Shown here: piece after piece, positions 1 through 64,000 of the stretch
Layout: every line of letters begins with the position of its first letter
Position numbering within the stretch: the stretch's first letter is position 1
NCBI RefSeq assembly: GCF_007362955.1
Contig: NZ_CP041696.1
Span: 3,658,001-3,722,000 of the forward strand
Reading direction: 5' to 3'
Length of the DNA stretch: 64,000 nucleotides
Origin: Lysinibacillus fusiformis
GTDB taxonomy: Bacteria; Bacillota; Bacilli; Bacillales_A; Planococcaceae
Program-made: the position numbers and the translations under genes
The notes under the pieces: model-generated
What the model was told of the DNA's origin: nothing
The model's input: only the letters and a program-made list of their open reading frames with translations
Databases searched by the model: none

Positions 1-479
1 TGATTCCACATTAACATAGCAGATTTCCCTGTAAATACAGCATAAATTAATACAAGGCAAGCACCTAGCGTCCCCATTGCAATAATCAATTGAGCTCTTT
101 TTACAGCCTGCTTTTGCTGAATGGCTATTAATATAACGAATAAAGGGCCAAGGCCCATTTCAAGCGAACTGACTATCGCAGGTTCAATATACTTTAAGGC
201 AAAATAAAAACCCATAAAAGCCAGAATAGATGCTATATTTAGTTTCAATAATGGGGGAGTAGCTTGCTGCCATTGAACATGTGTCTTTTGCCTAGTCGCA
301 AAAAATTGAAAATATAATGTAGTTATTAAAAAGCTAACGCCTGTAAAGAGAAATGGATGAACGGCTTGTACACGATTAGCATAATAGACTTGACTAATAG
401 AAGATAAAATGGCTGATATTATTAATGATAGTACGCCAATAACATATAGATTATAGTTATTTTGCGTTGAAATTTTCAT
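1..479 (-). CDS. EamA/DMT-family transporter, 5' part (runs off window)
   Basis: The minus strand has an open frame starting ATG at 479 and leaving the window at base 1, so only the first 159 residues are visible. The start is preceded by a strong AAGGAGG site at about 485-492. The protein opens MKISTQNNYNLYVIGVLSL and contains roughly five hydrophobic segments, with LAFMGFYFALKYIEPAIVSS and a following ALEMG-like stretch typical of drug/metabolite transporters, where two five-helix EamA repeats form the carrier. Substrate cannot be told. It is divergent from the VanW-like gene. Family assignment is inferred from the hydrophobic pattern and the EPAIVSSLE region. Confidence 0.7.
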   Translation of the reverse strand, partial: MKISTQNNYNLYVIGVLSLIISAILSSISQVYYANRVQAVHPFLFTGVSFLITTLYFQFFATRQKTHVQWQQATPPLLKLNIASILAFMGFYFALKYIEPAIVSSLEMGLGPLFVILIAIQQKQAVKRAQLIIAMGTLGACLVLIYAVFTGKSAMLMWN

Positions 480-790
480 ATAGATCCTCCTTGAGAATTT
501 CCAAATAATTCTATCAATTCTTATGCTGTACATCTTATATTGGAATAAATAATTAGTCAATATATTCAAATGATAATGAAAATTAGGATTTGTATACCAC
601 GTTCACTTATAAATAGCCTTGTTTGGCCATATTGCATCATTCTACTTGTAGCGCTTACCATGCAGCTAATAGCCGAGTAAAATTGTCATTTTTGGTAGCC
701 ATAAATAAAAATGAATGAAAATAAACACACTACTATCAATACATGAATAAGATGTTTCTGTAGAAGTACCGTAGAGGTAGGTGTTTGAGT
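480..790. other. Divergent intergenic region
   Basis: This is the roughly 310-base region between the DMT transporter and the VanW-like lipoprotein. It is AT-rich, has no credible ORF, and must hold both divergent promoters. A stretch near 568-585 (TGATAATGAAAATTA) loosely resembles a Fur box but matches too poorly to call. Confidence 0.4.
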
Positions 791-1792
791 GTGAAGAGAA
801 ATTGCTTGGCTACAATTTGTGTTGTATGTGCTATTGGATTGGCCGGTTGTCAGGGGAAACCGGCAAAAGAAAAAGAATTAGAGAATCAAGTAAATGAATT
901 AACACAACAAATCGAGGAAGTACAAAAGCCAGTGACTGTCGATCAAAAAGACACACAAGAAATAGTGCCTGCGGTCGTAAATATTGTCGATCCGAATACA
1001 ATGGCTATCATCCAAACCTTATCGCCGAAAGACTTAGGTTATGAAGAAGATGTTGCAACGTATAAAAAGAAAATTGAACAATTAGCGAAAGATCTTGCAA
1101 GAGGAAGTGCAACAGAAGCGGGTTATGATAAGCGAATGGTACTCGATCGAATTAGTGAGGATGGTCAGCTTATCAAAGGAAACCCACAGGTGCTTTTGAA
1201 AGAAAGTGAATTGGTGGATAAAGTGATGGAGGCATCAGCAACCGGTGGAAATGTGGAAATGCCGTTATATGTATCAGAAAGTGGTTATTATTTTGAGGAT
1301 ATCCCTTATTTAGAAGAAGTTGTTGTCGCATCCTATACAACGTACTTCAATACTTCAGATTTAGGGAGGAACAAGAATATTGAACTTTCAGCAAAGGCGA
1401 TTAATAATGTCATCGTCGGTAGTGGGGATCATTTCTCCTTTAATACGGTGGTCGGTCCAAGAGACGAGGCAAATGGTTATCAACCTGCACCTGAAATTAT
1501 CAATAAGAAAGTGGTCATGGGGATTGGAGGAGGGATTTGCCAAACATCCTCGACGCTTTTTAATGCGGTAGATCAAATTCCAATAAAATTTGTAGAGCGG
1601 CATCACCATTCATTAGATATAGGGTATGTACCAAAAGGAAGAGATGCCACTGTGTCCTATGGTGGATTAGATTTCAGGTTTCAAAACACGAGTGATGTGC
1701 CGTTCTTAATCACAACTGTTTATGGGAAAGATTTTCTTACAGTAGAAGTTAGAACCTCAAAGAAATATGAAGACATATTGAAACATCAATAA
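791..1792 (+). CDS. VanW-family lipoprotein
   Basis: This is a predicted exported lipoprotein of about 333 residues. A short hydrophobic signal ends in the lipobox LAGC (Cys about residue 20), followed by a charged coiled-coil-like linker. The C-terminal half carries VanW-family features: FSFNTVVGPRDEANGY, then GGGICQTSSTLFNA, then a late HHSLD segment. VanW proteins often accompany vancomycin resistance loci but their biochemical role is unsettled. Start: GTG at 791 has an AGAGGTAG site 10 bases upstream; TTG at 785 is possible but too close to it. It is monocistronic, with a terminator directly after it. The family call is strong; the function is unknown. Confidence 0.85.
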   Translation: MKRNCLATICVVCAIGLAGCQGKPAKEKELENQVNELTQQIEEVQKPVTVDQKDTQEIVPAVVNIVDPNTMAIIQTLSPKDLGYEEDVATYKKKIEQLAKDLARGSATEAGYDKRMVLDRISEDGQLIKGNPQVLLKESELVDKVMEASATGGNVEMPLYVSESGYYFEDIPYLEEVVVASYTTYFNTSDLGRNKNIELSAKAINNVIVGSGDHFSFNTVVGPRDEANGYQPAPEIINKKVVMGIGGGICQTSSTLFNAVDQIPIKFVERHHHSLDIGYVPKGRDATVSYGGLDFRFQNTSDVPFLITTVYGKDFLTVEVRTSKKYEDILKHQ

Positions 1793-1802
1793 TTATTATC
1801 TT

Positions 1803-1834
1803 AAAGAAACTTTTTACAAAGGTTTCTTTTTTGT
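1803..1834 (+). terminator. Rho-independent terminator after the VanW-like gene
   Basis: AAAGAAAC at 1803 pairs with GGTTTCTTT at 1821, followed by a T-run, 10 bases past the stop codon. Confidence 0.75.
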
Positions 1835-1992
1835 TTGACCATGATATAGTTAAATTGAGGCTTTTCAGTATAATATAGGTTTTTATTGAAGATAGTGAAA
1901 ACGCCGGTATTCCTTTTACGAATACTAAAATTCTTTCGGCAAGTATCACCAGGCAGTGGAGTGAAGAACCCTCTTATGAGTGCTTTTATGAT

Positions 1993-2840
1993 TTGACCAA
2001 AAACTCGGGCATGCATTCGAAATTACAGGCAGCAATCGATGTTATAGATTTTTACCAAGCGACATATCCAGAAGATGCTTGTGTTATTGTGGCAGATAAA
2101 GAGAAAATCCTTGCATACAAGCCAGGGAAACAGGTGGATTTAAAGCTTAACGTGGGTGATCTGGTAGATAAATATCGTGGAACAACGACAGAAAAAGCAC
2201 TCTCTGCTGGAAAATTCATGAGAGAAGAGCGAGGGCCTGAAGGTTTTGGCATAGCGTATATTTCAACGGCTCAGCCCATTTTTGAAGGCGGGAAAGTAAT
2301 TGGCATTGTGAGTGCAGTTGTATCGAATGAAAAAATGGATAATATGCGGTTGTTAGCAACCGAGCTATCCAGCTCTGTTGAAGAAATGACTGCAACGAAT
2401 GAAGAATTAGCATTAGCAAGTGTAGACGTATCCAATCGGTTGGCGGAACTGTCTAAGTTTTCTGAGTCTATGACTGGCGATATCCAACAAATCAATTCCA
2501 TCGTCGATATTGTAAAAGACTTGGCAATGAAATCAAAAATTCTCGGATTAAATGCATCAATTGAGGCTGCTCGTTCGGGTGAGCATGGAAAAGGCTTTGC
2601 TGTAGTGGCCTCGGAAATTCAAAAAATGTCACAAGGTAGTACGGAAAGTGCCGATAGCATAACCAATCAGCTAGGTAGTTTAAAAAAATCCATTGATAAG
2701 GTCAATGAATCAGCGAACCAAATTGCTGCTTTCACACAACAATTTTCTGCAAGCATGCACGAATATTAAACGCTACTTATTCGGGCATCAACACGACTGC
2801 AGAAAAGCTAATGCTTATTAGTGAGGTTAAGCAAATATAG
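1993..2840 (+). pseudogene. Soluble methyl-accepting chemotaxis-like protein, frameshifted at the 3' end
   Basis: The open frame runs to 2769 and encodes a cytoplasmic chemoreceptor-like protein with no membrane segment. An N-terminal sensor-like domain (FYQATYPEDACVIVADKEKI) is followed by a coiled coil and a short signalling hairpin (KILGLNASIEAARSGEHGKG, the conserved tip that contacts CheA/CheW). After SASMHE the frame hits TAA, but the other frame continues from about 2765 to a TAG at 2840 with NATYSGINTTAEKLM and LISEVKQI, the usual C-terminal end of this family. This indicates a small indel near 2762-2768. The start is also poor: TTG 1993 and ATG 2011 (MHSKLQ, the natural family start) both lack a good binding site. 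It is probably a decaying gene, or a sequencing error is present. Confidence 0.7.
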
Positions 2841-2969
2841 CATCCTTATACGAGGATAATAGAGAATTAGGAATATTCACTATTATCCTTTTTTGAAGAT
2901 TCGATGAGACCACACGTGACTTCAGGCGTGAGAGGTTCAAAGGAGTTCAGGTGTAGTCAAATCGTACCT

Positions 2970-3587
2970 TTAGACAATATCTAAAATTTCAGCTGGAGAA
3001 AATACTGTGAAATCCGGTTTCTCTGATTGAACTACCTCAATGGCGTCATAGCCCCAACTGACCCAAATTATTGGGATGCCTACTTTTTTACAAGCCACAA
3101 TATCACGATGCTCATCCCCAATGTATAACACTTCCGATGTCTGTAACTTTGACTCTTTTAAGTATTTTTTTATAATTTTATCCTTCCCAAATATTCGACT
3201 TGAGCACAATACAGTTGAGACATTATTGATACCGTTCAGCTTTAAAAACGCTAAAATATTGTCTTTCGAATTAGAGGATATAATGGCGATCGTGTAACCC
3301 CTTTTCTCAATTTCCTGTAGCACATTCTTCATGCCATCAATAAGAATGACATCTTGTAACGATTGACGATAGTAACGGTAAAATTGAGGAAGGATGGTTG
3401 GCAGTTTATACATCGGAAAGTTAAATAATTTGCTTCTCTCAGCGATGGACAATTTTTTCAGTGACTCTAATTCTTCTAACTGAATTTCTCTATATCGATA
3501 CTTTTTTGCGATGGTATTCCATGCAGATGCGAACACAGCTGTAGAATCTGCTAGCGTCCCATCAAAATCAAATATTATGTGTTTCAT
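2970..3587 (-). CDS. HAD-family phosphatase (phosphoglycolate phosphatase-like)
   Basis: This 205-residue protein opens with the HAD motif I FDFDGTLADS (nucleophile Asp and acid/base Asp). Motif II is IAIISSNS (about residue 108), the motif III Lys lies around KDKIIKKYL, and the motif IV acidic pair is in YIGDEHRDIVACK. An alpha-helical cap sits between motifs I and II, as in Gph/PpaX-type enzymes acting on small phosphoesters. The substrate is not predictable. The ATG at 3587 has an AAAGGAG site 8-10 bases upstream on the minus strand. It stands alone, convergent with the chemoreceptor remnant. Confidence 0.85.
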   Translation of the reverse strand: MKHIIFDFDGTLADSTAVFASAWNTIAKKYRYREIQLEELESLKKLSIAERSKLFNFPMYKLPTILPQFYRYYRQSLQDVILIDGMKNVLQEIEKRGYTIAIISSNSKDNILAFLKLNGINNVSTVLCSSRIFGKDKIIKKYLKESKLQTSEVLYIGDEHRDIVACKKVGIPIIWVSWGYDAIEVVQSEKPDFTVFSPAEILDIV

Positions 3588-3599
3588 TTATGAATTTTC

Positions 3600-3960
3600 T
3601 CCTTTGTGATTTAGAATAGAGACGTTTTCTATCTAGTTATGTTACGAATATCCCTGAAAAAAATGCTATCCGCTCGTCTAGAATTACATGCCTAAATTCA
3701 TGATGCAAGCTTAGTTATTTTATGCTCAACGATTACTGCCGTAAAGGTGTATACCTATCACATTTTTACAGACAAATAGCAAACGGTCGAATAATATAAT
3801 GATGCTTAGTAGGTACCATTTGTTTTGTGGTTTTACCGGATAGTACAAACGTTGACTCATTAGAAGAAACAAATGGTAAACAAACGAGAGTTGATTGTTT
3901 TTTTTATAGACATATGTTAGATTAGTAAATACTATTAACATTCGAAAGGAGGCAAAAGTG
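3600..3960. other. Intergenic region with long-loop inverted repeat
   Basis: No credible gene lies here. TACCATTTGTTT (3814-3825) and AAACAAATGGTA (3867-3878) form a perfect 12-bp inverted repeat with a 41-base loop. Its place just upstream of the ABC-F leader suggests an operator or an RNA stem, but that is inference. Confidence 0.4.
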
Positions 3961-4107
3961 ATGGAAACTGTATTTGGCAATGGTTTGATGGAAAAAGAAG
4001 TGAAAGTATACCTGTATTCTGTGAATTTGCTTGTAAAGGGAGAAGTCTGCCCTTTTTTAAGCAAATTTCATATCGCAAACAGTTACCGAAGCACTTTGCC
4101 TTCATGA
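3961..4107 (+). CDS. Small leader ORF (48 aa) upstream of the ABC-F gene
   Basis: ATG at 3961 follows an excellent AAAGGAGG site (about 3946-3953) and opens a 48-codon frame, beginning METVFGNGLMEK and ending YRSTLPS. It matches no family I recognise. It ends 30 bases before a 16-bp perfect hairpin and lies in the leader of an ABC-F ATPase gene, where translated upstream ORFs commonly act as ribosome-stalling sensors. It may be a regulatory ORF and not a stable protein. The ribosome binding site is observed; the role is inferred. Confidence 0.5.
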   Translation: METVFGNGLMEKEVKVYLYSVNLLVKGEVCPFLSKFHIANSYRSTLPS

Positions 4108-4137
4108 TTTAGCATAGACATATGTGGATTAATATTT

Positions 4138-4270
4138 ACGCAACAAGGCGCCGGTTCTGTACGGCGCCTTGTTGCGTTCTATTGTAAAGTTTACTGACAA
4201 TACTTTATATAGTTTGAGCAAAAATTTTTCGCAATTTGAAGGCGCCGATATTCGGCGTCTTTTTGTGTTT
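4138..4270 (+). promoter_or_regulatory. Attenuator-like leader of the ABC-F gene (two competing hairpins)
   Basis: Hairpin 1 has perfect 16-nt arms (4138-4153 and 4162-4177) with an 8-nt loop and no real T-run. Hairpin 2 (4240-4260: GGCGCCGA, loop TAT, TCGGCGTC) is followed by TTTTTGTGTTTT, a classical terminator. The right arm of hairpin 1 contains CGGCGCC (4162-4168), the exact complement of GGCGCCG (4241-4247) in the terminator, so an anti-terminator pairing is possible. This fits transcription attenuation as known for antibiotic-responsive ABC-F genes. Pairing is visible in the sequence; ligand and mechanism are inferred. Confidence 0.65.
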
Positions 4271-4289
4271 TAAAGGAGTGAAAAAAGAG

Positions 4290-4322
4290 ATGTGTAACCT
4301 TATATGTCCTTTTATTTCTTGA
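4290..4322 (+). CDS. Ten-codon leader peptide MCNLICPFIS
   Basis: A strong AAAGGAGTG site (4272-4280) precedes ATG 4290, which opens MCNLICPFIS and stops at 4320-4322. It lies between the terminator and the ABC-F start (4373). Position and size resemble leader peptides of erm-type and ABC-F resistance genes, where drug-induced stalling exposes the downstream start. No experimental support exists; this reading is inference. Confidence 0.45.
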   Translation: MCNLICPFIS

Positions 4323-4372
4323 GCTTTTTGAGCTTGTAGAAAGAATGGATGAATTTTTATAAGGAAAGAGTG

Positions 4373-6034
4373 ATGAAGATGTTACTGCAATTAAAAGGAA
4401 TTTGTAAAAGTTATTTGGGAGATACGATTCTGTCAAATATTTCAATGAAAATAGAACGAGGAGAAAAAATGGGTCTTATTGGTGTGAATGGAGTAGGTAA
4501 ATCAACCTTACTAAAAATTATTGCTGGCGATACGTCTTATGATAATGGGGAAATCAATATTGGCAAAGCTATGAAAATTGGCTATTTGCGTCAACATAGT
4601 GGACTGCAAATGGACAATACAATTTGGAGCGAAATGTTAAATGTCTTTACTGAGCTTCGTGGAGTTGAACAAGAGTTACGGGAGTTGGAATGTGCTATGA
4701 GCGAGCCTTCTTTGGTAGATAACACCGTAAAGTTTGACAACATGATGAATCGCTACGCAACAAAATCAGAATGGTTCATGGAACAAGGTGGCTATGAGAT
4801 AGAGGCGAAAATCAGGCGTATGTTAAATGGGATGGGCTTTAAAAATAAGTCTATGAATACCCCGATTCATAAGTTAAGTGGTGGTCAGAAAACGAGACTT
4901 GCACTCGCTAAAATTTTGCTGGAACAACCAGATTTACTGATGCTTGATGAGCCGACTAACCATTTGGATTTTACTACTTTAGCTTGGTTAGAAGGTTATT
5001 TACGATCATATCCTGGCGCAATTCTAGTAGTTTCGCATGATCGTTACTTTTTAGACTCTCTAGTTAACGTGATTTATGAAATTGAGCGAACAGAAGCGAT
5101 ACGATACACAGGTAATTACTCGAAATATGTGGAGAGTAAAATGAAAAATAGAGACATTCACGCAAAAAAATATAACTTGCAGCAGCAACAAATTGGAAAG
5201 ATGGAAGATTATATCCAGCGCAATATTACAATGGCGACGTCTTCTAAAAGTGCAAAAAACAGGCGAAAGCAGCTTGAGAGAATTGAGCGACTAGAGAAAC
5301 CGAAGAGAGACTTAAAACAGGTACAAATGTCCTTCCCGTTGGAAAAACCATCACATAAAGATGTGTTACAAGTTCGAGACATGAGTATCTCCTTTATGGA
5401 ACAATATGAGCAAAAGTCTCTCATGAAACATATAAATTTCCAGCTACAGAGAGGTGACAAGGTAGCATTAATCGGTCCAAATGGAGTTGGAAAGTCAACA
5501 TTGTTGAAGACTTTGCTAAAGGACTATCAACCAGACAGTGGTGTCATCGAGTGGGGGCATGGTGTATCGATTGGTTATTATGACCAGGAACAATCAACGT
5601 TACATCCAGATAATACGGTATTAAACGAACTTTGGAGCAGGTTTCCTCATAGCGAAGAAGCAAGTATTCGTTCGGTACTCGGGAATTTCTTATTTACAAG
5701 TGAAGATGTCTATAAAAAAATATCATCGCTGAGCGGTGGTGAAAAAGCACGTGTTGCATTAGCTAAGTTGATGTTGCAAAAAGCAAATGTTCTCATGATG
5801 GACGAGCCAACAAATCATTTAGATTTATTTAGTAAAGAGGTATTAGAACAAGCACTATTAAATTACGAGGGCACACTATTTTTTATTTCACATGATCGTT
5901 ATTTTCTAAATAAATTAGCAGATAAAATGCTGGAATTACATTCAACTGGAGTCATTGCTTTTAATGGCAATTATGATGACTATGTTACTGCTAAATCACA
6001 AAATGACAAACAGTCGCTATTGCTGAAGAGCTAA
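4373..6034 (+). CDS. ABC-F family ATPase (ribosome-associated, YdiF/resistance-like)
   Basis: This is a soluble protein of about 553 residues with two ABC cassettes and no membrane domain. Cassette 1 has Walker A GVNGVGKST, signature LSGGQKTR, Walker B LLMLDEPTNHLD and SHDRYF. Cassette 2 has GPNGVGKST, LSGGEKAR, VLMMDEPTNHLD and SHDRYF. The interdomain linker includes the basic YIQRNITMATSSKSAKNRRK segment, the part that reaches the ribosome in ABC-F proteins. The family either tunes translation or protects ribosomes from antibiotics. The long attenuator leader suggests drug-inducible expression and so favours a resistance role, but the linker also resembles housekeeping YdiF. ATG 4373 is chosen because AAGGAAAG lies 5-12 bases upstream. 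Confidence 0.88.
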   Translation: MKMLLQLKGICKSYLGDTILSNISMKIERGEKMGLIGVNGVGKSTLLKIIAGDTSYDNGEINIGKAMKIGYLRQHSGLQMDNTIWSEMLNVFTELRGVEQELRELECAMSEPSLVDNTVKFDNMMNRYATKSEWFMEQGGYEIEAKIRRMLNGMGFKNKSMNTPIHKLSGGQKTRLALAKILLEQPDLLMLDEPTNHLDFTTLAWLEGYLRSYPGAILVVSHDRYFLDSLVNVIYEIERTEAIRYTGNYSKYVESKMKNRDIHAKKYNLQQQQIGKMEDYIQRNITMATSSKSAKNRRKQLERIERLEKPKRDLKQVQMSFPLEKPSHKDVLQVRDMSISFMEQYEQKSLMKHINFQLQRGDKVALIGPNGVGKSTLLKTLLKDYQPDSGVIEWGHGVSIGYYDQEQSTLHPDNTVLNELWSRFPHSEEASIRSVLGNFLFTSEDVYKKISSLSGGEKARVALAKLMLQKANVLMMDEPTNHLDLFSKEVLEQALLNYEGTLFFISHDRYFLNKLADKMLELHSTGVIAFNGNYDDYVTAKSQNDKQSLLLKS

Positions 6035-6125
6035 CAACATCATGAACATGCCGAGGGGGCCTCCTGCTAAAAATAATGGCCATACTATTATAGATTTAAA
6101 ACAATATGAAAAGAGGAATATAGAT

Positions 6126-6884
6126 ATGTCTAATGAAAATCGAATTGCAGTAATTACTGGAGCAGGTAGTGGAATTGGCAGAGCTACAAGCATTAAATTT
6201 GCCGAACATGGCTACAAAATTGTAGTGGTTGATTTTAACGAAGTGACAGGTGAAGAAACGCTTGCACTGATTCGACGTAACGGTGGAGAAGGTCTGTTTG
6301 TCAAAGCAGATGTTTCAAAGGTAGAAGATGTTAAAAATTATGTAAATCAAACTGTGGATACTTATGGTTGTATTGATGTATTTTTCAATAACGCTGGCAT
6401 TATCCAAAAGTTTGCACCCTTCACCACTGTTGAAATGGAAGAGTATGATCGAATTATGGATATTAATGTGAAAGGCATTTTTCTTGGCATGAAATATGTC
6501 ATCCCTGTGATGGAAAAGCAAGGAAAAGGAGCGATTATTAATACAGCTTCCTCTGCTGGTATTCGTCCAGAGCACAGTATCGCAGTTTATTCTGCAAGTA
6601 AACATGCTGTCATCGGCTTAACGAAGGGGGCAGCGATAGAATATGCCAATAAGGGCATTCGCATTAATGCTGTATGTCCTGGAGGAATCGTTACACCTTT
6701 GTTCAAAAGTGTTGGTGAAACACTTGAAAAAACAGGGTATGTTCCAGAAGAAATGTCGCGCGTACGCATGGGGCGTCACGGTCAGCCAGAGGAAGTTGCA
6801 GAAGCTGTATTATTTCTAGCTTCTGATAAATCAAGCTTCATGGCTGGTGCCATTGTGACAGTAGATGGCAGTTTAACCGTGTAA
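6126..6884 (+). CDS. SDR-family NAD(P)-dependent oxidoreductase
   Basis: This 252-residue classical short-chain dehydrogenase has the cofactor motif TGAGSGIGRA near the N-terminus, then NNAG. The catalytic Ser lies in NTASSAGI, with YSASKHA (Tyr and Lys of the YxxxK motif) and PGGIVTP. An acidic residue (VVVDF) at the end of strand 2 suggests NAD(H) preference. The C-terminal VTVDGSLTV is typical. The frame opens earlier at 6042, but ATG 6126 has an AGAGGA site and begins exactly at the usual SDR N-terminus. The substrate is unknown. It stands alone after the ABC-F gene. Confidence 0.88.
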   Translation: MSNENRIAVITGAGSGIGRATSIKFAEHGYKIVVVDFNEVTGEETLALIRRNGGEGLFVKADVSKVEDVKNYVNQTVDTYGCIDVFFNNAGIIQKFAPFTTVEMEEYDRIMDINVKGIFLGMKYVIPVMEKQGKGAIINTASSAGIRPEHSIAVYSASKHAVIGLTKGAAIEYANKGIRINAVCPGGIVTPLFKSVGETLEKTGYVPEEMSRVRMGRHGQPEEVAEAVLFLASDKSSFMAGAIVTVDGSLTV

Positions 6885-7182
6885 AAATCTAGTTTTTTGC
6901 CGTAGAAATTGAGAAAAAATGACTGTGGTTTTTCCTAAATTAAGTAACTGAGCTCCGTGATGTTTAGCTATTTATTAGACAGTCACATCTTTGGAAAAGG
7001 ATTGCTTTTTGCTTTCTTTGGCCTGGGATGTGGCTGTCTTTTTGTCTTCATTCAGCTATATGATTGGTTTGTAAGGGGTTAAGCTATATACGTTTAAAAT
7101 CTGTTAGTTAAAAATATTTTGGAGAAATGTAGATAATAAAATAAAATAGTGTTATGGTAAGAACTAGCTAAATAAAATTATC
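6885..7182. other. Leader/promoter region before the rib operon
   Basis: No gene is seen in about 300 bases. The end of the region (about 7120-7175) is AT-rich and should contain the promoter for the riboswitch-controlled rib transcript, but I cannot fix -35/-10 boxes with confidence. Confidence 0.35.
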
Positions 7183-7296
7183 CTTCGGGGTCGGGTGAAA
7201 ATCCCAATCGGCGGTGATGAAGAAATTCAAAGTCCGTGAGCGAAAGCTGATTTGGTGCGAATCCAAAACCGACAGTTACAGTCTGGATGGGAGAAG
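7183..7296 (+). ncRNA. FMN riboswitch (RFN element), copy 1
   Basis: A 114-nt aptamer core with hallmark FMN riboswitch segments: CTTCGGGGTCGGGTG, AATCCCAATCGGCGGTGAT, AGTCCGTGAGCGAAAGCTGA and GATTTGGTGCGAATCCAAA, then ACCGACAGT and TCTGGATGGGAGAAG. The P1 stem is TATCCTTC paired with GAAGGGTA, with wobble. FMN binding normally favours the downstream terminator and shuts off riboflavin genes. It differs from copy 2 at a single base (C at 7279 versus T at 7548). Confidence 0.96.
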
Positions 7297-7365
7297 GGTA
7301 AAAGTGTAAGCTTTTTAAATTCGTTTGAGTTTATGAGGTCTATTTGTGTACGCTTTTATAAATCC

Positions 7366-7397
7366 ACTTCCCATCGTCTTCGTAGGGGAGTTTTTTT
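7366..7397 (+). terminator. Terminator after FMN riboswitch 1
   Basis: ACTTCCC (7366-7372) pairs with GGGGAGT (7385-7391, one G-U), followed by seven Ts. This is the expression platform of riboswitch copy 1. Confidence 0.8.
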
Positions 7398-7451
7398 GTT
7401 CTTCTAACAGAAGTAAGCTGATTTAGCTAAAATTGAATAGTTTGAAATGTT

Positions 7452-7565
7452 CTTCGGGGTCGGGTGAAAATCCCAATCGGCGGTGATGAAGAAATTCAAA
7501 GTCCGTGAGCGAAAGCTGATTTGGTGCGAATCCAAAACCGACAGTTATAGTCTGGATGGGAGAAG
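7452..7565 (+). ncRNA. FMN riboswitch (RFN element), copy 2
   Basis: A second complete 114-nt FMN aptamer lies 155 bases after the first and is identical except for one base. Its P1 stem is a perfect 8-bp pairing, TGTTCTTC with GAAGAACA, differing from copy 1 in compensated positions, so both P1 helices are intact. It has its own terminator at 7645. No gene lies between the copies. Confidence 0.96.
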
Positions 7566-7644
7566 AACAATGAGATGGCAACCTATTGAAAATTGTGATA
7601 TCGATTAGGTTTATTTGTTGACGTCTTATAGTATGAAATCTCCC

Positions 7645-7680
7645 AAACCCCTTATATGTAAGGGGTTTTTTGTTTTTTCT
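7645..7680 (+). terminator. Terminator after FMN riboswitch 2
   Basis: A perfect stem AAACCCCTTA/TAAGGGGTTT with a short loop is followed by TTTTTTGTTTTTT. This is the expression platform of riboswitch copy 2, directly upstream of the rib genes. Confidence 0.88.
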
Positions 7681-7741
7681 TAGCTGGATTAAATGGCCAT
7701 CTAGAGGCAAAAGTTCGCTCGTTTTGCAGTTGAGGAGGGCT

Positions 7742-7846
7742 GGATAGAACGTTCAAAGTGACGGATAGAACGTTCAAAGTGACGGATAGAACGTTCAAAG
7801 TGACGGATAGAACGTTCAAAGTGACGGATAGAACGTTCAAAGTGAT
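7742..7846 (+). repeat. Five tandem copies of a 21-bp repeat in the rib leader
   Basis: The unit GGATAGAACGTTCAAAGTGA plus one base (C, or T in copy 5) is repeated five times starting at 7742, 7763, 7784, 7805 and 7826, then a partial GGATAG. Each unit contains the palindrome AACGTT. The array lies between the second riboswitch terminator and ribE and is multiple-of-three in length, so it stays open in several frames but has no gene character. Confidence 0.95.
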
Positions 7847-7883
7847 GGATAGCATCAACAAACGATAGAAAGTAGGGGGCAAA

Positions 7884-8522
7884 ATGTTTACAGGGATTAT
7901 AGAAGATGTTGGCGCCGTTAAAACCTTGCAAAACAATAAACAAAGTATGAAAATAACCGTTATTTCTGCCAAGATGGTCAGTGATGTGAAGCTTGGTGAT
8001 AGTATCGCGGTCAATGGTGTTTGTTTAACGGTGACGCATTTTAATGGGCAGGAGCTGACGATGGACGTGATGCCTGAAACGGTGAAAGCTACCAATTTAC
8101 AGCAACTCGCAATTGGCGATGCGGTGAATTTAGAGCGGGCCATGCCTGCAGATGGACGTTTTGGTGGTCATTTTGTGTCTGGACATGTTGATGGTGTGGG
8201 GAAAATTTTACGCAAGCGGCCGATGGCAAATGCCGTATATATTGATATTGAGCTCTCCGAGGAATTGATGAGCTATTGTATACCAAAAGGTTCTATTACA
8301 ATCGACGGTACGAGTTTAACAATCTTTCATGTCGAAAATAACAGCGTCACTGTATCACTCATTCCTCATACGTACAAGGAAACGATTTTAGGTATGAAAA
8401 ATGTTGGTGCATCCGTCAATATTGAAACCGATTTGCTTGGTAAATATATTCTTCATCAGCTACAGCGTGGTCAGGTAACATCCGCTATCACGCGAGAGTA
8501 TTTAGTAAAACATGGATTTTAG
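7884..8522 (+). CDS. ribE: Riboflavin synthase alpha subunit
   Basis: This 212-residue enzyme converts two 6,7-dimethyl-8-ribityllumazines to riboflavin plus a pyrimidinedione. The N-terminus [10 protein letters not shown] is diagnostic. Two lumazine-binding repeats follow: [11 protein letters not shown], then [11 protein letters not shown] in the first, and [11 protein letters not shown] plus [10 protein letters not shown] in the second. ATG 7884 has an AGGGGG site at about 7873-7879. It is the first gene of a ribE-ribB-ribH operon under two FMN riboswitches. The expected upstream ribD (deaminase/reductase) is absent. The length is normal. Confidence 0.96.
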
Positions 8523-8535
8523 GAGGCGATATCAG

Positions 8536-9165
8536 TTGTTACATTCAATTGAAGAGGCTTTAGAGGATTTAAAACAAGGTAAAATGATTGTCGTGGTGGA
8601 TGATGAGGATCGTGAAAATGAAGGTGATCTACTGGCACTTGCGGAGTTTAGTACCCCTGAAACTATTAACTTTATGGCGACATACGGTAGAGGGCTTATT
8701 TGTACACCAGTTTCACAGCAACTCGCTCAAAAATTAGCATTGCATCCAATGGTGGTAAACAATACAGACAATCACCAAACAGCCTTCACCGTTAGTATTG
8801 ACTACAAGCATACAACAACTGGTATTAGTGCTTATGAACGGGCAATGACGATTCAAAAAATGCTAGAACCACAAACGCAAGCCGTTGATTTTCGTAGACC
8901 GGGACATGTATTTCCCCTTATTGCGAAAGAAAATGGCGTCTTAGAACGCAGAGGCCATACAGAGGCTACGATTGACTTAGCGAGACTATGCAACAGTATT
9001 CCGGCAGGCATTATCTGCGAAATCATGGGAGATAGTGGCGAAATGCTACGTTTTAATGATTTAGTGCAATATGCAGCACAACATCATTTGAAAATGATTT
9101 CGATTGAGGCATTAGCCGCCTTTCGACGTAAGCAAACAAGTGTTGAAAACAAAATAAACGTATAG
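8536..9165 (+). CDS. ribB: 3,4-dihydroxy-2-butanone-4-phosphate synthase (RibB only)
   Basis: The product makes the four-carbon precursor of lumazine from ribulose 5-phosphate. [14 protein letters not shown] is the metal/substrate motif, then [34 protein letters not shown] and [11 protein letters not shown]. It ends at about 209 residues, where Bacillus RibBA proteins continue into a GTP cyclohydrolase II domain, so only the RibB half is present. The chosen start is TTG 8536, nine bases after a perfect AGGAGG (8521-8526) that overlaps the ribE stop, indicating translational coupling; ATG 8512 is possible but lies before that site. Confidence 0.93.
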
Positions 9166-9178
9166 AAGAGGAGCATTC

Positions 9179-9649
9179 ATGATGGGCAAAACTTTTGAAG
9201 CACAGTTAATCGGATCAGACTTAAAAATCGCTGTAGTAGTAGGGCGATTCAATGAATTTATTACAAGTAAATTATTAGACGGTGCATTAGATGGACTAAA
9301 ACGTCACGGCGTAAGCGAGGATTTGATAGATGTTGCTTGGGTGCCTGGTGTATTTGAAGTACCATTTATCGCCAAACAACTAGCAGAGACGAAGAATTAT
9401 GACGCAATCATCGGATTAGGGACGGTCATCCGTGGCTCTACAACCCATTATGACTATGTATGCAACGAGTCTGCAAAAGGCATTGCAAGCGTGTCACTTG
9501 CTACAAATGTTCCAGTTATTTTCGGTATTGTGACTACTGAAAATATCGAGCAAGCAATCGAACGTGCGGGTACTAAATCAGGTAACAAAGGTTACGATGC
9601 AGCAATGTCCGCTATTGAAATGGCGAATTTGAAAAAAATGATTGGTTGA
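9179..9649 (+). CDS. ribH: 6,7-dimethyl-8-ribityllumazine synthase
   Basis: This 156-residue lumazine synthase joins the pyrimidine and four-carbon riboflavin precursors and normally assembles as a 60-mer shell. Visible motifs are [40 protein letters not shown] (phosphate and catalytic His region) and [15 protein letters not shown] with [11 protein letters not shown] 9179 or 9182, after AGAGGAG, is the start. It lies 13 bases after ribB and is the last gene of the operon. Confidence 0.96.
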
Positions 9650-9826
9650 ACCCAATTGTAAATAACTATAGAAGTATGTCCTATACGTCAGATATCTCCA
9701 TCGATGAATGTTTCGCTTTTTTTGAATATTATTAAATATCATGGGAAAAATATCTGTAAGTGTATGAATGTTTGTGCTGTTCATAAATACACGAACTTCT
9801 GGCTAAGTAGGAGATGACGAACATCA

Positions 9827-11269
9827 ATGGAACAGGTAGTAACTGTGAAAACTTTGAAAGAATTGTTTCAACGTTCTGCGGATGTACTATTTGAACAATA
9901 TAACTTTAATGACCATAAAGTACATTTTATTACATGTGATGCGATGGTCGATCAGCAGCTACTCAATAGTGTCGTTGTTCAAAGAGTCCAGTCTCTATTC
10001 GAAGATATATCAGAGGAATTGCTAGAAGACAACATAAAAAATGATTTACACATTCCCGATCTTCAAAAAGTAAAGACGAAAGAAGATGCCATTACACTTG
10101 TGTATAGGGGACATGTTTTACTCTACTTTGAAAAAGAAAACTTTCTTTTCTCAAGTAATATTGCAAAAAAACCAAATCGAAAACTTGAAGAGACGAGACT
10201 TGAATTAATTGTTAAAGGGCCGAGAGATGATTTTATTGAAGATGTTTTTATTAATATTGCCTTAATACGGAAACGAATACCTACAAATTCGTTGAATGTG
10301 GAGACGTTGGAAATCGGCAAGCGTTCCAAAACAACAGTAGCTGTACTCTATTTTGAGGATGTAGTAAATAAAAATATGCTGACAACCATAAAAAATCAAC
10401 TAAACCAAGTTGATGTAGACATAGTGTTTAGTGGGGATTTGCTGATGGAGCGACTCGAAAAAAATGATAAAGTCCTTCCGAAGCATGATTATACGGGTCG
10501 TCCTGATTTTGCCGTGCAAGCTTTGACCAGAGGACGGGTTATCATTCTTGTTGATGGCGTATCGTATGCCGTTATTACCCCTGCCAATATGTTATTACTT
10601 TTTAAAACAGGTGAAGATAATGATTATCCAAATGTTGCAAGCTCTTTGGAACGATTGCTACGAATAGTAGGCATTTTAATCAGTATGCTGATGCCAGGTT
10701 TTTATCTCGCACTCACAACTTTTCATCAAGAACAATTACCTGTTTTACTTTTAGCAACAATTGTTCAATCGAGAACGGGACTTCCTCTTCCAACCGTATT
10801 AGAAATACTACTTATGTTATTTATGTTTGAATTATTTCGTGAAGCAAACCTTCGACTTCCATCTGTTATCAGTGGAACAATGAGTGTTGTGGGAGGGTTA
10901 ATAATTGGAGATGCGGCGATTAAAGCAGGGGTAACAAGCCCTGACATGATTGTTGTTATTGCGATATCAAGTATTGCAGCCTTTACACTTGTCAATCAAT
11001 CCTTTGTAACAGCGATGAGTATTTTCCGATTAATTTTTGTTCTAGCTTCTGCTTTTCTTGGTTTATTTGGTTTTTTTATGGCGCTGTTCTTCCTTATTCT
11101 TTATGCAGCAAATATTCGCGTACTGGGTATACCATACTTGAATATTGCAGCAGACCTAAATTGGCAGGATATCAAAAAATCTTTAATACGTGTATCGCCA
11201 AAAGGATATAGTAAACGTCCTGAATTTTTAAATCCACAGGATAAGACACGGACACCAAGCAAGAGCTAA
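9827..11269 (+). CDS. GerA-family spore germination receptor A subunit
   Basis: This 480-residue protein is the A-type subunit of nutrient germinant receptors in the spore inner membrane. A soluble N-terminal domain (residues about 1-240, with VKGPRDDFIEDVFINIALIR and LEIGKRSKTTVAVLYF) is followed by membrane helices with ADGV-like ILVDGVSYAVITP, LMPGFYLALTTFHQEQLP and SVVGGLIIGDAAIKAGVTSP. B and C subunits usually follow in an operon, but none is adjacent, so this is an orphan A subunit. The start at 9827 is ATG after TAGGAGATG. A weak hairpin terminator follows. It implies a spore-former. Confidence 0.93.
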   Translation: MEQVVTVKTLKELFQRSADVLFEQYNFNDHKVHFITCDAMVDQQLLNSVVVQRVQSLFEDISEELLEDNIKNDLHIPDLQKVKTKEDAITLVYRGHVLLYFEKENFLFSSNIAKKPNRKLEETRLELIVKGPRDDFIEDVFINIALIRKRIPTNSLNVETLEIGKRSKTTVAVLYFEDVVNKNMLTTIKNQLNQVDVDIVFSGDLLMERLEKNDKVLPKHDYTGRPDFAVQALTRGRVIILVDGVSYAVITPANMLLLFKTGEDNDYPNVASSLERLLRIVGILISMLMPGFYLALTTFHQEQLPVLLLATIVQSRTGLPLPTVLEILLMLFMFELFREANLRLPSVISGTMSVVGGLIIGDAAIKAGVTSPDMIVVIAISSIAAFTLVNQSFVTAMSIFRLIFVLASAFLGLFGFFMALFFLILYAANIRVLGIPYLNIAADLNWQDIKKSLIRVSPKGYSKRPEFLNPQDKTRTPSKS

Positions 11270-11288
11270 AGTATTTTTATTATGTTAA

Positions 11289-11314
11289 CACCAGGTTCGA
11301 GTGCCTGGTCTTTC
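11289..11314 (+). terminator. Terminator-like hairpin after the GerA gene
   Basis: ACCAGG and CCTGGT pair across an 8-base loop, with a short CTTTC tail, 20 bases after the stop. Confidence 0.5.
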
Positions 11315-11501
11315 ACATTACATTTGCAAATCTTTACAGCTAAACTTTGTTCTCTAAATAGATGGTTGGCCAAATTTAATTTACAATTGCGATAGTAAAA
11401 AAATTTGAAATGGACAACCTACATATGAGGAATATGGGTGAGGTAAGGAAAGGCCTTTTCTGTATTTTTCATGACCTATTTCATGAAAGAGGTGGAGAGC
11501 T

Positions 11502-11720
11502 ATGCCAAATGTAGAAGTAAACTGTACCGTTTCAAATTGTATTTTTCATGCTAAAGGTAATATTTGTGGGGCTGAAGCAATTGAGATCGATATGGATTAC
11601 AAGTTAGACAGTAAGCATAACACAGAGTTTGCTTCGGATTTTGATTTACAGTTCAAATCTGAAGAAGCAAATCAATCCTCGGACACGTGCTGTAAAACAT
11701 TCCGAACGAATGGAAAATAG
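11502..11720 (+). CDS. DUF1540-domain small Cys-rich protein
   Basis: This 72-residue protein begins MPNVEVNCTVSNCIFHAKGN with ICGAEAIEI, the DUF1540 pattern of paired Cys residues (VxCxVxxCxYxxxxxCxAxxI) that probably binds metal, and ends with a further CC pair (DTCCKTF). The function is unknown; similar small proteins are common in spore-formers. ATG 11502 follows AGAGGTGGAGAG. It is monocistronic. Confidence 0.82.
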   Translation: MPNVEVNCTVSNCIFHAKGNICGAEAIEIDMDYKLDSKHNTEFASDFDLQFKSEEANQSSDTCCKTFRTNGK

Positions 11721-12046
11721 CTATAGTTATTTTAGGTCAGTACATTTCCTAATCATTTAAAAATCCGCGTCACTTTCCACGGACAAAGCACGAGCCGCAT
11801 TGGTCGCTAACGCTTCCAGTTAGGTCTCGTGCTTTTTCTGTAGCTGAAATTCCACTCTTACGGCATGTAAAACCTTCTCTCTACGTTTTACTCTTGGTCA
11901 AAATATAATTTACCTGTATATGATAAAAGAACAGTTTACGCCCCAGCCTCGTTTTATTTTTGTGTCTGTAAATTTGGTGTTTAGTATGACTGAGACATCC
12001 TATGTCATTTTTTTGTCCTAATAATGAAAGTCCCGTGCTGCAACTC
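11721..12046. other. Intergenic region with terminator and repeat fragment
   Basis: No gene is seen. AAAGCACGAG (11785) pairs with CTCGTGCTTT (11826) followed by Ts, a terminator for the DUF1540 gene. CCCAGCCTCGTTTTATTTT at about 11944-11962 is the exact reverse complement of the sequence at 14822-14840 at the edge of the hairpin-rich repeat, so it is probably a fragment of that repeat family. Confidence 0.6.
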
Positions 12047-12077
12047 TTGACCTTCGATTTACTTGAAGGTTTACGAT
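12047..12077 (+). promoter_or_regulatory. MerR-type promoter with 19-bp spacer
   Basis: A -35 box TTGACC (12047-12052) and a -10 box TACGAT (12072-12077) are separated by 19 bp, the overlong spacer that MerR-family activators correct. The spacer holds the partial dyad ACCTTCGATT-T-ACTTGAAGGT. It is nearly identical to the promoter of the MerR gene at 56915-56945. Confidence 0.75.
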
Positions 12078-12140
12078 GGAGTGGCTGGTTTAAATCTTTT
12101 TGACCAAGTACACAAGTTAAACAAAGGGGCGATCGGTTAT

Positions 12141-13172
12141 ATGCATCAATATGAGGAGTTAGTTGTAAAAGTAGTAGATTTAAAGGGGAGTTATTATCAA
12201 ATGGGCTTGCAACAAAGTGAAGAAATCAGGTCATCGTCGAAACTCGAACAGCAAGCACTCCTTCAGTCAATGACAAAGACATCTAATGCACAAAAAGCTC
12301 AGCAGATTTTTCAAGATGTTTCCCCAAACCTTTTGCATGAACTCGAAGGGCTAGCAACAGGATTACAGATGCCACTGGATACAGTGGTTAAAATGTATAG
12401 TGGTTATAATATATCTTTTCCCACAATGGGATGCACAGCCTTCGTACAGTCGGGAAATTACGTAAGAAACTATGATTTTAGTCCGAAAATATATGATGCG
12501 AGACTGGTGTTTTCGAAACCAACTCATGGTTATGCGAGTGTGGGCTTTAGTCAACAAATCATTGGTAGACTGGATGGGATGAACGAAAAAGGTCTTGTTG
12601 TCGGTTTGCATTTTGTGAATAACGACTATAAAGATGAAGGCTTTATTGCGTCTACGATTGTCAGAATACTATTAGATCAATGTAAAAATATAGAGGAGGC
12701 AATTGCATTAATAGCAAAGCTTCCTCATGGCTATGGCTATAATTATTCTATGACTGATCAGAGTGGTAAGGCTATCGTGGTGGAAGCTTCTCCTCAAGAA
12801 CAGTTTATCCGTGCTGACAATCCGCTTATCTGTACAAATCATTTCGAGTCAACTGTATTACAAGATAACAATAGAAAATGGATTGAAGGCTCTGTTCAAC
12901 GTAAGGAATACGTAACTAGTTTTTTAAAAGAGGAATTATCAGCAAATGCTGCTTATCGCCATTTTAATGATGGACAATCTCCGGTATTTTTTAAAGATTA
13001 TCAAGCGTACTTTGGGACGTTGCATACAGTCGTTTATTCTCCTGGTAATTTAGAAATCCTCGTTGGGATAGGAGAGAATAGTGAACCTAATTTGTTGTCA
13101 CTTAAAGAGTATATAGAGGGAAGTCTAGCTTTTCCTGGAACGATAATGGGTAAAATTTATCAAGAAATCTAA
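12141..13172 (+). CDS. C45-family / choloylglycine-hydrolase-like N-terminal nucleophile amidase
   Basis: The protein has about 343 residues. The pattern LKGSYYQMGLQQSEEIR followed by a central TMGCTAFV, where Cys would become the N-terminal nucleophile, then RNYDFSP and GLHFVNND, matches C45 acyltransferase/linear amide hydrolases. This family hydrolyses or transfers acyl amides; the natural substrate here is unknown. An in-frame TTG at 12063 lies inside the promoter, so ATG 12141 (MHQYEELVVK), with AAAGGGGCG upstream, is the start. Expression is probably controlled by a MerR-family activator, perhaps the one at 56968. Confidence 0.78.
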   Translation: MHQYEELVVKVVDLKGSYYQMGLQQSEEIRSSSKLEQQALLQSMTKTSNAQKAQQIFQDVSPNLLHELEGLATGLQMPLDTVVKMYSGYNISFPTMGCTAFVQSGNYVRNYDFSPKIYDARLVFSKPTHGYASVGFSQQIIGRLDGMNEKGLVVGLHFVNNDYKDEGFIASTIVRILLDQCKNIEEAIALIAKLPHGYGYNYSMTDQSGKAIVVEASPQEQFIRADNPLICTNHFESTVLQDNNRKWIEGSVQRKEYVTSFLKEELSANAAYRHFNDGQSPVFFKDYQAYFGTLHTVVYSPGNLEILVGIGENSEPNLLSLKEYIEGSLAFPGTIMGKIYQEI

Positions 13173-13210
13173 TATATTGTGGTTTATTACGAATAATTGC
13201 ACTTTATGTA

Positions 13211-13255
13211 GTGGGAGAATGGTATGATGGTCTTGATACTATTCTCTTTTTTTGT
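13211..13255 (+). terminator. Terminator after the C45-like gene
   Basis: GAGAATGGTAT pairs with ATACTATTCTC (wobble included), followed by TTTTTTT. The rest of 13173-13494 holds no gene; it should contain the promoter of the kinase gene. Confidence 0.7.
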
Positions 13256-13494
13256 ATGAATTTCTGTGTCTTGAGCATGAATTTTTTCTATTTGAGTACA
13301 AATTGATTTTGTCACTAGATTAAAGTAGGATATATGGGTATGTCTTTGAAAATTATCAATCAAGTTAATTCGGAATTTATTATAGTATAATATTATTGTA
13401 TAGAAATATTTATAGATTTTGTTTTAATCGTAAATGAAAGCTCAATTTTTAGAAATAGTTAGCTAAATCAATAGATGAGGAAGTACCAGTTTGC

Positions 13495-14802
13495 ATGAAA
13501 AAACGAAAAATTAAACTAATTATAGTGTTATCGACAGTCTTATTATTATTATTTACAAGTTTAAATGTCTTTACCTCTTATGTGAAATTGAAAAAGACTG
13601 TTGAAGAGTCCATCGCAAACCAAAGTCTTGAAGCAGCAACCTCCATTGCAAAGTCAATTGATATAGGTGAGTATAAGCAATTTCTGAATGATCCTGTAAA
13701 GAACGAACATTATTGGAAATTAAGAAGTAAATTAAATGATGCAAGAGAGCAGCTAGGCGCTTTATTTGTTTACACATTGGAAATTGATAACCCAAAAGTA
13801 TCAACGGCAATGGTAGTTGGATTACCGGAGGAGCAAACAAATGGTTTTGACATAGGCGAGGTTTGCACAGTACCAGAAAAGCATGTCAGACAAGCTTATG
13901 AGGGACATACATATGTAACAGGTGTCATTACGGATTCCGATTACGGTTCGTATCTTTCTGTTGGCGCACCAGTAAAGGATGAGGCTGGACAGATTATCGC
14001 TTACCTAGGTATCGATATTAGTGCGGATACGCTGAATGATATTAAAGGTAAAATTTTAGAAGACAATCTTTTTAACTTTATCTTTAATGGTGTATTTATT
14101 TTAGTGGTGATTGCTTCCTTTTATTTTTTACAGAGATGGTATCAAAAAGAAGTGACAAAGGAAGTAGAAGCAACAGAGGATACTTACCAAGCAGAGATTA
14201 AAACATTAATCACCTCTGTGTCCTCTTTGAGACATGATTTTACCAATCATATTCAAGTGCTACATGGTTTTCTGCAATTAGGGAAACCCGATCAAGCACA
14301 ACAATATCTATCCTCTCTATCTAAAGAAGTTCAAGCTATAAAGACACTAAAGTTAAATATAGATCACCCAGGTCTTTCTATATTATTGCAGACGAAAAAG
14401 CTAGCCGCTCAAAACCATAATATTTATATGGATTTTACGGTTTCTCAGGATGCATTCAATAAAATAAAAACGACAGATTTAATTAAAATATTATCGAATT
14501 TAATTGATAATGCGATTGATGCATCATCAGAATTACCAGAGGGTCAACGTAACATTACGATTTGTTGTATGGCAGATGATTCACAGTATGAATTTAAGAT
14601 TACAAATACAGGTCCGACGATCATCGAGCGTGAACAAATATTTAAACAAGGGTATTCCACTAAAAAACCAGAGCAAGGAAAAATAAGAGGCCAAGGTTTG
14701 TTTATTGTGAAAGAAATCGTGAAAAAATATAATGGGAAAATCTCAATCGAATCGACAAAAGAATTTGAGACGACAGCCATTGTAAAAATCCCTTTAAAGT
14801 AA
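13495..14802 (+). CDS. SpoOB-type sensor histidine kinase (CitS/DcuS-like, orphan)
   Basis: This 435-residue membrane kinase has a first transmembrane helix near residues 8-27, an extracytoplasmic sensor region (about 28-195, with APVKDEAGQIIAYLGIDIS, a PAS/Cache-like ending), a second helix near 200-217, then the SpoOB-like phosphoacceptor SLRHDFTNHIQVLHG (His in RHDF) and a GHKL ATPase with LIDNAIDAS (N box) and GQGLFIVKE (G box). Such kinases usually pair with a CitB-type regulator sensing carboxylates, but no response regulator gene is adjacent. ATG 13495 is the start. Confidence 0.88.
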   Translation: MKKRKIKLIIVLSTVLLLLFTSLNVFTSYVKLKKTVEESIANQSLEAATSIAKSIDIGEYKQFLNDPVKNEHYWKLRSKLNDAREQLGALFVYTLEIDNPKVSTAMVVGLPEEQTNGFDIGEVCTVPEKHVRQAYEGHTYVTGVITDSDYGSYLSVGAPVKDEAGQIIAYLGIDISADTLNDIKGKILEDNLFNFIFNGVFILVVIASFYFLQRWYQKEVTKEVEATEDTYQAEIKTLITSVSSLRHDFTNHIQVLHGFLQLGKPDQAQQYLSSLSKEVQAIKTLKLNIDHPGLSILLQTKKLAAQNHNIYMDFTVSQDAFNKIKTTDLIKILSNLIDNAIDASSELPEGQRNITICCMADDSQYEFKITNTGPTIIEREQIFKQGYSTKKPEQGKIRGQGLFIVKEIVKKYNGKISIESTKEFETTAIVKIPLK

Positions 14803-14831
14803 ATACAAGGGGCTGTCCCAGAAAATAAAAC

Positions 14832-15326
14832 GAGGCTGGGACAAAAGAGAAAAAGTGTTAGATTGACTGCTGTCGATCTAACACTTTTTTGCTGTAAGCG
14901 TTGATGTCCGCTACGGCGGACGCTTTCCGGGCGTGGCTTGAGCCTGAGCCTGTAGTCTCAGGCGTCACGTTAATACCCCAGGAGTCCGCCGTCTTCGCTA
15001 CCATCAACTAGTAATCACTTCTGAATTTTATTTATCCCGCATTAACGGTCAGTAATTTATCTGTTCCGAAAGCGAAGCGTCAGGTACAAGACGCCCACCT
15101 CAAGTGGAAAGATGAGAAAGAGTCAACGAGGTGGGCGATCAACTGACCGTAAAAGCCCGATTGGTTCAACGTACAATCAGTGGGGGATGAAGAAAACCCC
15201 CACTGATTGAAGTTTCACTTTATTCCAAAAGGAAGAACGTCTAAATTTTTCTTCATTTTTAGATAGCAAAAATTTAATAACGCCTTTGCTCCTCTTTCTT
15301 AAAATTTAAAGTTATGTCCCAGCCTC
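14832..15326. repeat. Hairpin-rich 495-bp non-coding repeat, copy A (MITE-like)
   Basis: The element is bounded by perfect 12-bp terminal inverted repeats GAGGCTGGGACA / TGTCCCAGCCTC. It contains no gene but many stems: GTGTTAGAT with ATCTAACAC, TCCGCTACGGCGGA, CGCCCACCTC with GAGGTGGGCG inside an outer ACGGTCAGT/ACTGACCGT pairing, and CAATCAGTGGGGG with CCCCCACTGATTG. A second copy lies inverted at 33798-34284. It sits between two convergent genes. It is non-autonomous by appearance; mobility is inferred from structure and copy number. Confidence 0.88.
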
Positions 15327-15420
15327 ATTCTTGATATAAAGAAAATAATCTGTGTAGAGTCCTGTGGGAAAGCGAAGCGGATTTTCTATATAGAAAACGA
15401 TTGTGATAACAAGGGATGAT

Positions 15421-15603
15421 TTAATATAATTTATTATCATTTTCTAAAGTCACTGCTAAAAATAAATATACAATGATAGATGTTGGACTTGTAAAGAAAA
15501 ATATTAACCTAACGATTGTAGAGGATATACCGAAAAATTCTGCAACTCCTCCACAAACGCCTCGTAATAACCTGTTCTTTGAAGATTTTTTTAATTTTTG
15601 CAT
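15421..15603 (-). CDS. PspC-domain small membrane protein
   Basis: This 60-residue protein has the PspC signature RLLRGVCGGVAEFFGIS followed by one hydrophobic helix (TIVRLIFFFTSP with IIVYLFLAV). PspC proteins are membrane-stress regulators or accessory proteins; the stand-alone minimal form is common in Bacillaceae. ATG 15603 has GGAGGTATCAT upstream on the minus strand. It is convergent with the sensor kinase across repeat copy A. Confidence 0.85.
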   Translation of the reverse strand: MQKLKKSSKNRLLRGVCGGVAEFFGISSTIVRLIFFFTSPTSIIVYLFLAVTLENDNKLY

Positions 15604-15810
15604 AATGATACCTCCTTCATATTTTAGAAATTAGACTTTGTTAAATTGATTTGCAAGGCTGAAAGCATAGCTATTTAGTTACTTTTAACAGATCGAAAGT
15701 TACAATTTTTACTAATTATACCATATGAAATAAAGAATAATATACTTCTGCTTATTTAAGTAACCTGCGCCTTCAAGCTGAAATAAGCATTTTGCTCTAC
15801 ACGTTTCGTG

Positions 15811-15870
15811 ATAATAAAGTCGTTTAAATCATAATATAGTTGTTTAAAAAATAATAAAGTCATCTAAAAT
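15811..15870. repeat. Three imperfect 20-bp direct repeats
   Basis: ATAATAAAGTCGTTTAAATC, ATAATATAGTTGTTTAAAAA and ATAATAAAGTCATCTAAAAT lie back to back at 15811, 15831 and 15851. A related sequence occurs in reverse orientation at about 26807-26826. Confidence 0.75.
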
Positions 15871-15913
15871 TAAAATGTCGATTATGCTATTCAACAAACG
15901 GGCCAGATTGTTA

Positions 15914-18186
15914 GTTCGACACGTTCTTAGCTTAAATGAGATGTGGTTAACACAATCTCGGTAAAGGCTAGGCAATTTATATTGAAGGATATTATCAAGG
16001 AGTCGAATGATGAGGTAACGCTCTGAAAGGTTCCCCCTGCGTCGAATAGCACGCTGATTAGTAAGGAAAAGTGTGTTATAAGCTCGGCTAATAGGCGCAA
16101 GAATTTACCGTAACAGTTTGGCTGACGAAATCCTACCCGATGGGGTGGTGTAAGTCATAGTGCTTGGGTTGAACGAATACGGTGAGAATGCAACATAATA
16201 GGTTAATAAACTATATTGCTGGCGAACCTCTGAATGTACGGGTCTAGAATGGCAATACATAGAAATGTGTATATCACTAAATGTGAGGTTAGTTGTGGAT
16301 GAGTAAGAATCAACAATATAAAAGTCCATCTTGTGTTACAGGCACATGCAATGCTAACAGGCTCATAGGAGGCACCTAAGTTTGTTCCATAATAGTTAAT
16401 ATTCAACGTGGTAAGCTGATAACGTGGAGAGCTTACTCTCGATGAGACGTTGGAAAGGGAAATAATCGTGAGATTAGCGAATATATAACTTTTCTTTATA
16501 TCAGTGAAAGTGGTGGCACAGTACCAGTGAAGCGTGTAATGAACGTGGAGGGATCGCCACTAGATTAATACAAGATTTATTCACCATGAAAGGCAGTTCT
16601 TCAACGATTAATAAGGTTCTCGTGAGACTAATAGAGGTTCAGCTCCAAAAGGAGCCACCGACTTGTTAAAACGAAAGAAACTGAGACATAACGAGTACTA
16701 TGACATGCAAAAACAATTTGATTTGCTATATGCTCGCAGTGTTGATGGTCAAAATTTTTATGATTTATTAGATATAATGCAATCGCGTGAAAACATTCAA
16801 TTAGCGTACCGTAATATCAAGAAAAATATGGGTAGTAAAACGGCTGGGTTTGATGGTCAAACAATTGAAGATATTAAACAAGGTTTTCCATCGAAAGGAA
16901 CACCGCAAGGTGGGATACTATCCCCACTCCTATCAAACGTCGTATTAAATGAACTTGATTGGTGGGTTAGTAATCAATGGGAAAGCTATGAAACGAAGAG
17001 AGCTTACAAAAACAAAATGAGTAAGAATCAAGCGTTAAAGAAAACGAATTTAAAGCATTGCTATATCGTGAGGTACGCAGATGACTTTAAAATTCTTTGT
17101 CGAACACGTTCTCAAGCAATACGAATGTTCCATGCAGTTAAAGATTTCCTCTCTACACGTTTGCATCTAGAAATTAGCGATGAGAAATCGAAAGTTGTGA
17201 ATCTAAAGAAAAATTCTTCCGAATTTCTAGGCTTTCGCATTAAAGCCCATTCTAAGAAAACAGCGAAGCGTACCCTATATGTTGCACATTCACATATGAC
17301 GAAGAAGGCTTTAAACAATGCACAAATAAAACTGAAAAAAGCAGTAAAGACTATACAAAAACATCAATGTATTCAAAATGTTTGGCGATTTAATACGGTT
17401 GTCATGGGTATCCAAAACTATTACGCCGCAGCGTCACACATTACAGATGATTTAACTGAGCTGAACCATCGTATTCATAGAACGTTACACAATCGTTTAA
17501 AAGGCATTAGATAAAGAAGCGACGCTTCAAGATTTCACGAAATCCTTACTAAAAAGGTATAGCGGATACGAATGCAAGATTTATAAAATTAAAGAAATGG
17601 CACTCGCTCCAATTCATGCCCAACGTTGCCAAATAAACCTAAACTTCTCACAAACCATTTGTAATTATACTACCGAAGGTAGAAATAAAATTCATCATAG
17701 TTTGAAAGCTATTAATAAACAAACGCTTATTACTGTGATGCAACAGTTCATTCCTCAACGCTCCATTGAGTATAACGATAATCGTATTAGTCGATTTATT
17801 GCGCAATATGGTAAATGTGCTGTAACTGGGGTTGAACTTAGCTTTGATGACTGTCACCACAAAACTCCATATTATTTATCGCAAGATGATTCCTACGGTA
17901 ATTTAATTATTGTCAATGAATCAATTCATCGACTAATCCATCTTAAAGACCATGAGAAAATAAAAGTACTCTTGAAAGTACTTCATCTAGATAAAAAGCA
18001 ACTAAAAAAAGTAAATGAATTGCGTGAGCAATGTCTGAACGAAGCAATCTAATTCCACATTACATCTTGTCCTTACATAAAAATCGAATGAATTGAATTA
18101 ATTGGAACGCCGTATGCGGTGAAAGTCGCTTGTACGGTGTGAAGTGGGGGAAAAGCTGGAGATAACGTCAAAGGCTTACCTATCAC
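15914..18186 (+). mobile_element. Group II intron (decayed)
   Basis: The 5' part (15914 to about 16660) is a long non-coding, structured region starting GTTCGACACG, as group II introns start GUNYG. It is followed by the reverse-transcriptase ORF and then a clear domain V at about 18105-18140 (GCCGTATGCGGTGAAAGTCGC with TTGTACGGTGT; the catalytic triad position reads CGC). Domain VI follows and the 3' end is near CTTACCTATCAC (about 18186). Exact ends are inferred. The encoded protein is broken, so the intron should not be self-mobile, though RNA splicing could remain. Confidence 0.85.
16663..18052 (+). pseudogene. ltrA: Group II intron reverse transcriptase/maturase with HNH domain, deleted and frameshifted
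   Basis: The first frame (16663-17514) begins like intron-encoded RTs (LRHNEYYDMQKQFDLLYARS, NIQLAYRNIKKNMGSKTAGF). It then jumps from TIEDIKQ directly to GTPQGGILSPLLSN, losing over a hundred residues with RT motifs 1-4 including the first catalytic Asp. The YADDFK motif and maturase part remain. The frame stops at 17514, but ALDKEATLQDFTKS continues in the +1 frame from 17504 to 18052, so a single-base insertion near 17503 splits it. The second part carries an HNH nuclease (CAVTG, DDCHHKTPYYLS, YGNLIIVNESIHRLIH). Two independent lesions make it a pseudogene. Confidence 0.88.
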
Positions 18187-18328
18187 TATAAAAATATTCT
18201 TAAAAGAACTTTACTAACATTTGTTGAAATATTTCCTTTAGCTTTTATATTTAAGTGGTGAGTTGTATTTATATAGTAAAATGTCATATATAATTTAACT
18301 GGGTTATGAAGAAATTTTAAAAATTATA

Positions 18329-18356
18329 TTGACAAAAAAATTTTTTTCTGTAAAAT
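18329..18356 (+). promoter_or_regulatory. SigA-type promoter of the T-box/permease unit
   Basis: TTGACA (18329-18334), a 16-bp spacer made of A- and T-runs, and TAAAAT (18351-18356). It lies just upstream of the T-box leader. Confidence 0.75.
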
Positions 18357-18362
18357 GAAAAA

Positions 18363-18666
18363 CAATTCAAAAATATTTGTATAGAACAAAGGCTATGAAA
18401 AGAAATAGTATCAATTATTTTTACGAACAGAAAGTTACCGGTTGATGAGAGGTGCATGTAAAACGATTGAGAATTCATCTTGGAGCTGTGTACCGAAAAG
18501 ATCATTCTAAGTAGGCTACGCCGGTAAGCACCCGTAATCATGTGCGAGAGTATCGTCAAATGACCGTACTTCTTAAGGTAAGTAATGTGAATTGCTTATA
18601 AATTAAAGGTGGTAACACGAGTTGAATCGTCCTTTTGGTTAATCCAAAAGGGCGTTTTTTTTTATT
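18363..18666 (+). ncRNA. T-box riboswitch, candidate Phe (UUC) specifier
   Basis: The leader has T-box landmarks in order: AGAAAGTTACCGGTTGATGA in Stem I, GAATTCATCTTGGAGCTG on the 3' side, AGTAGGCTACGCCGG, then the T-box AAAGGTGGTAACACG (18605-18619). A terminator follows: CGTCCTTTTGG with CCAAAAGGGCG and nine Ts (18628-18664). By comparison with leaders reading GAA-codon-ATC, the specifier is UUC (Phe). The UGGU bulge predicts an A discriminator base, which tRNA-Phe has. Uncharged tRNA would stabilise the anti-terminator and switch on the permease. The T-box is clear; the Phe reading is inference. Confidence 0.88.
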
Positions 18667-18718
18667 CCTTTTTTGAGCAAAGTATTTGAAAATCTAAACG
18701 TATTAGGAGTAAGACATT

Positions 18719-20080
18719 ATGAAAGACAATCATCAAGATTCACAGCTAAAGCGCGGATTAAGTACTCGTCACATGCAACTAATTGCACTTGGCGGATCCA
18801 TTGGAGTCGGTTTATTTTATGGCTCTAGTTCAACAATTCAAATGGCTGGGCCATCTATTTTACTAGCTTATTTAATTGGCGGATTAGTTATTTGCACAAT
18901 TATGCGTGCATTAGGCGAAATGGCAGTGGAGGAACCTGTATCAGGCTCGTTCAGTACGTACGCGAATAAATATTTAGGACGCTTTGCTGGGTTCTTATCT
19001 GGTTGGACGTATTGGTTCATGTGGATTGTCGTTGGCATGGCAGAATTAACAGTAGTCGGTGTATATATTAACTACTGGTTCCCTGATATTCCACAATGGG
19101 TAACTGCCCTTGTAGTACTTGTTATTATGATGCTTGTAAACTTAGCAAATGTAAAAGCTTACGGAGAATTCGAATTCTGGTTTGCGATGATTAAAGTTGT
19201 TGCGATTATCGGTATGATCGTTCTAGGATTAACCATTATTTTCTTCGGTGTTGGCAACCAAGGTGAAGCAATTGGCTTCGATAATTTATGGGCACACGGT
19301 GGCTTCATGCCAAACGGTTTCCATGGTATTTTAATGTCACTAGTATTAGTTATGTTCTCATTCGGTGGGGTTGAATTAGTTGGTATTTCTGCAGGAGAAG
19401 CAAAAAATCCTAGCAAGTCAATTCCTTCAGCTATTAACAACATCGTTTGGCGTATTTTAATTTTCTACATTGGTGCATTAGGCGTTATGATGGTTATTTA
19501 TCCTTGGAATGAAGTTGGTTCAGAAGGTAGCCCGTTCGTTCAAATTTTCGATTACGTCGGCATCCCTGCTGCGGCGCACATTATTAACTTTGTTGTAATT
19601 ACAGCAGCAATGTCTGCGTTTAATAGTGGTTTATACGGTTCAGGACGTATGCTACACAACTTATCGGTACAAAAAAATGCTCCAAAATATTTTAAAACAG
19701 TAAGTAAAAATGGTAGTCCGCGTAGAGGGATTTTATTTTCTTCAGCGGTGTTATTAATTGCGGTTGTCTTAAATTATGTAGTACCTGAAAAAGTGTTCAT
19801 CTATATTTCTGCTGTTGCGACTGTTGCAGTCATTACAAGCTGGATGATTATTTTATTAGCACAATTGAAATTTAGAAAGTCAAAAACGAAAGAGGAAGTA
19901 GCCGAACTGAAATTCAAAATTCCGCTTTATCCACTTTCTACGTATATTGCCATTGCATTCTTATTAATGGTTATTGTGTTAATGACGTTTATTTCAGATA
20001 TGCGTGTTGCCCTATATGTCGCACCAGTTTGGTTTTTAATCTTATTTGTTGGATACAAAGTAATAAATGTTAAAAAGTAG
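18719..20080 (+). CDS. Amino acid permease, APC/AAT family (aromatic amino acid type)
   Basis: This 453-residue carrier has about 12 membrane helices. The N-terminus LKRGLSTRHMQLIALGGSIG with VGLFYGSSSTIQMAGPS is the AAT substrate/ion site, followed by RALGEMAVEEPVSGSFSTYA and FSFGGVELVGISAGEAKNP, as in AroP/PheP/ProY-type permeases. Control by a T-box with a likely Phe specifier supports phenylalanine or general aromatic uptake. ATG 18720 has a TAGGAG site upstream at about 18703-18708. It is monocistronic, with a strong terminator at 20238. Confidence 0.9.
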   Translation: MKDNHQDSQLKRGLSTRHMQLIALGGSIGVGLFYGSSSTIQMAGPSILLAYLIGGLVICTIMRALGEMAVEEPVSGSFSTYANKYLGRFAGFLSGWTYWFMWIVVGMAELTVVGVYINYWFPDIPQWVTALVVLVIMMLVNLANVKAYGEFEFWFAMIKVVAIIGMIVLGLTIIFFGVGNQGEAIGFDNLWAHGGFMPNGFHGILMSLVLVMFSFGGVELVGISAGEAKNPSKSIPSAINNIVWRILIFYIGALGVMMVIYPWNEVGSEGSPFVQIFDYVGIPAAAHIINFVVITAAMSAFNSGLYGSGRMLHNLSVQKNAPKYFKTVSKNGSPRRGILFSSAVLLIAVVLNYVVPEKVFIYISAVATVAVITSWMIILLAQLKFRKSKTKEEVAELKFKIPLYPLSTYIAIAFLLMVIVLMTFISDMRVALYVAPVWFLILFVGYKVINVKK

Positions 20081-20237
20081 TTAAATCATTTCATTTAACT
20101 GATACTTCCTCAACGAAGACATATGTTAAAAAGTCCTTTTGGTTAACTCGATTGGTTACACCTTTCTCAAGATTAATAATTTTTATACACTAGAAAACAT
20201 TAATAACGTTCCCAAATGAAAGTTTGGAAAGAAACCG

Positions 20238-20280
20238 AAATCCAAGAAATGCTGTTAAACCAACATTTCTTGGATTTTCC
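20238..20280 (+). terminator. Terminator after the permease
   Basis: AAATCCAAGAAATG pairs perfectly with CATTTCTTGGATTT; the following TTCCTTT is a modest T-run. The stem works in both directions. Confidence 0.75.
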
Positions 20281-20347
20281 TTTGAATATTGTCTACACGG
20301 CTCTTTATGCAAATATATAAACATGGCTACGAGGGTACTTTTCAAAA

Positions 20348-20578
20348 TTATTCAGAATGTGTTATTTGAATAAAAACCTGTAAATTTGACGCTTTAAACC
20401 TGCATTTTTTCCTTTGGTTATTATCCAGATCAACTTCAATTACAGTGTAATTTACACCATCTTCTGTATAATTAAATTCTTCAGCATGGGAATTTACTGA
20501 AAAATAAATTATACTTAATAAAAAGATAGAAACAAAAGCAGTTAGAAACTTAAAACGATTACTTGTATTAATAGACAT
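20348..20578 (-). CDS. Small secreted protein of unknown function
   Basis: This 76-residue protein begins with a basic N-terminus and a hydrophobic core (FLTAFVSIFLLSIIYFSVNS) ending at a likely signal peptidase site after SHA. It leaves about 45 residues (EEFNYTEDGVNYTVIEVDLD and a basic tail). I do not recognise a family. The minus-strand ATG at 20578 has a GGAGGG site. The ribosome binding site and signal peptide together make it credible. Confidence 0.6.
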   Translation of the reverse strand: MSINTSNRFKFLTAFVSIFLLSIIYFSVNSHAEEFNYTEDGVNYTVIEVDLDNNQRKKCRFKASNLQVFIQITHSE

Positions 20579-20673
20579 ACGCTTAACCCTCCAATTTGAT
20601 TTTTTGGAAAAAAGAACTATATTGAATCACTGTAACTGGTAATACAAGTAAATAGGGAAGGGGTAAATGTTTT

Positions 20674-20859
20674 ATGAAAGTTTATTTGATAGTTATGTTT
20701 TGGGCTGCCTTATTGGTTTTAGCTGTTCGAATTTTTACAGACTATAATAGTGACGTTAATCCATTTAATGAACCACTCTCTCTTCTTTATTATTTAATAG
20801 TTATTTTTTGGATTATAATTTTCGCTGTAATATATTTTAAGAAGTTTATAAAAAGTTAA
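20674..20859 (+). CDS. Small two-helix membrane protein
   Basis: This 61-residue protein has hydrophobic helices at about residues 3-20 and 38-55, a short loop (TDYNSDVNPFNEP) and a basic C-terminus. No family is recognised. ATG 20674 follows GGGAAGGGG, and a strong terminator closes the gene. Confidence 0.6.
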   Translation: MKVYLIVMFWAALLVLAVRIFTDYNSDVNPFNEPLSLLYYLIVIFWIIIFAVIYFKKFIKS

Positions 20860-20861
20860 AT

Positions 20862-20898
20862 AAAAAAGGACATTATTTTACGTAATGTCCTTTTTTTA
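20862..20898 (+). terminator. Rho-independent terminator
   Basis: AAAAAAGGACATTA pairs with TAATGTCCTTTTTTT across a TTTTACG loop just after the small membrane protein gene. Confidence 0.88.
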
Positions 20899-21091
20899 TT
20901 TAATTAATAGTTTTATTGAGTTCTTCTTCAAGTTGGATGAGAGCAAGATTACATCTTATGTTATGGTCATAACTTAAAACTGCTAAAGAGGAATCCGTTT
21001 TGATCAATCTTTTTTCAAAAGGGATTCTTCTTATTTATCGTAAAATGAGGGTTTGCGAGGTATTTTTGCTCAAACTTTATTTCAAAGCAAT

Positions 21092-21622
21092 ATGAACATT
21101 TTGATTTGTGATGATGATAAAGAAATTGTAAGGGCGATTAGCATTTATTTAGAAAATGAGGGATATCAAGTATTCAAAGCTTACAATGGTATAGAGGCAA
21201 TCAATCTTATTCGAGATCACGTTATTCACCTAATTACTATGGATATTATGATGCCAAAAATGAATGGGATTACGGCGACAATCAAGATTCGGCAAGATAA
21301 TATGATTCCGTTAATTATGCTTTCTGCTAAGTCGGAGGATTATGACAAAATACTCGGATTAAATATCGGAGCAGATGATTATATGGCCAAGCCATTTAAT
21401 CCATTAGAACTTGTGGCTAGAGTGAAATCGCAGCTAAGAAGGTATACGACATTTGGGAGTCTTGAGGTGAGTAGTTATGTATTGCAAACGGGCGGGCTCA
21501 TGATTGATGATGAACAGAAAGTCATTACCGTTGATAAACAAGAGGTTCATTTGACACCAGTGCAGTATAAAATTTTAAAGCTTCTCACAGCAAATCCTGG
21601 GAGACCGCACTTAGACAAATAA
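21092..21622 (+). pseudogene. OmpR-family response regulator truncated in the DNA-binding domain
   Basis: The receiver domain is complete: LICDDDKE acidic pocket, MDIMMPKMNG (phospho-acceptor Asp in TMDIM), MLSAKSEDYDKI and GADDYMAKPFNPLELVARVK. The winged-helix domain starts normally (TVDKQEVHLTPVQYKILKLL) but ends after TANPGRPHLDK, where about 45 more residues including the recognition helix are expected. The break coincides with a hairpin, ACCGCACTTA with TAAGTGCGGT followed by TTTTATT (21603-21658), which looks like a terminator. No partner kinase follows. ATG 21092 (MNILICDDD) is the natural start. It is probably non-functional for DNA binding. Confidence 0.8.
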
Positions 21623-21936
21623 AGGTGAACCCTATCATAAGTAAGTGCGGTTTTATTATGCATCTTTTTGACAAAGTAACGAAAGAAAAAAAGCAAACAT
21701 GGGAAGCGCTTTTACACCAAATGACGTTGATTTGGGAGAGATAGAGAGGCACTGATTTGTATCAAATATGGCAAGAAAATCAGTAAGTATATGTCACAGT
21801 TAGTTAAGTAGGAGATAATCTTTTTAAAGGGATTGCTTTATAATAAATAGCAAAAAGAGAAATTGCACAGCGCAATTTCTCTTTTTGCTTGAACTGAAAT
21901 TAATTATAAATCATCCTCGGTAACTTCATTATTATT

Positions 21937-23517
21937 TCATTGCCATTGCCATTGCCATTGCCATTGCCATTGCCCGTTGCCATTACCGTTGCCATTGCCA
22001 TTGCCATTGCCATTACCGTTGCCGTTGCCATTACCGTTGCCATTGCCATTACCGTTGCCATTACCGTTTCCGTTACCATTACCGCTGCCATTGCCATTGC
22101 CATTGCCATTGCCATTACCGTTGCCATTACCGTTGCCGTTGCCGTTGCCGTTGCCATTACCGTTGCCATTGCCATTACCGTTGCCATTACCATTACCGTT
22201 GCCATTACCGTTGCCATTACCGTCGCCATTGCCATTGCCATTACCGTTGCCATTGCCATTGCCATTGCCATTACCGTTGCCATTACCGTTGCCATTGCCA
22301 TTGCCATTACCGTTGCCATTACCGTTACCGTTACCGTTACCGTTACCGTTACCGTTACCATTACCATTACCGTCGCCATTGCCATTGCCATTGCCATTGC
22401 CATTGCCATTACCGTTGCCGTTGCCATTGCCATTGCCATTACCGTTGCCGTTGCCATTGCCATTGCCATTGCCATTACCGTTGCCATTACCGTTGCCATT
22501 ACCGTTACCATTGCCATTGCCATTACCGTTGCCGTTGCCATTACCGTTGCCGTTGCCATTACCATTACCGTTGCCATTGCCATTGCCATTGCCATTGCCA
22601 TTGCCATTGCCATTGCCATTACCGTTGCCGTTGCCATTACCGTTGCCGTTGCCGTTGCCATTACCGTTACCATTGCCATTATCGTTGCCATTATCGTTGC
22701 CATTGCCGTTGCCGTTGCCATTACCGTTGCCGTTGCCATTACCGTTGCCATTACCGTTGCCATTACCGTTACCGTTGCCGTTACCATTACCATTACCGTT
22801 GCCATTGCCATTGCCGTTGCCATTACCGTCGCCATTGCCATTGCCATTACCGTTGCCATTACCGTTGCCGTTACCATTACCGTTGCCATTGCCATTGCCA
22901 TTGCCATTGCCATTGCCATTGCCATTGCCATTACCGTTGCCATTACCATTGCCGTTACCGTTACCGTTACCGTTACCGTTACCGTTGCCATTACCGTTGC
23001 CATTGCCTTGCTTTACAAGCACATCAAATGTTAGTGTGTGCTCACCATACGTTCCCGTAATCGTCGTATTACCTTGACCTTTTCCTTTTACCACCCCTGC
23101 TTTTACAGTAGCTATTTTATCATTCGCTACTTCATAGGTTGCAAGCTTTGTAACATCTTGTTGTACTTTTACATTGGAACGAACTTCATTTGCTTGGGCA
23201 TTAGAGAATTTTTGGCCTTTGACTTGGCTTATTCCTTGCTCTAGTGCAACAGGCTTTTCAGATAAATGAACGATGACTGCAACCTCTTGATTGCCTGATA
23301 CATCTTGTAAGCTTTCGTGGAGAGTTGGACCATCTTTAGCCAAACTTAGCTGTTCAGCAATATCCGCCTTTAGTTGAATTATACTTTCGCTTTGACTATC
23401 CTGCTTGAATGGTTTCGATTCTTCAGCACTAGCACTCGACAATGGAACCAATAGAGAAAGCACCATAACGAAAACTAGAATACTACTTAAGAACTTCATA
23501 AACTTAAAATTTTTCAA
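21937..23517 (-). CDS. Secreted I9/Ig-like protein with long (Gly-Asn)n repeat tail
   Basis: TTG 23517 follows AGGAGG by nine bases. Residues 1-31 are a signal peptide (LSSILVFVMVLSLLVPLSSA). Residues about 78-125 (VAVIVHLSEKPVALEQG) resemble the inhibitor-I9 propeptide of subtilisin-like proteases. Residues about 127-168 (KIATVKAGVVKGKGQGNTTI, TGTYGEHTLTFDVLV) resemble a Big-2-type Ig-like domain. No protease domain follows; instead about 345 residues are GN dipeptides with rare Asp or Ser. Near 21970 an extra C shifts the frame to QW repeats ending at 21937; one base fewer would continue GN into EIIMKLPRMIYN ending at about 21900. The function is unknown; a secreted low-complexity, perhaps wall- or matrix-associated protein is inferred. 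Confidence 0.72.
   Translation of the reverse strand: MKNFKFMKFLSSILVFVMVLSLLVPLSSASAEESKPFKQDSQSESIIQLKADIAEQLSLAKDGPTLHESLQDVSGNQEVAVIVHLSEKPVALEQGISQVKGQKFSNAQANEVRSNVKVQQDVTKLATYEVANDKIATVKAGVVKGKGQGNTTITGTYGEHTLTFDVLVKQGNGNGNGNGNGNGNGNGNGNGNGNGNGNGNGNGNGNGNGNGNGNGNGNGNGNGNGNGNGDGNGNGNGNGNGNGNGNGNGNGNGNGNGNGNGNGNGNGNGNGNGNDNGNDNGNGNGNGNGNGNGNGNGNGNGNGNGNGNGNGNGNGNGNGNGNGNGNGNGNGNGNGNGNGNGNGNGNGNGNGNGNGNGNGNGNGNGNGNGNGNGNGNGNGNGDGNGNGNGNGNGNGNGNGNGNGNGNGNGNGNGNGNGNGNGNGNGNGNGNGDGNGNGNGNGNGNGNGNGNGNGNGNGNGNGNGNGNGNGNGNGNGNGSGNGNGNGNGNGNGNGNGNGNGNGNGNGNGNGNGNGNGQWQWQWQWQWQ
21938..23007. repeat. About 1.07-kb hexanucleotide-type tandem repeat
   Basis: The plus strand is a run of CCATTG, CCATTA, CCGTTG and CCGTTA hexamers. 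All six frames stay open through it (Pro-Leu, Ile-Ala/Val-Thr, Met-Ala/Thr, Gly-Asn and similar). The hexamer variants are mixed irregularly. It codes for the (GN)n tail on the minus strand. Confidence 0.97.
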
Positions 23518-23826
23518 ATCTCATTTCCTCCTCTTTCTTTAATTGTCACACTTTTTCATTTTAGTGTGATATTTCCAATTTATCACAACGGAACTAATTC
23601 GAGAATCGGAATATTTAAATATTCTGAAATATTGATAATTAGTATCAATTTATGAAATATAGATTGAGTCTATTTTCCTAGTAATTGAATAAAAAAGTAG
23701 GTCTTTCAAATGAGAAATGACTTACAGTAATTCATTAATTTTTTCAATTAATCCTATCAAGGCAGTTGTTGTAGATACAGTAGGTGGTGTAGTTGCTTAT
23801 AGAAAATTAGGAGGGCAGTAAAAGGA
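23518..23826. other. Upstream region of the GN-repeat gene, with possible gene remnant
   Basis: It should contain the promoter of the minus-strand (GN)n gene. On the plus strand a short frame ending at the TAA 23818-23820 reads INPIKAVVVDTVGGVVAYRK then LGGQ without a start codon, which looks like the C-terminus of a lost gene. I do not recognise it. Confidence 0.3.
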
Positions 23827-24012
23827 GTGATTGGAGGGGGTCAGACAGATGAAATTGTGCAAGACCAAGCAACAATGTACGTCATAAACAATCTTGCCAA
23901 AATAGATTATGGCTCAGTTATCATTATGAATCTATTCACTTCGCTGGAGGATAAAATGCATTCTTTGGACTCAGAAGAAGATAAAAGAAAGTTAAAAAGC
24001 AAAACTAGCTAA
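23827..24012 (+). CDS. Hypothetical small protein, doubtful
   Basis: A 61-codon frame from GTG 23827 (IGGGQTDEIVQDQATMYVIN, then a charged C-terminus) has AAAAGGA immediately before the start, too close for a normal site. No family is recognised. It could be a real small gene or a remnant. Confidence 0.25.
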   Translation: MIGGGQTDEIVQDQATMYVINNLAKIDYGSVIIMNLFTSLEDKMHSLDSEEDKRKLKSKTS

Positions 24013-24851
24013 TAAAATTTTCTACATTAAACAGTATTAGTGTTTATACATATTACATTACCAACAAGATAAAATTAGCTAACTTTATTGTGGAAAAAAC
24101 TAAATAATTTTAACTTCGTCCTTCTTTAACTAACAGGTGCTTTACTTCAATAAGGAGTAGAGCCTTTTTCTACTTAAACTCCCATGAAAGAACGTAATAA
24201 TCTTTCATTCTCTGTGGTGTAGCGCTGGTTTTGCGCTACATGGATGGCTAACGGAGTTTAGTTGAAGAGTGTTGTTTAACTTGTTGTTCAACAAACGGGC
24301 CATTTAATGGAGTAACTTATTGTGAGGAAGTGGATCGTTTGAAATAATTAGTGTTAAGTATGCAGGTAATATTATTGTATAGAACAAAAAAATTAGAAAT
24401 GAATAAATAAAGTTGGAAACCTTAGATGTTTCCAACTTTATATTTGAAAATGTGATTAAAGTTCTCTGCTGCGACGATACTGTAAGTAGCTAGAATTAAA
24501 AATTTGTAAGGAACGGTATAATGCGTTTTTTTAATGGTTTATTTGTATAAAAAGTAAAAATAGATATTAAAAACGTCAAAAGAAAGTAAGTAGACAAGAG
24601 GAAATTGCTATTCAGTTTATGAAAACACGAAAAAAATGGGGCAAAAGTTGTAAGCCAAAATAGTAGGACTTTGCTGCCAAAATCTCATAATGAATAAAAT
24701 AAAGAGCTGATATTCTGAATGAACAGAGATATCAGCTTTTTCGATTTCTTTATCGTGAGCTAGAGTTAGAAGAAACAGCTAAAGAACTAGGATTCGTAGA
24801 AAAGTATGGACAAGGATTAATTCAACTATATAAATAGAGGAGGAATTTATT
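24013..24851. other. Gene-poor region before the toxin gene
   Basis: It holds a short hairpin (TGTAGCGC with GCGCTACA, about 24217-24240), a repeat segment at 24261-24302 that recurs at 26745, and a terminator-like stem at 24409-24439 (AAAGTTGGAAAC/GTTTCCAACTTT). A start-less frame at about 24705-24837 ends ELEETAKELGFVEKYGQGLI and may be a gene remnant. No convincing gene is present. Confidence 0.5.
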
Positions 24852-25643
24852 ATGAAAAAAATGCTTATTAATAGTATTATAGCTACAATGCTATTATCAG
24901 CTACACTACCTCATTTTGCTCACGCTCAAACTGATGATAATACGAATGCTTTTGTGGTGAGTAATGAAGAAGCTGTACAAACTCTTGAAAATTCTGTTCA
25001 AATTGAAAAAGAGGTAATTACTGATAATAACACTCTAGTTGTAACTTCGTTAAAAACTGATGAATTAGAAGCAACAAGCGATATTAATTTCAACTTAGAA
25101 ACAAGTGAAATTTCTGTTGATACTACTTTGGTTGACAACCTTGGAAATTCTATTAGCAATCAATTCGAAGTACATTTTTTACACATACAAGGTGAAGACT
25201 TTAAAGCAATTTTTGTTGATCAAGAGACTGGAGAAGAAATTTATGTAAGTACTGATGAAGTACAGGCATCTATAGCACCTTTAGTAGTTGTATTAGCAAC
25301 TGTAGCAAGGTATGGTCTAACAAGAGCGATAGCAAAGCATGGTGCGACAAGAGTTGCACAAGCTACTGCTAGTAATGCGTTAAAAACAAAACTACCTACT
25401 GATACAGTCGCTAGAGAATTAGCTGCTGAACTTGGTTATGTAGCAACAAAACAGAGTTCTGCGGGTGCAAAAATATTTTTCCGTTCCGCTAAGGATACAG
25501 TAAAGGGACCACAATATATTGTTAGAGACACTACATCTCATAAAGGTGGTGTTTGGAAAGGTGCTACTAAGATAGAAAATATAGGTTCTTCTAAAACAAG
25601 AAGTGGTACATATGATGCTGTATTAACTAGGATAGCAGATTAA
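24852..25643 (+). CDS. Secreted putative toxin (SAR2788-like, Ntox21-like C-terminus)
   Basis: This 263-residue protein has a clear Sec signal (MKKMLINSIIATMLLSATLP, cleavage likely after FAHA). An N-terminal beta-rich region spans about 28-140. A hydrophobic/amphipathic stretch (IAPLVVVLATVARYGLTRAI, about 144-163) is followed by a compact basic C-terminal domain (about 185-263) with RELAAELGYVATK, KGPQYIVRDTTSHKGGVWKG and RSGTYDAVLTRIAD. That ending matches my memory of the Ntox21 domain in polymorphic toxins and of SAR2788-family putative toxins; the activity is unproven. AGAGGAGG precedes ATG 24852. The next gene, 25 bases on, is a likely immunity partner. Confidence 0.72.
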   Translation: MKKMLINSIIATMLLSATLPHFAHAQTDDNTNAFVVSNEEAVQTLENSVQIEKEVITDNNTLVVTSLKTDELEATSDINFNLETSEISVDTTLVDNLGNSISNQFEVHFLHIQGEDFKAIFVDQETGEEIYVSTDEVQASIAPLVVVLATVARYGLTRAIAKHGATRVAQATASNALKTKLPTDTVARELAAELGYVATKQSSAGAKIFFRSAKDTVKGPQYIVRDTTSHKGGVWKGATKIENIGSSKTRSGTYDAVLTRIAD

Positions 25644-25668
25644 TTATTTTCATAAAGGTGGTCTAATA

Positions 25669-26439
25669 TTGGCAAATAAAATTAATTACCAATATCGCAT
25701 AACCAAGTATAACCCTGATTTAAGGAATTTAAATGGCGAATACACCAAAGAAGAATGGATAAGTCCTACACAAATAGGCAGATCGTTTGATGGTAAAGTA
25801 TTTACTATAAAAGATTATCTTCAAGTAGAAAAAGCTTATATAGACACAGTTATAAGCTTTATAAAAGAATCCAAATCAAAGTCATTACGAGTGATACAGC
25901 TGGAAAGAAATAATAAACTTTTACAAGATGAATCATCTGAACTGTTTGAAGAAAAATTCAAAAATATTGTTCTAGAGGAGGATCTGCTAGTTAACGAGAC
26001 AGAAATTACTATAATTTGTAAAATGGTACTACGTGATTATATTTACTGCCATTTAATTTCAAGTAGTAATTTCTTTGTTCATTTTGCTAGCGATTATTAC
26101 ATGTTTATAGGTTCAAATCAACCTTGTAGCAACGCTGTTCATTTTGCTAGGACAAACAACCTCTTTGTAGAAGAATATCAATCGCCGTATTATCTTACTG
26201 AAGAAGATATTATTAGAATGGTAGAATGGTCGGCTAAAAATGAAGAAATTGTTTTAGGTGAAGAAAAGCTTTCGAATGTACCTTTGAAAGAGATCCGAAA
26301 AGCTCTTAACCTCTCAGAGGAACATCCAGTAGTTGGTTCCTTTCCTATAAATAGTGAGAACAAAGATGTTTTTCAGAAATATATTAAACATAAATTTGAC
26401 TTTTCTAAACATAATTACTACCTTTGGAGTGGAAGCTAA
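25669..26439 (+). CDS. Putative immunity protein for the adjacent toxin
   Basis: This 256-residue cytosolic protein begins TTG after AAAGGTGG. The N-terminus (INYQYRITKYNPDLRNLNGE with YTKEEWISPTQIGRSFDGK) resembles a recurrent family of immunity-like proteins encoded next to polymorphic toxins. No signal peptide or membrane helix is seen. Immediate downstream position, same strand, tight spacing and a terminator after it support a toxin-immunity operon. Its role is inferred from context; alternatives such as an accessory chaperone are possible. Confidence 0.62.
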   Translation: MANKINYQYRITKYNPDLRNLNGEYTKEEWISPTQIGRSFDGKVFTIKDYLQVEKAYIDTVISFIKESKSKSLRVIQLERNNKLLQDESSELFEEKFKNIVLEEDLLVNETEITIICKMVLRDYIYCHLISSSNFFVHFASDYYMFIGSNQPCSNAVHFARTNNLFVEEYQSPYYLTEEDIIRMVEWSAKNEEIVLGEEKLSNVPLKEIRKALNLSEEHPVVGSFPINSENKDVFQKYIKHKFDFSKHNYYLWSGS

Positions 26440-26551
26440 ATAATTCTTTAAACGCGATTACTTCTATTTTATAAAAGTAAAGATATAAGCTGAAACTATT
26501 TTAAATAGTGAATTCTTGTATTATGTCACACATTATATGTATACGAAATTA

Positions 26552-26598
26552 AAGGATAGAAGAGCTTGAAGAAATTCACTCTATCTATCCTCTTTTTG
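26552..26598 (+). terminator. Terminator after the toxin/immunity pair
   Basis: AGGATAGA pairs with TCTATCCT and is followed by CTTTTTG. Confidence 0.72.
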
Positions 26599-27096
26599 TA
26601 TTACAAATTATCCTATTTACTACAACAACTAATCCTCTTTTCACCCATATATTATTGTGGTAATTCATAAAGACTTATAAGTGGTGTAAGTTCTTTTACT
26701 TTTATTTTTGAATATGTTTCTTGTTTATCTAAAGTGGCGGGTAAGTTGAAGAGTGTAGTTTAACCTTTATTCAGCAATCGGGTGCGATTGTTGCATACTG
26801 ATTGGGTTTTTAAACGACTTTATTGTTATTTTCATGAGTTCTTATTCAATAATTGTACAAAGAATTAAACATCTTTATTTTTACACCGTCCGCATTTGCA
26901 GACGGTGTAATGCGTTTTTCTGATTCAAAATTAAACATCTTTATTATCATTACACACTACACACTACACAATTTTCAAATGCCAAGTTTTTATGTAACTC
27001 AAGCCAACGATACCAGGCCTTGCCAAAAAATCATTATATAGGCACTAAAGTTCATACAGTATTAGTAGTCTGAATGGTAATATTGGGGAGGAGAAG
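26599..27096. other. Gene-poor region with repeat elements
   Basis: GTTGAAGAGTGTAGTTTAAC (26745) repeats the sequence at 24261 with one mismatch, and CAGCAATCGGGTGCGATTGT (from 26772) is a small palindrome. An ACACCGTC/GACGGTGT stem with a T-run (about 26881-26918) looks like a terminator. AAAATTAAACATCTTTATT occurs twice around it. The 62-codon frame over this stem is rejected as a gene. Confidence 0.5.
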
Positions 27097-27660
27097 TTGT
27101 CTTTGGAAAAGTCATTGCTAGGTTTACTGAGAGAGGGCGGATTCATTTTATATGCAAGGCATGGAGAAGCAACGGTCGGGACAGATCAGCCGTATTTTAA
27201 TTTTCAATACTGTTATACGCAAAGAAATTTGTCAGCGCTTGGTCGAAGAGAAGCAATTTATTATGGACAAATGCTGCGCTATTTACAAATTCCAATCAGT
27301 CCGCCAATTGTCGCAAGCCCTTTTTGTAGAACAATTGAAACGGCACAGTTAGCATTTCCCAATGTCAATGTTCAAATCGAGCCTTTTTGGTATGATATTT
27401 TTAAGTTAGGTGGTAATCTGTCAACCTTTGAACAACATGAAATCTTAACGAATCTGCGCTCAGTATTGGAAATAAAACCATCTCAAGGGACGAACAAAAT
27501 GATTATTGCCCATAGCTTTCCAACAGGGGTAGGACTAGGCCAAATCTCAAACTTAGGAACAGTGATTGTTAAGCCTAGAGGTCAAGGCAAGGGCTATGAG
27601 ATTGTGAAACAATTGTCATTAGCTGATTTAGCCGATCTAGGGAGCAGCGAGATAAAATAA
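27097..27660 (+). CDS. Histidine phosphatase family protein
   Basis: This 187-residue protein has ILYARHGEATVG, the RHG phosphohistidine motif of the phosphoglycerate-mutase-like superfamily, then ASPFCRTIETAQLAF (second Arg) and a late catalytic HSFPTG. The substrate is unknown. The start is TTG 27097 after GGGGAGGAG. It lies 25 bases upstream of a GNAT gene, probably cotranscribed. Confidence 0.8.
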   Translation: MSLEKSLLGLLREGGFILYARHGEATVGTDQPYFNFQYCYTQRNLSALGRREAIYYGQMLRYLQIPISPPIVASPFCRTIETAQLAFPNVNVQIEPFWYDIFKLGGNLSTFEQHEILTNLRSVLEIKPSQGTNKMIIAHSFPTGVGLGQISNLGTVIVKPRGQGKGYEIVKQLSLADLADLGSSEIK

Positions 27661-27685
27661 AACATTCATAGAATTGAGGGATAAC

Positions 27686-28534
27686 ATGGAATTAAAAACC
27701 GTTTCGCAATGCACATTGGAGGAAGTTTTAATAGCTTGGAATAAAGGCTTTGAAGGATATTTTGTGCGAATTGACATGGACGAAGAGATGTTTTTAAATC
27801 GACTCGTAGGGGAGGGGCTATCTCCAAAGCTATCCATTGTTGCCTTTGATGGAAATACACCAGTTGGCATTGTCTTGAATGGGGTTAGACATTTAAATGG
27901 AAGAAAGACGTCGTGGAATGGTGGAACAGGTGTCTCACCGGACTATCGAGGGAAGGGCGTTTCACGTGCTTTAATGGACGAAACATTGGCAATCTATGCA
28001 AGAGAAAACGTTGAAATAGCTACGCTTGAAGCAATAAATGAAAATAGTAAGGCTATTGTCCTCTATGAAAAATATGGCTATGAAATAACGAATCACTTGC
28101 TGTTCCTAAGTGGCGAGTTTGAAGCACATGTTAAGGAGCCATTACAGCTACAAGTAAAAACGATTCGCCCAGAGCAGCTTTCAAGCTTTGCTTTTTATAA
28201 CGAAGATGTGCCTTGGCAATGTAGTTGGCATAGTAACAAGCAGGGAGAAGCAAGTGTATTTTATAATCAAAAAAATGAAGCAATCGGTTATATGTTATAT
28301 AGAAGGGTTTGGAACAACGAGGGACAATTAGAAAGTATACGGTGTTACCAGCTAGAATTGCTTGAGAAAGGCAATGTAGAAGATATTCCTCATTTCCTGA
28401 CAAGTTTGACAAACAAAAAAGTACACATCACCACTGTTAATTTCTTAGCCAGCAATCCCGTAACGAACTATTTACTAGAAAACGGGCTGGAAGTGACAAC
28501 TGAGCAAGTGCAAATGAAGAAGGAGATGGACTGA
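27686..28534 (+). CDS. GNAT family N-acetyltransferase
   Basis: This protein of about 282 residues has one clear GNAT domain in the N-terminal half (TGVSPDYRGKGVSRALMDET, the acetyl-CoA pyrophosphate loop, then LEAINENSKAIVLYEKYGYE). The C-terminal half (about 155-282) looks like a second degenerate GNAT fold lacking the RGKG loop. The acceptor is unknown. ATG 27686 has a GAGGG site; the frame extends to TTG 27674 but that start is less likely. It forms a pair with the histidine phosphatase. Confidence 0.85.
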   Translation: MELKTVSQCTLEEVLIAWNKGFEGYFVRIDMDEEMFLNRLVGEGLSPKLSIVAFDGNTPVGIVLNGVRHLNGRKTSWNGGTGVSPDYRGKGVSRALMDETLAIYARENVEIATLEAINENSKAIVLYEKYGYEITNHLLFLSGEFEAHVKEPLQLQVKTIRPEQLSSFAFYNEDVPWQCSWHSNKQGEASVFYNQKNEAIGYMLYRRVWNNEGQLESIRCYQLELLEKGNVEDIPHFLTSLTNKKVHITTVNFLASNPVTNYLLENGLEVTTEQVQMKKEMD

Positions 28535-28831
28535 TTGTTTGTGTTGTAGTTCGTACCAAAAAGGGAACTAATAATTTTTTAACAGACGATGGACGCATAG
28601 AATGTAAATCATGAAGGGACAGTACAACGATTATTTCTTGGGAAATGACTATATCCTAAGATGTATCAAGGCCAAGCGATGAATAAGGAAAGTCATTTGT
28701 TTCAAAGAGGTGGAATCCCATCTCTTTTTAAAATATTTGATAATATAAAATATTCTAATAATTATTGTTTGTATTATGGTAAAATTTATAGTGTGTGTGA
28801 ATAAAAGTTTTAAAAATAAGGTGGTGTTTCG

Positions 28832-29049
28832 GTGACTAACAGAGCTTTTCTAGATAGGATTCGTCTTGTAGCAGAAGCGGAAAAACCATAAAAATTGTTG
28901 GAAGACTTGCATGAATACGATTTTGGGAAGTGTCAACTGCAGTTTACAGCATGTGAAAATGGTCATTCGGCGTTAAAGGTACGAGTGCTTCAGTTGTAGA
29001 AATTAGTGATTTCTTGTCGGAAGTTGGAAATAACGATATTCAACAATGA
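28832..29049 (+). pseudogene. Broken small gene of unknown function
   Basis: GTG 28832 after AAGGTGG opens MTNRAFLDRIRLVAEAEKP and then TAA. The same frame continues KLLEDLHEYDFGKCQLQFTA with CENGHSALK, and a second frame carries on GTSASVVEISDFLSEVGNND to TGA 29049. One stop and one frameshift therefore interrupt a protein of about 70 residues. No family is recognised. The flanks (28535-28831 and 29050-29449) show no other gene; the latter must hold the mqo promoter. Confidence 0.4.
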
Positions 29050-29449
29050 AGGGTGGTTTAGGTAAGAAACATAAAAAATTAGTTAAGTGTTTGTATTTTT
29101 TGAAGTAAAAGGTTCGTGTGTTGTCCTTTATACATAATTTAATATGTGCTGAACCATATTACAAGTAACAACAAAAATTAGCTCGAAGGCAACTTGCGAA
29201 ATGTTGCGAAATACAGGAATGTGCTAGGTCTTGTAGAAGGAATTCTCGCTTGTCCCCTACTTCTGACTAGCTTACAACTATCGTATAGATAGTAGATATT
29301 TTAATCTATAATTAAATGTGATATACTGCAATAAGGTTATAATTGATACAGAAAAGTTGTGTTCCTAAGTCGCATCTTGTCTTATTGTGACAACCAAACA
29401 GGAGCGTCTACATCCTTTCTGCAAATCTTAATATATAAGGAAGATAAAA

Positions 29450-30937
29450 ATGAGTAGCAAACAAATTAAATCAGACGTCATCTTAATTGGTGCCGGAATT
29501 ATGAGTGCGACTTTGGGAACAATGCTCAAAGAATTAGCACCAGACTGGAATATTACAGTGTTTGAGAAACTTGCAAACGCCGGAGAAGAAAGTTCTAACG
29601 AATGGAATAATGCGGGAACAGGGCATGCAGCGTTGTGCGAGCTTAACTACACATCTGAAAAACCAGACGGCTCTATCGATATTAGCAAAGCTATTAATGT
29701 GAATGAACAGTTCCAGGTGTCTATGCAGTTTTGGTCATATCTTGTTAATCGCAAGCTAATCCAAAATCCGCAAGACTTTATCATGCCAATACCACATATG
29801 AGTATGGTAAGAGGCGAAAAAAATGTCGAGTATTTGAAAAAACGTTTTGAAACGATGTCGAATAACCCATTGTTCAAAGGGATGGAATTTTCCGAGAACC
29901 CTGAAAAACTGAAGGAATGGATTCCGCTTATTATGGAAGACCGTCCGGCAGATGAAGCGATCGCGGCGACAAAAATTGACACGGGTACAGACGTCAACTT
30001 TGGAGCTTTAACGCGTATGTTATTTGACCACTTAGAAACTAAAAACGTCGATATTAATTACAATCATAGTGTTGAAAGCATTAAGCGTACGAAAGACGGC
30101 TCATGGGAATTAAAAGTGCATGATATCGATGGCTGTAAAATGGAATATCATACAGCAAAATTCGTCTTCCTTGGAGCTGGTGGCGGAAGCTTAGAGCTAT
30201 TACAAAAATCAGGGATTCCTGAAGGCAAACATATTGGTGGATTCCCGATTAGTGGCTTATTCATGGTATGTAACAATCAGGATATTGTTGAGCAACATCA
30301 TGCCAAAGTATACGGCAAAGCTGCGGTTGGTGCGCCACCAATGTCTGTGCCGCATTTAGACACAAGATTTATCGATAACAAAAAATCATTACTATTTGGA
30401 CCGTTCGCTGGCTTCTCACCGAAGTTCTTAAAAACAGGTTCGAATATGGATTTATTTGCTTCAGTTAAACCGCATAATATTACAACGTTATTGGCGGCAG
30501 GCGTGAAAGAAATGGGCTTAACAAAATACCTGATCCAACAACTGATGTTATCAAAAGATCAACGTATGGAAGAGTTACGTGACTTTATCCCGAACGCGAA
30601 GAGCGATGATTGGGATATTGTCGTGGCTGGCCAACGTGTACAAGTTATCAAAGATACGGAAGCTGGTGGCAAAGGAACGCTTCAATTTGGTACGGAAGTT
30701 GTTAGTGCTGCAGATGGCTCTATCGCTGCCTTACTAGGTGCGTCTCCAGGTGCATCTACTGCCGTTCCTGTTATGATTGAAGTCATTAATAAATGCTTCC
30801 CTCAGCAGGTAAAAGAGTGGGAACCGAAATTAAAAGAAATGATTCCTTCTTATGGCATAGCATTAGTAGAAAACCCAGCGCTTCTTGAAGAAGTTCATAC
30901 TTCTACAGCACAGGTACTTGGTTTAAACAAAAACTAG
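29450..30937 (+). CDS. mqo: Malate:quinone oxidoreductase
   Basis: This 495-residue FAD enzyme oxidises malate to oxaloacetate and passes electrons to the quinone pool at the membrane face. The N-terminal dinucleotide motif [19 protein letters not shown], then [20 protein letters not shown] and [20 protein letters not shown] are characteristic of Mqo; the C-terminus has [15 protein letters not shown]. Full length. ATG 29450 has TAAGGAAG upstream. It is monocistronic, with a strong terminator at 30953. Confidence 0.96.
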
Positions 30938-30952
30938 TCGATCAATAATATA

Positions 30953-30993
30953 AAACCTTTCATCCACTTTTTGGATGGAAGGTTCTTTTTTTG
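30953..30993 (+). terminator. Terminator after mqo
   Basis: AACCTTTCATCC pairs with GGATGGAAGGTT, followed by TTTTTTT. Confidence 0.88.
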
Positions 30994-31063
30994 TTCGTAG
31001 TTAAATCTTATTCTATTGTAGTACATTGAAGAGTCTCGGAATAAAGTTGGTTTTCTTTATTGG

Positions 31064-31094
31064 TTGACATGGAGTTAACTCCATCTTTTAAAGT
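31064..31094 (+). promoter_or_regulatory. MerR-type promoter/operator
   Basis: TTGACA (31064-31069) and TAAAGT (31089-31094) are separated by 19 bp and enclose the perfect palindrome ATGGAGTTAACTCCAT. This is the layout of promoters activated by MerR regulators, and the downstream operon ends with a MerR gene, so autoregulation is likely. Confidence 0.8.
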
Positions 31095-31123
31095 GGAAGT
31101 ATTAAAAGAATGGAGAGATGTAA

Positions 31124-31441
31124 ATGGTTATTATTGTGTATGTATTAATCGGATTATATGCATTTTTAACAGGGATAGCAGGTATGATGCAATGGAAAGC
31201 AGGTGGATTTCAAGTACGAGCATTTCTATTTGTCGTCGTATCAATAGGTATGTTCGCAATCTTATTCATACCAAACAAAGACTGGACGTTTATATGGCTA
31301 GTTTTAGCATTTGTCCTGTTACAAATAGTAGCGGTTGCAGAGGGAATGTTAACAAATGGGCGGCTGACATACAGCCATCACATTATTCGTCTCATTTTTC
31401 ATTGTATAATTGCCTTATTGGTTTATATATATATTAAATAG
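31124..31441 (+). CDS. Small four-helix membrane protein
   Basis: This 105-residue protein has four predicted hydrophobic segments (VIIVYVLIGLYAFLTGIAGM, then AFLFVVVSIGMFAILF, FIWLVLAFVLLQIVAVA and IIRLIFHCIIALLVYIYI). I do not recognise a specific family. It lies between a MerR-type promoter and the MerR gene, so it is presumably the main target of that regulator. ATG 31124 has a GGAGAG site at about 31111-31116. Confidence 0.72.
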   Translation: MVIIVYVLIGLYAFLTGIAGMMQWKAGGFQVRAFLFVVVSIGMFAILFIPNKDWTFIWLVLAFVLLQIVAVAEGMLTNGRLTYSHHIIRLIFHCIIALLVYIYIK

Positions 31442-31453
31442 TAGGAGGTAATT

Positions 31454-31843
31454 ATGAAAATTGGCGAATTTGCAACGTGTACAGGTCTTAGTAAAGATAC
31501 CATCCGTTATTACGAAAAGCTGGATTTATTACATCCTGAAACAATAAACAAACAACGTGAGTATAACGAGGAAGATATCGATGTAATTAATGCAATCCTA
31601 AAACTAAAACAAACTGGATTTTCGCTTCAAGAAATCAAAATGCTTTTTGAATGGTCGCAAAATACCGATCAAAATAAAAAACTAACAAAAGAAGAAGTAC
31701 AAAATCTTTTACAAATAAAAGTGATTTTTCAAAAAAAATTTGAACAGATGCTTCAAAAAGAAGATCAGATTAAGCAAATAAAGCAAGTATTGCTTCAAGC
31801 CGATTATAAAATGGAGCAGTTATTAGAAAAAAATAAACGCTAA
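31454..31843 (+). CDS. MerR family transcriptional regulator
   Basis: This 129-residue protein has the MerR N-terminal winged helix (KIGEFATCTGLSKDTIRYYE, then LDLLHPETINKQREYNEED) and a coiled-coil dimerisation helix. It lacks a large C-terminal effector domain, like YfmP/AdhR-type short members. No metal-binding Cys pair is seen at the C-terminus, so an organic or redox signal is more likely than a metal. ATG 31454 follows AGGAGGT. It is probably cotranscribed with the membrane protein 12 bases upstream. Confidence 0.88.
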   Translation: MKIGEFATCTGLSKDTIRYYEKLDLLHPETINKQREYNEEDIDVINAILKLKQTGFSLQEIKMLFEWSQNTDQNKKLTKEEVQNLLQIKVIFQKKFEQMLQKEDQIKQIKQVLLQADYKMEQLLEKNKR

Positions 31844-32017
31844 ATGTTCTACTAAACTTGTGACCCCTATTTGCACTGATCAACTTCAAATAAACCGTAA
31901 AAGCATTAAAAAATAGTATGATTGTGAAAAACACTGCAGTTGTAAACGCGGTAAATATCAAGTATACTTTTTTCGGTATAGAAGACTTGCAATGACTGAG
32001 AAAAAGGATGAGTATAA

Positions 32018-32239
32018 ATGACGTTTGAAGAGGTATTACCACGTTTAAAAGCGGGCGAGAAAGTAATTCGTAATGGTTGGGGCGGCGCCGAATTGTATGT
32101 GAAGCTTGTTGGGCAAAGCGAACATGATGGCGAGCATTTAAATCCGTATTTTTTAATAAATGTACGTGGTGAGGGTTACACAATGTTCACACCAACTGTC
32201 TGCGATTTGTTAGCGGAAGATTGGATAATGGTAGATTAA
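32018..32239 (+). CDS. DUF2829 / Tad2-like protein (Thoeris anti-defence fold)
   Basis: This 73-residue protein has TFEEVLPRLKAGEKVIRNGW at the N-terminus, a middle YVKLVGQSE, and the C-terminal DLLAEDWIMVD. This is the DUF2829 pattern, the family that includes Tad2, a phage protein that sequesters the cyclic-ADP-ribose-type signal of Thoeris defence. DUF2829 members also occur in chromosomes and prophages with no tested role. No other phage gene is nearby. AAAGGATG precedes ATG 32018 and a perfect terminator follows. The family is likely; function as an anti-defence protein is speculative. Confidence 0.72.
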   Translation: MTFEEVLPRLKAGEKVIRNGWGGAELYVKLVGQSEHDGEHLNPYFLINVRGEGYTMFTPTVCDLLAEDWIMVD

Positions 32240-32248
32240 TAGTAAAGA

Positions 32249-32290
32249 GAAGCCATCTCAAATAACTACTGAGATGGCTTCTTTCTGTTC
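32249..32290 (+). terminator. Terminator after the Tad2-like gene
   Basis: GAAGCCATCTCA and TGAGATGGCTTC form a perfect 12-bp stem followed by TTTCT. Confidence 0.82.
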
Positions 32291-32307
32291 CCATAGGTTA
32301 TCGATCA

Positions 32308-32353
32308 ATAAATTGTTGGGGGAAGAAGAAACCCCCCATTGCTGAAGTTTCAA
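32308..32353. repeat. Remnant of the hairpin-rich repeat
   Basis: ATTGTTGGGGGAAGAAGAAA followed by CCCCCCATTGCTGAAGTTTCA matches, with substitutions, the CAATCAGTGGGGG hairpin and following GAAGTTTCA of the 495-bp repeat. Confidence 0.55.
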
Positions 32354-32375
32354 TTAATAGAGGAGGAGAGATGTT

Positions 32376-33131
32376 ATGAAGTTTGAAGAGTATGTGGGCA
32401 AGACGGTATTTGTAACGGGTGCTGCTTCAGGTATCGGACAGGCTCAAGCCATTGCATTTTTAGAAAATGGGGCGAATGTATTTGGTTTTGATATAGAGGA
32501 GCAGGGATTATTCAGTCTACATCAACAATATCCTGAACATTTTGCGTACAGCTTAGGTAGTGTATGCAATAAGAACGATGTAGAGCAAGCATGTGAACAA
32601 GCGGTTTCAATATATAAGCAAGTGGATATTTTATTAAATACTGCAGGTGTATTAGATGGCTTTGCAAAAACGCTCGATACAGATGAGGCGTTATGGGATA
32701 AAATCATGCATACCAATGTCAAGGGTACTTATTTTGTGACGAATGCGATACTATCACATATGTTAAAACGTAAGTCAGGCGTCATCGTCAATATGGCGTC
32801 TATTGCAGGGCTTGTTGCTGGCGGTGGTGGCGCAGCGTATACAGCATCCAAACATGCGATTGTTGGTTATACGAAGCAGGTAGATTTAGATTATTGCCGT
32901 GATGGAATTCGTGCCAATGCTATCGCGCCTGGAGCCATTCAAACGCCGATGAATCAGGCAGACTTTGAAGGGGATGGCGAAATGGCCAAATGGGTAGCGA
33001 ATGAAACACCGGCAGGTCGCTGGGCCCAACCAAGCGAGGTGGCGAATTTAACGCTTTATTTGGCGAGTCAGGCAGCTGATTATATGCATGGTGCCGTTAT
33101 TCCGATTGATGGCGGGTGGCTTACAAAATAA
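32376..33131 (+). CDS. SDR-family oxidoreductase (3-oxoacyl-ACP reductase-like)
   Basis: This 251-residue classical SDR has the cofactor motif TGAASGIGQAQA, NTAG instead of NNAG, the catalytic Ser in VNMASIAGL, YTASKHAIVGYTK (Tyr/Lys) and PGAIQTPMN. An Asp after strand 2 (GFDIEEQ) suggests NAD(H). It ends VIPIDGGWLTK. The length is normal and the substrate is not determined. ATG 32376 has AGGAGGAG upstream. It is separated from the neighbours by a terminator upstream and a riboswitch-like leader downstream. Confidence 0.87.
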   Translation: MKFEEYVGKTVFVTGAASGIGQAQAIAFLENGANVFGFDIEEQGLFSLHQQYPEHFAYSLGSVCNKNDVEQACEQAVSIYKQVDILLNTAGVLDGFAKTLDTDEALWDKIMHTNVKGTYFVTNAILSHMLKRKSGVIVNMASIAGLVAGGGGAAYTASKHAIVGYTKQVDLDYCRDGIRANAIAPGAIQTPMNQADFEGDGEMAKWVANETPAGRWAQPSEVANLTLYLASQAADYMHGAVIPIDGGWLTK

Positions 33132-33133
33132 CA

Positions 33134-33282
33134 TTGTTCAATCGTAAAATCTTTTGCTATAATACGCAAGTAAGCAAAATTTGGCTTGCACTACGGCACT
33201 TCAGATAGGGCGATTGGCTCTCTTCCTTTGGTCGTAGTTATGACTAAAATAGCGCATTGCTATTTTACAAAGGAGAATAAAA
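33134..33282 (+). promoter_or_regulatory. Promoter and structured leader of the QueT-like gene (candidate preQ1-type riboswitch)
   Basis: TTGTTC (33134) and an extended -10, TGCTATAAT (33156-33163), form a promoter. The leader of about 110 nt can pair CTACG (about 33191) with CGTAG (about 33232). It ends with a stem AAAATAGC/GCTATTTT directly before ACAAAGGAGAA, the ribosome binding site. QueT genes are commonly controlled by preQ1 riboswitches, and the AAAGGAG-ending layout resembles the preQ1-II class. The class is not proven from sequence alone. Confidence 0.5.
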
Positions 33283-33792
33283 TTGAATACATCTATTTTA
33301 AAAGACTCATCTCGTACGTCTGTAAGTGAGCTTACAAAGACGGCACTTGTCGCGGCCCTGTATGTGGCTGTAACTGTTTTATTGGCAGTCTTTAGTTTTG
33401 GGGCTGTACAACTACGTTTGTCGGAGATGTTCAACTATCTAGCGTTGTACAACAAACGTTATGTATTAGCAGTGACAATAGGCGTAATACTGGCGAATTT
33501 TATGTCACCCACTTGGATATTAGATGTACCTATTGGTGGGATTGCGACATTCCTTGTCTTAATCCTGTGCCGGAAAGTAACAAAAAATATCACAAATGAC
33601 ATCTTGAAAATGGTTGTGACTGCATTGATTTTTGCGTTCTCGATGTTTACCGTAGCAGGTCAATTAACAATCCTCTATGATCTTCCGTTTTGGGCAACTT
33701 GGTTTACTGTTGGGATTGGGGAGTTATTGTCAATGACGGTCGGTGGTGTAACGATTTATTTATTAAATAAAAAAATCGATTTATCAAAATAA
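33283..33792 (+). CDS. queT: QueT-family queuosine-precursor transporter (ECF S component)
   Basis: This 169-residue membrane protein has about five to six helices. TKTALVAALYVAVTVLLAVF opens the domain, with GAVQLRLSEMFNYLALYN, an S-component substrate motif, and ILDVPIGGIATFLVLILCRK, as in QueT proteins that import preQ0/preQ1 together with a shared ECF module encoded elsewhere. The start is TTG 33283 after AAAGGAG. It is monocistronic. The substrate is inferred from the family and the leader. Confidence 0.82.
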   Translation: MNTSILKDSSRTSVSELTKTALVAALYVAVTVLLAVFSFGAVQLRLSEMFNYLALYNKRYVLAVTIGVILANFMSPTWILDVPIGGIATFLVLILCRKVTKNITNDILKMVVTALIFAFSMFTVAGQLTILYDLPFWATWFTVGIGELLSMTVGGVTIYLLNKKIDLSK

Positions 33793-33797
33793 TACAA

Positions 33798-34284
33798 GAA
33801 GCTGGGACATAATTTTAAATTTTAAGAAAGAGGAGCAAAGTCGTTATTAAATTTTTTCTATCTAAAAATGAAGGAAAATTTAGACGTTCTTCCTTTTGGA
33901 ATAAAGTGAAACTTCAATCAGTGGGGGTTTTCTTCATCCCCCACTGATTGTACGTTGAACCAATCGGGCTTTTACGGTCAGTTGATCGCCCACCTCGTTG
34001 ACTCTTTCTCATCTTTCCACTTGAGGTGGGCGTCTTGTACCTGACGCTTCGCTTTCGGAACAGATAAATTACTGACCGTTAATGCGGGATAAATAAAATT
34101 CAAAAGAGAGTACTAGTTGATGGTAGCGAAGGCAGAGACTCATGGAGGATTAGCGTGACGTCTGAGACTACAGGATCAGGCCACGCCCCCGGAAAGCGTC
34201 CGCCGTAGCGGACATCAACGCTTACAGCAAAAAAGTGTTAGATCGACAATCAATCTAACACTTTTTCTCTTTTGTCCCAGCCTC
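33798..34284. repeat. Hairpin-rich non-coding repeat, copy B (inverted relative to copy A)
   Basis: About 487 bp, the reverse complement of 14832-15326 with scattered differences; the part corresponding to 14930-15010 of copy A is the most divergent. The ends are GAAGCTGGGACA and TGTCCCAGCCTC. The inner stems (CGCCCACCTC/GAGGTGGGCG, CAATCAGTGGGGG/CCCCCACTGATTG, GTGTTAGAT/ATCTAACAC) are conserved. Like copy A it lies between two convergent genes (queT and the PmbA gene). Confidence 0.88.
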
Positions 34285-34365
34285 TTTTCTGTATGTAGAA
34301 TCCAATGTTGATGGTTCACCATCACGCAGGGAGGTGGTTGCACGTTATGCTTCGCTGTTGCGCAA

Positions 34366-34408
34366 AAAAAGGATGTGTCTCAAATGATTTTCGAGACACA
34401 TCCTTTTT
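34366..34408. terminator. Bidirectional terminator at the 3' end of the pmbA/tldD unit
   Basis: AAAAAGGATGTGTCTC and GAGACACATCCTTTTT form a perfect 16-bp stem with T-runs on both strands. Confidence 0.88.
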
Positions 34409-34423
34409 GCTATACAGAATATT

Positions 34424-35767
34424 TTATTCAACCGTAACGGAAAGCTCCTTCACTAGGAGAGAGGAGGAGCCGTAGCCTTGTGGAAGGAAGTAAAGTTCTG
34501 AGCTGGTTTCCTCAATATCTTTCATGAGGTCAAAGAAGTTACCAGCGATTGTCATTTGTTTGACAGGTGAGACAATTTTGCCGTCTTTAATATGGAAACC
34601 TGTTGCTGCAACAGAAAAATCGCCAGAAATGGTATTCGTACCAGAGTGAAGACCAGATAAGCCTGTGATAAGGAGTCCTTCCGAAATGGCAGCAATTAAG
34701 TCAGCTTGTGTTTTCTGACCAGGTGGAACATATAAATTTTGAGGCGCGATTGTCAGCGTGCCTTTATAAGAATTCTTATGCGCATGACCGCTTGTGGCGC
34801 AGCCTTCTATTTTTGCAGTTTTTCGGTTATGAAGGAGCGTTTGTAGCGTTCCGTTTAAAATAATCGCTTGTTGTTTTGTCGCAACACCCTCTCCGTCAAA
34901 ATTTGAGCCCGTCAAAGCATTTGGATGAAAGGGGTCATTTAACAATGTAAATGCATCAGAAGCCACTTTCTGACCAACTTTTCCTTTTAATAGGGACTGA
35001 TCCTTTTGAGCATTTTCCGCTGAGAATACAGGCATAAAGGTTGCAAGTAATGCAGCTGTTGCGTCATAGCGTAAAATAATTGGATATTTGCCAGAGGGGA
35101 TAGATTTCTCACCTAGATTAGCAAGTGCTTCTTCAGCGGCTTCTTTGGCAATTTCTTCGACATCAAGTGCATAAAAATCACGTGTCATTTTCAAGTAGCC
35201 AGCTGTTTTCAATTCATCACCATCTTTAACAACTGTTGAAATGAATATCACTAAGCCATTTTCTTTTTGCGATAGTGAAAGGTTTTTACTATTCACTAAT
35301 GAACGTTCAGTTGAAAACTCTTTCAATATGCAATAATCAAGTGTGACGATTCGTGGGTCATAGGTAAGTATGTTCTTTTCAATAGCTCGAAGCAACTCTA
35401 CCTTGTCGGCAATTTCGATATTCGCCAGTTCTTCACTATAAAACTGATGACCTGCATATTCGCTACTGCCCTCGAAAATATCAATTCCCTCATCCTCATC
35501 AAGTATGTCTGCATTGGCTTTAGCGCTGTCAATTAAAAATGGAATCGATTCATCGTCTAGTTTTTCGGTATAGGAATAGCCCATTTTTCCATTATAAAGC
35601 CCTCGAAGACTAAGACCACCATCTTCAGATGTCTCGTAGCTATCAATTTGACCTTCATAAAGCTTACATTCAAATGATGTCTTACGTTCGAAATAGACTT
35701 CCACTTCTTTAAAATCAGCATCTACCGCTTGTTGTAGCAGTTTTTCTTGGAATTCAGCGATTGTCAT
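34424..35767 (-). CDS. pmbA: TldE/PmbA family protein
   Basis: This 447-residue protein is the non-catalytic-type partner of TldD. PmbA/TldE lacks the HExxxH zinc motif but shares the fold, with LSLRGLYNGKMGYSYTEKLD near the N-terminus, GSNFDGEGVATKQQ and GLHSGTNTISGDFSVAATGF, the conserved C-terminal barrel motif, and MTIAGNFFDLM. TldD/TldE pairs are proteases that unfold and cleave peptides, for example in microcin maturation and CcdA turnover. The gene follows tldD by 3 bases, so they form an operon. Confidence 0.9.
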   Translation of the reverse strand: MTIAEFQEKLLQQAVDADFKEVEVYFERKTSFECKLYEGQIDSYETSEDGGLSLRGLYNGKMGYSYTEKLDDESIPFLIDSAKANADILDEDEGIDIFEGSSEYAGHQFYSEELANIEIADKVELLRAIEKNILTYDPRIVTLDYCILKEFSTERSLVNSKNLSLSQKENGLVIFISTVVKDGDELKTAGYLKMTRDFYALDVEEIAKEAAEEALANLGEKSIPSGKYPIILRYDATAALLATFMPVFSAENAQKDQSLLKGKVGQKVASDAFTLLNDPFHPNALTGSNFDGEGVATKQQAIILNGTLQTLLHNRKTAKIEGCATSGHAHKNSYKGTLTIAPQNLYVPPGQKTQADLIAAISEGLLITGLSGLHSGTNTISGDFSVAATGFHIKDGKIVSPVKQMTIAGNFFDLMKDIEETSSELYFLPQGYGSSSLLVKELSVTVE

Positions 35768-35770
35768 AAA

Positions 35771-37159
35771 TTATTCCCCCTTTGTTCCACCAACTGTAAT
35801 TTCACGAACGCGGATCATCGGTTGGCCGACATTCACTGGCAGACTGCCACTGACTGATCCGCACATGCCTGCACCATGCGCTAGATTATTCCCGACACGA
35901 TCAACTAGTTGTAATGTTTTTGCCCCGTTTCCAATAAGCGTTGCACCACGCACAGGGCGATCAATTTTACCATCTTTCACGGTATAGGCTTCCATCACAG
36001 CGAAGTTATAATCACCAGTCGCCGGATTTACTTGTCCACCACCCATATATTTTGCGTAAATACCGTATTCGGTTGAGGCAATAATATCTTCTGGTGTAGA
36101 GGTGCCTGGTGCGATATAAGTGTTGGTCATACGTGATGTTGGACTGAAACGATAGGATTGGCGACGTGAAGAGCCAGTCGGTTCAGTATTCATGCGCCGG
36201 GCATTGAATTTATCGATCAAATAACCTTTTAGAATACCATTTTCAATCAAGATGTTTTTACGCGTTTTTTCCCCTTCGTCATCCATATTGAGAGAACCCC
36301 ATTCATTAGGGAGGGTGCCATCATCAATATATGTAACAATATCGGGTGCCACTTTTTCGCCAATGCGATTTGCGAATACGGAATTGTTTTTTGCAACAGC
36401 TGTCGCTTCAAGTCCATGACCGCAAGCTTCGTGAAAAATAACACCACCAAATTCATTATCAATGATGACAGGGAATTTACCGCTTGGACATTCATCCGCA
36501 TGAAGCATTGTAATTGCAATACGTGACGCTTCTCCTGCATAGTGATGAAGGTCAAGGTTTTCCATAAATTCAAAGCCGGCATGTGCCCCTGGACCGTAGA
36601 ATCCTGTTTGCACTTCGTTCCCTTCGGAGGCAGTTGCTTGAATCGAGAGTCTACTATAGATCCGCGTATCCTCCACAAATTTACCTTCCGAGTTAGCAAT
36701 GAGGATATGTTGTTGTTCATCCAAATAGCGAATGCCAACCTGACTAATACGTTCATCATAACTTCGCGCAATTTCATTGGCCTGTCGCATGACGTCTGCT
36801 TTTCTTGCATGTTCGACAGTGTTTGGTGTTAGTAAGATTTTGTGAATAGGGGTTATATGTTCTGGATGGAGCGGATGGATGGTGCCAGCAGCGCCCCCCT
36901 TGATGGCAAGTGCAGCTCGTCTCGCTGCTATTAGCAAGCCTTCTTCTGAGATATCGTTCGTGTAGGTGTAAATAGATTGGAGTCCACTAAAAATACGTAT
37001 GCCAATGCCAAAATCACGCCCAGATATACTTTGTTCAATTTTTCCGCCTCGTAAAGTAAGTGAATTCACGTATTTATCTTCAATGAATAATTCCGAAAAA
37101 TCCCCCCCTGAAGTAAGGGCTGCTTGCAGTACATTTTCAATAACCGACTGTTTAATCAT
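35771..37159 (-). CDS. tldD: TldD family metallopeptidase
   Basis: This 462-residue protein has the catalytic zinc motif HEACGHGLEA (HExxxH, about residue 245) inside NEFGGVIFHEACGHGLEATA, with the N-terminal GRDFGIGIRIFSG and C-terminal LVDRVGNNLAHGAGMCGSVS segments of TldD. It probably forms a hexamer of TldD-TldE dimers degrading unfolded peptides. It is the first gene of a two-gene operon. The minus-strand ATG 37159 has AGGAGGAAG upstream. Confidence 0.93.
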   Translation of the reverse strand: MIKQSVIENVLQAALTSGGDFSELFIEDKYVNSLTLRGGKIEQSISGRDFGIGIRIFSGLQSIYTYTNDISEEGLLIAARRAALAIKGGAAGTIHPLHPEHITPIHKILLTPNTVEHARKADVMRQANEIARSYDERISQVGIRYLDEQQHILIANSEGKFVEDTRIYSRLSIQATASEGNEVQTGFYGPGAHAGFEFMENLDLHHYAGEASRIAITMLHADECPSGKFPVIIDNEFGGVIFHEACGHGLEATAVAKNNSVFANRIGEKVAPDIVTYIDDGTLPNEWGSLNMDDEGEKTRKNILIENGILKGYLIDKFNARRMNTEPTGSSRRQSYRFSPTSRMTNTYIAPGTSTPEDIIASTEYGIYAKYMGGGQVNPATGDYNFAVMEAYTVKDGKIDRPVRGATLIGNGAKTLQLVDRVGNNLAHGAGMCGSVSGSLPVNVGQPMIRVREITVGGTKGE

Positions 37160-37286
37160 CTATCTTCCTCCTTTTCTCAATTGTAGCGTACTTACTATAT
37201 TTATTTACGAAATAATAGAAAGATTCCATATTTTGATGATTTACAGAAAGTAAATTAGAAAAATATGTTTGGAGAGGTGAGAGGGT

Positions 37287-37403
37287 ATGAATCATAGGTT
37301 AAATACATATGAAATTCAGAAAATTCCCAATATGCACAAGTTATGCAGAGAAATAGTGAATAGAAGTGGTGGATTTCTTGGGGGAAAATTGATTAAAGAT
37401 TAG
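37287..37403 (+). CDS. Small ORF of 38 codons, uncertain
   Basis: ATG 37287 follows GGAGAGGTGAGAGGG and opens MNHRLNTYEIQKIPNMHKLC, ending GGFLGGKLIKD at 37403. It lies in the 317-base gap between divergent tldD and the MBL gene. It has a good ribosome site and basic composition but no recognised family. Confidence 0.35.
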   Translation: MNHRLNTYEIQKIPNMHKLCREIVNRSGGFLGGKLIKD

Positions 37404-37476
37404 AAAATATTGCAAAAACTAATTGTATTAGTTAAAATGTTAATAAGATTAGTTTTGAAAGGGGATTTGATGAAAA

Positions 37477-38193
37477 ATGAAGATTACAAAGATTGGTACA
37501 GTTTTTCAATTGTCATTTATGCCAAGATTATTTCCTGTTAATTGTTATTTTATAGAAGAAGAAAACGGGCTTACATTGATTGATGCAGCTCTACCATATA
37601 GCGCAAAAAGTATCATAGCTGCGGCCAAGGATATAGGAAAGCCGATTACAAGAATTATTATTACGCACGCACATAATGATCATATCGGCGCACTAGACAC
37701 GCTAAAAGAATTATTACCTGAAAGTCAGGTGTACATATCTTCTAGAGATGCGCTGTTATTAGAAGGAAATTCGATATTGCTACAGAATGAAAAGAACGTA
37801 CCCATTCGTGGAGGTCTTCCAAAAAATATTGCAACCAAACCAGATGTATTACTTGAAGAAGGTGATTGTGTTGGTTCATTAGAAGTGATTGCAACACCAG
37901 GCCATACCCCAGGTTCTATCAGTCTTTTCGACACACGCAATAGAAGCTTAATTGCTGGCGATGCACTAATAACTAGGGGAAAGCTTGTAGTATCTGGCAT
38001 GATGAATCCATTGTTCCCGTTTCCAGCGCTAGCAACATGGGATAAATGCACAGCTCTTGAAAGTGCCAAAAAATTAAGTGATTATAAGCCAAACTTACTT
38101 GCTGTTGGTCATGGGAAGATGTTAGAGCAACCCCAGAAACTTTTGGATAGGGCCATCGCACAAGCAGAAATTAAATTTTTACAATCAAAATAG
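37477..38193 (+). CDS. Metallo-beta-lactamase fold hydrolase
   Basis: This 238-residue protein has the metal motif THAHNDHIGAL (HxHxDH), a later ATPGHTPGSISLFD His and IAGDALITRG Asp, and a C-terminal VGHGKML His, the usual two-metal site of glyoxalase-II-like hydrolases. The substrate is unknown. ATG 37477 follows GAAAGGGG. The TetR gene starts 14 bases after its stop, so the two probably form an operon, with the regulator controlling it. Confidence 0.88.
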   Translation: MKITKIGTVFQLSFMPRLFPVNCYFIEEENGLTLIDAALPYSAKSIIAAAKDIGKPITRIIITHAHNDHIGALDTLKELLPESQVYISSRDALLLEGNSILLQNEKNVPIRGGLPKNIATKPDVLLEEGDCVGSLEVIATPGHTPGSISLFDTRNRSLIAGDALITRGKLVVSGMMNPLFPFPALATWDKCTALESAKKLSDYKPNLLAVGHGKMLEQPQKLLDRAIAQAEIKFLQSK

Positions 38194-38207
38194 GAAGTGA
38201 GAATAAC

Positions 38208-38807
38208 ATGTCCCGACGAATAAAATTAGATGTATCGATTATTTTACAAAAGGCAACGGAGTTAGTGGATGAATATGGGCTAGACCAACTTTCAATCGGG
38301 TTATTAGCAGAAAAATTGGAAGTACGGCCGCCTTCCTTATATAACCATCTAGATGGGTTAAATGGCTTAAAGCAAAAGTTAGCCATTCAAGGCGTAAAAA
38401 AGCTAAATGAAACGATGCTTCAATCTGCAGTAGGGCGTTCAGGGGATGATGCTGTCCGCGCCATTAGTAAAGCATATATTCAATTTGTAAGAATGCATCC
38501 GGGGCTTTATGATGCTAGCACGCGTTTTCCAGATGCGAACGACCAAGAGTTGCAGCAAGCACAGGAGGCTATTGTGCAACTGGTAGTTCAAGTGTTAGAT
38601 GCCTATCATCTGCAAGACGAAATGGCGATTCATATGGTGAGGGGATTACGAAGTATTTTACATGGTTTCACTTCGATTGAACAGATGGGCGGATTCGGGA
38701 TGCCACTTGATATCAATCAAAGCTTTTCAATCCTCATCAACACTTTTATTGAGGGCATTCATGCAGTGGCTTCCAATGAAGATGGATGGATACAGATGGA
38801 TAACTAA
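38208..38807 (+). CDS. TetR/AcrR family regulator (WHG-domain type)
   Basis: This 199-residue protein has an N-terminal helix-turn-helix (IILQKATELVDEYGLDQLSI, then LLAEKLEVRPPSLYNHLDGL). The C-terminal region has FVRMHPGLYDASTRFPD and LRSILHGFTSIEQMGGFGMP, typical of TetR proteins with the WHG (TetR_C_33-like) ligand domain. It is cotranscribed with the MBL hydrolase and presumably represses its own operon. AGGAAGTG precedes ATG 38208. Confidence 0.9.
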   Translation: MSRRIKLDVSIILQKATELVDEYGLDQLSIGLLAEKLEVRPPSLYNHLDGLNGLKQKLAIQGVKKLNETMLQSAVGRSGDDAVRAISKAYIQFVRMHPGLYDASTRFPDANDQELQQAQEAIVQLVVQVLDAYHLQDEMAIHMVRGLRSILHGFTSIEQMGGFGMPLDINQSFSILINTFIEGIHAVASNEDGWIQMDN

Positions 38808-38959
38808 AATCGTTTGTATAGATACCTTACCTACCATTTTATGGATGAATAGATAAGGATGATTAAAAATAGCCTCTAATTATCTAGTTCTTGAAGACAT
38901 GTCATAATTCTCTTCAACTTTAGCCAAACTGATGGAAATGACTTGGAGAAGGTGATGAC

Positions 38960-39184
38960 ATGCTGAACGACTATCATGCAGGAGACAATGTCTATATTTT
39001 TTATAGGAATCCACATATTCAAGATGTAGTGGATATACAGGAAGCAGCTGTGGTGAAGAATCCAGATAATCCAGCTGAATTAGCGCTCTTTCTATTTGAA
39101 ACGTACTATCCTTTAACGACTGACCTTGTGGTATTTGCCAGTGAAATGGATGCCGAACAGGCGTATCATCAGTATTTTCTTTGA
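38960..39184 (+). CDS. SplA-like small protein
   Basis: This 74-residue protein has YHAGDNVYIFYRNPHIQDVV, then EAAVVKNPDNPAELALFLFE and TYYPLT, which match my memory of SplA, the negative regulator of the spore photoproduct lyase operon in Bacillus. Normally splB follows splA, but no photolyase gene is next. AGAAGGTG precedes ATG 38960. The family call is moderate. Confidence 0.6.
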   Translation: MLNDYHAGDNVYIFYRNPHIQDVVDIQEAAVVKNPDNPAELALFLFETYYPLTTDLVVFASEMDAEQAYHQYFL

Positions 39185-39469
39185 TAAAGGGTGCACATGA
39201 AAATGCCATTTACAAAATGTTCATTATAAAGAGTACACTTTAGGCTGTATGAACTCATAACAATTATTTTCACAGTAAAAACAGTATGTAAATTATTAAT
39301 TTCAGAAAATTCACTTTATATTCATAATTTATTGTAATTAAGAATATAACGTTAGGATTTTTGTAATATAATAAATTTAATTCATGAAATAACTGATAGT
39401 TACGAATACTATTACCTTTTATGAATTTGAAAAAGTACATATTTTGAAAATTTTTGGAGGTGTAACTTA
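39185..39469. promoter_or_regulatory. Upstream region of the peroxidase gene, with CodY-like box
   Basis: The region is very AT-rich, with no gene. TAATTTCAGAAAATT (39297-39311) matches the CodY consensus AATTTTCWGAAAATT with two mismatches. GGAGGTG at about 39457 is the ribosome site of the next gene. Confidence 0.35.
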
Positions 39470-40525
39470 ATGAAAAAGTATTTTTTGTTTATGGCAACTT
39501 TTTTAACAATCGGTATTTTGTCAGCGTGTTCGTCAGATGAAGCGGACAACACAGAATCCTCTGACAAAGAAACGACAATAACTGTGTCTGCTGATGAGGA
39601 GGCTATTGCTTCTGCAAAAGCTGCGTTCCAACAAATAGGGGAAGTACCGGTTCCTGAAGATAACCCAATTACAGATGAAAAAGTTGAGCTAGGGAAACGT
39701 TTATTCTTTGATTCTAGATTATCTGGAAATAATATTCAAAGTTGTAGTTCATGTCATCAACCTCAAGCAGGCTATGGGGATAATTTAGCTACATTTATTG
39801 GGTTTGAAGGATTCAAAGGACATAGAAATAGTCCTACAATTATAAATTCAGCGTATTATTCTGAAAACTTCTGGGATGGACGTGCTAGTAGTTTAGAAGA
39901 ACAAGCACAAGGACCTATTACTGCAGAAGGTGAAATGAACCAAGATCTTGATGGATTAGTAGAAGAATTAAAAGCAGTTCCTGAATATGTAACTGATTTC
40001 CAAACAGTTTTTGGTGAAGAAATTTCTACCAATAATATCTTGAAAGCAATTGCTACATTTGAAAGAAAAATTGTAATTAAAGATACTGCTTTTGACAAAT
40101 ACTTAGCCGGTGATGACACTGCAATTGCTGATGTAGCGAAAGAGGGGATGCTACTTTACAATGGCAAAGCAAGTTGTATTGTGTGTCATACGACGCCAAC
40201 ATTGTCTGATGGAAAGTACTATAACTTAGGGATTGAAGGCGATGAAGGTCGTTATGCAGTAACTAATAATGAAGCTGATAAGGGTACATTTAGAACTGCT
40301 TCTTTACGTGGGGTTACTCATACAGGCCCTTATATGCATGATGGTAGTTTAGCTACATTAAAAGATGTTGTTGAATTCTATAACGAAGGCGGAGGAGCGG
40401 ATGCTAATAAAAGTAATCTAATCCAACCACTTGGTTTAACGGATAAAGAAATTGATCAATTAGTTGCTTTCTTAGAAACTTTAGGTGGAGAAGTGCCACA
40501 AGTAGAAGCTCCTAAAGCATACTAA
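39470..40525 (+). CDS. Di-haem cytochrome c peroxidase lipoprotein
   Basis: This 351-residue protein has a signal with lipobox LSAC (Cys 20) and two c-type haem sites: SCSSCHQPQAGYGD (CxxCH at 92-96) and SCIVCHTTP (about residue 236). The bacterial CCP/MauG-family motifs NSPTIINSAYY, FWDGRASSLEEQAQGPI and GVTHTGPYMHDGSLATLKDV are present. It reduces hydrogen peroxide using electrons from a small cytochrome c on the outer face of the membrane. The ATG has GGAGGTG upstream. A terminator follows. A cytochrome c gene and cytochrome c maturation genes lie nearby. Confidence 0.93.
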   Translation: MKKYFLFMATFLTIGILSACSSDEADNTESSDKETTITVSADEEAIASAKAAFQQIGEVPVPEDNPITDEKVELGKRLFFDSRLSGNNIQSCSSCHQPQAGYGDNLATFIGFEGFKGHRNSPTIINSAYYSENFWDGRASSLEEQAQGPITAEGEMNQDLDGLVEELKAVPEYVTDFQTVFGEEISTNNILKAIATFERKIVIKDTAFDKYLAGDDTAIADVAKEGMLLYNGKASCIVCHTTPTLSDGKYYNLGIEGDEGRYAVTNNEADKGTFRTASLRGVTHTGPYMHDGSLATLKDVVEFYNEGGGADANKSNLIQPLGLTDKEIDQLVAFLETLGGEVPQVEAPKAY

Positions 40526-40548
40526 AATAATATATAAATGAAATTTAG

Positions 40549-40595
40549 GGACCATTGCGAAATACCGAAAGGTACAAAGTAATGGTTCCTTTTTG
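40549..40595 (+). terminator. Terminator after the peroxidase gene
   Basis: GGACCATT pairs with AATGGTTCC, followed by TTTTTG. Confidence 0.72.
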
Positions 40596-40894
40596 AATGA
40601 ACGAAAAAAGAGGACGAAAAAATGATGGAAGGGGATTATCTTAGGGAGACGCGAAAGTAATGTAGAAGTAGGTGATGCTTATTTTTGCTACCATGAATTT
40701 GAAGAAAATTACTACTTAGAAACACTTACTGTGTAAGCAGTGCTTATAAGAGCTACTGACTTTAAACTAAATACACCATCTGAATGTAAATCACAGAAAA
40801 AATTACAAGGTTACGAGATTTGACCAGCATTCTCGAAACCTTGTGTCTTCAATCTGAAGGCTCCGTATTTAACTGAGCCTTATTTCTATCTTTA
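40596..40894. other. Convergent intergenic region
   Basis: Stems at 40805-40844 (ACAAGGTT..CGAGA with TCTCG..AACCTTGT) and 40857-40881 (AAGGCTC/GAGCCTT) probably end the minus-strand res transcript. A start-less frame of about 35 codons ending at TAA 40735 (VEVGDAYFCYHEFEENYYLE) may be a gene remnant. Confidence 0.45.
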
Positions 40895-42082
40895 TTAACC
40901 TGCATATGAATGCAGACCTGCAAGTAAAAAGTTAACGAATACGAGGTTAAAAATAATAAGTCCAAATCCAACAATTACTAACCATGCGGATTTTTCACCT
41001 TGCCAATTTCGTGATAAACGTAAGTGTAAAAAAGAAGAATAAAATAACCAAGAAACTAATGCCCAAACTTCTTTAGGATCCCAACTCCAAAAACTACCCC
41101 AGGCAATTTGTGCCCATATCATACCAAAAATTAAAGCACCCAATGTAAAAATCGGATATCCAATTAGTACAGAACGATAACATATTTCATCTAGCAAATC
41201 AGCGCTAATATTTTTAGTAAATGGTTGTAAAATAGCAGCAAATCGCTTTCTTGTAATCAATCTAACTAAAATATGTAAAATTGCGCCAAAAATAAATGAC
41301 CAAATGAATGTATTTATTTTATTTGCATCAACAACATCACCAATAAACGAAGGTGTTTCAATAAATGAATCAGAGCCTGTATCGGATACTAATACGCCAT
41401 CTGTTGGACCTAAAATAATTGGCATACGATATTCGATATATTTTTCTCCATTATCAATTTGGAAAACTGCTGAGTATCCGCCTGCAGTAGTAAATGAAAG
41501 TGTAGCAATAATAAACCCTGCTGTAACAAAAAGTGTAAAAAGAACAGTTTCTAACCAAAAAGCCTTTTTAGATTTAACATTCTGGTCTACTACTTTTACT
41601 AAGTAAATGATAGCAATAACGAAACTAACAGCTAAAATTCCCTGCCCTAATGCAGACAACATTACATGAATTTGTAAAAAGTTACTTTTTAATGAGGGGG
41701 CAAGGGGAGTAATGTCTCTTGAAAACATACTTGCAAAACCTATCATTAATACAACTAACGGTAATGTAAACATGCCTATTACACTTAAACGATAAATGAA
41801 AAATAGTATAATAAACGCTATAATAAACATTAATCCAAAAAAGGTTGTAAATTCATACATATTACTGACTGGTGCATATCCACCTACAATCCAACGAAAT
41901 ATAAAGGAAGTAATTTGAAACATACATCCAATAATTGTAATCACAAATCCAACATTAGCAACCTTTGCAGAGTTCTTTATAGCTACAGCTTTTTTCTGGC
42001 GTATAGAAGCTCCAAAAAATAATGTAGCAACTAAGTATAAAGCAAAGGCTATCGTTAATAAATATCCACTTGCTTCTTGCAT
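40895..42082 (-). CDS. resC: Cytochrome c biogenesis protein ResC/CcsA-type (haem handling)
   Basis: This 395-residue membrane protein has about eight helices. The tryptophan-rich signature WGSFWSWDPKEVWALVSWLF (WWD-like haem domain) and flanking His residues mark CcsA/ResC (also called CcsB), which with ResB exports haem and ligates it to apocytochromes c outside the membrane. It is the third gene of a ResA-ResB-ResC transcript. The minus-strand start ATG 42082 has GATGGAGG upstream. Confidence 0.92.
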   Translation of the reverse strand: MQEASGYLLTIAFALYLVATLFFGASIRQKKAVAIKNSAKVANVGFVITIIGCMFQITSFIFRWIVGGYAPVSNMYEFTTFFGLMFIIAFIILFFIYRLSVIGMFTLPLVVLMIGFASMFSRDITPLAPSLKSNFLQIHVMLSALGQGILAVSFVIAIIYLVKVVDQNVKSKKAFWLETVLFTLFVTAGFIIATLSFTTAGGYSAVFQIDNGEKYIEYRMPIILGPTDGVLVSDTGSDSFIETPSFIGDVVDANKINTFIWSFIFGAILHILVRLITRKRFAAILQPFTKNISADLLDEICYRSVLIGYPIFTLGALIFGMIWAQIAWGSFWSWDPKEVWALVSWLFYSSFLHLRLSRNWQGEKSAWLVIVGFGLIIFNLVFVNFLLAGLHSYAG

Positions 42083-42103
42083 TATTTAATCCTCCATCTT
42101 TCA

Positions 42104-43744
42104 TTATTTCTTTTTATTATCCACTAATTGATCTTCTGGAATAGTTAATGGTAATTCTTCCAAAACTTTTTCCAACTCTCTCCTTAATCCAAAATAATTT
42201 TTATTTGTATGAGAGGCAATTAAAACTTCATCCTCTTTCACAGCTATCCACACGCGGCGATGATACCAAAATGAACCTATCATTACACCAATTATAAAAA
42301 TTGTTCCTCCAACAAATAAAACTGGTAACATTAAGTCTTTCTTTACAAGCAAATATGTAATATAGTCATAGCCTTCTTGTACATAATTCAAGGCATAATT
42401 ATTTTGTGAATTATTCGGCTCAAGTAAACCTAACATCGTAAAGTAAATCGTTTCTCCATCAGGAGATTCTGGTGTAATCATTTTAAATAGAATAAAAGGG
42501 TTATTTGGATTAGCTGATAGACTTGTTGGCTGTTCATCTTCGTCTAAAGAAAAATCGGGGAGATATTCTTCAATAACTACTACATATCCATCACCTAAAT
42601 CATATGTCCTTTCTGGATTCATTAAATCTACTGTAATTGTACCAATTGGTTTTCCATAAGAATTCTCTTTCTTCTGTAATGCAAATGTAATATCACTAAA
42701 TTGAGCATCATAACCCATTTGGTAAATTGCATAACCATCGAATTTTAAAGGTTTATTCATCATCACATCGTATTCTGTAATTTCTTCCAATTCAGGCGTA
42801 GCACCAGCAATAGTCTCACTAACAGATTTGTATAAAACACCATGTGTTGTATAACTTTTAATAATTGAACCATTATTTTTTTCTAAAGCACTTGCAAATG
42901 CTTTGTTGTCTTCTTCATCATACATTTCTACAATAAACTCGTTATTTTTGAAATAATATGCGCCATCTGTTCCTGGGATAACAACTGTATCTCCCTCTCT
43001 AACAGCTAAAGACTCCTCAATATGTATTCCTGGAACCAAACGTAACATACAACCCGCAATGAAGATAATTAACCCAATGTGATTAATATATGGGCCCCAA
43101 CGGGAAAAACGCCCTTTCTCAGCTAAAAGACTTTGATTTTCGATTCGTACATTATAGTGATGCTTCTTCAATCGTTGCTCTAATTCAGTCATATTCACTT
43201 TTGAACTAGCAATCTTAGTTGATGAAAAAAAACGTTGACGTTTCATAAATCCATTTGAACGTTCAACACGTTGTTTCTTCAACGCACGATAAAGGGGGAC
43301 AAAACGGTCTAAACTGCAAATAATTAAAGAGGCAGCTACTAAAAAAACGAGCGTAATATACCACCAAGTTCCATATAATTTATGAAATCCCAACATATAA
43401 AAAATAGAACCAAAAACCCCGTATTCCGCTTCAAAAAATTGCTCAACGGTTGTCCCAAAGGGGATTACTGTATTTTTTTCTTGTGGCAATAATGAGCCGA
43501 TAGCAGATGCAACTAACGTAATGAATAAAAGACAAATTGCAAATTTAACAGAAGAAAATATAGTCCAAACTTTATCTATGAAGGATTTTTTATGTATTAT
43601 TGAACGTCTTGCAACTCCCTCATAACGCATATCGACTAACTTGTTATTAGTTTTTTCATTATGTCCTAATGATCTACCACAAGCTTCACATAAATTGGTT
43701 CCATGTGGATTCACATGACCACAGACGCATTTTACTCTATCCAT
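42104..43744 (-). CDS. resB: Cytochrome c biogenesis protein ResB
   Basis: This 546-residue protein has membrane segments near residues 68-90, 115-140, 210-235 and close to the C-terminus, with a large extracytoplasmic region between. WGPYINHIGLIIFIAGCMLR is the conserved ResB/Ccs1 segment with its His. An unusual N-terminal zinc-ribbon-like stretch, KCVCGHVNPHGTNLCEACGR, is present, as in several Bacillaceae ResB proteins. It forms the haem-ligation complex with ResC. The order on the minus strand is resA, resB, resC. Confidence 0.93.
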   Translation of the reverse strand: MDRVKCVCGHVNPHGTNLCEACGRSLGHNEKTNNKLVDMRYEGVARRSIIHKKSFIDKVWTIFSSVKFAICLLFITLVASAIGSLLPQEKNTVIPFGTTVEQFFEAEYGVFGSIFYMLGFHKLYGTWWYITLVFLVAASLIICSLDRFVPLYRALKKQRVERSNGFMKRQRFFSSTKIASSKVNMTELEQRLKKHHYNVRIENQSLLAEKGRFSRWGPYINHIGLIIFIAGCMLRLVPGIHIEESLAVREGDTVVIPGTDGAYYFKNNEFIVEMYDEEDNKAFASALEKNNGSIIKSYTTHGVLYKSVSETIAGATPELEEITEYDVMMNKPLKFDGYAIYQMGYDAQFSDITFALQKKENSYGKPIGTITVDLMNPERTYDLGDGYVVVIEEYLPDFSLDEDEQPTSLSANPNNPFILFKMITPESPDGETIYFTMLGLLEPNNSQNNYALNYVQEGYDYITYLLVKKDLMLPVLFVGGTIFIIGVMIGSFWYHRRVWIAVKEDEVLIASHTNKNYFGLRRELEKVLEELPLTIPEDQLVDNKKK

Positions 43745-43927
43745 AAAAATATATTCTCTTGTAATTAGATAGACGGTGGTTGAACATGATAATAATAGTA
43801 TTTTTGGATAATAAACTTTCGTATCAATTTAAGGATATCTAATCGAAAAAGTTCATCGTGCTTCTTCCCTAAATAGAAAATATTGCCGTCCAATATTAAC
43901 AAGAGAACAAACCCTCCCTTCTGTGTA

Positions 43928-44464
43928 TCAAGATGTTGGTTTAATTTTATCCATACTTGCTCGAATAGATTCTTCTGATAGTGTTCCGGATATAATATCA
44001 ACTATCATGCCATCTTTATCAATTAAAAATGTAGTAGGTAACGGAATAAAATCATATAAACTTGTTACGGTACCTCCACTATCATATAGAATAGGGAAAT
44101 TCAATCCATACTGATCTATAAAGTTATTTACTCTTAACTCTGCTTCACCAATATTTATGGCTAAAATTTCTACACCGTCTGCTTGATATTCCTTAAATAC
44201 GTTGTTCATATAAGGCATTTCTTTTTTACAAGGTCCACAATACGTGCCCCAAAAGTTTAAAAAAACCCCTTTCCCTTTATAATTCGATAGTTGAAATTCC
44301 ACACCATTCATATCTTTTAAAATAAAATTCGGTGCTTCATCACCAATCGAAATGATATCCTTCTTCTCTTTGAAAAAACTCATACACAGAGTATAGATTA
44401 ATGCACCAATGATTAATGCCAAGACGACGGTTCTCATCGCCAATCTTCTTTTTTTTGTTTCCAT
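43928..44464 (-). CDS. resA: Thiol-disulfide oxidoreductase ResA
   Basis: This 178-residue membrane-anchored thioredoxin-like protein has an N-terminal anchor (TVVLALIIGALIYTLCMSFF), then the thioredoxin domain with FWGTYCGPCKKEMP (CGPC, Cys 76 and 79) and the cis-Pro segment PLPTTFLIDKDG. It keeps the CxxCH cysteines of apocytochromes c reduced for haem attachment. ATG 44464 on the minus strand has AGGAGGGAG upstream. It is the first gene of the res unit; about 180 bases separate it from resB. Confidence 0.93.
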   Translation of the reverse strand: METKKRRLAMRTVVLALIIGALIYTLCMSFFKEKKDIISIGDEAPNFILKDMNGVEFQLSNYKGKGVFLNFWGTYCGPCKKEMPYMNNVFKEYQADGVEILAINIGEAELRVNNFIDQYGLNFPILYDSGGTVTSLYDFIPLPTTFLIDKDGMIVDIISGTLSEESIRASMDKIKPTS

Positions 44465-44930
44465 GCACTCCCTCCTTATATTGGCGCTTTCAGTATATCA
44501 TTTAATTTAAATATAATATTTTATAAAATTGAAAATTATATGATAATTATTTCAATTTGCTTTTTTCTGTTTTTTATTCTATCTGAAAATTACTGAAGCA
44601 GTCAGATTTGTTCGTATGTTTTCAACTATATTTAATTGAAAAAGCCCGGTGTATCAATGTATAAACCAAAAATTTTCGAAGTGTAATGGATGGTGAGCGA
44701 ACACTAGGTGTTCATATTTATCGAGCTTCAAGATTGTGAAAAATGTTACCAAAGTATGGCGGAAGTTAGTAGAAATTATTACTATTTATATAATGAAATA
44801 GTTTTTTATTTATATCGTAGTTCGGTAATATTATAATAATTTAGAAATCTTAATTAATTTATATTTGAAAGAAAACCAAAGTAATTCGGTTGTTTTTTGG
44901 ACACTAATTTCTGATGAGGAGGAAGTTGTA
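44465..44930. other. Divergent promoter region between resA and the cytochrome c gene
   Basis: About 465 very AT-rich bases without a credible gene. An in-frame upstream extension of the cytochrome gene to 44865 is rejected because it has no signal-peptide sense and no ribosome site. Promoters for both directions should be here. Confidence 0.45.
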
Positions 44931-45272
44931 ATGTTAAGAAAAAGTTTATTTGCAGTTTTGTTAGTACTTTTACTTGGAATAGTTGGTTGTAGTGGGGATG
45001 AAAGTAGTGAGGAGAATGATGCTATAGAAAATGAAACAACAGTGGTAAAGGATAAAGCTCAGGAATTCTATAACAAAAAATGTGCTAATTGTCATGGTCA
45101 AAATTTAGAAGGTATCGTAGGACCAGCATTAATAACGACTGGTTCTATGTATGACGAAGAGGAATTGTTAGATATTATTGTAAATGGTATTGATAAAACA
45201 ACAATGCCTGGAGGATTATTAGAAGGTGAAGAAGCAGAAGTAGTAGCTCAATGGTTAGCACAGCAAAAATAA
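44931..45272 (+). CDS. Small cytochrome c lipoprotein (c551-like)
   Basis: This protein of about 113 residues has a signal with lipobox IVGC (Cys 20), an acidic linker, and one class-I haem c site, KKCANCHGQNLEGIVGPAL (CxxCH at 51-55). The distal Met is probably in TTMPGGLLEG. Similar to CccB-type membrane-tethered electron carriers. ATG 44931 follows GAGGAGGAAG. Given the neighbourhood it is a plausible electron donor to the di-haem peroxidase and a client of ResABC. Confidence 0.9.
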   Translation: MLRKSLFAVLLVLLLGIVGCSGDESSEENDAIENETTVVKDKAQEFYNKKCANCHGQNLEGIVGPALITTGSMYDEEELLDIIVNGIDKTTMPGGLLEGEEAEVVAQWLAQQK

Positions 45273-45798
45273 ATTTTAGAGCAATTTGATGGTAGTGGAG
45301 ATGAAAAATACTGTTTACAGTTAGGAAAATAGGGGTAAATGGTCGATTAGTATTTTACATAGTAATTGCAAAAGTTTACCGAAAGATACTTTTTAAAAAT
45401 GATCTGACTCAAAAAATTGAGTTTGTTTAGTCCTTTTTCTTTTAAAATAAAAATATCTATATGAACCCGTTGATTTTCGCTATGGCGGACGCTTTGCAGG
45501 GTTTTTTTGCTCATACTAACTTGGATGTTCTCTATATTGCTTGTCACTGGTGGAGCGAAAACGCTGAAGTTCGATACATTCAAACCTTCTGTGGAACAGG
45601 CAATTCGGTTCTCGACAGAGCACATGGCAGTGTCATTATTGTTATTTTTTTAAATGCGAATAAAACGAAATTAGAATATTTTACTTGAGAGCACATACTT
45701 GGATGTGCTTTTTTGTCGTCTAGCGCCACATGTGCTGTATAATCCGATTGTCGATGGTAAGCCTAAATGGATAGGATTAAAAAAGAGGAGATGTCACC
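45273..45798. other. Gene-poor region with hairpin-repeat fragment
   Basis: CGTTGATTTTCGCTATGGCG followed by GACGCTTTGCAGG (about 45466-45498) resembles the CGTTGATGTCCGCTACGGCG segment of the 495-bp repeat, so this is probably an eroded fragment of that family. The 75-codon frame across it is rejected as a gene. Confidence 0.5.
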
Positions 45799-46737
45799 AT
45801 GTACTCATTTCAACCAAACTGTTGGTCAGAACACGAGGAGCTAGAGGTTGTCATGCTTTGTGCACCTTCTAAATTGGATGTACCTGATTTGAAAACGGCG
45901 GAGAATGTGCAATGGAGCGCTTCTGTTCATCAGGCAAGAGCACTGGAAAATTTTCTGGAACTTAAAGGCGTTTTAGAAAATGAAGGGGTCAAAGTCATTG
46001 ATTATTCGCAGGAGCTACCAGCACAGGAACAACAACTAAGTGATCAGCTTCTGAATCGCTATTTTGTGCGTGATCTTGCCTGTGTCTTTGGCAATCAGAT
46101 TGTACCGGGAGAAGCGGGTATTTCGATGAGACGCCCTGAGTATGTACATGCCCATACATTATTGGAAAAATGGTTTCCTAAACATTATAACCACAACAAA
46201 GACCCTAGAAAAGCATTAGAGTTTGGAGATGTCCTGATTCTCAATAAAGACGCTGTGCTTATTAATATTGGGGTACGAACAACAATTGAAGGTGTGGAGA
46301 GTATAAAGGAAAAAATCTTTGAAGCAGGCTTTTGTGAAATCGGTATTATTGACTTACCTCGGAGTTCGGATACCCTTCATTTGGATATGAATTGTAATGT
46401 GGCGAATGAGGATCTCGTGATGGCGAAGAGCTTTATGCGTTATTTTCCTGTACATGTGATGACGTCACAAACGACGCGTTTTGATATGACGGATCAGTTT
46501 TTAAAACGCCACGGCTTTGAGGTCTATTGGCTCGATAAATATAAGTCGATTCCTGATATTAACTTTCTAAACCTGAATCCAGAGACATTGTTAATTAGTA
46601 AGAAAGCTACGAAACAACCATTTAAAAATCATCCAAAATTACAAAAGAAGAACATTATCGAAATAGAAGTGACAGAGCTCGAAAAAGGCGGCGGGGGTAT
46701 TCGCTGTATGACAATGCCGTTAGTGCGGAAAAGGTAA
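45799..46737 (+). CDS. Arginine deiminase/amidinotransferase superfamily hydrolase (DDAH-like)
   Basis: This 312-residue protein has the guanidine-modifying fold: YFVRDLACVFG, EFGDVLILN (substrate acids), LHLDMNCNV (catalytic His) and the C-terminal GGGGIRCMTMPL (nucleophile Cys). Enzymes of this type hydrolyse arginine, methylarginines or related guanidines. Length and motif spacing suit dimethylargininase/YkgA-like members more than the 400-residue arginine deiminases. AGAGGAG precedes ATG 45799. It lies 19-28 bases before an amino acid permease gene, so uptake and breakdown are probably linked. Confidence 0.87.
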   Translation: MYSFQPNCWSEHEELEVVMLCAPSKLDVPDLKTAENVQWSASVHQARALENFLELKGVLENEGVKVIDYSQELPAQEQQLSDQLLNRYFVRDLACVFGNQIVPGEAGISMRRPEYVHAHTLLEKWFPKHYNHNKDPRKALEFGDVLILNKDAVLINIGVRTTIEGVESIKEKIFEAGFCEIGIIDLPRSSDTLHLDMNCNVANEDLVMAKSFMRYFPVHVMTSQTTRFDMTDQFLKRHGFEVYWLDKYKSIPDINFLNLNPETLLISKKATKQPFKNHPKLQKKNIIEIEVTELEKGGGGIRCMTMPLVRKR

Positions 46738-46765
46738 TTATCTTATAGGCATCGGAGTGATTCGA

Positions 46766-48091
46766 ATGGCATTAAAAACAAGTAAAGGTCGTATGTCATG
46801 GTGGCAACTTTCCCTTCTCGGTGTGGGCTGTACATTAGGGACAGGATTTTTCCTTGGGACGAGTATGGCTATTGAGAAAAGTGGTCCAGCAGTGTTAATT
46901 CCTTTTTTAGTAGCGGCAATTGGCACCTACCTCGTTTATGATGCACTGGTGAAGATGTCTGTTAATAATCCAGATAAGGGCTCATTCCGTACCTATGCTA
47001 AACAAGCATTTGGCAAGTGGGCTGGATTTAGCAATGGGTGGGTCTATTTGATGTCTGAAATGCTGATAATGGGCAGTCAGTTAATGGCATTAGGAATCTT
47101 TACACAGTTTTGGTTTCCAACATGGCCATTATGGGTTGCTACATCCATTTTCGCAATACTTGGTTTGATGGTCATTCTTACGGGTATGAAGGGCTTTGAA
47201 AATTTTCAAAATATCTTTGGTGTGCTGAAAACCGCTGCCATTGTTATGTTCATTGTCATAGCCGTCATGCTCGTTTTTAAAGGATTCAATGGGGAACCAA
47301 GGCAAGTGTATGCTTTGACAGAAAACTATCAGAGCTTCTTTTCAGAGGGGGTGAAAGGTATATGGCTTGGATTATTGTATGCATTTTATGCTTTTGGCGG
47401 TATCGAAGTGATGGGTCTATTAGTAATTGATTTAAAAGATCCAAAACAAGCACCTAAAGCTGGAAAAGTGATGATTGTCGCACTAACTACGATTTATGTC
47501 ATCGCCATTGGCTTTGCACTTACGCTTGTTCCTTGGGGAGATTTTCATGTAGATGAAAGTCCCTTTATTACGGCACTTAAAAATTTTCATATTCCGTATG
47601 TAACGGATATCATTAATGGCATTCTAATTATTGCAGGCTTCTCCACAATGGTTGCCTCTTTGTATGCTGTGCTAACAATTTTAACGACGCTTGCAGAAGA
47701 TCGAGATGCACCGGCTTGTCTAGCAAAAAAAGGCAAGCAAAAAGTACCATTGCCTGCATTTCTCTTTGTAACAGGTGGTTTAATCATTACCATTGTCATC
47801 GGGTTTTTAATACCAGAAAAGATCTTTGAATACTTGATAACAGCTGCGGGCCTGATGCTGATCTATAATTGGCTCTTTATTTTAGTGACGTATGCCAAGC
47901 TTATGGACTTATCGACAGCACAGCATATTAAAAATAGCATAGGTATGGTATTGATAGCGGTAACCGTATCAGGGACGTTAGGCGAAAAAACAAGCAGACT
48001 CGGATTTTATGTGAGCCTGCTTTTCTTAGTCATAATCGGAATCGCGACACTACTGATGATGAAAAAATGGCGAAACCATCAGCGTACTTGA
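46766..48091 (+). CDS. Amino acid permease (APC superfamily)
   Basis: This carrier of about 441 residues has roughly 12 helices. MSWWQLSLLGVGCTLGTGFF is the first-helix substrate motif, with DKGSFRTYAKQAFG and YAFYAFGGIEVMGLLVIDLK. It resembles AAT-type permeases such as YbxG/YbeC. ATG 46766 has CGGAG upstream; GTG 46757 is an alternative. It is cotranscribed with the DDAH-like hydrolase, so arginine-like compounds are a reasonable substrate guess. Confidence 0.87.
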   Translation: MALKTSKGRMSWWQLSLLGVGCTLGTGFFLGTSMAIEKSGPAVLIPFLVAAIGTYLVYDALVKMSVNNPDKGSFRTYAKQAFGKWAGFSNGWVYLMSEMLIMGSQLMALGIFTQFWFPTWPLWVATSIFAILGLMVILTGMKGFENFQNIFGVLKTAAIVMFIVIAVMLVFKGFNGEPRQVYALTENYQSFFSEGVKGIWLGLLYAFYAFGGIEVMGLLVIDLKDPKQAPKAGKVMIVALTTIYVIAIGFALTLVPWGDFHVDESPFITALKNFHIPYVTDIINGILIIAGFSTMVASLYAVLTILTTLAEDRDAPACLAKKGKQKVPLPAFLFVTGGLIITIVIGFLIPEKIFEYLITAAGLMLIYNWLFILVTYAKLMDLSTAQHIKNSIGMVLIAVTVSGTLGEKTSRLGFYVSLLFLVIIGIATLLMMKKWRNHQRT

Positions 48092-48100
48092 TGACAGCTC

Positions 48101-48865
48101 TTACTCTTGCGGTGGAAACTTGAGATCCAGTTGCATCTTGAAAAATGGACATGAGGCTGGACTATGGTCATCATCACTGATAAAATACTGTTGCCATTCG
48201 TAATTGTCTGCTTGCCCGTACCATTTTAAATCAGGATGACCTGGAATGGCATCATAGGCATCGATGCGCTTGCGTATTAATTTTTTTAATTTGCGTCCAA
48301 AGACAGTGGTGTCGTTCATATCTGCAAACACCCAGCGAGGCTGAAATGCCATGAACAGCGTGGGGAAGTAACGACTTTTGCGCAATTGATGAGCCGGCGT
48401 AGCACAAAATACAAAATAAGGCTCACCGTTAAAGCAAAATTCCCATTGATGATTGGAGGGATCTGACGGTATATCTGCTGGCCAATCCTTGTCATCAAAT
48501 GTGGTTAAATTGTTTAAAACGGACCAAAATAATTGTCGATAATCCTCCACCTCAAAGCCTTTAAGTAGCTCTTCAGGTGTTTCAAAGAAAATAGCAAGTG
48601 AGGTATATCTCCCGGAGGTTCGTGCGCATAGATCGTATGCCCTTAAGCAATCTGCTAATTCTTTTGCGGTATGAACCTCCCGTGGATCCCCAACAAAACC
48701 ATAGCGCAGCTCATTCGATAAAAAACCCTTTCTTGCTGGGATACAAGGGAACGTGTTTGCGTCATCGGCAATCATGGCTGAGAAGGCGTTGTAAGCGGTT
48801 TGTTGCCAGATAGGAAGGGTTTCTGAATGTTTGTCTAACCAATGCTTTTCTAAAACTGCACCCAC
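48101..48865 (-). CDS. YqcI/YcgG family protein
   Basis: This 254-residue protein has FPCIPARKGFLSNELRYGFV, WQFCFNGEP-like WEFCFNGEPYFVFCATP and SPASCPFF at the C-terminus, the conserved landmarks of the YqcI/YcgG family. The biochemical function is not established; the conserved CPF and Cys residues could bind a metal. ATG 48865 on the minus strand has GGAGGAG upstream. It is convergent with the permease, only 9 bases away. Confidence 0.82.
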   Translation of the reverse strand: MGAVLEKHWLDKHSETLPIWQQTAYNAFSAMIADDANTFPCIPARKGFLSNELRYGFVGDPREVHTAKELADCLRAYDLCARTSGRYTSLAIFFETPEELLKGFEVEDYRQLFWSVLNNLTTFDDKDWPADIPSDPSNHQWEFCFNGEPYFVFCATPAHQLRKSRYFPTLFMAFQPRWVFADMNDTTVFGRKLKKLIRKRIDAYDAIPGHPDLKWYGQADNYEWQQYFISDDDHSPASCPFFKMQLDLKFPPQE

Positions 48866-49188
48866 TTGAGTCTCCTCCTTCTATACATCCTTAGACTATT
48901 AATGAAGAACGAATTGGGTGACGATTCACACGTAATTATTTGAAAATAACTACATATGCTTGGTCTTTGAAATCTTGGGCAAAACATTACATTACATTTA
49001 TACATTACTTGTTTAACGAACAATTCAGTGATGTTAAAATAAAACTAAGATGGTATAAAATGATTATTTTTGTTTTACTTATCGTACCATGAACAATGTT
49101 AAAGAAGGAATAATAGAAGAATAAGAATTTAGGGTTAATTTCTGATTGACGAAGTAATTGCCGAGATTTCCTGAGGGGTGAAAATAAA
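48866..49188. other. Divergent intergenic region
   Basis: About 320 AT-rich bases with no gene seen; they must hold promoters for the YqcI/YcgG gene and the ClpN-GNAT gene. Confidence 0.4.
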
Positions 49189-50049
49189 TTGGATCTATCC
49201 ATTGTTAATGTAACAGATCGTCTGCTACGAATAATGACAAACGCAGAAAATGAAGCGGAATTGTCAAAATATAAAGTGTTACAACCTGTTCATTTACTGA
49301 TTGCTTGTCTGGGTGAAAAGGGCGGAGCACTGGGGGAAATTACATTGAAGTGCACCTTAGATGTGACTTTCTTGAGAACTTTAGTTGATGGTTTTGATTC
49401 AAATCAAAATACAACAAAAAGTAAATTTTTTAATGTGCCAGTAACCGAAGATGTGCTAACAATCTTGGAAGTGGCTTTTCGGTACATGACAAGATATAGG
49501 CAAGCCTACATGAATGAAGGGCACTTACTCAAAGCATTAATGACGACTAACATGCTTGATCATTTGGTTTCAGATGAAAATAAGAAAATTATATTAAGTC
49601 TTGGGACGACCTCCAGAGATATGATTTCGCACCTTGGCAATTATAAATTTCCACAAGTGAATTCGAACATAATTCGTAAAGTTAATCCTAACGATGCAAA
49701 CGACCTTATTCAATTTATTGAACATCAATTTTCAAAACAATGGTCAGAAACGATTAGAAATGCATTGTTGTTAGATGAACCTTCTGTATATATAGCTTTT
49801 GATTATAAGGGTGAAATGGTAGGGTTTGCTGCTTATGATGTATTTGAAAATAGAAAATGTTATTTTGGTCCGATGGGTGTATCAGAATCTAATAGAGTTA
49901 AAGGAATCGGATATTCTTTGCTGCATCATTGTTTAAAAGATATGCATGATATTGGCTATGAATATGCGATTATTGGAGGCGCAGGTCCGATAGAATTTTA
50001 TGAAAAAGCGTGTAATGCAGTTGTAATTCCTACAGCATATAAGGACTGA
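49189..50049 (+). CDS. Clp N-domain / GNAT acetyltransferase fusion
   Basis: This 286-residue protein combines two modules. Residues about 1-150 look like the double Clp repeat (LLRIMTNAENEAELSKYKVL, then QPVHLLIACLGEKGG, and later NEGHLLKALM), the substrate-binding N-domain of ClpA/ClpC. Residues about 160-286 are a GNAT domain (VGFAAYDVFENRKCYFGPMG, then SNRVKGIGYSLLHHCL, a variant pyrophosphate loop). No AAA domain is present. Such a protein might acetylate substrates recognised through the Clp-like domain; this is inference. TTG 49189 follows GAGGGGTG. Confidence 0.77.
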   Translation: MDLSIVNVTDRLLRIMTNAENEAELSKYKVLQPVHLLIACLGEKGGALGEITLKCTLDVTFLRTLVDGFDSNQNTTKSKFFNVPVTEDVLTILEVAFRYMTRYRQAYMNEGHLLKALMTTNMLDHLVSDENKKIILSLGTTSRDMISHLGNYKFPQVNSNIIRKVNPNDANDLIQFIEHQFSKQWSETIRNALLLDEPSVYIAFDYKGEMVGFAAYDVFENRKCYFGPMGVSESNRVKGIGYSLLHHCLKDMHDIGYEYAIIGGAGPIEFYEKACNAVVIPTAYKD

Positions 50050-50067
50050 TAAAGGTGATGATTGTTG

Positions 50068-50484
50068 ATGAAAAAAGTTAATGCCGAAACAATTCCTCCT
50101 TCCATAAGCAAGCTGCTATCTCTTGCGACCTCACAACATAAAGTTGAACAAGAATATGAAAAATATGTAACTTCATTAAATCGAACATTATATAGTTTTG
50201 ACATTGCAGGGGAAATGGTTGGGTGTATAGGGATTGAACAAATTAGTTTATTTGCGTGTGAAATTAAACATATTGCAGTATTAGCCCATCAAAGAGGACA
50301 TGGTATTGGCAGCAAAATGATCCATTATATTTCTGAAAAATATTCACTGATTTCTGCAGAGACAGATCATGAGGCTGTTGAATTCTATCGAAACTGCGGT
50401 TTTATGATAACGAGTCTAGGAGAGAAGTATCCGGGTGTAGAACGATTTCTATGTGAATATAAAAAACCAATAATTATTACCTAG
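50068..50484 (+). CDS. GNAT family N-acetyltransferase
   Basis: This protein of about 138 residues has IKHIAVLAHQRGHGIGSKMI, the acetyl-CoA loop (Q/RxxGxG), followed by DHEAVEFYRNCGFMITSLGE. A short N-terminus precedes the core. The acceptor is unknown. ATG 50068 follows AAAGGTGATG. It is the second of a run of four same-strand genes with tight spacing (49189-51534). Confidence 0.83.
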   Translation: MKKVNAETIPPSISKLLSLATSQHKVEQEYEKYVTSLNRTLYSFDIAGEMVGCIGIEQISLFACEIKHIAVLAHQRGHGIGSKMIHYISEKYSLISAETDHEAVEFYRNCGFMITSLGEKYPGVERFLCEYKKPIIIT

Positions 50485-50497
50485 GAGGGGTGAGAAT

Positions 50498-51001
50498 TTG
50501 AGAAAGACTGAAATTGTTACTTGGACAAAAAATTGGGAAGAATCCTACAATCAAGAAGCGAAAATACTGAAAGAGATATTTCGCAATGAATTGCTTGAAA
50601 TATTTCATATAGGTAGTACAGCAGTTCAATGCATTGGGTACGCAAAACCAATCATAGATATATTAATCGTAGTAAAAAAAATTGAAAATGTGGATGTATA
50701 CGCTGATAAAATGCAATCAATAGGGTATGTCGCAAGAGCGGAAAACGGAATAGCTGGTAGAAGATACTTCCCTAAAGGCCTAGATAAAAGGACGCATCAT
50801 GTACATATTTATCAACAGGGGCATGAGAATATTGAAAAGCATCTAAACTTTAAAGCATACTTACTCAATAACCCTGACATAGCAAAAGAATACGGTAATT
50901 TAAAAATTAAACTTGCCAATCAATATCCGGAAGATACACATCACTATCAGAAATCCAAAGAAGCTTTTGTCAATCGGCTTGTTGCTCAATCACTGAGATG
51001 A
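50498..51001 (+). CDS. GrpB family protein (UPF0157, nucleotidyltransferase-like)
   Basis: This 167-residue protein has EIFHIGSTAVQCIGYAKPII with DILIVV, the GS..D.D-like nucleotidyltransferase core of the GrpB family, then RRYFPKG and HHVHIYQQGHENI. The family function is not established. TTG 50498 follows AGGAGGGG. It overlaps the next frame by a few bases. Confidence 0.85.
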   Translation: MRKTEIVTWTKNWEESYNQEAKILKEIFRNELLEIFHIGSTAVQCIGYAKPIIDILIVVKKIENVDVYADKMQSIGYVARAENGIAGRRYFPKGLDKRTHHVHIYQQGHENIEKHLNFKAYLLNNPDIAKEYGNLKIKLANQYPEDTHHYQKSKEAFVNRLVAQSLR

Positions 51002-51066
51002 AAAAAAAGGAATTAACTAAAAATAATGTGGTTTTAAGAAATGTAGCAAATAACGGAGGACAAACA

Positions 51067-51534
51067 ATGACGATTAGAAACTCAGCCAAGGCTATTATCA
51101 TTAGTGGAGAAGGTAAAATATTATTAACAAAAAATCAGGATAATGAGGGGTATTTTTATCTTTTTCCTGGGGGAGGACAAGAACATGGCGAAACCATTCC
51201 ACAGGCATTAGTAAGAGAATGTGTGGAAGAAATAGGACAGGAAGTAGCAATGGGTGAGCTACTTCATATTCGGGATTATATAGGAAAAAACCACGAGCAT
51301 GCTTCCTTTGATTTTGATGTGCACCAAGTTGAGTATTATTTTCTGTGCAACCTAATTGATGACAGGGACCATACCAAAATACCAACAAATCCAGATAGCC
51401 ATCAGGTTGGGGTAGAATGGTTACCTATTCATGATTTACTGCAATATCGGATCTACCCTAAAGAACTAAGAAAGTGCATAATACAGCATGTTAATAATCA
51501 AAAGTCTCCGATTTATTTAGGCGATGTAAATTAA
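51067..51534 (+). CDS. Nudix hydrolase
   Basis: This protein of about 155 residues carries a full Nudix box, GGGQEHGETIPQALVRECVE followed by EIGQEV, matching GX5EX7REUXEEXGU. It hydrolyses a nucleoside diphosphate linked to another group; the substrate is unknown. ATG 51067 has ACGGAGGAC upstream, so the longer frame from 50998 is not used. It is the last gene of the ClpN-GNAT/GNAT/GrpB/Nudix run. Confidence 0.88.
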   Translation: MTIRNSAKAIIISGEGKILLTKNQDNEGYFYLFPGGGQEHGETIPQALVRECVEEIGQEVAMGELLHIRDYIGKNHEHASFDFDVHQVEYYFLCNLIDDRDHTKIPTNPDSHQVGVEWLPIHDLLQYRIYPKELRKCIIQHVNNQKSPIYLGDVN

Positions 51535-51798
51535 GAAGCTGTTTTGTCATCAAGGCATCTGACCGTAAAAGTATTGTGAATTCGATACGATAGATCTGGA
51601 TGTTTTGTATTGAGTGATATGTACGTAGTCAGTGAATTGGAACGGAAGGGCCAATGCTTCCGAATCCCATTGGCTACGAAAGTGTGAGTGGAACGCAGCG
51701 GGAAGAGCGGGACAGTTGAGTCCTGGACTGAGCAAAATGATGGAAGTGGCTTGGTTCCGCCCGCAGTGAACATCAATGGTCTTATTCAACGATAACAT
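51535..51798. other. Non-coding region with unusual higher-G+C block
   Basis: Between about 51640 and 51780 the base composition changes (GGAACGGAAGGGCCAATGCT, AACGCAGCGGGAAGAGCGGG) compared with the AT-rich flanks. Overlapping frames on the minus strand are open but have no gene character. It resembles a dispersed intergenic repeat, but only one copy is in this window. Confidence 0.35.
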
Positions 51799-51845
51799 AA
51801 AAGAATCCACTTTGATTTTTCAAAATGGATTCTTTTAATTTTTTT
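51799..51845. terminator. Bidirectional terminator
   Basis: AAAAGAATCCA pairs with TGGATTCTTTT; T-rich on both outer sides. It serves the Nudix gene run and the marR gene. Confidence 0.78.
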
Positions 51846-51871
51846 TAACGATAATTTTGAGGCATTGTGGT

Positions 51872-52318
51872 CTATTTTTGACGATTGAATACCTTACTTT
51901 GTAGTACATTTAATGCATGATGAATTTCCGCTAAATCTTCCTCCGAAACATTTTGTATAAGCTGTTGAAAACGTGCTTCAACACAGGCAAAAGCGTCATT
52001 CATCATATTTTCTCCATCATTCGTAAGACAAATATATTGTTTTCTGCGGTCCTCGGTATCAGTAATTTTTTGGATTAGATTTTTTTCTAGTAGTTTCTTG
52101 AGCTCACGGCTTGTATTAGGCAACGACATATGCTGGCAATCACTGATTTCAGTAGGCGTGACAGGCTGGCTTACTTTTATATATTCCAGAATTTTATATT
52201 GAACCGGCGTAACGTTGTCGATGTTAACGTTTTGTGTTAAATCATGTGTTACTTCATGAACGGCAGTTGTAAACGTGACAAATTGATTGAATAATGATTT
52301 CTTGTCCATAGTACTCAC
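51872..52318 (-). CDS. MarR family transcriptional regulator
   Basis: This 148-residue protein has the MarR winged helix: VTPVQYKILEYIKVSQPVTP, then TEISDCQHMSLPNTSRELKK and the wing TDTEDRRKQYICLTNDGE. It is divergent from a flavodoxin-fold reductase gene, with a large inverted repeat in the shared promoter region, so it probably represses that gene and itself in response to quinones or other electrophiles. The minus-strand ATG 52318 has AGAGGTGAG upstream. Confidence 0.9.
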   Translation of the reverse strand: MSTMDKKSLFNQFVTFTTAVHEVTHDLTQNVNIDNVTPVQYKILEYIKVSQPVTPTEISDCQHMSLPNTSRELKKLLEKNLIQKITDTEDRRKQYICLTNDGENMMNDAFACVEARFQQLIQNVSEEDLAEIHHALNVLQSKVFNRQK

Positions 52319-52358
52319 CTCTTATTGACAAGATAACAAATAACTTATCCTAAAACAA

Positions 52359-52412
52359 TTATCATTTGACAACTAAAAAAAAGGAGGGTATTATTTAGTT
52401 ATCAAATGATAA
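52359..52412. promoter_or_regulatory. Large inverted repeat, likely MarR operator
   Basis: TTATCATTTGACAACTAAA (52359-52377) and TTTAGTTATCAAATGATAA (52394-52412) are inverted 19-nt arms with one mismatch. The right arm itself contains the palindrome TTATCAAATGATAA. They lie in the divergent marR/reductase region and overlap the reductase ribosome site area. Confidence 0.65.
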
Positions 52413-52427
52413 GTAATGGAGGATGTT

Positions 52428-53015
52428 ATGAAAACATTAATTATTTACACGTATCCCAATCATAAAAGCTTGAACTTCGCCTTTTTACAGGAGGTCATCA
52501 AAGGCTGTAACGAAAATCCGTACATAACCGAATTACAGGTCCTCGATTTATATGAAGAAAATTTTAATCCAATCTTAGAATTTAATGAACATAAGCGTCG
52601 CCGTGATATGTATCGTGATCCTAAGCTAGAAAAATATAGAGAACAACTTACATGGGCCGACAAAATTGTCTTTGTGTATCCGATATGGTGGGGCAGACCT
52701 CCGGCGATGCTTCTGGGCTATATTGATCAATTATTTGCGGCCAATTTTGCTTACAGAGATAAGAAGGGACTATTACCAGAGGGGCTGCTAAAGGGAAAAT
52801 CAGTCGTCTGCGTATCTACTATGAAGGGTCCTGCAAAATATCCGCTTTTATGGCTGAATAATGCCCATAAAGTTTTGATGAGAAAGGCTTTATTTAATTT
52901 CGTAGGGATTAAGAAAGTGAAGTTCTTTGAATTTGGCAATATGGAGAGTAAAAAAGGAGGTCAACACAAAAAATTAGAAAAAATCTATCAGTATTTTAGC
53001 AAAGTAGCTTCCTAG
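52428..53015 (+). CDS. NAD(P)H-dependent oxidoreductase, flavodoxin-like (MdaB/KefF type)
   Basis: This protein of about 195 residues has the flavodoxin-fold start MKTLIIYTYPNHKSLNFAFL, then ADKIVFVYPIWWGRPPAMLL, the FMN/quinone-site motif, and GYIDQLFAANFAY. Such enzymes reduce quinones by two electrons. Regulation by the divergent MarR protein is likely. ATG 52428 is preferred over 52416; AATGGAGGATG lies upstream. Confidence 0.87.
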   Translation: MKTLIIYTYPNHKSLNFAFLQEVIKGCNENPYITELQVLDLYEENFNPILEFNEHKRRRDMYRDPKLEKYREQLTWADKIVFVYPIWWGRPPAMLLGYIDQLFAANFAYRDKKGLLPEGLLKGKSVVCVSTMKGPAKYPLLWLNNAHKVLMRKALFNFVGIKKVKFFEFGNMESKKGGQHKKLEKIYQYFSKVAS

Positions 53016-53027
53016 TAAGTGATGACA

Positions 53028-53070
53028 AAAGCAGACGATGCCAAAAGAATGTCGCAACGTCTGCTTTCAT
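53028..53070. terminator. Bidirectional terminator
   Basis: AAAGCAGACG pairs with CGTCTGCTTT between the convergent reductase and histidine kinase genes. Confidence 0.68.
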
Positions 53071-53072
53071 GT

Positions 53073-54134
53073 TTATTTTATACCTTCAAGGGGCAATGAA
53101 ATAGTAAATGTTGTATGTTCGGCAAGCTTACTTTGAACCGTGATGTTACCGTGATGCATATCGAGTATTTTTTTTACAATGGATAATCCGAGACCGCTGC
53201 CGCCATTTTTAGCAACCCGAGATTGATCTGCTTTATAAAAACGTTCAAAAACATGCTTTTGTTGTTCTTCCGTTAACCCGATGCCATTATCAGCAATAAC
53301 AACGGTCACCAGATCCTGTTGTGAAGTCATCGAAATGCAAATCTGGCCGTCATGCGGTGTGAATTTAATGCTGTTGCTCAATAAATTCATCCATACCTGA
53401 TTCATTAAGTCCTCATCCGCCATGATTGAAAGATTTTTCAATTGAATATCCATGTCAATATTTTTCTCTAGCCAATTAGGTTCTAGCGATAATACAACAT
53501 TTCGTATTTGCTTATCGAGTCGATAAAGCTTCGGTTCAAATGGATGGTGCTGAGATTCTAAAGAAGTGAGCTTTAGTAAATTATCACTAATTTTTGATAA
53601 GCGATGACTTTCCATTTCGATAATTTCTAAATAGTGATGTCGTTTTTCTTCTGATAAGTTCATGTTTTTCAATGCCTTGGCAAAGCCATTTATAGAGGTC
53701 AGAGGCGATTGAATTTCATGAGATACATTCGAGATAAATTCTTGACGCATTCGTTCTAATTCACCTAACTCAACCGCCATATGATTGATACCGCTAATGA
53801 GTTGTCCGAAATGATCGTTATCCTCATCCGACTTTATATCTAATTTTACACTGAAATCCCCTTTGGCAATACGCCCTATAGCATCGACAATTGTGTCCCA
53901 ATAATTCCGTTGCTTTTTTAAACCAAGTAAAAAAATGACGGCGGCGGTGCAGGCAAAGAGCACAAAAACTCCGATGACGGTATTTAATTGCTGCCAAAAT
54001 CCATGGGGGTGTCGATCTAACCAACTATAAATCCATGCTGTTACATGAAAAGCAATAAACGCAAATAATAGATTGGCCAAAAGAAAGACGGTCAGTACCA
54101 TAATCAGCTTGACTACAAATTTCCAATTTTTCAT
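53073..54134 (-). CDS. Sensor histidine kinase
   Basis: This 353-residue kinase has two membrane helices (about 10-32 and 48-70) with a short extracytoplasmic loop, a HAMP domain, and the dimerisation segment RQEFISNVSHEIQSPLTSIN (His in SHEI). The ATPase domain has NLLSNSIKFTP, DNGIGL and GGSGLGLSIVKK. The short sensor loop is typical of kinases that sense the membrane or an associated transporter. It overlaps the response regulator by 4 bases, and an ABC exporter gene heads the operon. Confidence 0.9.
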   Translation of the reverse strand: MKNWKFVVKLIMVLTVFLLANLLFAFIAFHVTAWIYSWLDRHPHGFWQQLNTVIGVFVLFACTAAVIFLLGLKKQRNYWDTIVDAIGRIAKGDFSVKLDIKSDEDNDHFGQLISGINHMAVELGELERMRQEFISNVSHEIQSPLTSINGFAKALKNMNLSEEKRHHYLEIIEMESHRLSKISDNLLKLTSLESQHHPFEPKLYRLDKQIRNVVLSLEPNWLEKNIDMDIQLKNLSIMADEDLMNQVWMNLLSNSIKFTPHDGQICISMTSQQDLVTVVIADNGIGLTEEQQKHVFERFYKADQSRVAKNGGSGLGLSIVKKILDMHHGNITVQSKLAEHTTFTISLPLEGIK

Positions 54135-54814
54135 GATTGCAGTTCCAATCGATAACCTAGACCACGAATCGTACGTATGGTAAATCCACTTGTTTCTTCG
54201 GGGAACCGCTCGCGCAGTCTTCTGATATGGACATCCACTGTGCGTTCATCCCCCTCATAGTCAAATCCCCAAATCTCTTCGATTAACTGTTCGCGAGAAA
54301 ATGTCTTCCCAGCGTAACTTGCTAACGTAAATAACAGATCGAATTCCTTTAAGCGTAGCGTAATACTTTCGCCACCATACACGAGCTCATACGTATTGCG
54401 ATTCATCCAAACGTTGCCGATTTCCACAGTTTGCGATAAGGAAATACGATAGCGCTTTAGAATAGATTTCACGCGTACGATTAACTCGGCTGGCTCAAAG
54501 GGCTTTACGAGGTAATCATCTGTGCCAAGGTTAAATCCTTTTACCTTCTGGGCGGTTTCTCCCTTTGCGGTCAGCATCAAGATGGGTAAATCGTTATTAT
54601 ATTGTCGTATTTCCTTACATAATGCCCAACCGTCCATATTCGGCATCATAATATCCATGATGACCATATCCACTTTTTCGGTGTCAAGCTTGGACAGTGC
54701 ATCCACACCGTCCACAGCTTCTACAACATCTAAGCCTTCATTGAGTAAAAATACTTTTACTAGTTCTCTAATATGATCATCATCATCCACAACTAATAGT
54801 TTTGTCATGATCAC
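54131..54814 (-). CDS. OmpR-family response regulator
   Basis: This 227-residue regulator has a receiver with VVDDDDHIRELVK, MDIMMPNMDGWALCKE (phospho-Asp) and LGTDDYLVKPFEPAELIVRV, then a complete winged-helix domain (ITLRLKEFDLLFTLASYAGK, then GDERTVDVHIRRLRERFPEE and IRTIRGLGYRLE). It probably controls the linked ABC exporter. It lies 14 bases after the exporter gene and overlaps the kinase gene. Confidence 0.93.
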   Translation of the reverse strand: MIMTKLLVVDDDDHIRELVKVFLLNEGLDVVEAVDGVDALSKLDTEKVDMVIMDIMMPNMDGWALCKEIRQYNNDLPILMLTAKGETAQKVKGFNLGTDDYLVKPFEPAELIVRVKSILKRYRISLSQTVEIGNVWMNRNTYELVYGGESITLRLKEFDLLFTLASYAGKTFSREQLIEEIWGFDYEGDERTVDVHIRRLRERFPEETSGFTIRTIRGLGYRLELQS

Positions 54815-54828
54815 AAATCCCTTCGCCT

Positions 54829-56577
54829 TTACTCTTTAATACGTAATTGCTGTTTGGCAAACTCTCTGTACATGTCGTGTGTTTCAAATAACGATTCATG
54901 CGTACCACTACCGGTAATATGGCCTTTCTCCACAAATAGTATTTGATCGGCATCCACAACGGTAGAAAGGCGGTGGGCAATGACAACAGTCGTTCTGCCA
55001 TTCATTAAATTATCCAACGCTTTTTGTACATAAATCTCCGACTTACTATCAAGACTAGAGGTTGCTTCATCTAACATTAAAATTTGTGGGTCACGCAATA
55101 ATGCGCGCGCGATGGCAATCCGTTGTCGTTGTCCACCAGATAGTTTAATGCCACGTTCGCCGACTTCTGTATCGAATTTCTCAGGCAGCTCATGAATAAA
55201 TTGATCGGCATAAGCCATTTTTGTTACTTTCTCAAGTTCATCATCAGGCACTTCTCGGCCGATGCCGTAGCAAATATTTTCGCGAATGGTTCCGGATATT
55301 AGTGCACTTTCCTGTGCAACATAGCCAATTAGACTTCGCCAAGAATGGAGGGAGAATGTTTCAATCGGTGTATCTCCAAGTGTAATGACGCCTTTAGTAG
55401 GGCGGTAGTATCGTTCGAGTAAAGAGAATGTCGTCGTCTTTCCTCCGCCACTCGGTCCAACAATGGCTGTCACTTTGCCTGGCTCAATGGTGAAATTAAT
55501 AGCAGACAATATGGCTTCCTCACCATATGCAAAGTCTACATTTTTCACATGAATCGGGTCCTTTACGGCTTCTAATTGTTGGCCCTCATAAATATCTTCT
55601 TCTTCGTGTTCCAGTAAAGCGCTGATTCGTTCTGTGGCACCCATCGCTTTTTGCAATTGTGTGAAGAACATCGTTAATTGCGTCATGGGCATAATGATTT
55701 GAATTAAATATAAAATAAACGCCACCATGTCGCCAGCTGTGAGCTCGCCAGAAGAGACACGCACACCACCATAGCCGATTATCGCAACGAGTACAGACAT
55801 CAGCACAAAGGAAATTAAAGGTGAAATAAGTGCATGAATTTTTGCTTCTTTTAAGCCAAAGTTAAAGAGATTGGTAATACCTTTTTTACCACGTTGGTAT
55901 TCAATGGTTTCTGCATTAGAAGCCTTCACTAAACGTGTTTCTGGCAATACTTGATTTAGGACCGCTGTAAATTTCGCCGTTTCGTCTTGCATCCCTTTTG
56001 AAATTACAAACATGCGCTTTCCTAACAACATCAAAATAATCATCGCAACAGGAACAGCAATAAGCATGACTAATGTCATTTTCCAATCTAAGAATAATAG
56101 AATAATCACTGAACCAATGATGGAAATAACACCTGTTAAACAGTTCGCAAGATGTTCAGTAATGAGCTCCTTTACCACCGCTGTATCATTCGTTACGCGA
56201 CTCAACGTCTCACCTGTATCATTATTATCATAGTAAGGGATGGGTAAGTGCAGTAGCTTTCTCCATAATTGATCTCTCAATTTTGCGACAACCTGATGAC
56301 CAACACGGTTTAAAAAATAGATAGAAAGTCCACTTGCTATGGCCTGTGCGATAAATGCGACACCTAATAAAAGTATTTGCCAATAATCAAGGGATTCTAA
56401 TGAAAAACCATCCACCAATTTTTTCGTGAATAACGGTACGATAAAGCCAACGCCTGTTGTCGCTAAACTCATAAATAAGGCAATGATTAAAAGCAGTGTA
56501 GGGGGTTCTGCTTGTTTTATAAGTCGTATAAAACGTCGCCAATCAGCCGATTTAGCTTCCTTTTTTGTTGCTTTCAT
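54829..56577 (-). CDS. ABC exporter, fused membrane and ATPase (BmrA/LmrA-like)
   Basis: This 582-residue half-transporter has six membrane helices (residues about 25-320), then the ATPase: [13 protein letters not shown] (Walker A), [11 protein letters not shown] (Q loop), [16 protein letters not shown] (signature), [12 protein letters not shown] (Walker B) and AHRLSTV (switch His). It works as a dimer to export hydrophobic drugs or lipids. It is the first gene of an operon with a two-component system, suggesting induction by an exported toxic compound. Confidence 0.93.
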
Positions 56578-56914
56578 TGTTAAAATCCTCCTCAGTTTTC
56601 CTAAAGAAAACGTTTAGTACTTCTATGTTCATTACTATAACACTTGATTATGAACTGAATATGAAATGATTTGAGATGCAGTGATAAGGATGGACCTCCA
56701 TTTTTATAGTATCTTTTAGTGAGGTTAAAGGCATTATATTGCTTTGAAAAATAAACGTAGAGAACTTGAGAAAGTTGCTCCTCCATTTATTTTGCCAATT
56801 TAATAGACTGACAGGCGGTCTAGCGAGGGAGTATCTTTATGATGGAACCAGATGCTATTTTCAGTATCTCGTTATAGTTTAGTGATGTTCTATGTTTGGA
56901 TTGTTAGATTTGCC
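56578..56914. other. Divergent intergenic region
   Basis: About 340 bases without a gene: promoter side of the minus-strand ABC exporter, and upstream of the MerR promoter. A 61-codon minus frame here has no ribosome site or family resemblance. Confidence 0.4.
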
Positions 56915-56945
56915 TTGACCTTCAAGTTACTTGAAGGTTTACAAT
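56915..56945 (+). promoter_or_regulatory. MerR-type promoter/operator of the MerR gene
   Basis: TTGACC (56915-56920), a 19-bp spacer and TACAAT (56940-56945) surround the perfect dyad ACCTTCAAGT-T-ACTTGAAGGT. This is a textbook MerR-activated promoter, located 22 bases before the merR start, so autoregulation is likely. The same arrangement occurs at 12047-12077. Confidence 0.85.
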
Positions 56946-56967
56946 TATATACAAGGAGCGTGAGAGG

Positions 56968-57744
56968 TTGAATAAGTTGATGACGATTCAGGAGTTTTCT
57001 GATAGAACGGGCATTCCTAAAAGTACATTACGTTTTTATGAGTCCAAAAAGTTACTGTTACCAATAGAAAGAGGGCTAAATGGCTACCGCCTTTATGCAA
57101 ATCATCAAGTGGCCATTGTGAAACTGATAACTACTTTGCGTATAGCGGATGTACCGATCAGTGAAATTCAAAATTATTTGCAGGAGCATGACGAGTCAGT
57201 TCGTCAAAATATGATGAGTGAATGGGTTCGGACGATAAGGAATAAACGGGACCTTTTAGATGTTAGCTTACGCTATTTAGAAAGTGATTCCATTCGAGAT
57301 GACATTTATTTAATCGATAAAAATGATGAAAAAATTATTTGGTTCGTCGAGCAATCCACTACAGGTAAATTTGGCGAGCATTTTGTGAAAAGAGCCAACG
57401 AATTAAAGCAATGCAATATTCGAATTAAAAGTTATTATTTAAATTATATATCGGGACGTGAGGTGATAAAAGCACAAATTGGTTTTGGTGTACCTGATGA
57501 CACGAAAATTAATGGATTAACTGAAATCGATTTCATAGAACATATGCCTGCGTGTATTTGTCTCGCGTTGCCATTTAAAGAGCATCCGACAAAATTAAAG
57601 GATGGTTATCAAAAATTACTACAATATGCGCTTCAACATAAATGGGTACCCACTCGATCAATTCTAGAATGGTATCGTGGGGAAGACTTTACACAATTGG
57701 ATTTGTTATTGCCAGTTATACAAGTGGGACAAGGTGACAAATGA
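56968..57744 (+). CDS. MerR family regulator with GyrI-like effector domain
   Basis: This 258-residue protein has the N-terminal winged helix (MTIQEFSDRTGIPKSTLRFY, then LLPIERGLNGYRLYANHQ), a coiled-coil linker to about residue 105, and a C-terminal domain of about 150 residues reminiscent of BmrR/GyrI-like small-molecule binding domains. It probably activates its own promoter and perhaps the C45-like gene at 12 kb, whose promoter is nearly identical. TTG 56968 follows AAGGAGCG. The next gene starts about 95 bases on and may be cotranscribed. Confidence 0.87.
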   Translation: MNKLMTIQEFSDRTGIPKSTLRFYESKKLLLPIERGLNGYRLYANHQVAIVKLITTLRIADVPISEIQNYLQEHDESVRQNMMSEWVRTIRNKRDLLDVSLRYLESDSIRDDIYLIDKNDEKIIWFVEQSTTGKFGEHFVKRANELKQCNIRIKSYYLNYISGREVIKAQIGFGVPDDTKINGLTEIDFIEHMPACICLALPFKEHPTKLKDGYQKLLQYALQHKWVPTRSILEWYRGEDFTQLDLLLPVIQVGQGDK

Positions 57745-57839
57745 ATCTTAGAATTCCAGGGTAAGATTTCAAAAAGAGCTTGGCGATGAAAAAAAGCGAT
57801 GGATAGAACCAAATTGCTATAGAGGTGGTTATGTTTCAA

Positions 57840-58374
57840 ATGAATAAATTAATGGGGATTGTGTCTCTAATAATGGTCGGTATATTAGCAGTGGTAGTTG
57901 TACGCTGTCCGATTTCAAGCCATATACCAAACAGTTTGCAGGAATTCAAATTTAATTATTGTGAACAAATGGATGTTTCAAGGGATATCGAAAAAATAAG
58001 AGCTATCATTCCTAATGGTAACATTACGCTTATCGGTACTGAAGGCAATCAATTCAAGGTTGAAGGTGAAATTTATATCAAAGCAAAAAATGAAAGACAA
58101 GCACAGGAAATTTTTGAGGATTATGGAGCTATAAATTCCCATCTTGCGTACATACAATTTGAAGCACAGAAAGCGATGAATGAATCAGGTCAGCATCTTA
58201 CAAAATCCCATCTAACGATTACGTTGCCTCAAGAAATGGTGCTGGAATTGGAGATTACTAAGGGGAATGTCAATGCAAGTCGTATGTGATGTCCGTCATG
58301 ACACACTAACGCTACCGATTAAAGCTGAAAGGGTGGATTTCTATAGTCATTTAAATGGAAGCGGTGCTTATGTT
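57840..58374 (+). pseudogene. DUF4097-like membrane-anchored protein, interrupted
   Basis: The main frame (to 58289) has an N-terminal membrane anchor (MNKLMGIVSLIMVGILAVVV) and a beta-rich region ending SHLTITLPQEMVLELEITKG, then NVNASRM and a stop. This resembles the first part of DUF4097/LiaG-like beta-helix proteins. A second frame continues VRHDTLTLPIKAERVDFYSH with LNGSGAYVEA to about 58380, suggesting a frameshift. The remainder is lost at the junction with transposon sequence. ATG 57840 lies 11 bases after GAGGTGG. It may belong to the preceding MerR operon. Confidence 0.55.
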
Positions 58375-58376
58375 GA

Positions 58377-59120
58377 AGCATCAATAATACAAAAGAATGT
58401 ATAGTAGCTACTAAAGTAAATGAAGATATGAAATTTTCCTTTTATGCTATTCCTAAAGGTCGAAATGATGTAGAACAGTATTTCATCACTACTGAAACTA
58501 TGAAAATTATTAATAAGGTTCGCAAAATGAGTGGTGTAAGCATTTAATCTTGCCTGCGTTTTTTGTTGCATGGACTATTTTTTGAGACTCAAGAAGGCAA
58601 ACTTGTTACGGTAAAAACACACTTATTGCGTCACGCTTTTGCCACCGAGGCTGTTCAACGTCACGGTGTAACAACCGATATCGTAGCAAAGCTCTTACAT
58701 CAACGAGATCTTAACGTAACAGATTATTACTGGGAACCAACGCAGAGTCAAGTAGTTCAAGGAGTTGGCGAATTACAAGATATTATTATGGATTATATAG
58801 ATCTAGATGAAGCTATATTGTGTAGTCCCGATGAACTTCAACAGGAATTTAAAGAGCATAAAGAAAAAGTTGGAATCCTAAATAATGTAATTGGTGGAGT
58901 TTGTGTAATCAATTCCGTATGTCCTGTTAAGATGGCCTGTTTAGGTTGCCAAGCAAAAATCCCACAACCCGAAAAGAAGCACGAATTGGAAGAAGTTATT
59001 GAATTATCGAAAGATATGGAGAGGAGATTTAGTGCAATGGATTTACCTATCGAAGTCAAAAAAGTTAAAGTAATGCGTAAACACGCCCGTACGGGGCTAA
59101 AAGAAATTAATTTGATTTAG
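58377..59120 (+). pseudogene. tnpB: Tn554-family transposase B (tyrosine recombinase), C-terminal remnant
   Basis: From 58377 one frame reads SINNTKECIVATKVNEDMKF, then FYAIPKGRNDVEQYFITT up to a TAA at 58548. It continues in the same frame with LRFLLHGLFFETQEGKLVTV, KTHLLRHAFATEAVQRHG (HxxR box), LLHQRDLNVTDYYW (catalytic Tyr region) and the Cys-rich end NSVCPVKMACLGCQAKIPQP. This C-terminal Cys motif is characteristic of Tn554 TnpB-type recombinases of about 630 residues. The N-terminal half is missing and an internal stop with a small deletion is present. The intact 58563-59120 part cannot be active alone. Confidence 0.75.
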
Positions 59121-59142
59121 CAGTATAGAAAAGAGGAAGACT

Positions 59143-59605
59143 ATGAACCCGACATTCAATTCAAAAAATGAACGACCTTGGCTAGCAGAAAATCATAAAA
59201 GACGTAGTGACCGGGCGTTACATATAGGCATAGAAACGATTAATCTGTTAATGAAAAGAGGTATTCCTGTTACTTATACCAATGTTGCACAAATGTCTAA
59301 AGAAGTAGATACTGAAGGTAAAGGGATTCATTCGAATACAATACGTTCAAATGAACAGTTGTATAAGTATTATAAACAGTATAGTAAAACCTTTAAGAAA
59401 ATAGCAAATGAAATAAACCGCAGAACAACTTAGAGTTGGACATTAACTTCAGGAAACTCAAATCCGACCGTACCTTGATATTCTTCATAGAAAGTATATG
59501 AAACTTTCTAAGCAAGAACTTGTCCAAAGGCTGATTCAAACTGAACAATATATTGCTGATAATGAAAACAAATGGATTTCATCTCATTTCGAATCATTCA
59601 AGTAA
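59143..59605 (+). pseudogene. tnpC: Tn554-family TnpC-like remnant
   Basis: The first frame (59143-59433) encodes MNPTFNSKNERPWLAENHKR and a DUF6262-like HTH region (GIPVTYTNVAQMSKEVDTEG). It stops, but ELDINFRKLKSDR and then DILHRKYMKLSKQELVQRLI with TEQYIADNENKWISSHFESF follow in two other frames to a TAA at 59603-59605. At least two frameshifts therefore interrupt a TnpC-type coiled-coil protein. It is located directly after the tnpB remnant, as in Tn554 (tnpA-tnpB-tnpC). Confidence 0.65.
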
Positions 59606-59607
59606 TA

Positions 59608-59637
59608 AATAAGAGACAGCAATTGCTGTCTCTTATT
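59608..59637. terminator. Perfect 30-bp palindrome, bidirectional terminator-like
   Basis: AATAAGAGACAGCAA followed by its exact complement TTGCTGTCTCTTATT. It lies at the end of the transposon remnant and 3' of the convergent lantibiotic-resistance-like operon. Confidence 0.7.
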
Positions 59638-59694
59638 CAACAATCGCGCCCGTTCGGTACAACTATAGCTCTTTCTGTACCTATAAAAAACCTT

Positions 59695-60723
59695 TTATGA
59701 GTTACTAATATCGGTATGAGTAAGTATAATTTTTGTACCCAATTCATTGCTCTCTATTGAAATGTGAAGATTTAATAACTTAGGAACCTCATTAATAATA
59801 TTCAATCCTTTTCGACTTGATTGTTGAAGTTTTTTCATTGGGTTAAAGCCTATCCCATTATCCATTATAATCAGCTTCTGTTTACCTTCTTCTTTAGAAC
59901 CTTCTATTGTTAAATGATTAGCTTCAGAATGATATAAAACATTTTGTAATACATTATCGAAAAGTCTTTCGAACCATACTTTATCCAACGTCCAAATAAT
60001 ATCAGGTTCTATATTGGATTGATATTTTATTTTTTTATGATATAAAGCGTTCTTCCACTTCTCCATAAACTGATTCATAGTTTCTTCTAAGTTAATTGGT
60101 GACCTGTGGGTAATTATTGAATCCGAGTTCAAGTAATTTTTGTGATATATCCGATCACTTAGGGTAGATATAGTATCTGTATTTTTATTTATTTCTTTTA
60201 TTGCTTCATCGGTGTTTTGTCCAGTTTTTAGGTAAAATAAATTAATTTTAATTATAGATAGTGGTGTTTTAATATCATGTGCAAGTTGATCTAAGTACCT
60301 TTTTCTTAGTTCTTCCGATTCCTTATATTTAACTTGATTATACTTTAAACTGTTAATTAATATATTAACTGACTCACCAAGGTGTTTCATTTCGATATTC
60401 TTTAACATTTGAGTCTTTACCGGTTCCGGATAGTTTTGGTCATTAGCTATATCTCTAATAAGATCTGAAAGAAGGCTTATTTCAGATGAAATATTAATTA
60501 TAATTCTTGAAAGAAATGCAACATATAATAAAACTATAACGAAAAAAATGGAGAACACGTATATATAATTTTCATCTGCTATGAAAGGAGTGTCTGTTCC
60601 ATTTATATAATCACGTAATAGATGGATACCTAACACAATGTAGTTCGATATCATAAGGGCAATTGGGAAGAACAAAATCGAGATAAGCGTGAAAAGATAT
60701 AGCTTTTTATTCAATAACATCAT
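59695..60723 (-). CDS. Sensor histidine kinase of a lantibiotic-resistance-like operon
   Basis: This 342-residue kinase has two membrane helices (about 8-32 and 50-72) with a short loop, then the phosphoacceptor segment YLDQLAHDIKTPLSIIKINL (His in AHDIK). The ATPase domain has DNVLQNVLYHSE, DNGIGF and the degenerate SSRKGLNIINEV G-box. Such kinases next to small ABC transporters usually respond to cell-wall-active peptides. It overlaps the response regulator by 4 bases and is the last gene of the operon. Confidence 0.88.
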   Translation of the reverse strand: MMLLNKKLYLFTLISILFFPIALMISNYIVLGIHLLRDYINGTDTPFIADENYIYVFSIFFVIVLLYVAFLSRIIINISSEISLLSDLIRDIANDQNYPEPVKTQMLKNIEMKHLGESVNILINSLKYNQVKYKESEELRKRYLDQLAHDIKTPLSIIKINLFYLKTGQNTDEAIKEINKNTDTISTLSDRIYHKNYLNSDSIITHRSPINLEETMNQFMEKWKNALYHKKIKYQSNIEPDIIWTLDKVWFERLFDNVLQNVLYHSEANHLTIEGSKEEGKQKLIIMDNGIGFNPMKKLQQSSRKGLNIINEVPKLLNLHISIESNELGTKIILTHTDISNS

Positions 60724-61403
60724 TCCTTTGGTACAGATAATTTATAGCCATAACCATAGATGGTTTGGATCAATTTGCCCTCAATATCCACTTTATTTCT
60801 CAAACTATTTATGTAAACGTTTAAGGAAGTTGCTTGATTACTTTGACCGTTTCCTTCCCACATATGATTTATTATTTGTTCCCTTGACAAGCTAATATTA
60901 ATGTTTTCATATAGGTAAAAGAATAATTTTTTTTCAGTTTTGCTTAATGGTATTTCGGTTCTTGTTTCACTGTTTAAAATTATATGTGCTTGTTTATTGA
61001 CAACTAAATCATTTATATAGACAAGATTACTATACCTGGATTGCAGTAGGTTTTTTAGCCTTGCAATAAGTTCTAACGGTTCAAACGGTTTAGGTATGAA
61101 GTCATCTCCCAACTCCAGCCCTTTGATTTTGTCATCAATTTGACTATGGGCTGTAAGAAAAATAACAGGCTTTTCAGGATAAACCGTTTTAATCCGTTTA
61201 CAGACCTCATACCCATTATCAAATGGTATTTCTATGTCCAATAAAAATATATCTATATTGCCAAAATCCGAGTAATTAAATCGATTATCCGTTTTCACAA
61301 TAACCTTATTAAAATAATCATTCAAAAATACATGTAAGAACTTTGATATAGTGGGATCATCCTCAAGAACAAAAATGTTTAATTTTTTAAGTGTGTCTTC
61401 CAT
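60720..61403 (-). CDS. OmpR-family response regulator with shortened active-site loop
   Basis: This 227-residue regulator has a receiver with FVLEDDPTISKFL, LLDIEIPFDNGYEVCKRI (phospho-Asp) and FLTAHSQ. The usual GADDYxxKPF loop reads ELGDDFIPKPFEPLELIARL, one residue shorter before the DD pair, while the Lys-Pro is kept. The winged helix is complete (IPLSKTEKKLFFYLYENINI, SLNVYINSLRNKVD and YGYGYKL). It is the partner of the downstream kinase and probably regulates the upstream ABC genes. Confidence 0.9.
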   Translation of the reverse strand: MEDTLKKLNIFVLEDDPTISKFLHVFLNDYFNKVIVKTDNRFNYSDFGNIDIFLLDIEIPFDNGYEVCKRIKTVYPEKPVIFLTAHSQIDDKIKGLELGDDFIPKPFEPLELIARLKNLLQSRYSNLVYINDLVVNKQAHIILNSETRTEIPLSKTEKKLFFYLYENINISLSREQIINHMWEGNGQSNQATSLNVYINSLRNKVDIEGKLIQTIYGYGYKLSVPKE

Positions 61404-61423
61404 GGCCAGGTTTCTTCTCCTTT

Positions 61424-62155
61424 TTATAGCTTCTTTTTATATATTATTCTTAAATTTATAATCAACATAATAGAATTTATTAGAATAAACAAACCTATAC
61501 CTATAATAATTGATGACATACCTCCTTCATAGTAAAATTCTTTATCAATTATATGCAATCCAAGTCTATACCCGAATGCTGTAGGTATGAAAAATGAAAA
61601 AGGTGCTGCCATTAGAATCATTGACAATAAAGAAATCCCTATCCCAATAGAGATGCTTGTCACTATATTTTTTGATAATTGAATAATTACGGAGAATGTT
61701 AATATTATAGTCGTAACAATTATTACGTTCAGGGTTGTATAAGAATAAATCAACTGCAGTATATCTTTAATACTACCGTCCACAAAAAAATAAAAAACAG
61801 ATAAAATAAGTAATTGTATTAAAAAGATAACTGACATAATGATTAAGCTTACAAAGATCTTGGAAAAAAGTAACCGAAAACGTGGGATATTATAAGTTAT
61901 CCAGTCCAAATATGTTTTGTTCTTAAATTCAATATAAAAAACATAGGAGATTAACACGCTTGAAATGATCGGCAACATCATAAAATACTGATTATAGTAG
62001 GTGAAGTAAAAACCACTATCAAGGCTTATATCTCCATTATTTATGGCAAAGTTAGCAAAGTTCATTAGTAATGGAATCAGGCTAAGCACCACAATAACCA
62101 GAATTGCTTTTTCGCTTTTTATTTTAATCCATTCATTTTTAATTAACTTAAGCAT
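61424..62155 (-). CDS. ABC transporter permease (lantibiotic-immunity-like, ABC-2 type)
   Basis: This 243-residue protein has six hydrophobic helices, starting MLKLIKNEWIKIKSEKAILV, a layout typical of EpiE/MutE/BcrB-like permeases that pair with an NisF-like ATPase. It overlaps the ATPase gene by 8 bases, indicating tight coupling. It is very AT-rich, like the whole operon. The substrate is inferred to be a membrane-active peptide. Confidence 0.83.
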   Translation of the reverse strand: MLKLIKNEWIKIKSEKAILVIVVLSLIPLLMNFANFAINNGDISLDSGFYFTYYNQYFMMLPIISSVLISYVFYIEFKNKTYLDWITYNIPRFRLLFSKIFVSLIIMSVIFLIQLLILSVFYFFVDGSIKDILQLIYSYTTLNVIIVTTIILTFSVIIQLSKNIVTSISIGIGISLLSMILMAAPFSFFIPTAFGYRLGLHIIDKEFYYEGGMSSIIIGIGLFILINSIMLIINLRIIYKKKL

Positions 62156-62999
62156 GTCTTTTCACCTCAATTAAATCTGAAGACATCAACTTGATATATA
62201 AGTTCTCCAAAGTAAGTTTTTGTACGTCCTTGTATATAAAATCCTTATCTGCCAGTAAATCATTAAACTTAATTTCACTTGCAATGAAATAGGTATCTTT
62301 TTTATTGTCTTCAAGTAATGTAATATCTTTTTTAACATTATTTTCTATGTGCTGTACTTTTCCGTACATATATATATCTTCTTCATTGTCAATTTCCAAG
62401 ATTTTTTCTCCGTTTCTCATGAATAACAAAGTGTCTGTAATCAAGGAAACTTCATTTAAATTATGACTCGAGATCAATATTATTCTGTCTTTATTTTTAA
62501 GATTCTTTTCTACAAGATCCCGCATATCCTTCATACCCATAGGATCTAACCCATTAGTAGGCTCATCCAACAGTAATAAATCAGGACTACCCATTAAGGC
62601 TTTTGCCACCCCCAATCGTTGTTTCATCCCCATGGATAATTCTTTAAACTTCTTTTGTTTAGCATCCACTAATCCGACTACCCTTAATAAGTAATTTATG
62701 CTAGAATCATCCTGATCAATATCGGCATATGATGCATGTAATTTCAGGTTTTCTATACAGGTTAAATTAGGGTAAAAGGCAGGGTATTCGATTAACTTTC
62801 CAATTGTTATGTTATCCGGTTTTTTGAGAATGTCACCCTTATAATTAATTGTATTTAATAACGTTTTAAATAACGTAGTTTTTCCTGCCCCATTTGGTCC
62901 CAATAGTCCATATACTTTCCCTTTTTCCAACTCAAGATTGATACTTTTTAGAATAGTATTTCCATTTACATCTAATGAAACGTTTTTCAAAGTTATCAT
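62148..62999 (-). CDS. ABC transporter ATP-binding protein (BcrA/NisF-like)
   Basis: This 283-residue ATPase has GLLGPNGAGKTTLFKTL (Walker A), signature LSMGMKQRLGVAKAL, LLLLDEPTNGLDPMG (Walker B) and SSHNLNEV. The signature LSMGMKQR and the C-terminal extension are typical of the lantibiotic/bacitracin-resistance subgroup. It teams with the overlapping permease gene. The ATG at 62999 on the minus strand has GGGAGTG upstream. The operon order is small membrane protein, ATPase, permease, regulator, kinase. Confidence 0.92.
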   Translation of the reverse strand: MITLKNVSLDVNGNTILKSINLELEKGKVYGLLGPNGAGKTTLFKTLLNTINYKGDILKKPDNITIGKLIEYPAFYPNLTCIENLKLHASYADIDQDDSSINYLLRVVGLVDAKQKKFKELSMGMKQRLGVAKALMGSPDLLLLDEPTNGLDPMGMKDMRDLVEKNLKNKDRIILISSHNLNEVSLITDTLLFMRNGEKILEIDNEEDIYMYGKVQHIENNVKKDITLLEDNKKDTYFIASEIKFNDLLADKDFIYKDVQKLTLENLYIKLMSSDLIEVKRHA

Positions 63000-63134
63000 T
63001 TCTTCACTCCCTCTATAAATGTTGATATATCAACGGTTTGACCCGTTTTTTTAGCAGTAAAAATATTTTTTCACCACATGATTCCTATAGCCTTTTCTAG
63101 TTTTTCAATTATTCAGCATTTGGTGAGTACGCTC

Positions 63135-63308
63135 CTAGTTGTTATATATAATTAAAAATGATATTATGCTAATGATATAAACAACAAATAATATTAATGC
63201 TGGTTTAAAATTACTGTTTTTAAATCCATTTTTCACTATCTCAATTATAAATAAGGAAGCAGACAGTAGAAATGAAACAATTGCCAGCAAAATGAACACT
63301 TTCTCCAT
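63135..63308 (-). CDS. Small two-helix membrane protein at the head of the ABC operon
   Basis: A 57-residue frame on the minus strand starts ATG at 63308 with AAAGGGGTG upstream. It encodes MEKVFILLAIVSFLLSASLF and a second helix ALILFVVYIISIISFLIIYN joined by a basic loop (KNGFKNSNFK). No family is recognised. The position, 135 bases before the ATPase gene on the same strand, suggests cotranscription and a role in peptide resistance or signalling; this is inference. Confidence 0.6.
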   Translation of the reverse strand: MEKVFILLAIVSFLLSASLFIIEIVKNGFKNSNFKPALILFVVYIISIISFLIIYNN

Positions 63309-63470
63309 AATTATTACACCCCTTTGACTTGTATTGTATCTGTACTATAATTCATGATTATTAAAAAAATATTAATAAAATGTAGACTAAGTATTTCTTT
63401 CCGAAGTAGTATTAGGATATTGCGTTTACAAAAGTAGAAATCTTGATAATAAGGACCGGAAAATCAATCT

Positions 63471-63510
63471 AAAAAGTCGCTTTCCTTATGTAAGGGAAAG
63501 CGACTTTTTG
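63471..63510. terminator. Bidirectional terminator
   Basis: AAAAAGTCGCTTTCC and GGAAAGCGACTTTTT form a perfect 15-bp stem. It insulates the ABC operon from upstream DNA. Confidence 0.85.
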
Positions 63511-63933
63511 TATAATCTTATTCAATTAAATGGCCGATTGTGGTATTGATTATAAATAATCGGATTTTGTTTCAAATAATCATTTTTTTTAAAACTACAA
63601 ATAGCAACAATAATGTACATTTTATATTTAATTATTCATATAAGTTCCTTTTGAATTACCTCAACATTAGATTGATGATTATAAAAAAAGATAGATAGAG
63701 CGAATTATGCTCTTCTATCTTTTTAATTTTTATGGCATATAATATGTGACATTAAATAAGAATTCACTATTTATAGTAGTTTCAACTTATATCTTGACTT
63801 TTAATAAAACAAAAGAAAACCGGCACTTTCTGTTCAAAATCGAACGAAAAGTGCTGGTTTTTACGATTGAAGAACATTCCATTTTAATAACGGAAGTATT
63901 TCAGTGCCCTCAACAAAAAGAGGTGGTTTTTAT
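63511..63933. other. Gene-free region with two further terminator stems
   Basis: Stems at 63684-63730 (AAAGATAG..AGAGC with GCTCT..CTATCTTT) and 63817-63864 (AAAACCGGCACTTTC with GAAAAGTGCTGGTTTT) are both terminator-like. The 66-codon frame crossing the second stem is rejected as a gene. Confidence 0.55.
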
Positions 63934-64000
63934 GTGGTTGTTGTGATAAAAAAGTGGTTTATTATCATTAACGCCGTCTTCTACGCCTTCTTTTGGGCCT
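63934..64000 (+). CDS. Start of a membrane protein gene (runs off window)
   Basis: GTG 63934 lies eight bases after AGGTGG and opens MVVVIKKWFIIINAVFYAFF into the window edge, which looks like an N-terminal membrane helix. GTG 63943 is an alternative. There is too little for a family call. Confidence 0.4.
   Translation, partial: MVVVIKKWFIIINAVFYAFFWA

Follow-up and report, generated by a model that had tools for sequence, protein, structure and literature searches.

Two FMN riboswitches in series before a ribE-ribB-ribH operon of Lysinibacillus fusiformis, and related arrays in its family

Two nearly identical FMN riboswitches before a single riboflavin operon raise the question of what the second copy does, how the pair came about, and how ordinary such an arrangement is. 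The pair lies in a stretch of 64,000 nucleotides from Lysinibacillus fusiformis (hereafter, the window), in which cmscan gave two matches to RF00050 (gathering cut-off, 66.2 bits), both spanning model positions 1–138 of 138. The two copies are denoted as slots A and B.

7177–7302, + strand: FMN riboswitch aptamer of slot A (RF00050, 111.9 bits, E = 3.1e-25)
7180–7187 and 7293–7300, + strand: P1 strands of slot A
7446–7571, + strand: FMN riboswitch aptamer of slot B (RF00050, 114.6 bits, E = 5.6e-26)
7449–7456 and 7562–7569, + strand: P1 strands of slot B

The cores of the two aptamers (7188–7295 in slot A and 7457–7564 in slot B) differ at 1 of 108 bases, while their P1 stems are unlike yet paired in each copy (ATCCTTCG/GAAGGGTA versus GTTCTTCG/GAAGAACA). 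No open reading frame of at least 80 aa was detected on the + strand between the copies, and a 95-aa frame on the − strand (7423–7710) overlaps aptamer B. The original prediction had described two complete RFN aptamers one base apart, P1 stems that differ but still pair, a separate terminator for each aptamer and no gene in between, all of which was borne out, with the terminators located at 7366–7397 and 7646–7671. These two complete aptamers of the same family stand before one operon and presumably share FMN as their ligand, and each is followed by its own expression platform, with a terminator and a competing hairpin in both slots. The operon contains the following genes.

7884–8522, + strand: ribE, riboflavin synthase (TIGR00187, 263.6 bits), the first gene downstream of the slots
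8536–9165, + strand: ribB, DHBP synthase only, with no GTP cyclohydrolase II domain (TIGR00506, PF00926)
9179–9649, + strand: ribH, lumazine synthase (TIGR00114, 192.2 bits)

Bifunctional models cover ribB only over their DHBP synthase part. The stretch that separates terminator B from ribE contains five copies of a 21-bp tandem repeat, GGATAGAACGTTCAAAGTGAC (7742–7852); with up to 3 mismatches allowed, no further copy was found in the rest of the window. Elsewhere in the window, the RNA family scan also gave group II intron matches (RF02004 at 15982–16176 and RF00029 at 18105–18189) and a T-box leader at 18386–18637 (RF00230, 108.8 bits). A candidate start of the leader was located upstream of slot A.

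7120–7158, + strand: putative leader promoter region (scan match TGGAGA-16-TAAAAT at 7120–7147 plus a block at 7150–7158)

The promoter match is weak (9 of 12 positions; 5 promoter-like sites were seen versus 2.1 expected). The block at 7150–7158 reads TGTTATGGT here and TGTTATCGT in most relatives, and is kept upstream of slot A in 28 genomes with doublets.

These doublets were found by scanning 32 genomes of the genus with RF00050, as the original prediction had proposed, which gave 28 doublets, one triplet (G011) and one quintuplet (G025); at least two FMN switches in series are hence present in 30 of the 32 genomes. The view that double FMN switches are not a standard arrangement was not upheld, as such doublets are also already in print. 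In the two other genomes, G005 (86% complete) and G016, the only FMN copy adjoins a RibU-like gene. The host genome of the window (G000) consists of one contig of 4.97 Mb, and the same kind of doublet recurs in 28 of the 32 genomes; the doublet is therefore neither chance nor an assembly duplication, and the latter was ruled out. The copies of the genus doublets are spaced by 241–369 nt. In five genomes (loci L045, L060, L065, L070 and L071), an inserted repeat (GCCTCCGGACG..ATTACGCCAAGGCGAA-like) sets slots A and B farther apart, and a similar stretch comes after the FMN switch in G156. The host genome holds a third RF00050 match at 3379213, before a gene for an ECF transporter S component (PF12822), for which no RibU-specific model gave a match; this component is presumably RibU. 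In G011, the array and the beginning of the operon appear once more after a run of N (L035, about 5949–8564). This second FMN cluster looks like a scaffold duplication, and the genome was counted as a triplet; the case is a warning that short-read assemblies can miscount FMN arrays.

The output platform of slot A contains the following elements.

7284–7376, + strand: antiterminator of slot A (aptamer 3′ end GATGGGA pairs with the terminator 5′ arm TCCCATC, with a long hairpin between them)
7337–7346, + strand: GGTCTATTTG element, candidate NusG pause (its CTATTT departs from TTNTTT at one base)
7366–7397, + strand: intrinsic terminator of slot A (−10.1 kcal/mol, T7 tract)

In RNA folded as far as the terminator 5′ arm, the antiterminator has a fold energy of −25.2 kcal/mol. 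When the platforms of the 28 doublet genomes were aligned, pairing in this competing hairpin was kept in 98.4% of 756 cells, the competing-hairpin structures of both slots having been taken from the same alignments that were used to score them. Both-side changes were seen in 2 of 27 helix pairs, most pairs being invariant or changed on one side. The hairpin takes a mean of 6.9 of the 10.3 nt of the terminator 5′ arm, and a partition function computed with the whole aptamer placed this arm on the aptamer 3′ side in 27 of 28 genomes. As controls, the arms of 28 further terminators in the window were grafted in place. None of the 28 reached the 3′-side capture of slot A in G000 or in G009, while its pairing on either side was matched by 2 of 28 (G000) and 3 of 28 (G009). 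An exact TTNTTT is present in 18 of 28 slot A platforms and CTATTT in the other 10, among them the window. The dedicated terminator scan of this analysis found the terminators of both slots, while a consensus scan reported that of slot B and not that of slot A, probably because the slot A loop is approximately 12 nt, versus the 3–8 nt allowed. In these folding models, slot A is a textbook-like antiterminator.

The platform of slot B is built differently.

7553–7645, + strand: P1-competing hairpin of slot B (aptamer 3′ end TGGGAGA pairs with TCTCCCA at 7639–7645, abutting the terminator)
7608–7617, + strand: GGTTTATTTG element, candidate NusG pause (exact TTNTTT; function suggested by the accessible part of PMC12288461)
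7646–7671, + strand: intrinsic terminator of slot B (−11.3 kcal/mol), found also by the consensus scan

Pairing in this hairpin was kept in 99.6% of 486 cells (27 distinct rows in the 28-genome alignment), with both-side changes in 1 of 18 helix pairs and most pairs invariant or changed one-sidedly; the numbers of covarying pairs and of their types were not above those of shuffles (321 and 313 of 500). The P1-competing hairpin shares just about 2 nt with the terminator arm, the mean over 28 genomes being 2.0 of 8.8 nt, and the partition function with the whole aptamer set the arm on the aptamer 5′ side in all 28. Of the 28 control arms, 6 reached this level of 5′-side capture in G000 and 3 did so in G009; for pairing on either side, the counts were 12 and 7, respectively. 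Since the capture is often matched by control arms and the arm overlap is small, it is less certain that FMN controls terminator B than that it controls terminator A, and the modelled wiring of slot B by 5′-side capture is weakly supported. An exact TTNTTT and a CUCCC are present in the slot B platforms of 28 of 28 genomes.

The age of the pair was examined by comparing the slots among the 28 doublet genomes, whose ribE genes diverge by up to 29%. The P1 of slot A is mostly ATCC/GGGT (ATTC in G003 and G014; GGAT in G012, G023 and G029), and that of slot B is of the GTTC/GAAC type, so that P1 types are slot-specific in 28 of 28 genomes. Likewise, in all 28, platforms A and B align across genomes and not with each other. 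The two slots therefore predate the split of these genomes, and the pair is, by this comparison, old in the genus.

The aptamer cores behave otherwise. Within a genome they differ by 0–4 substitutions (26 doublet genomes without indels), with 0 in G021 and G030. The mean distance between cores A and B of the same genome was 2.18 (indels counted once) versus 3.08 (sd 0.17) when the B cores were re-dealt among genomes, and none of 20000 permutations was as low as 2.18 in this test, which ignores relatedness. Set against the nearest relative, the within-genome distance was the smaller of the two in 15 genomes and the larger in 8, with the remaining 5 of the 28 tied. At alignment column 61, four genomes (G000, G013, G021 and G030) share a rare A, each carrying this base in both of its slots, while A–B agreement at columns 19 and 97 was not beyond expectation. 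Such near-identical cores fit homogenisation plus constraint.

RF00050 was present in 260 of 261 genomes of the family, and its match positions were read in 79 chosen family genomes. An order-level search gave the same family only, and the survey hence covers one family. A total of 88 riboflavin loci were tabulated, one per genome, including 30 from the genus; the others were chosen mainly for at least three RF00050 matches, together with some having two, and do not form a random sample. Loci beginning with ribE comprised 59 doublets, 7 triplets and 3 singles, where "ribE-first" denotes that tblastn with one query gave no ribD match, a definition by which a very divergent ribD could be missed. 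Those beginning with ribD comprised 5 singles, 4 doublets, 5 triplets, 3 quadruplets and 1 quintuplet, plus G035. A tie of doublets to ribD loss was ruled out, arrays being found both with and without ribD.

The longest array, the quintuplet of G025 (L033, 3221–4145), has a spacing of 201–202 nt and identical platforms in units 2–4, and stands before ribD-ribE-ribBA-ribH. Four complete FMN riboswitches in series precede ribD in G064 (L096) and G066 (L097); the count of four in G068 is uncertain, as a run of N interrupts its third unit. In G035 (L124, 646–3034), two FMN riboswitches precede ribD, with a 200-nt ribD fragment between them. This arrangement is a partial duplication of a switch plus the gene start, and the locus was counted by script as a doublet although the ribD fragment separates its copies.

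A terminator was found in each slot of all 28 doublet genomes, 54 of these 56 terminators being at least as stable as −8 kcal/mol. Over the 88 loci, 175 of the 189 units gave one, 14 units having none and 10 a terminator weaker than −8 kcal/mol. In unit 5 of G025, unit 3 of G011 and units 1 and 2 of G068, the scan picked the P1-competing hairpin before the T run. The expression used for the TATTTG element caught 109 of 189 units and missed many variants, and the genus counts were accordingly redone on alignments. A shuffled-arm test, which has little discriminating power, ranked 31 of 189 units among the top 5%. Near the aptamer 3′ end, the captured share of the arm amounted to 0.67 in slot A and 0.23 in slot B of the genus doublets, and 0.10 in the inner array units of G025 and G011; folds with the whole aptamer place the low-share arms of slot B and the inner array units on the aptamer 5′ side. 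The capture values of array units were reached by 3 of 28 control arms in G025 and 0 of 28 in G066, and their pairing on either side by 3 of 28 and 1 of 28, respectively.

How sensors and platforms have evolved in these arrays was examined by nearest-copy comparison. Family-wide, the nearest copy of an aptamer lay in its own genome in 73 of 178 cases and in another genome in 89, with 16 ties. The corresponding counts were 6, 56 and 2 of 64 in the genus, which has many close relatives, and 20, 1 and 2 of 23 in g13. The platform of unit 5 of G025 is 91% identical to that of unit 3 of G011 and 47–51% to those of the inner units of G025, while its aptamer is 97–98% like the inner aptamers of the same genome. 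Similarly, the last aptamer of G064 is 97–99% identical to its own inner aptamers, and 94%, or up to 96%, to the last aptamers of G025 and G011. In G066 and G011, this signal of the aptamers is less marked (95–98% and 95–96% within the genome, respectively). By this comparison, the last unit's platform in long arrays is an orthologous slot. We read the pattern as sensors that evolve in concert while outputs stay specific to their slots; gene conversion is the likely homogenising process.

These observations lead to a mechanism that we regard as well founded on the whole: two complete, independent FMN-sensing transcription attenuators in series would control ribE-ribB-ribH, in a pair that is old, with concerted sensors and slot-specific platforms. 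RNA polymerase would meet decision A and, after read-through, decision B. At low FMN, the competing hairpin would open P1 and the terminator 5′ arm would be held, so that the polymerase passes each slot; at high FMN, the aptamer would close and the terminator form. In slot A, the terminator arm would be held by the aptamer 3′ end, and in slot B, as folding suggests, by GGGGU beside P1 on the 5′ side. An FMN response of each copy is presumed from its complete aptamer family match, and pausing at the TTNTTT-type elements would be expected from the motif. Total read-through would be the product of both decisions, giving deeper repression, half-repression at lower FMN and a somewhat steeper response. 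With a 10% leak per terminator, a simple series model gave a maximal repression of 100-fold for two switches versus 10-fold for one, an EC50 of 0.47 K and a 10–90% range of 49-fold versus 81-fold for one. In this model, the main gains of the series are deeper repression and a lower EC50, with a moderate gain in steepness. Tighter repression by two FMN switches in series, proposed in the original prediction, is supported as far as sequence can tell, and agrees with a published "pseudo-cooperative" class (PMC9481103, from the portion available).

It may be asked whether both slots sense FMN. By a division of labour, slot A alone would be a true FMN switch, and slot B would be mostly constitutive or otherwise controlled, or the two would answer to differing FMN levels, so that the pair would not be redundant. 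The unequal capture of the terminator arm in the 28 genomes (6.9 of 10.3 nt in A versus 2.0 of 8.8 nt in B) points in this direction, as does the finding that 12 of the 28 unrelated control arms equal the window's slot B arm in upstream pairing. Nevertheless, slot B retains a full aptamer, CUCCC, an exact TTNTTT and a terminator in 28 of 28 genomes, its arm is set on the aptamer 5′ side in every one of them, and a conserved aptamer would be hard to explain were B not sensing FMN; we consider such a division rather unlikely.

The origin of the pair was ascribed in the original prediction to recent duplication or to the loss of an intervening ribD, neither of which agrees well with the survey. 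If the near-identity of the cores were mere youth, the single difference in the window and the absence of any in G021 and G030 would be readily explained. However, slot-specific P1 stems and platforms are common to 28 genomes with ribE differing by up to 29%, and platforms A and B are clearly unlike, whereas a recent copy of the whole unit would have left them alike; a recent duplication is hence extremely improbable. The joining of two switches by loss of ribD between them would suit the 28 doublet operons of the genus, which lack ribD while it sits elsewhere, and in G035 a ribD fragment separates two FMN copies, with ribD after the second. Against this, in 13 of the 14 loci having at least two FMN copies plus ribD, arrays of 2–5 copies lie wholly upstream of ribD, and an FMN-ribD-FMN-ribE order is absent among the 88 tabulated loci, except for the partial case of G035. 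This route is thus very improbable. The preferred reading therefore stays with two old attenuators in series, in which sensors are kept alike and outputs are not. More tentatively, and with somewhat more doubt than belief, the family may be viewed as having dynamic arrays of one to five switches, whose sensors are homogenised across slots by gene conversion or unequal crossing-over, each with its own output and with two opposite antiterminator wirings, namely 3′-side capture in slot A and 5′-side capture in slot B and the array units. If this is true, evolution could tune how deep the feedback goes, and at which threshold it sets in, through the length and wiring of the arrays.

The position of ribD bears on which steps of the pathway such feedback would reach. 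In 29 of 32 genus genomes, ribD adjoins a divergent GTP cyclohydrolase II gene away from the ribE operon; in G000 the pair lies at 3415742–3417340. The smallest distance from ribD to the RibU-type FMN switch was 17,155 bases among the 24 genomes having both on one contig, and no Rfam match was found in the three ribA-ribD regions scanned (L072, L073 and L074). From sequence, the first riboflavin steps therefore appear to be free of the FMN switches that restrain the final steps, and the early steps may lie outside FMN control. The unlinked ribA-ribD pair without an FMN riboswitch occupies L072, 3021–6537 (G000 C1:3415520–3419036), where, as read from open reading frames, it is followed by an FAD monooxygenase-like gene and then a HAD-type gene, with a divergent GntR-like gene. 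G025 and G011 retain ribD-ribE-ribBA-ribH beneath their arrays, and G016 gave no RibD above the cut-off and no RibA match.

The ribD FMN riboswitch of Bacillus subtilis is present in a single copy. NusG-dependent pausing was reported at the ribD and fmnP FMN switches of this species, where NusG reads TTNTTT (PMC12288461, in the part accessible). The ribD switch described there shares with the present slots an FMN aptamer and transcription attenuation, and a TTNTTT-type element likewise lies upstream of the terminator here. As for tandem switches, the available portion of PMC9481103 lists 31 FMN doublets and four triplets and includes FMN in its "pseudo-cooperative" class, whose tandem FMN switches are, like those of the window, two complete aptamer-plus-platform switches in series. 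That portion gives no FMN quadruplet or quintuplet, and its glycine quadruplets are two double-aptamer switches. It also describes the triple c-di-GMP-I riboswitch of Bacillus thuringiensis, in which switches for an identical ligand in series give a more digital output; this system concerns another ligand and other genes and was tested by experiment, whereas the window is known from sequence. Furthermore, the sections of PMC12452182 at hand report FMN doublets (87%) and triplets (13%) before ribE, ribB and ribH of Bacillota, sharing ligand, operon and phylum with the window. They give no arrays above three, unlike the four- and five-copy arrays described here. The words "duplication", "recombination" and "Lysinibacillus" were not found in the main text as available, and its set may well include Lysinibacillus.

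Among the matches listed in the open-licence literature, no report was found of FMN arrays with four or five complete switches, of a sensor-platform mosaic or concerted evolution of tandem riboswitches, or of two antiterminator wirings in one FMN pair. The pattern described here suggests that the sensor of a riboswitch and its output module follow different evolutionary rules. Related bacteria offer a natural series of one to five like switches before the same pathway, with which the idea that more copies give tighter, more digital control is directly testable using natural parts. Within this series, the doublet of the window is an instance of the published tandem FMN arrangement, and an ordinary one for Lysinibacillus.
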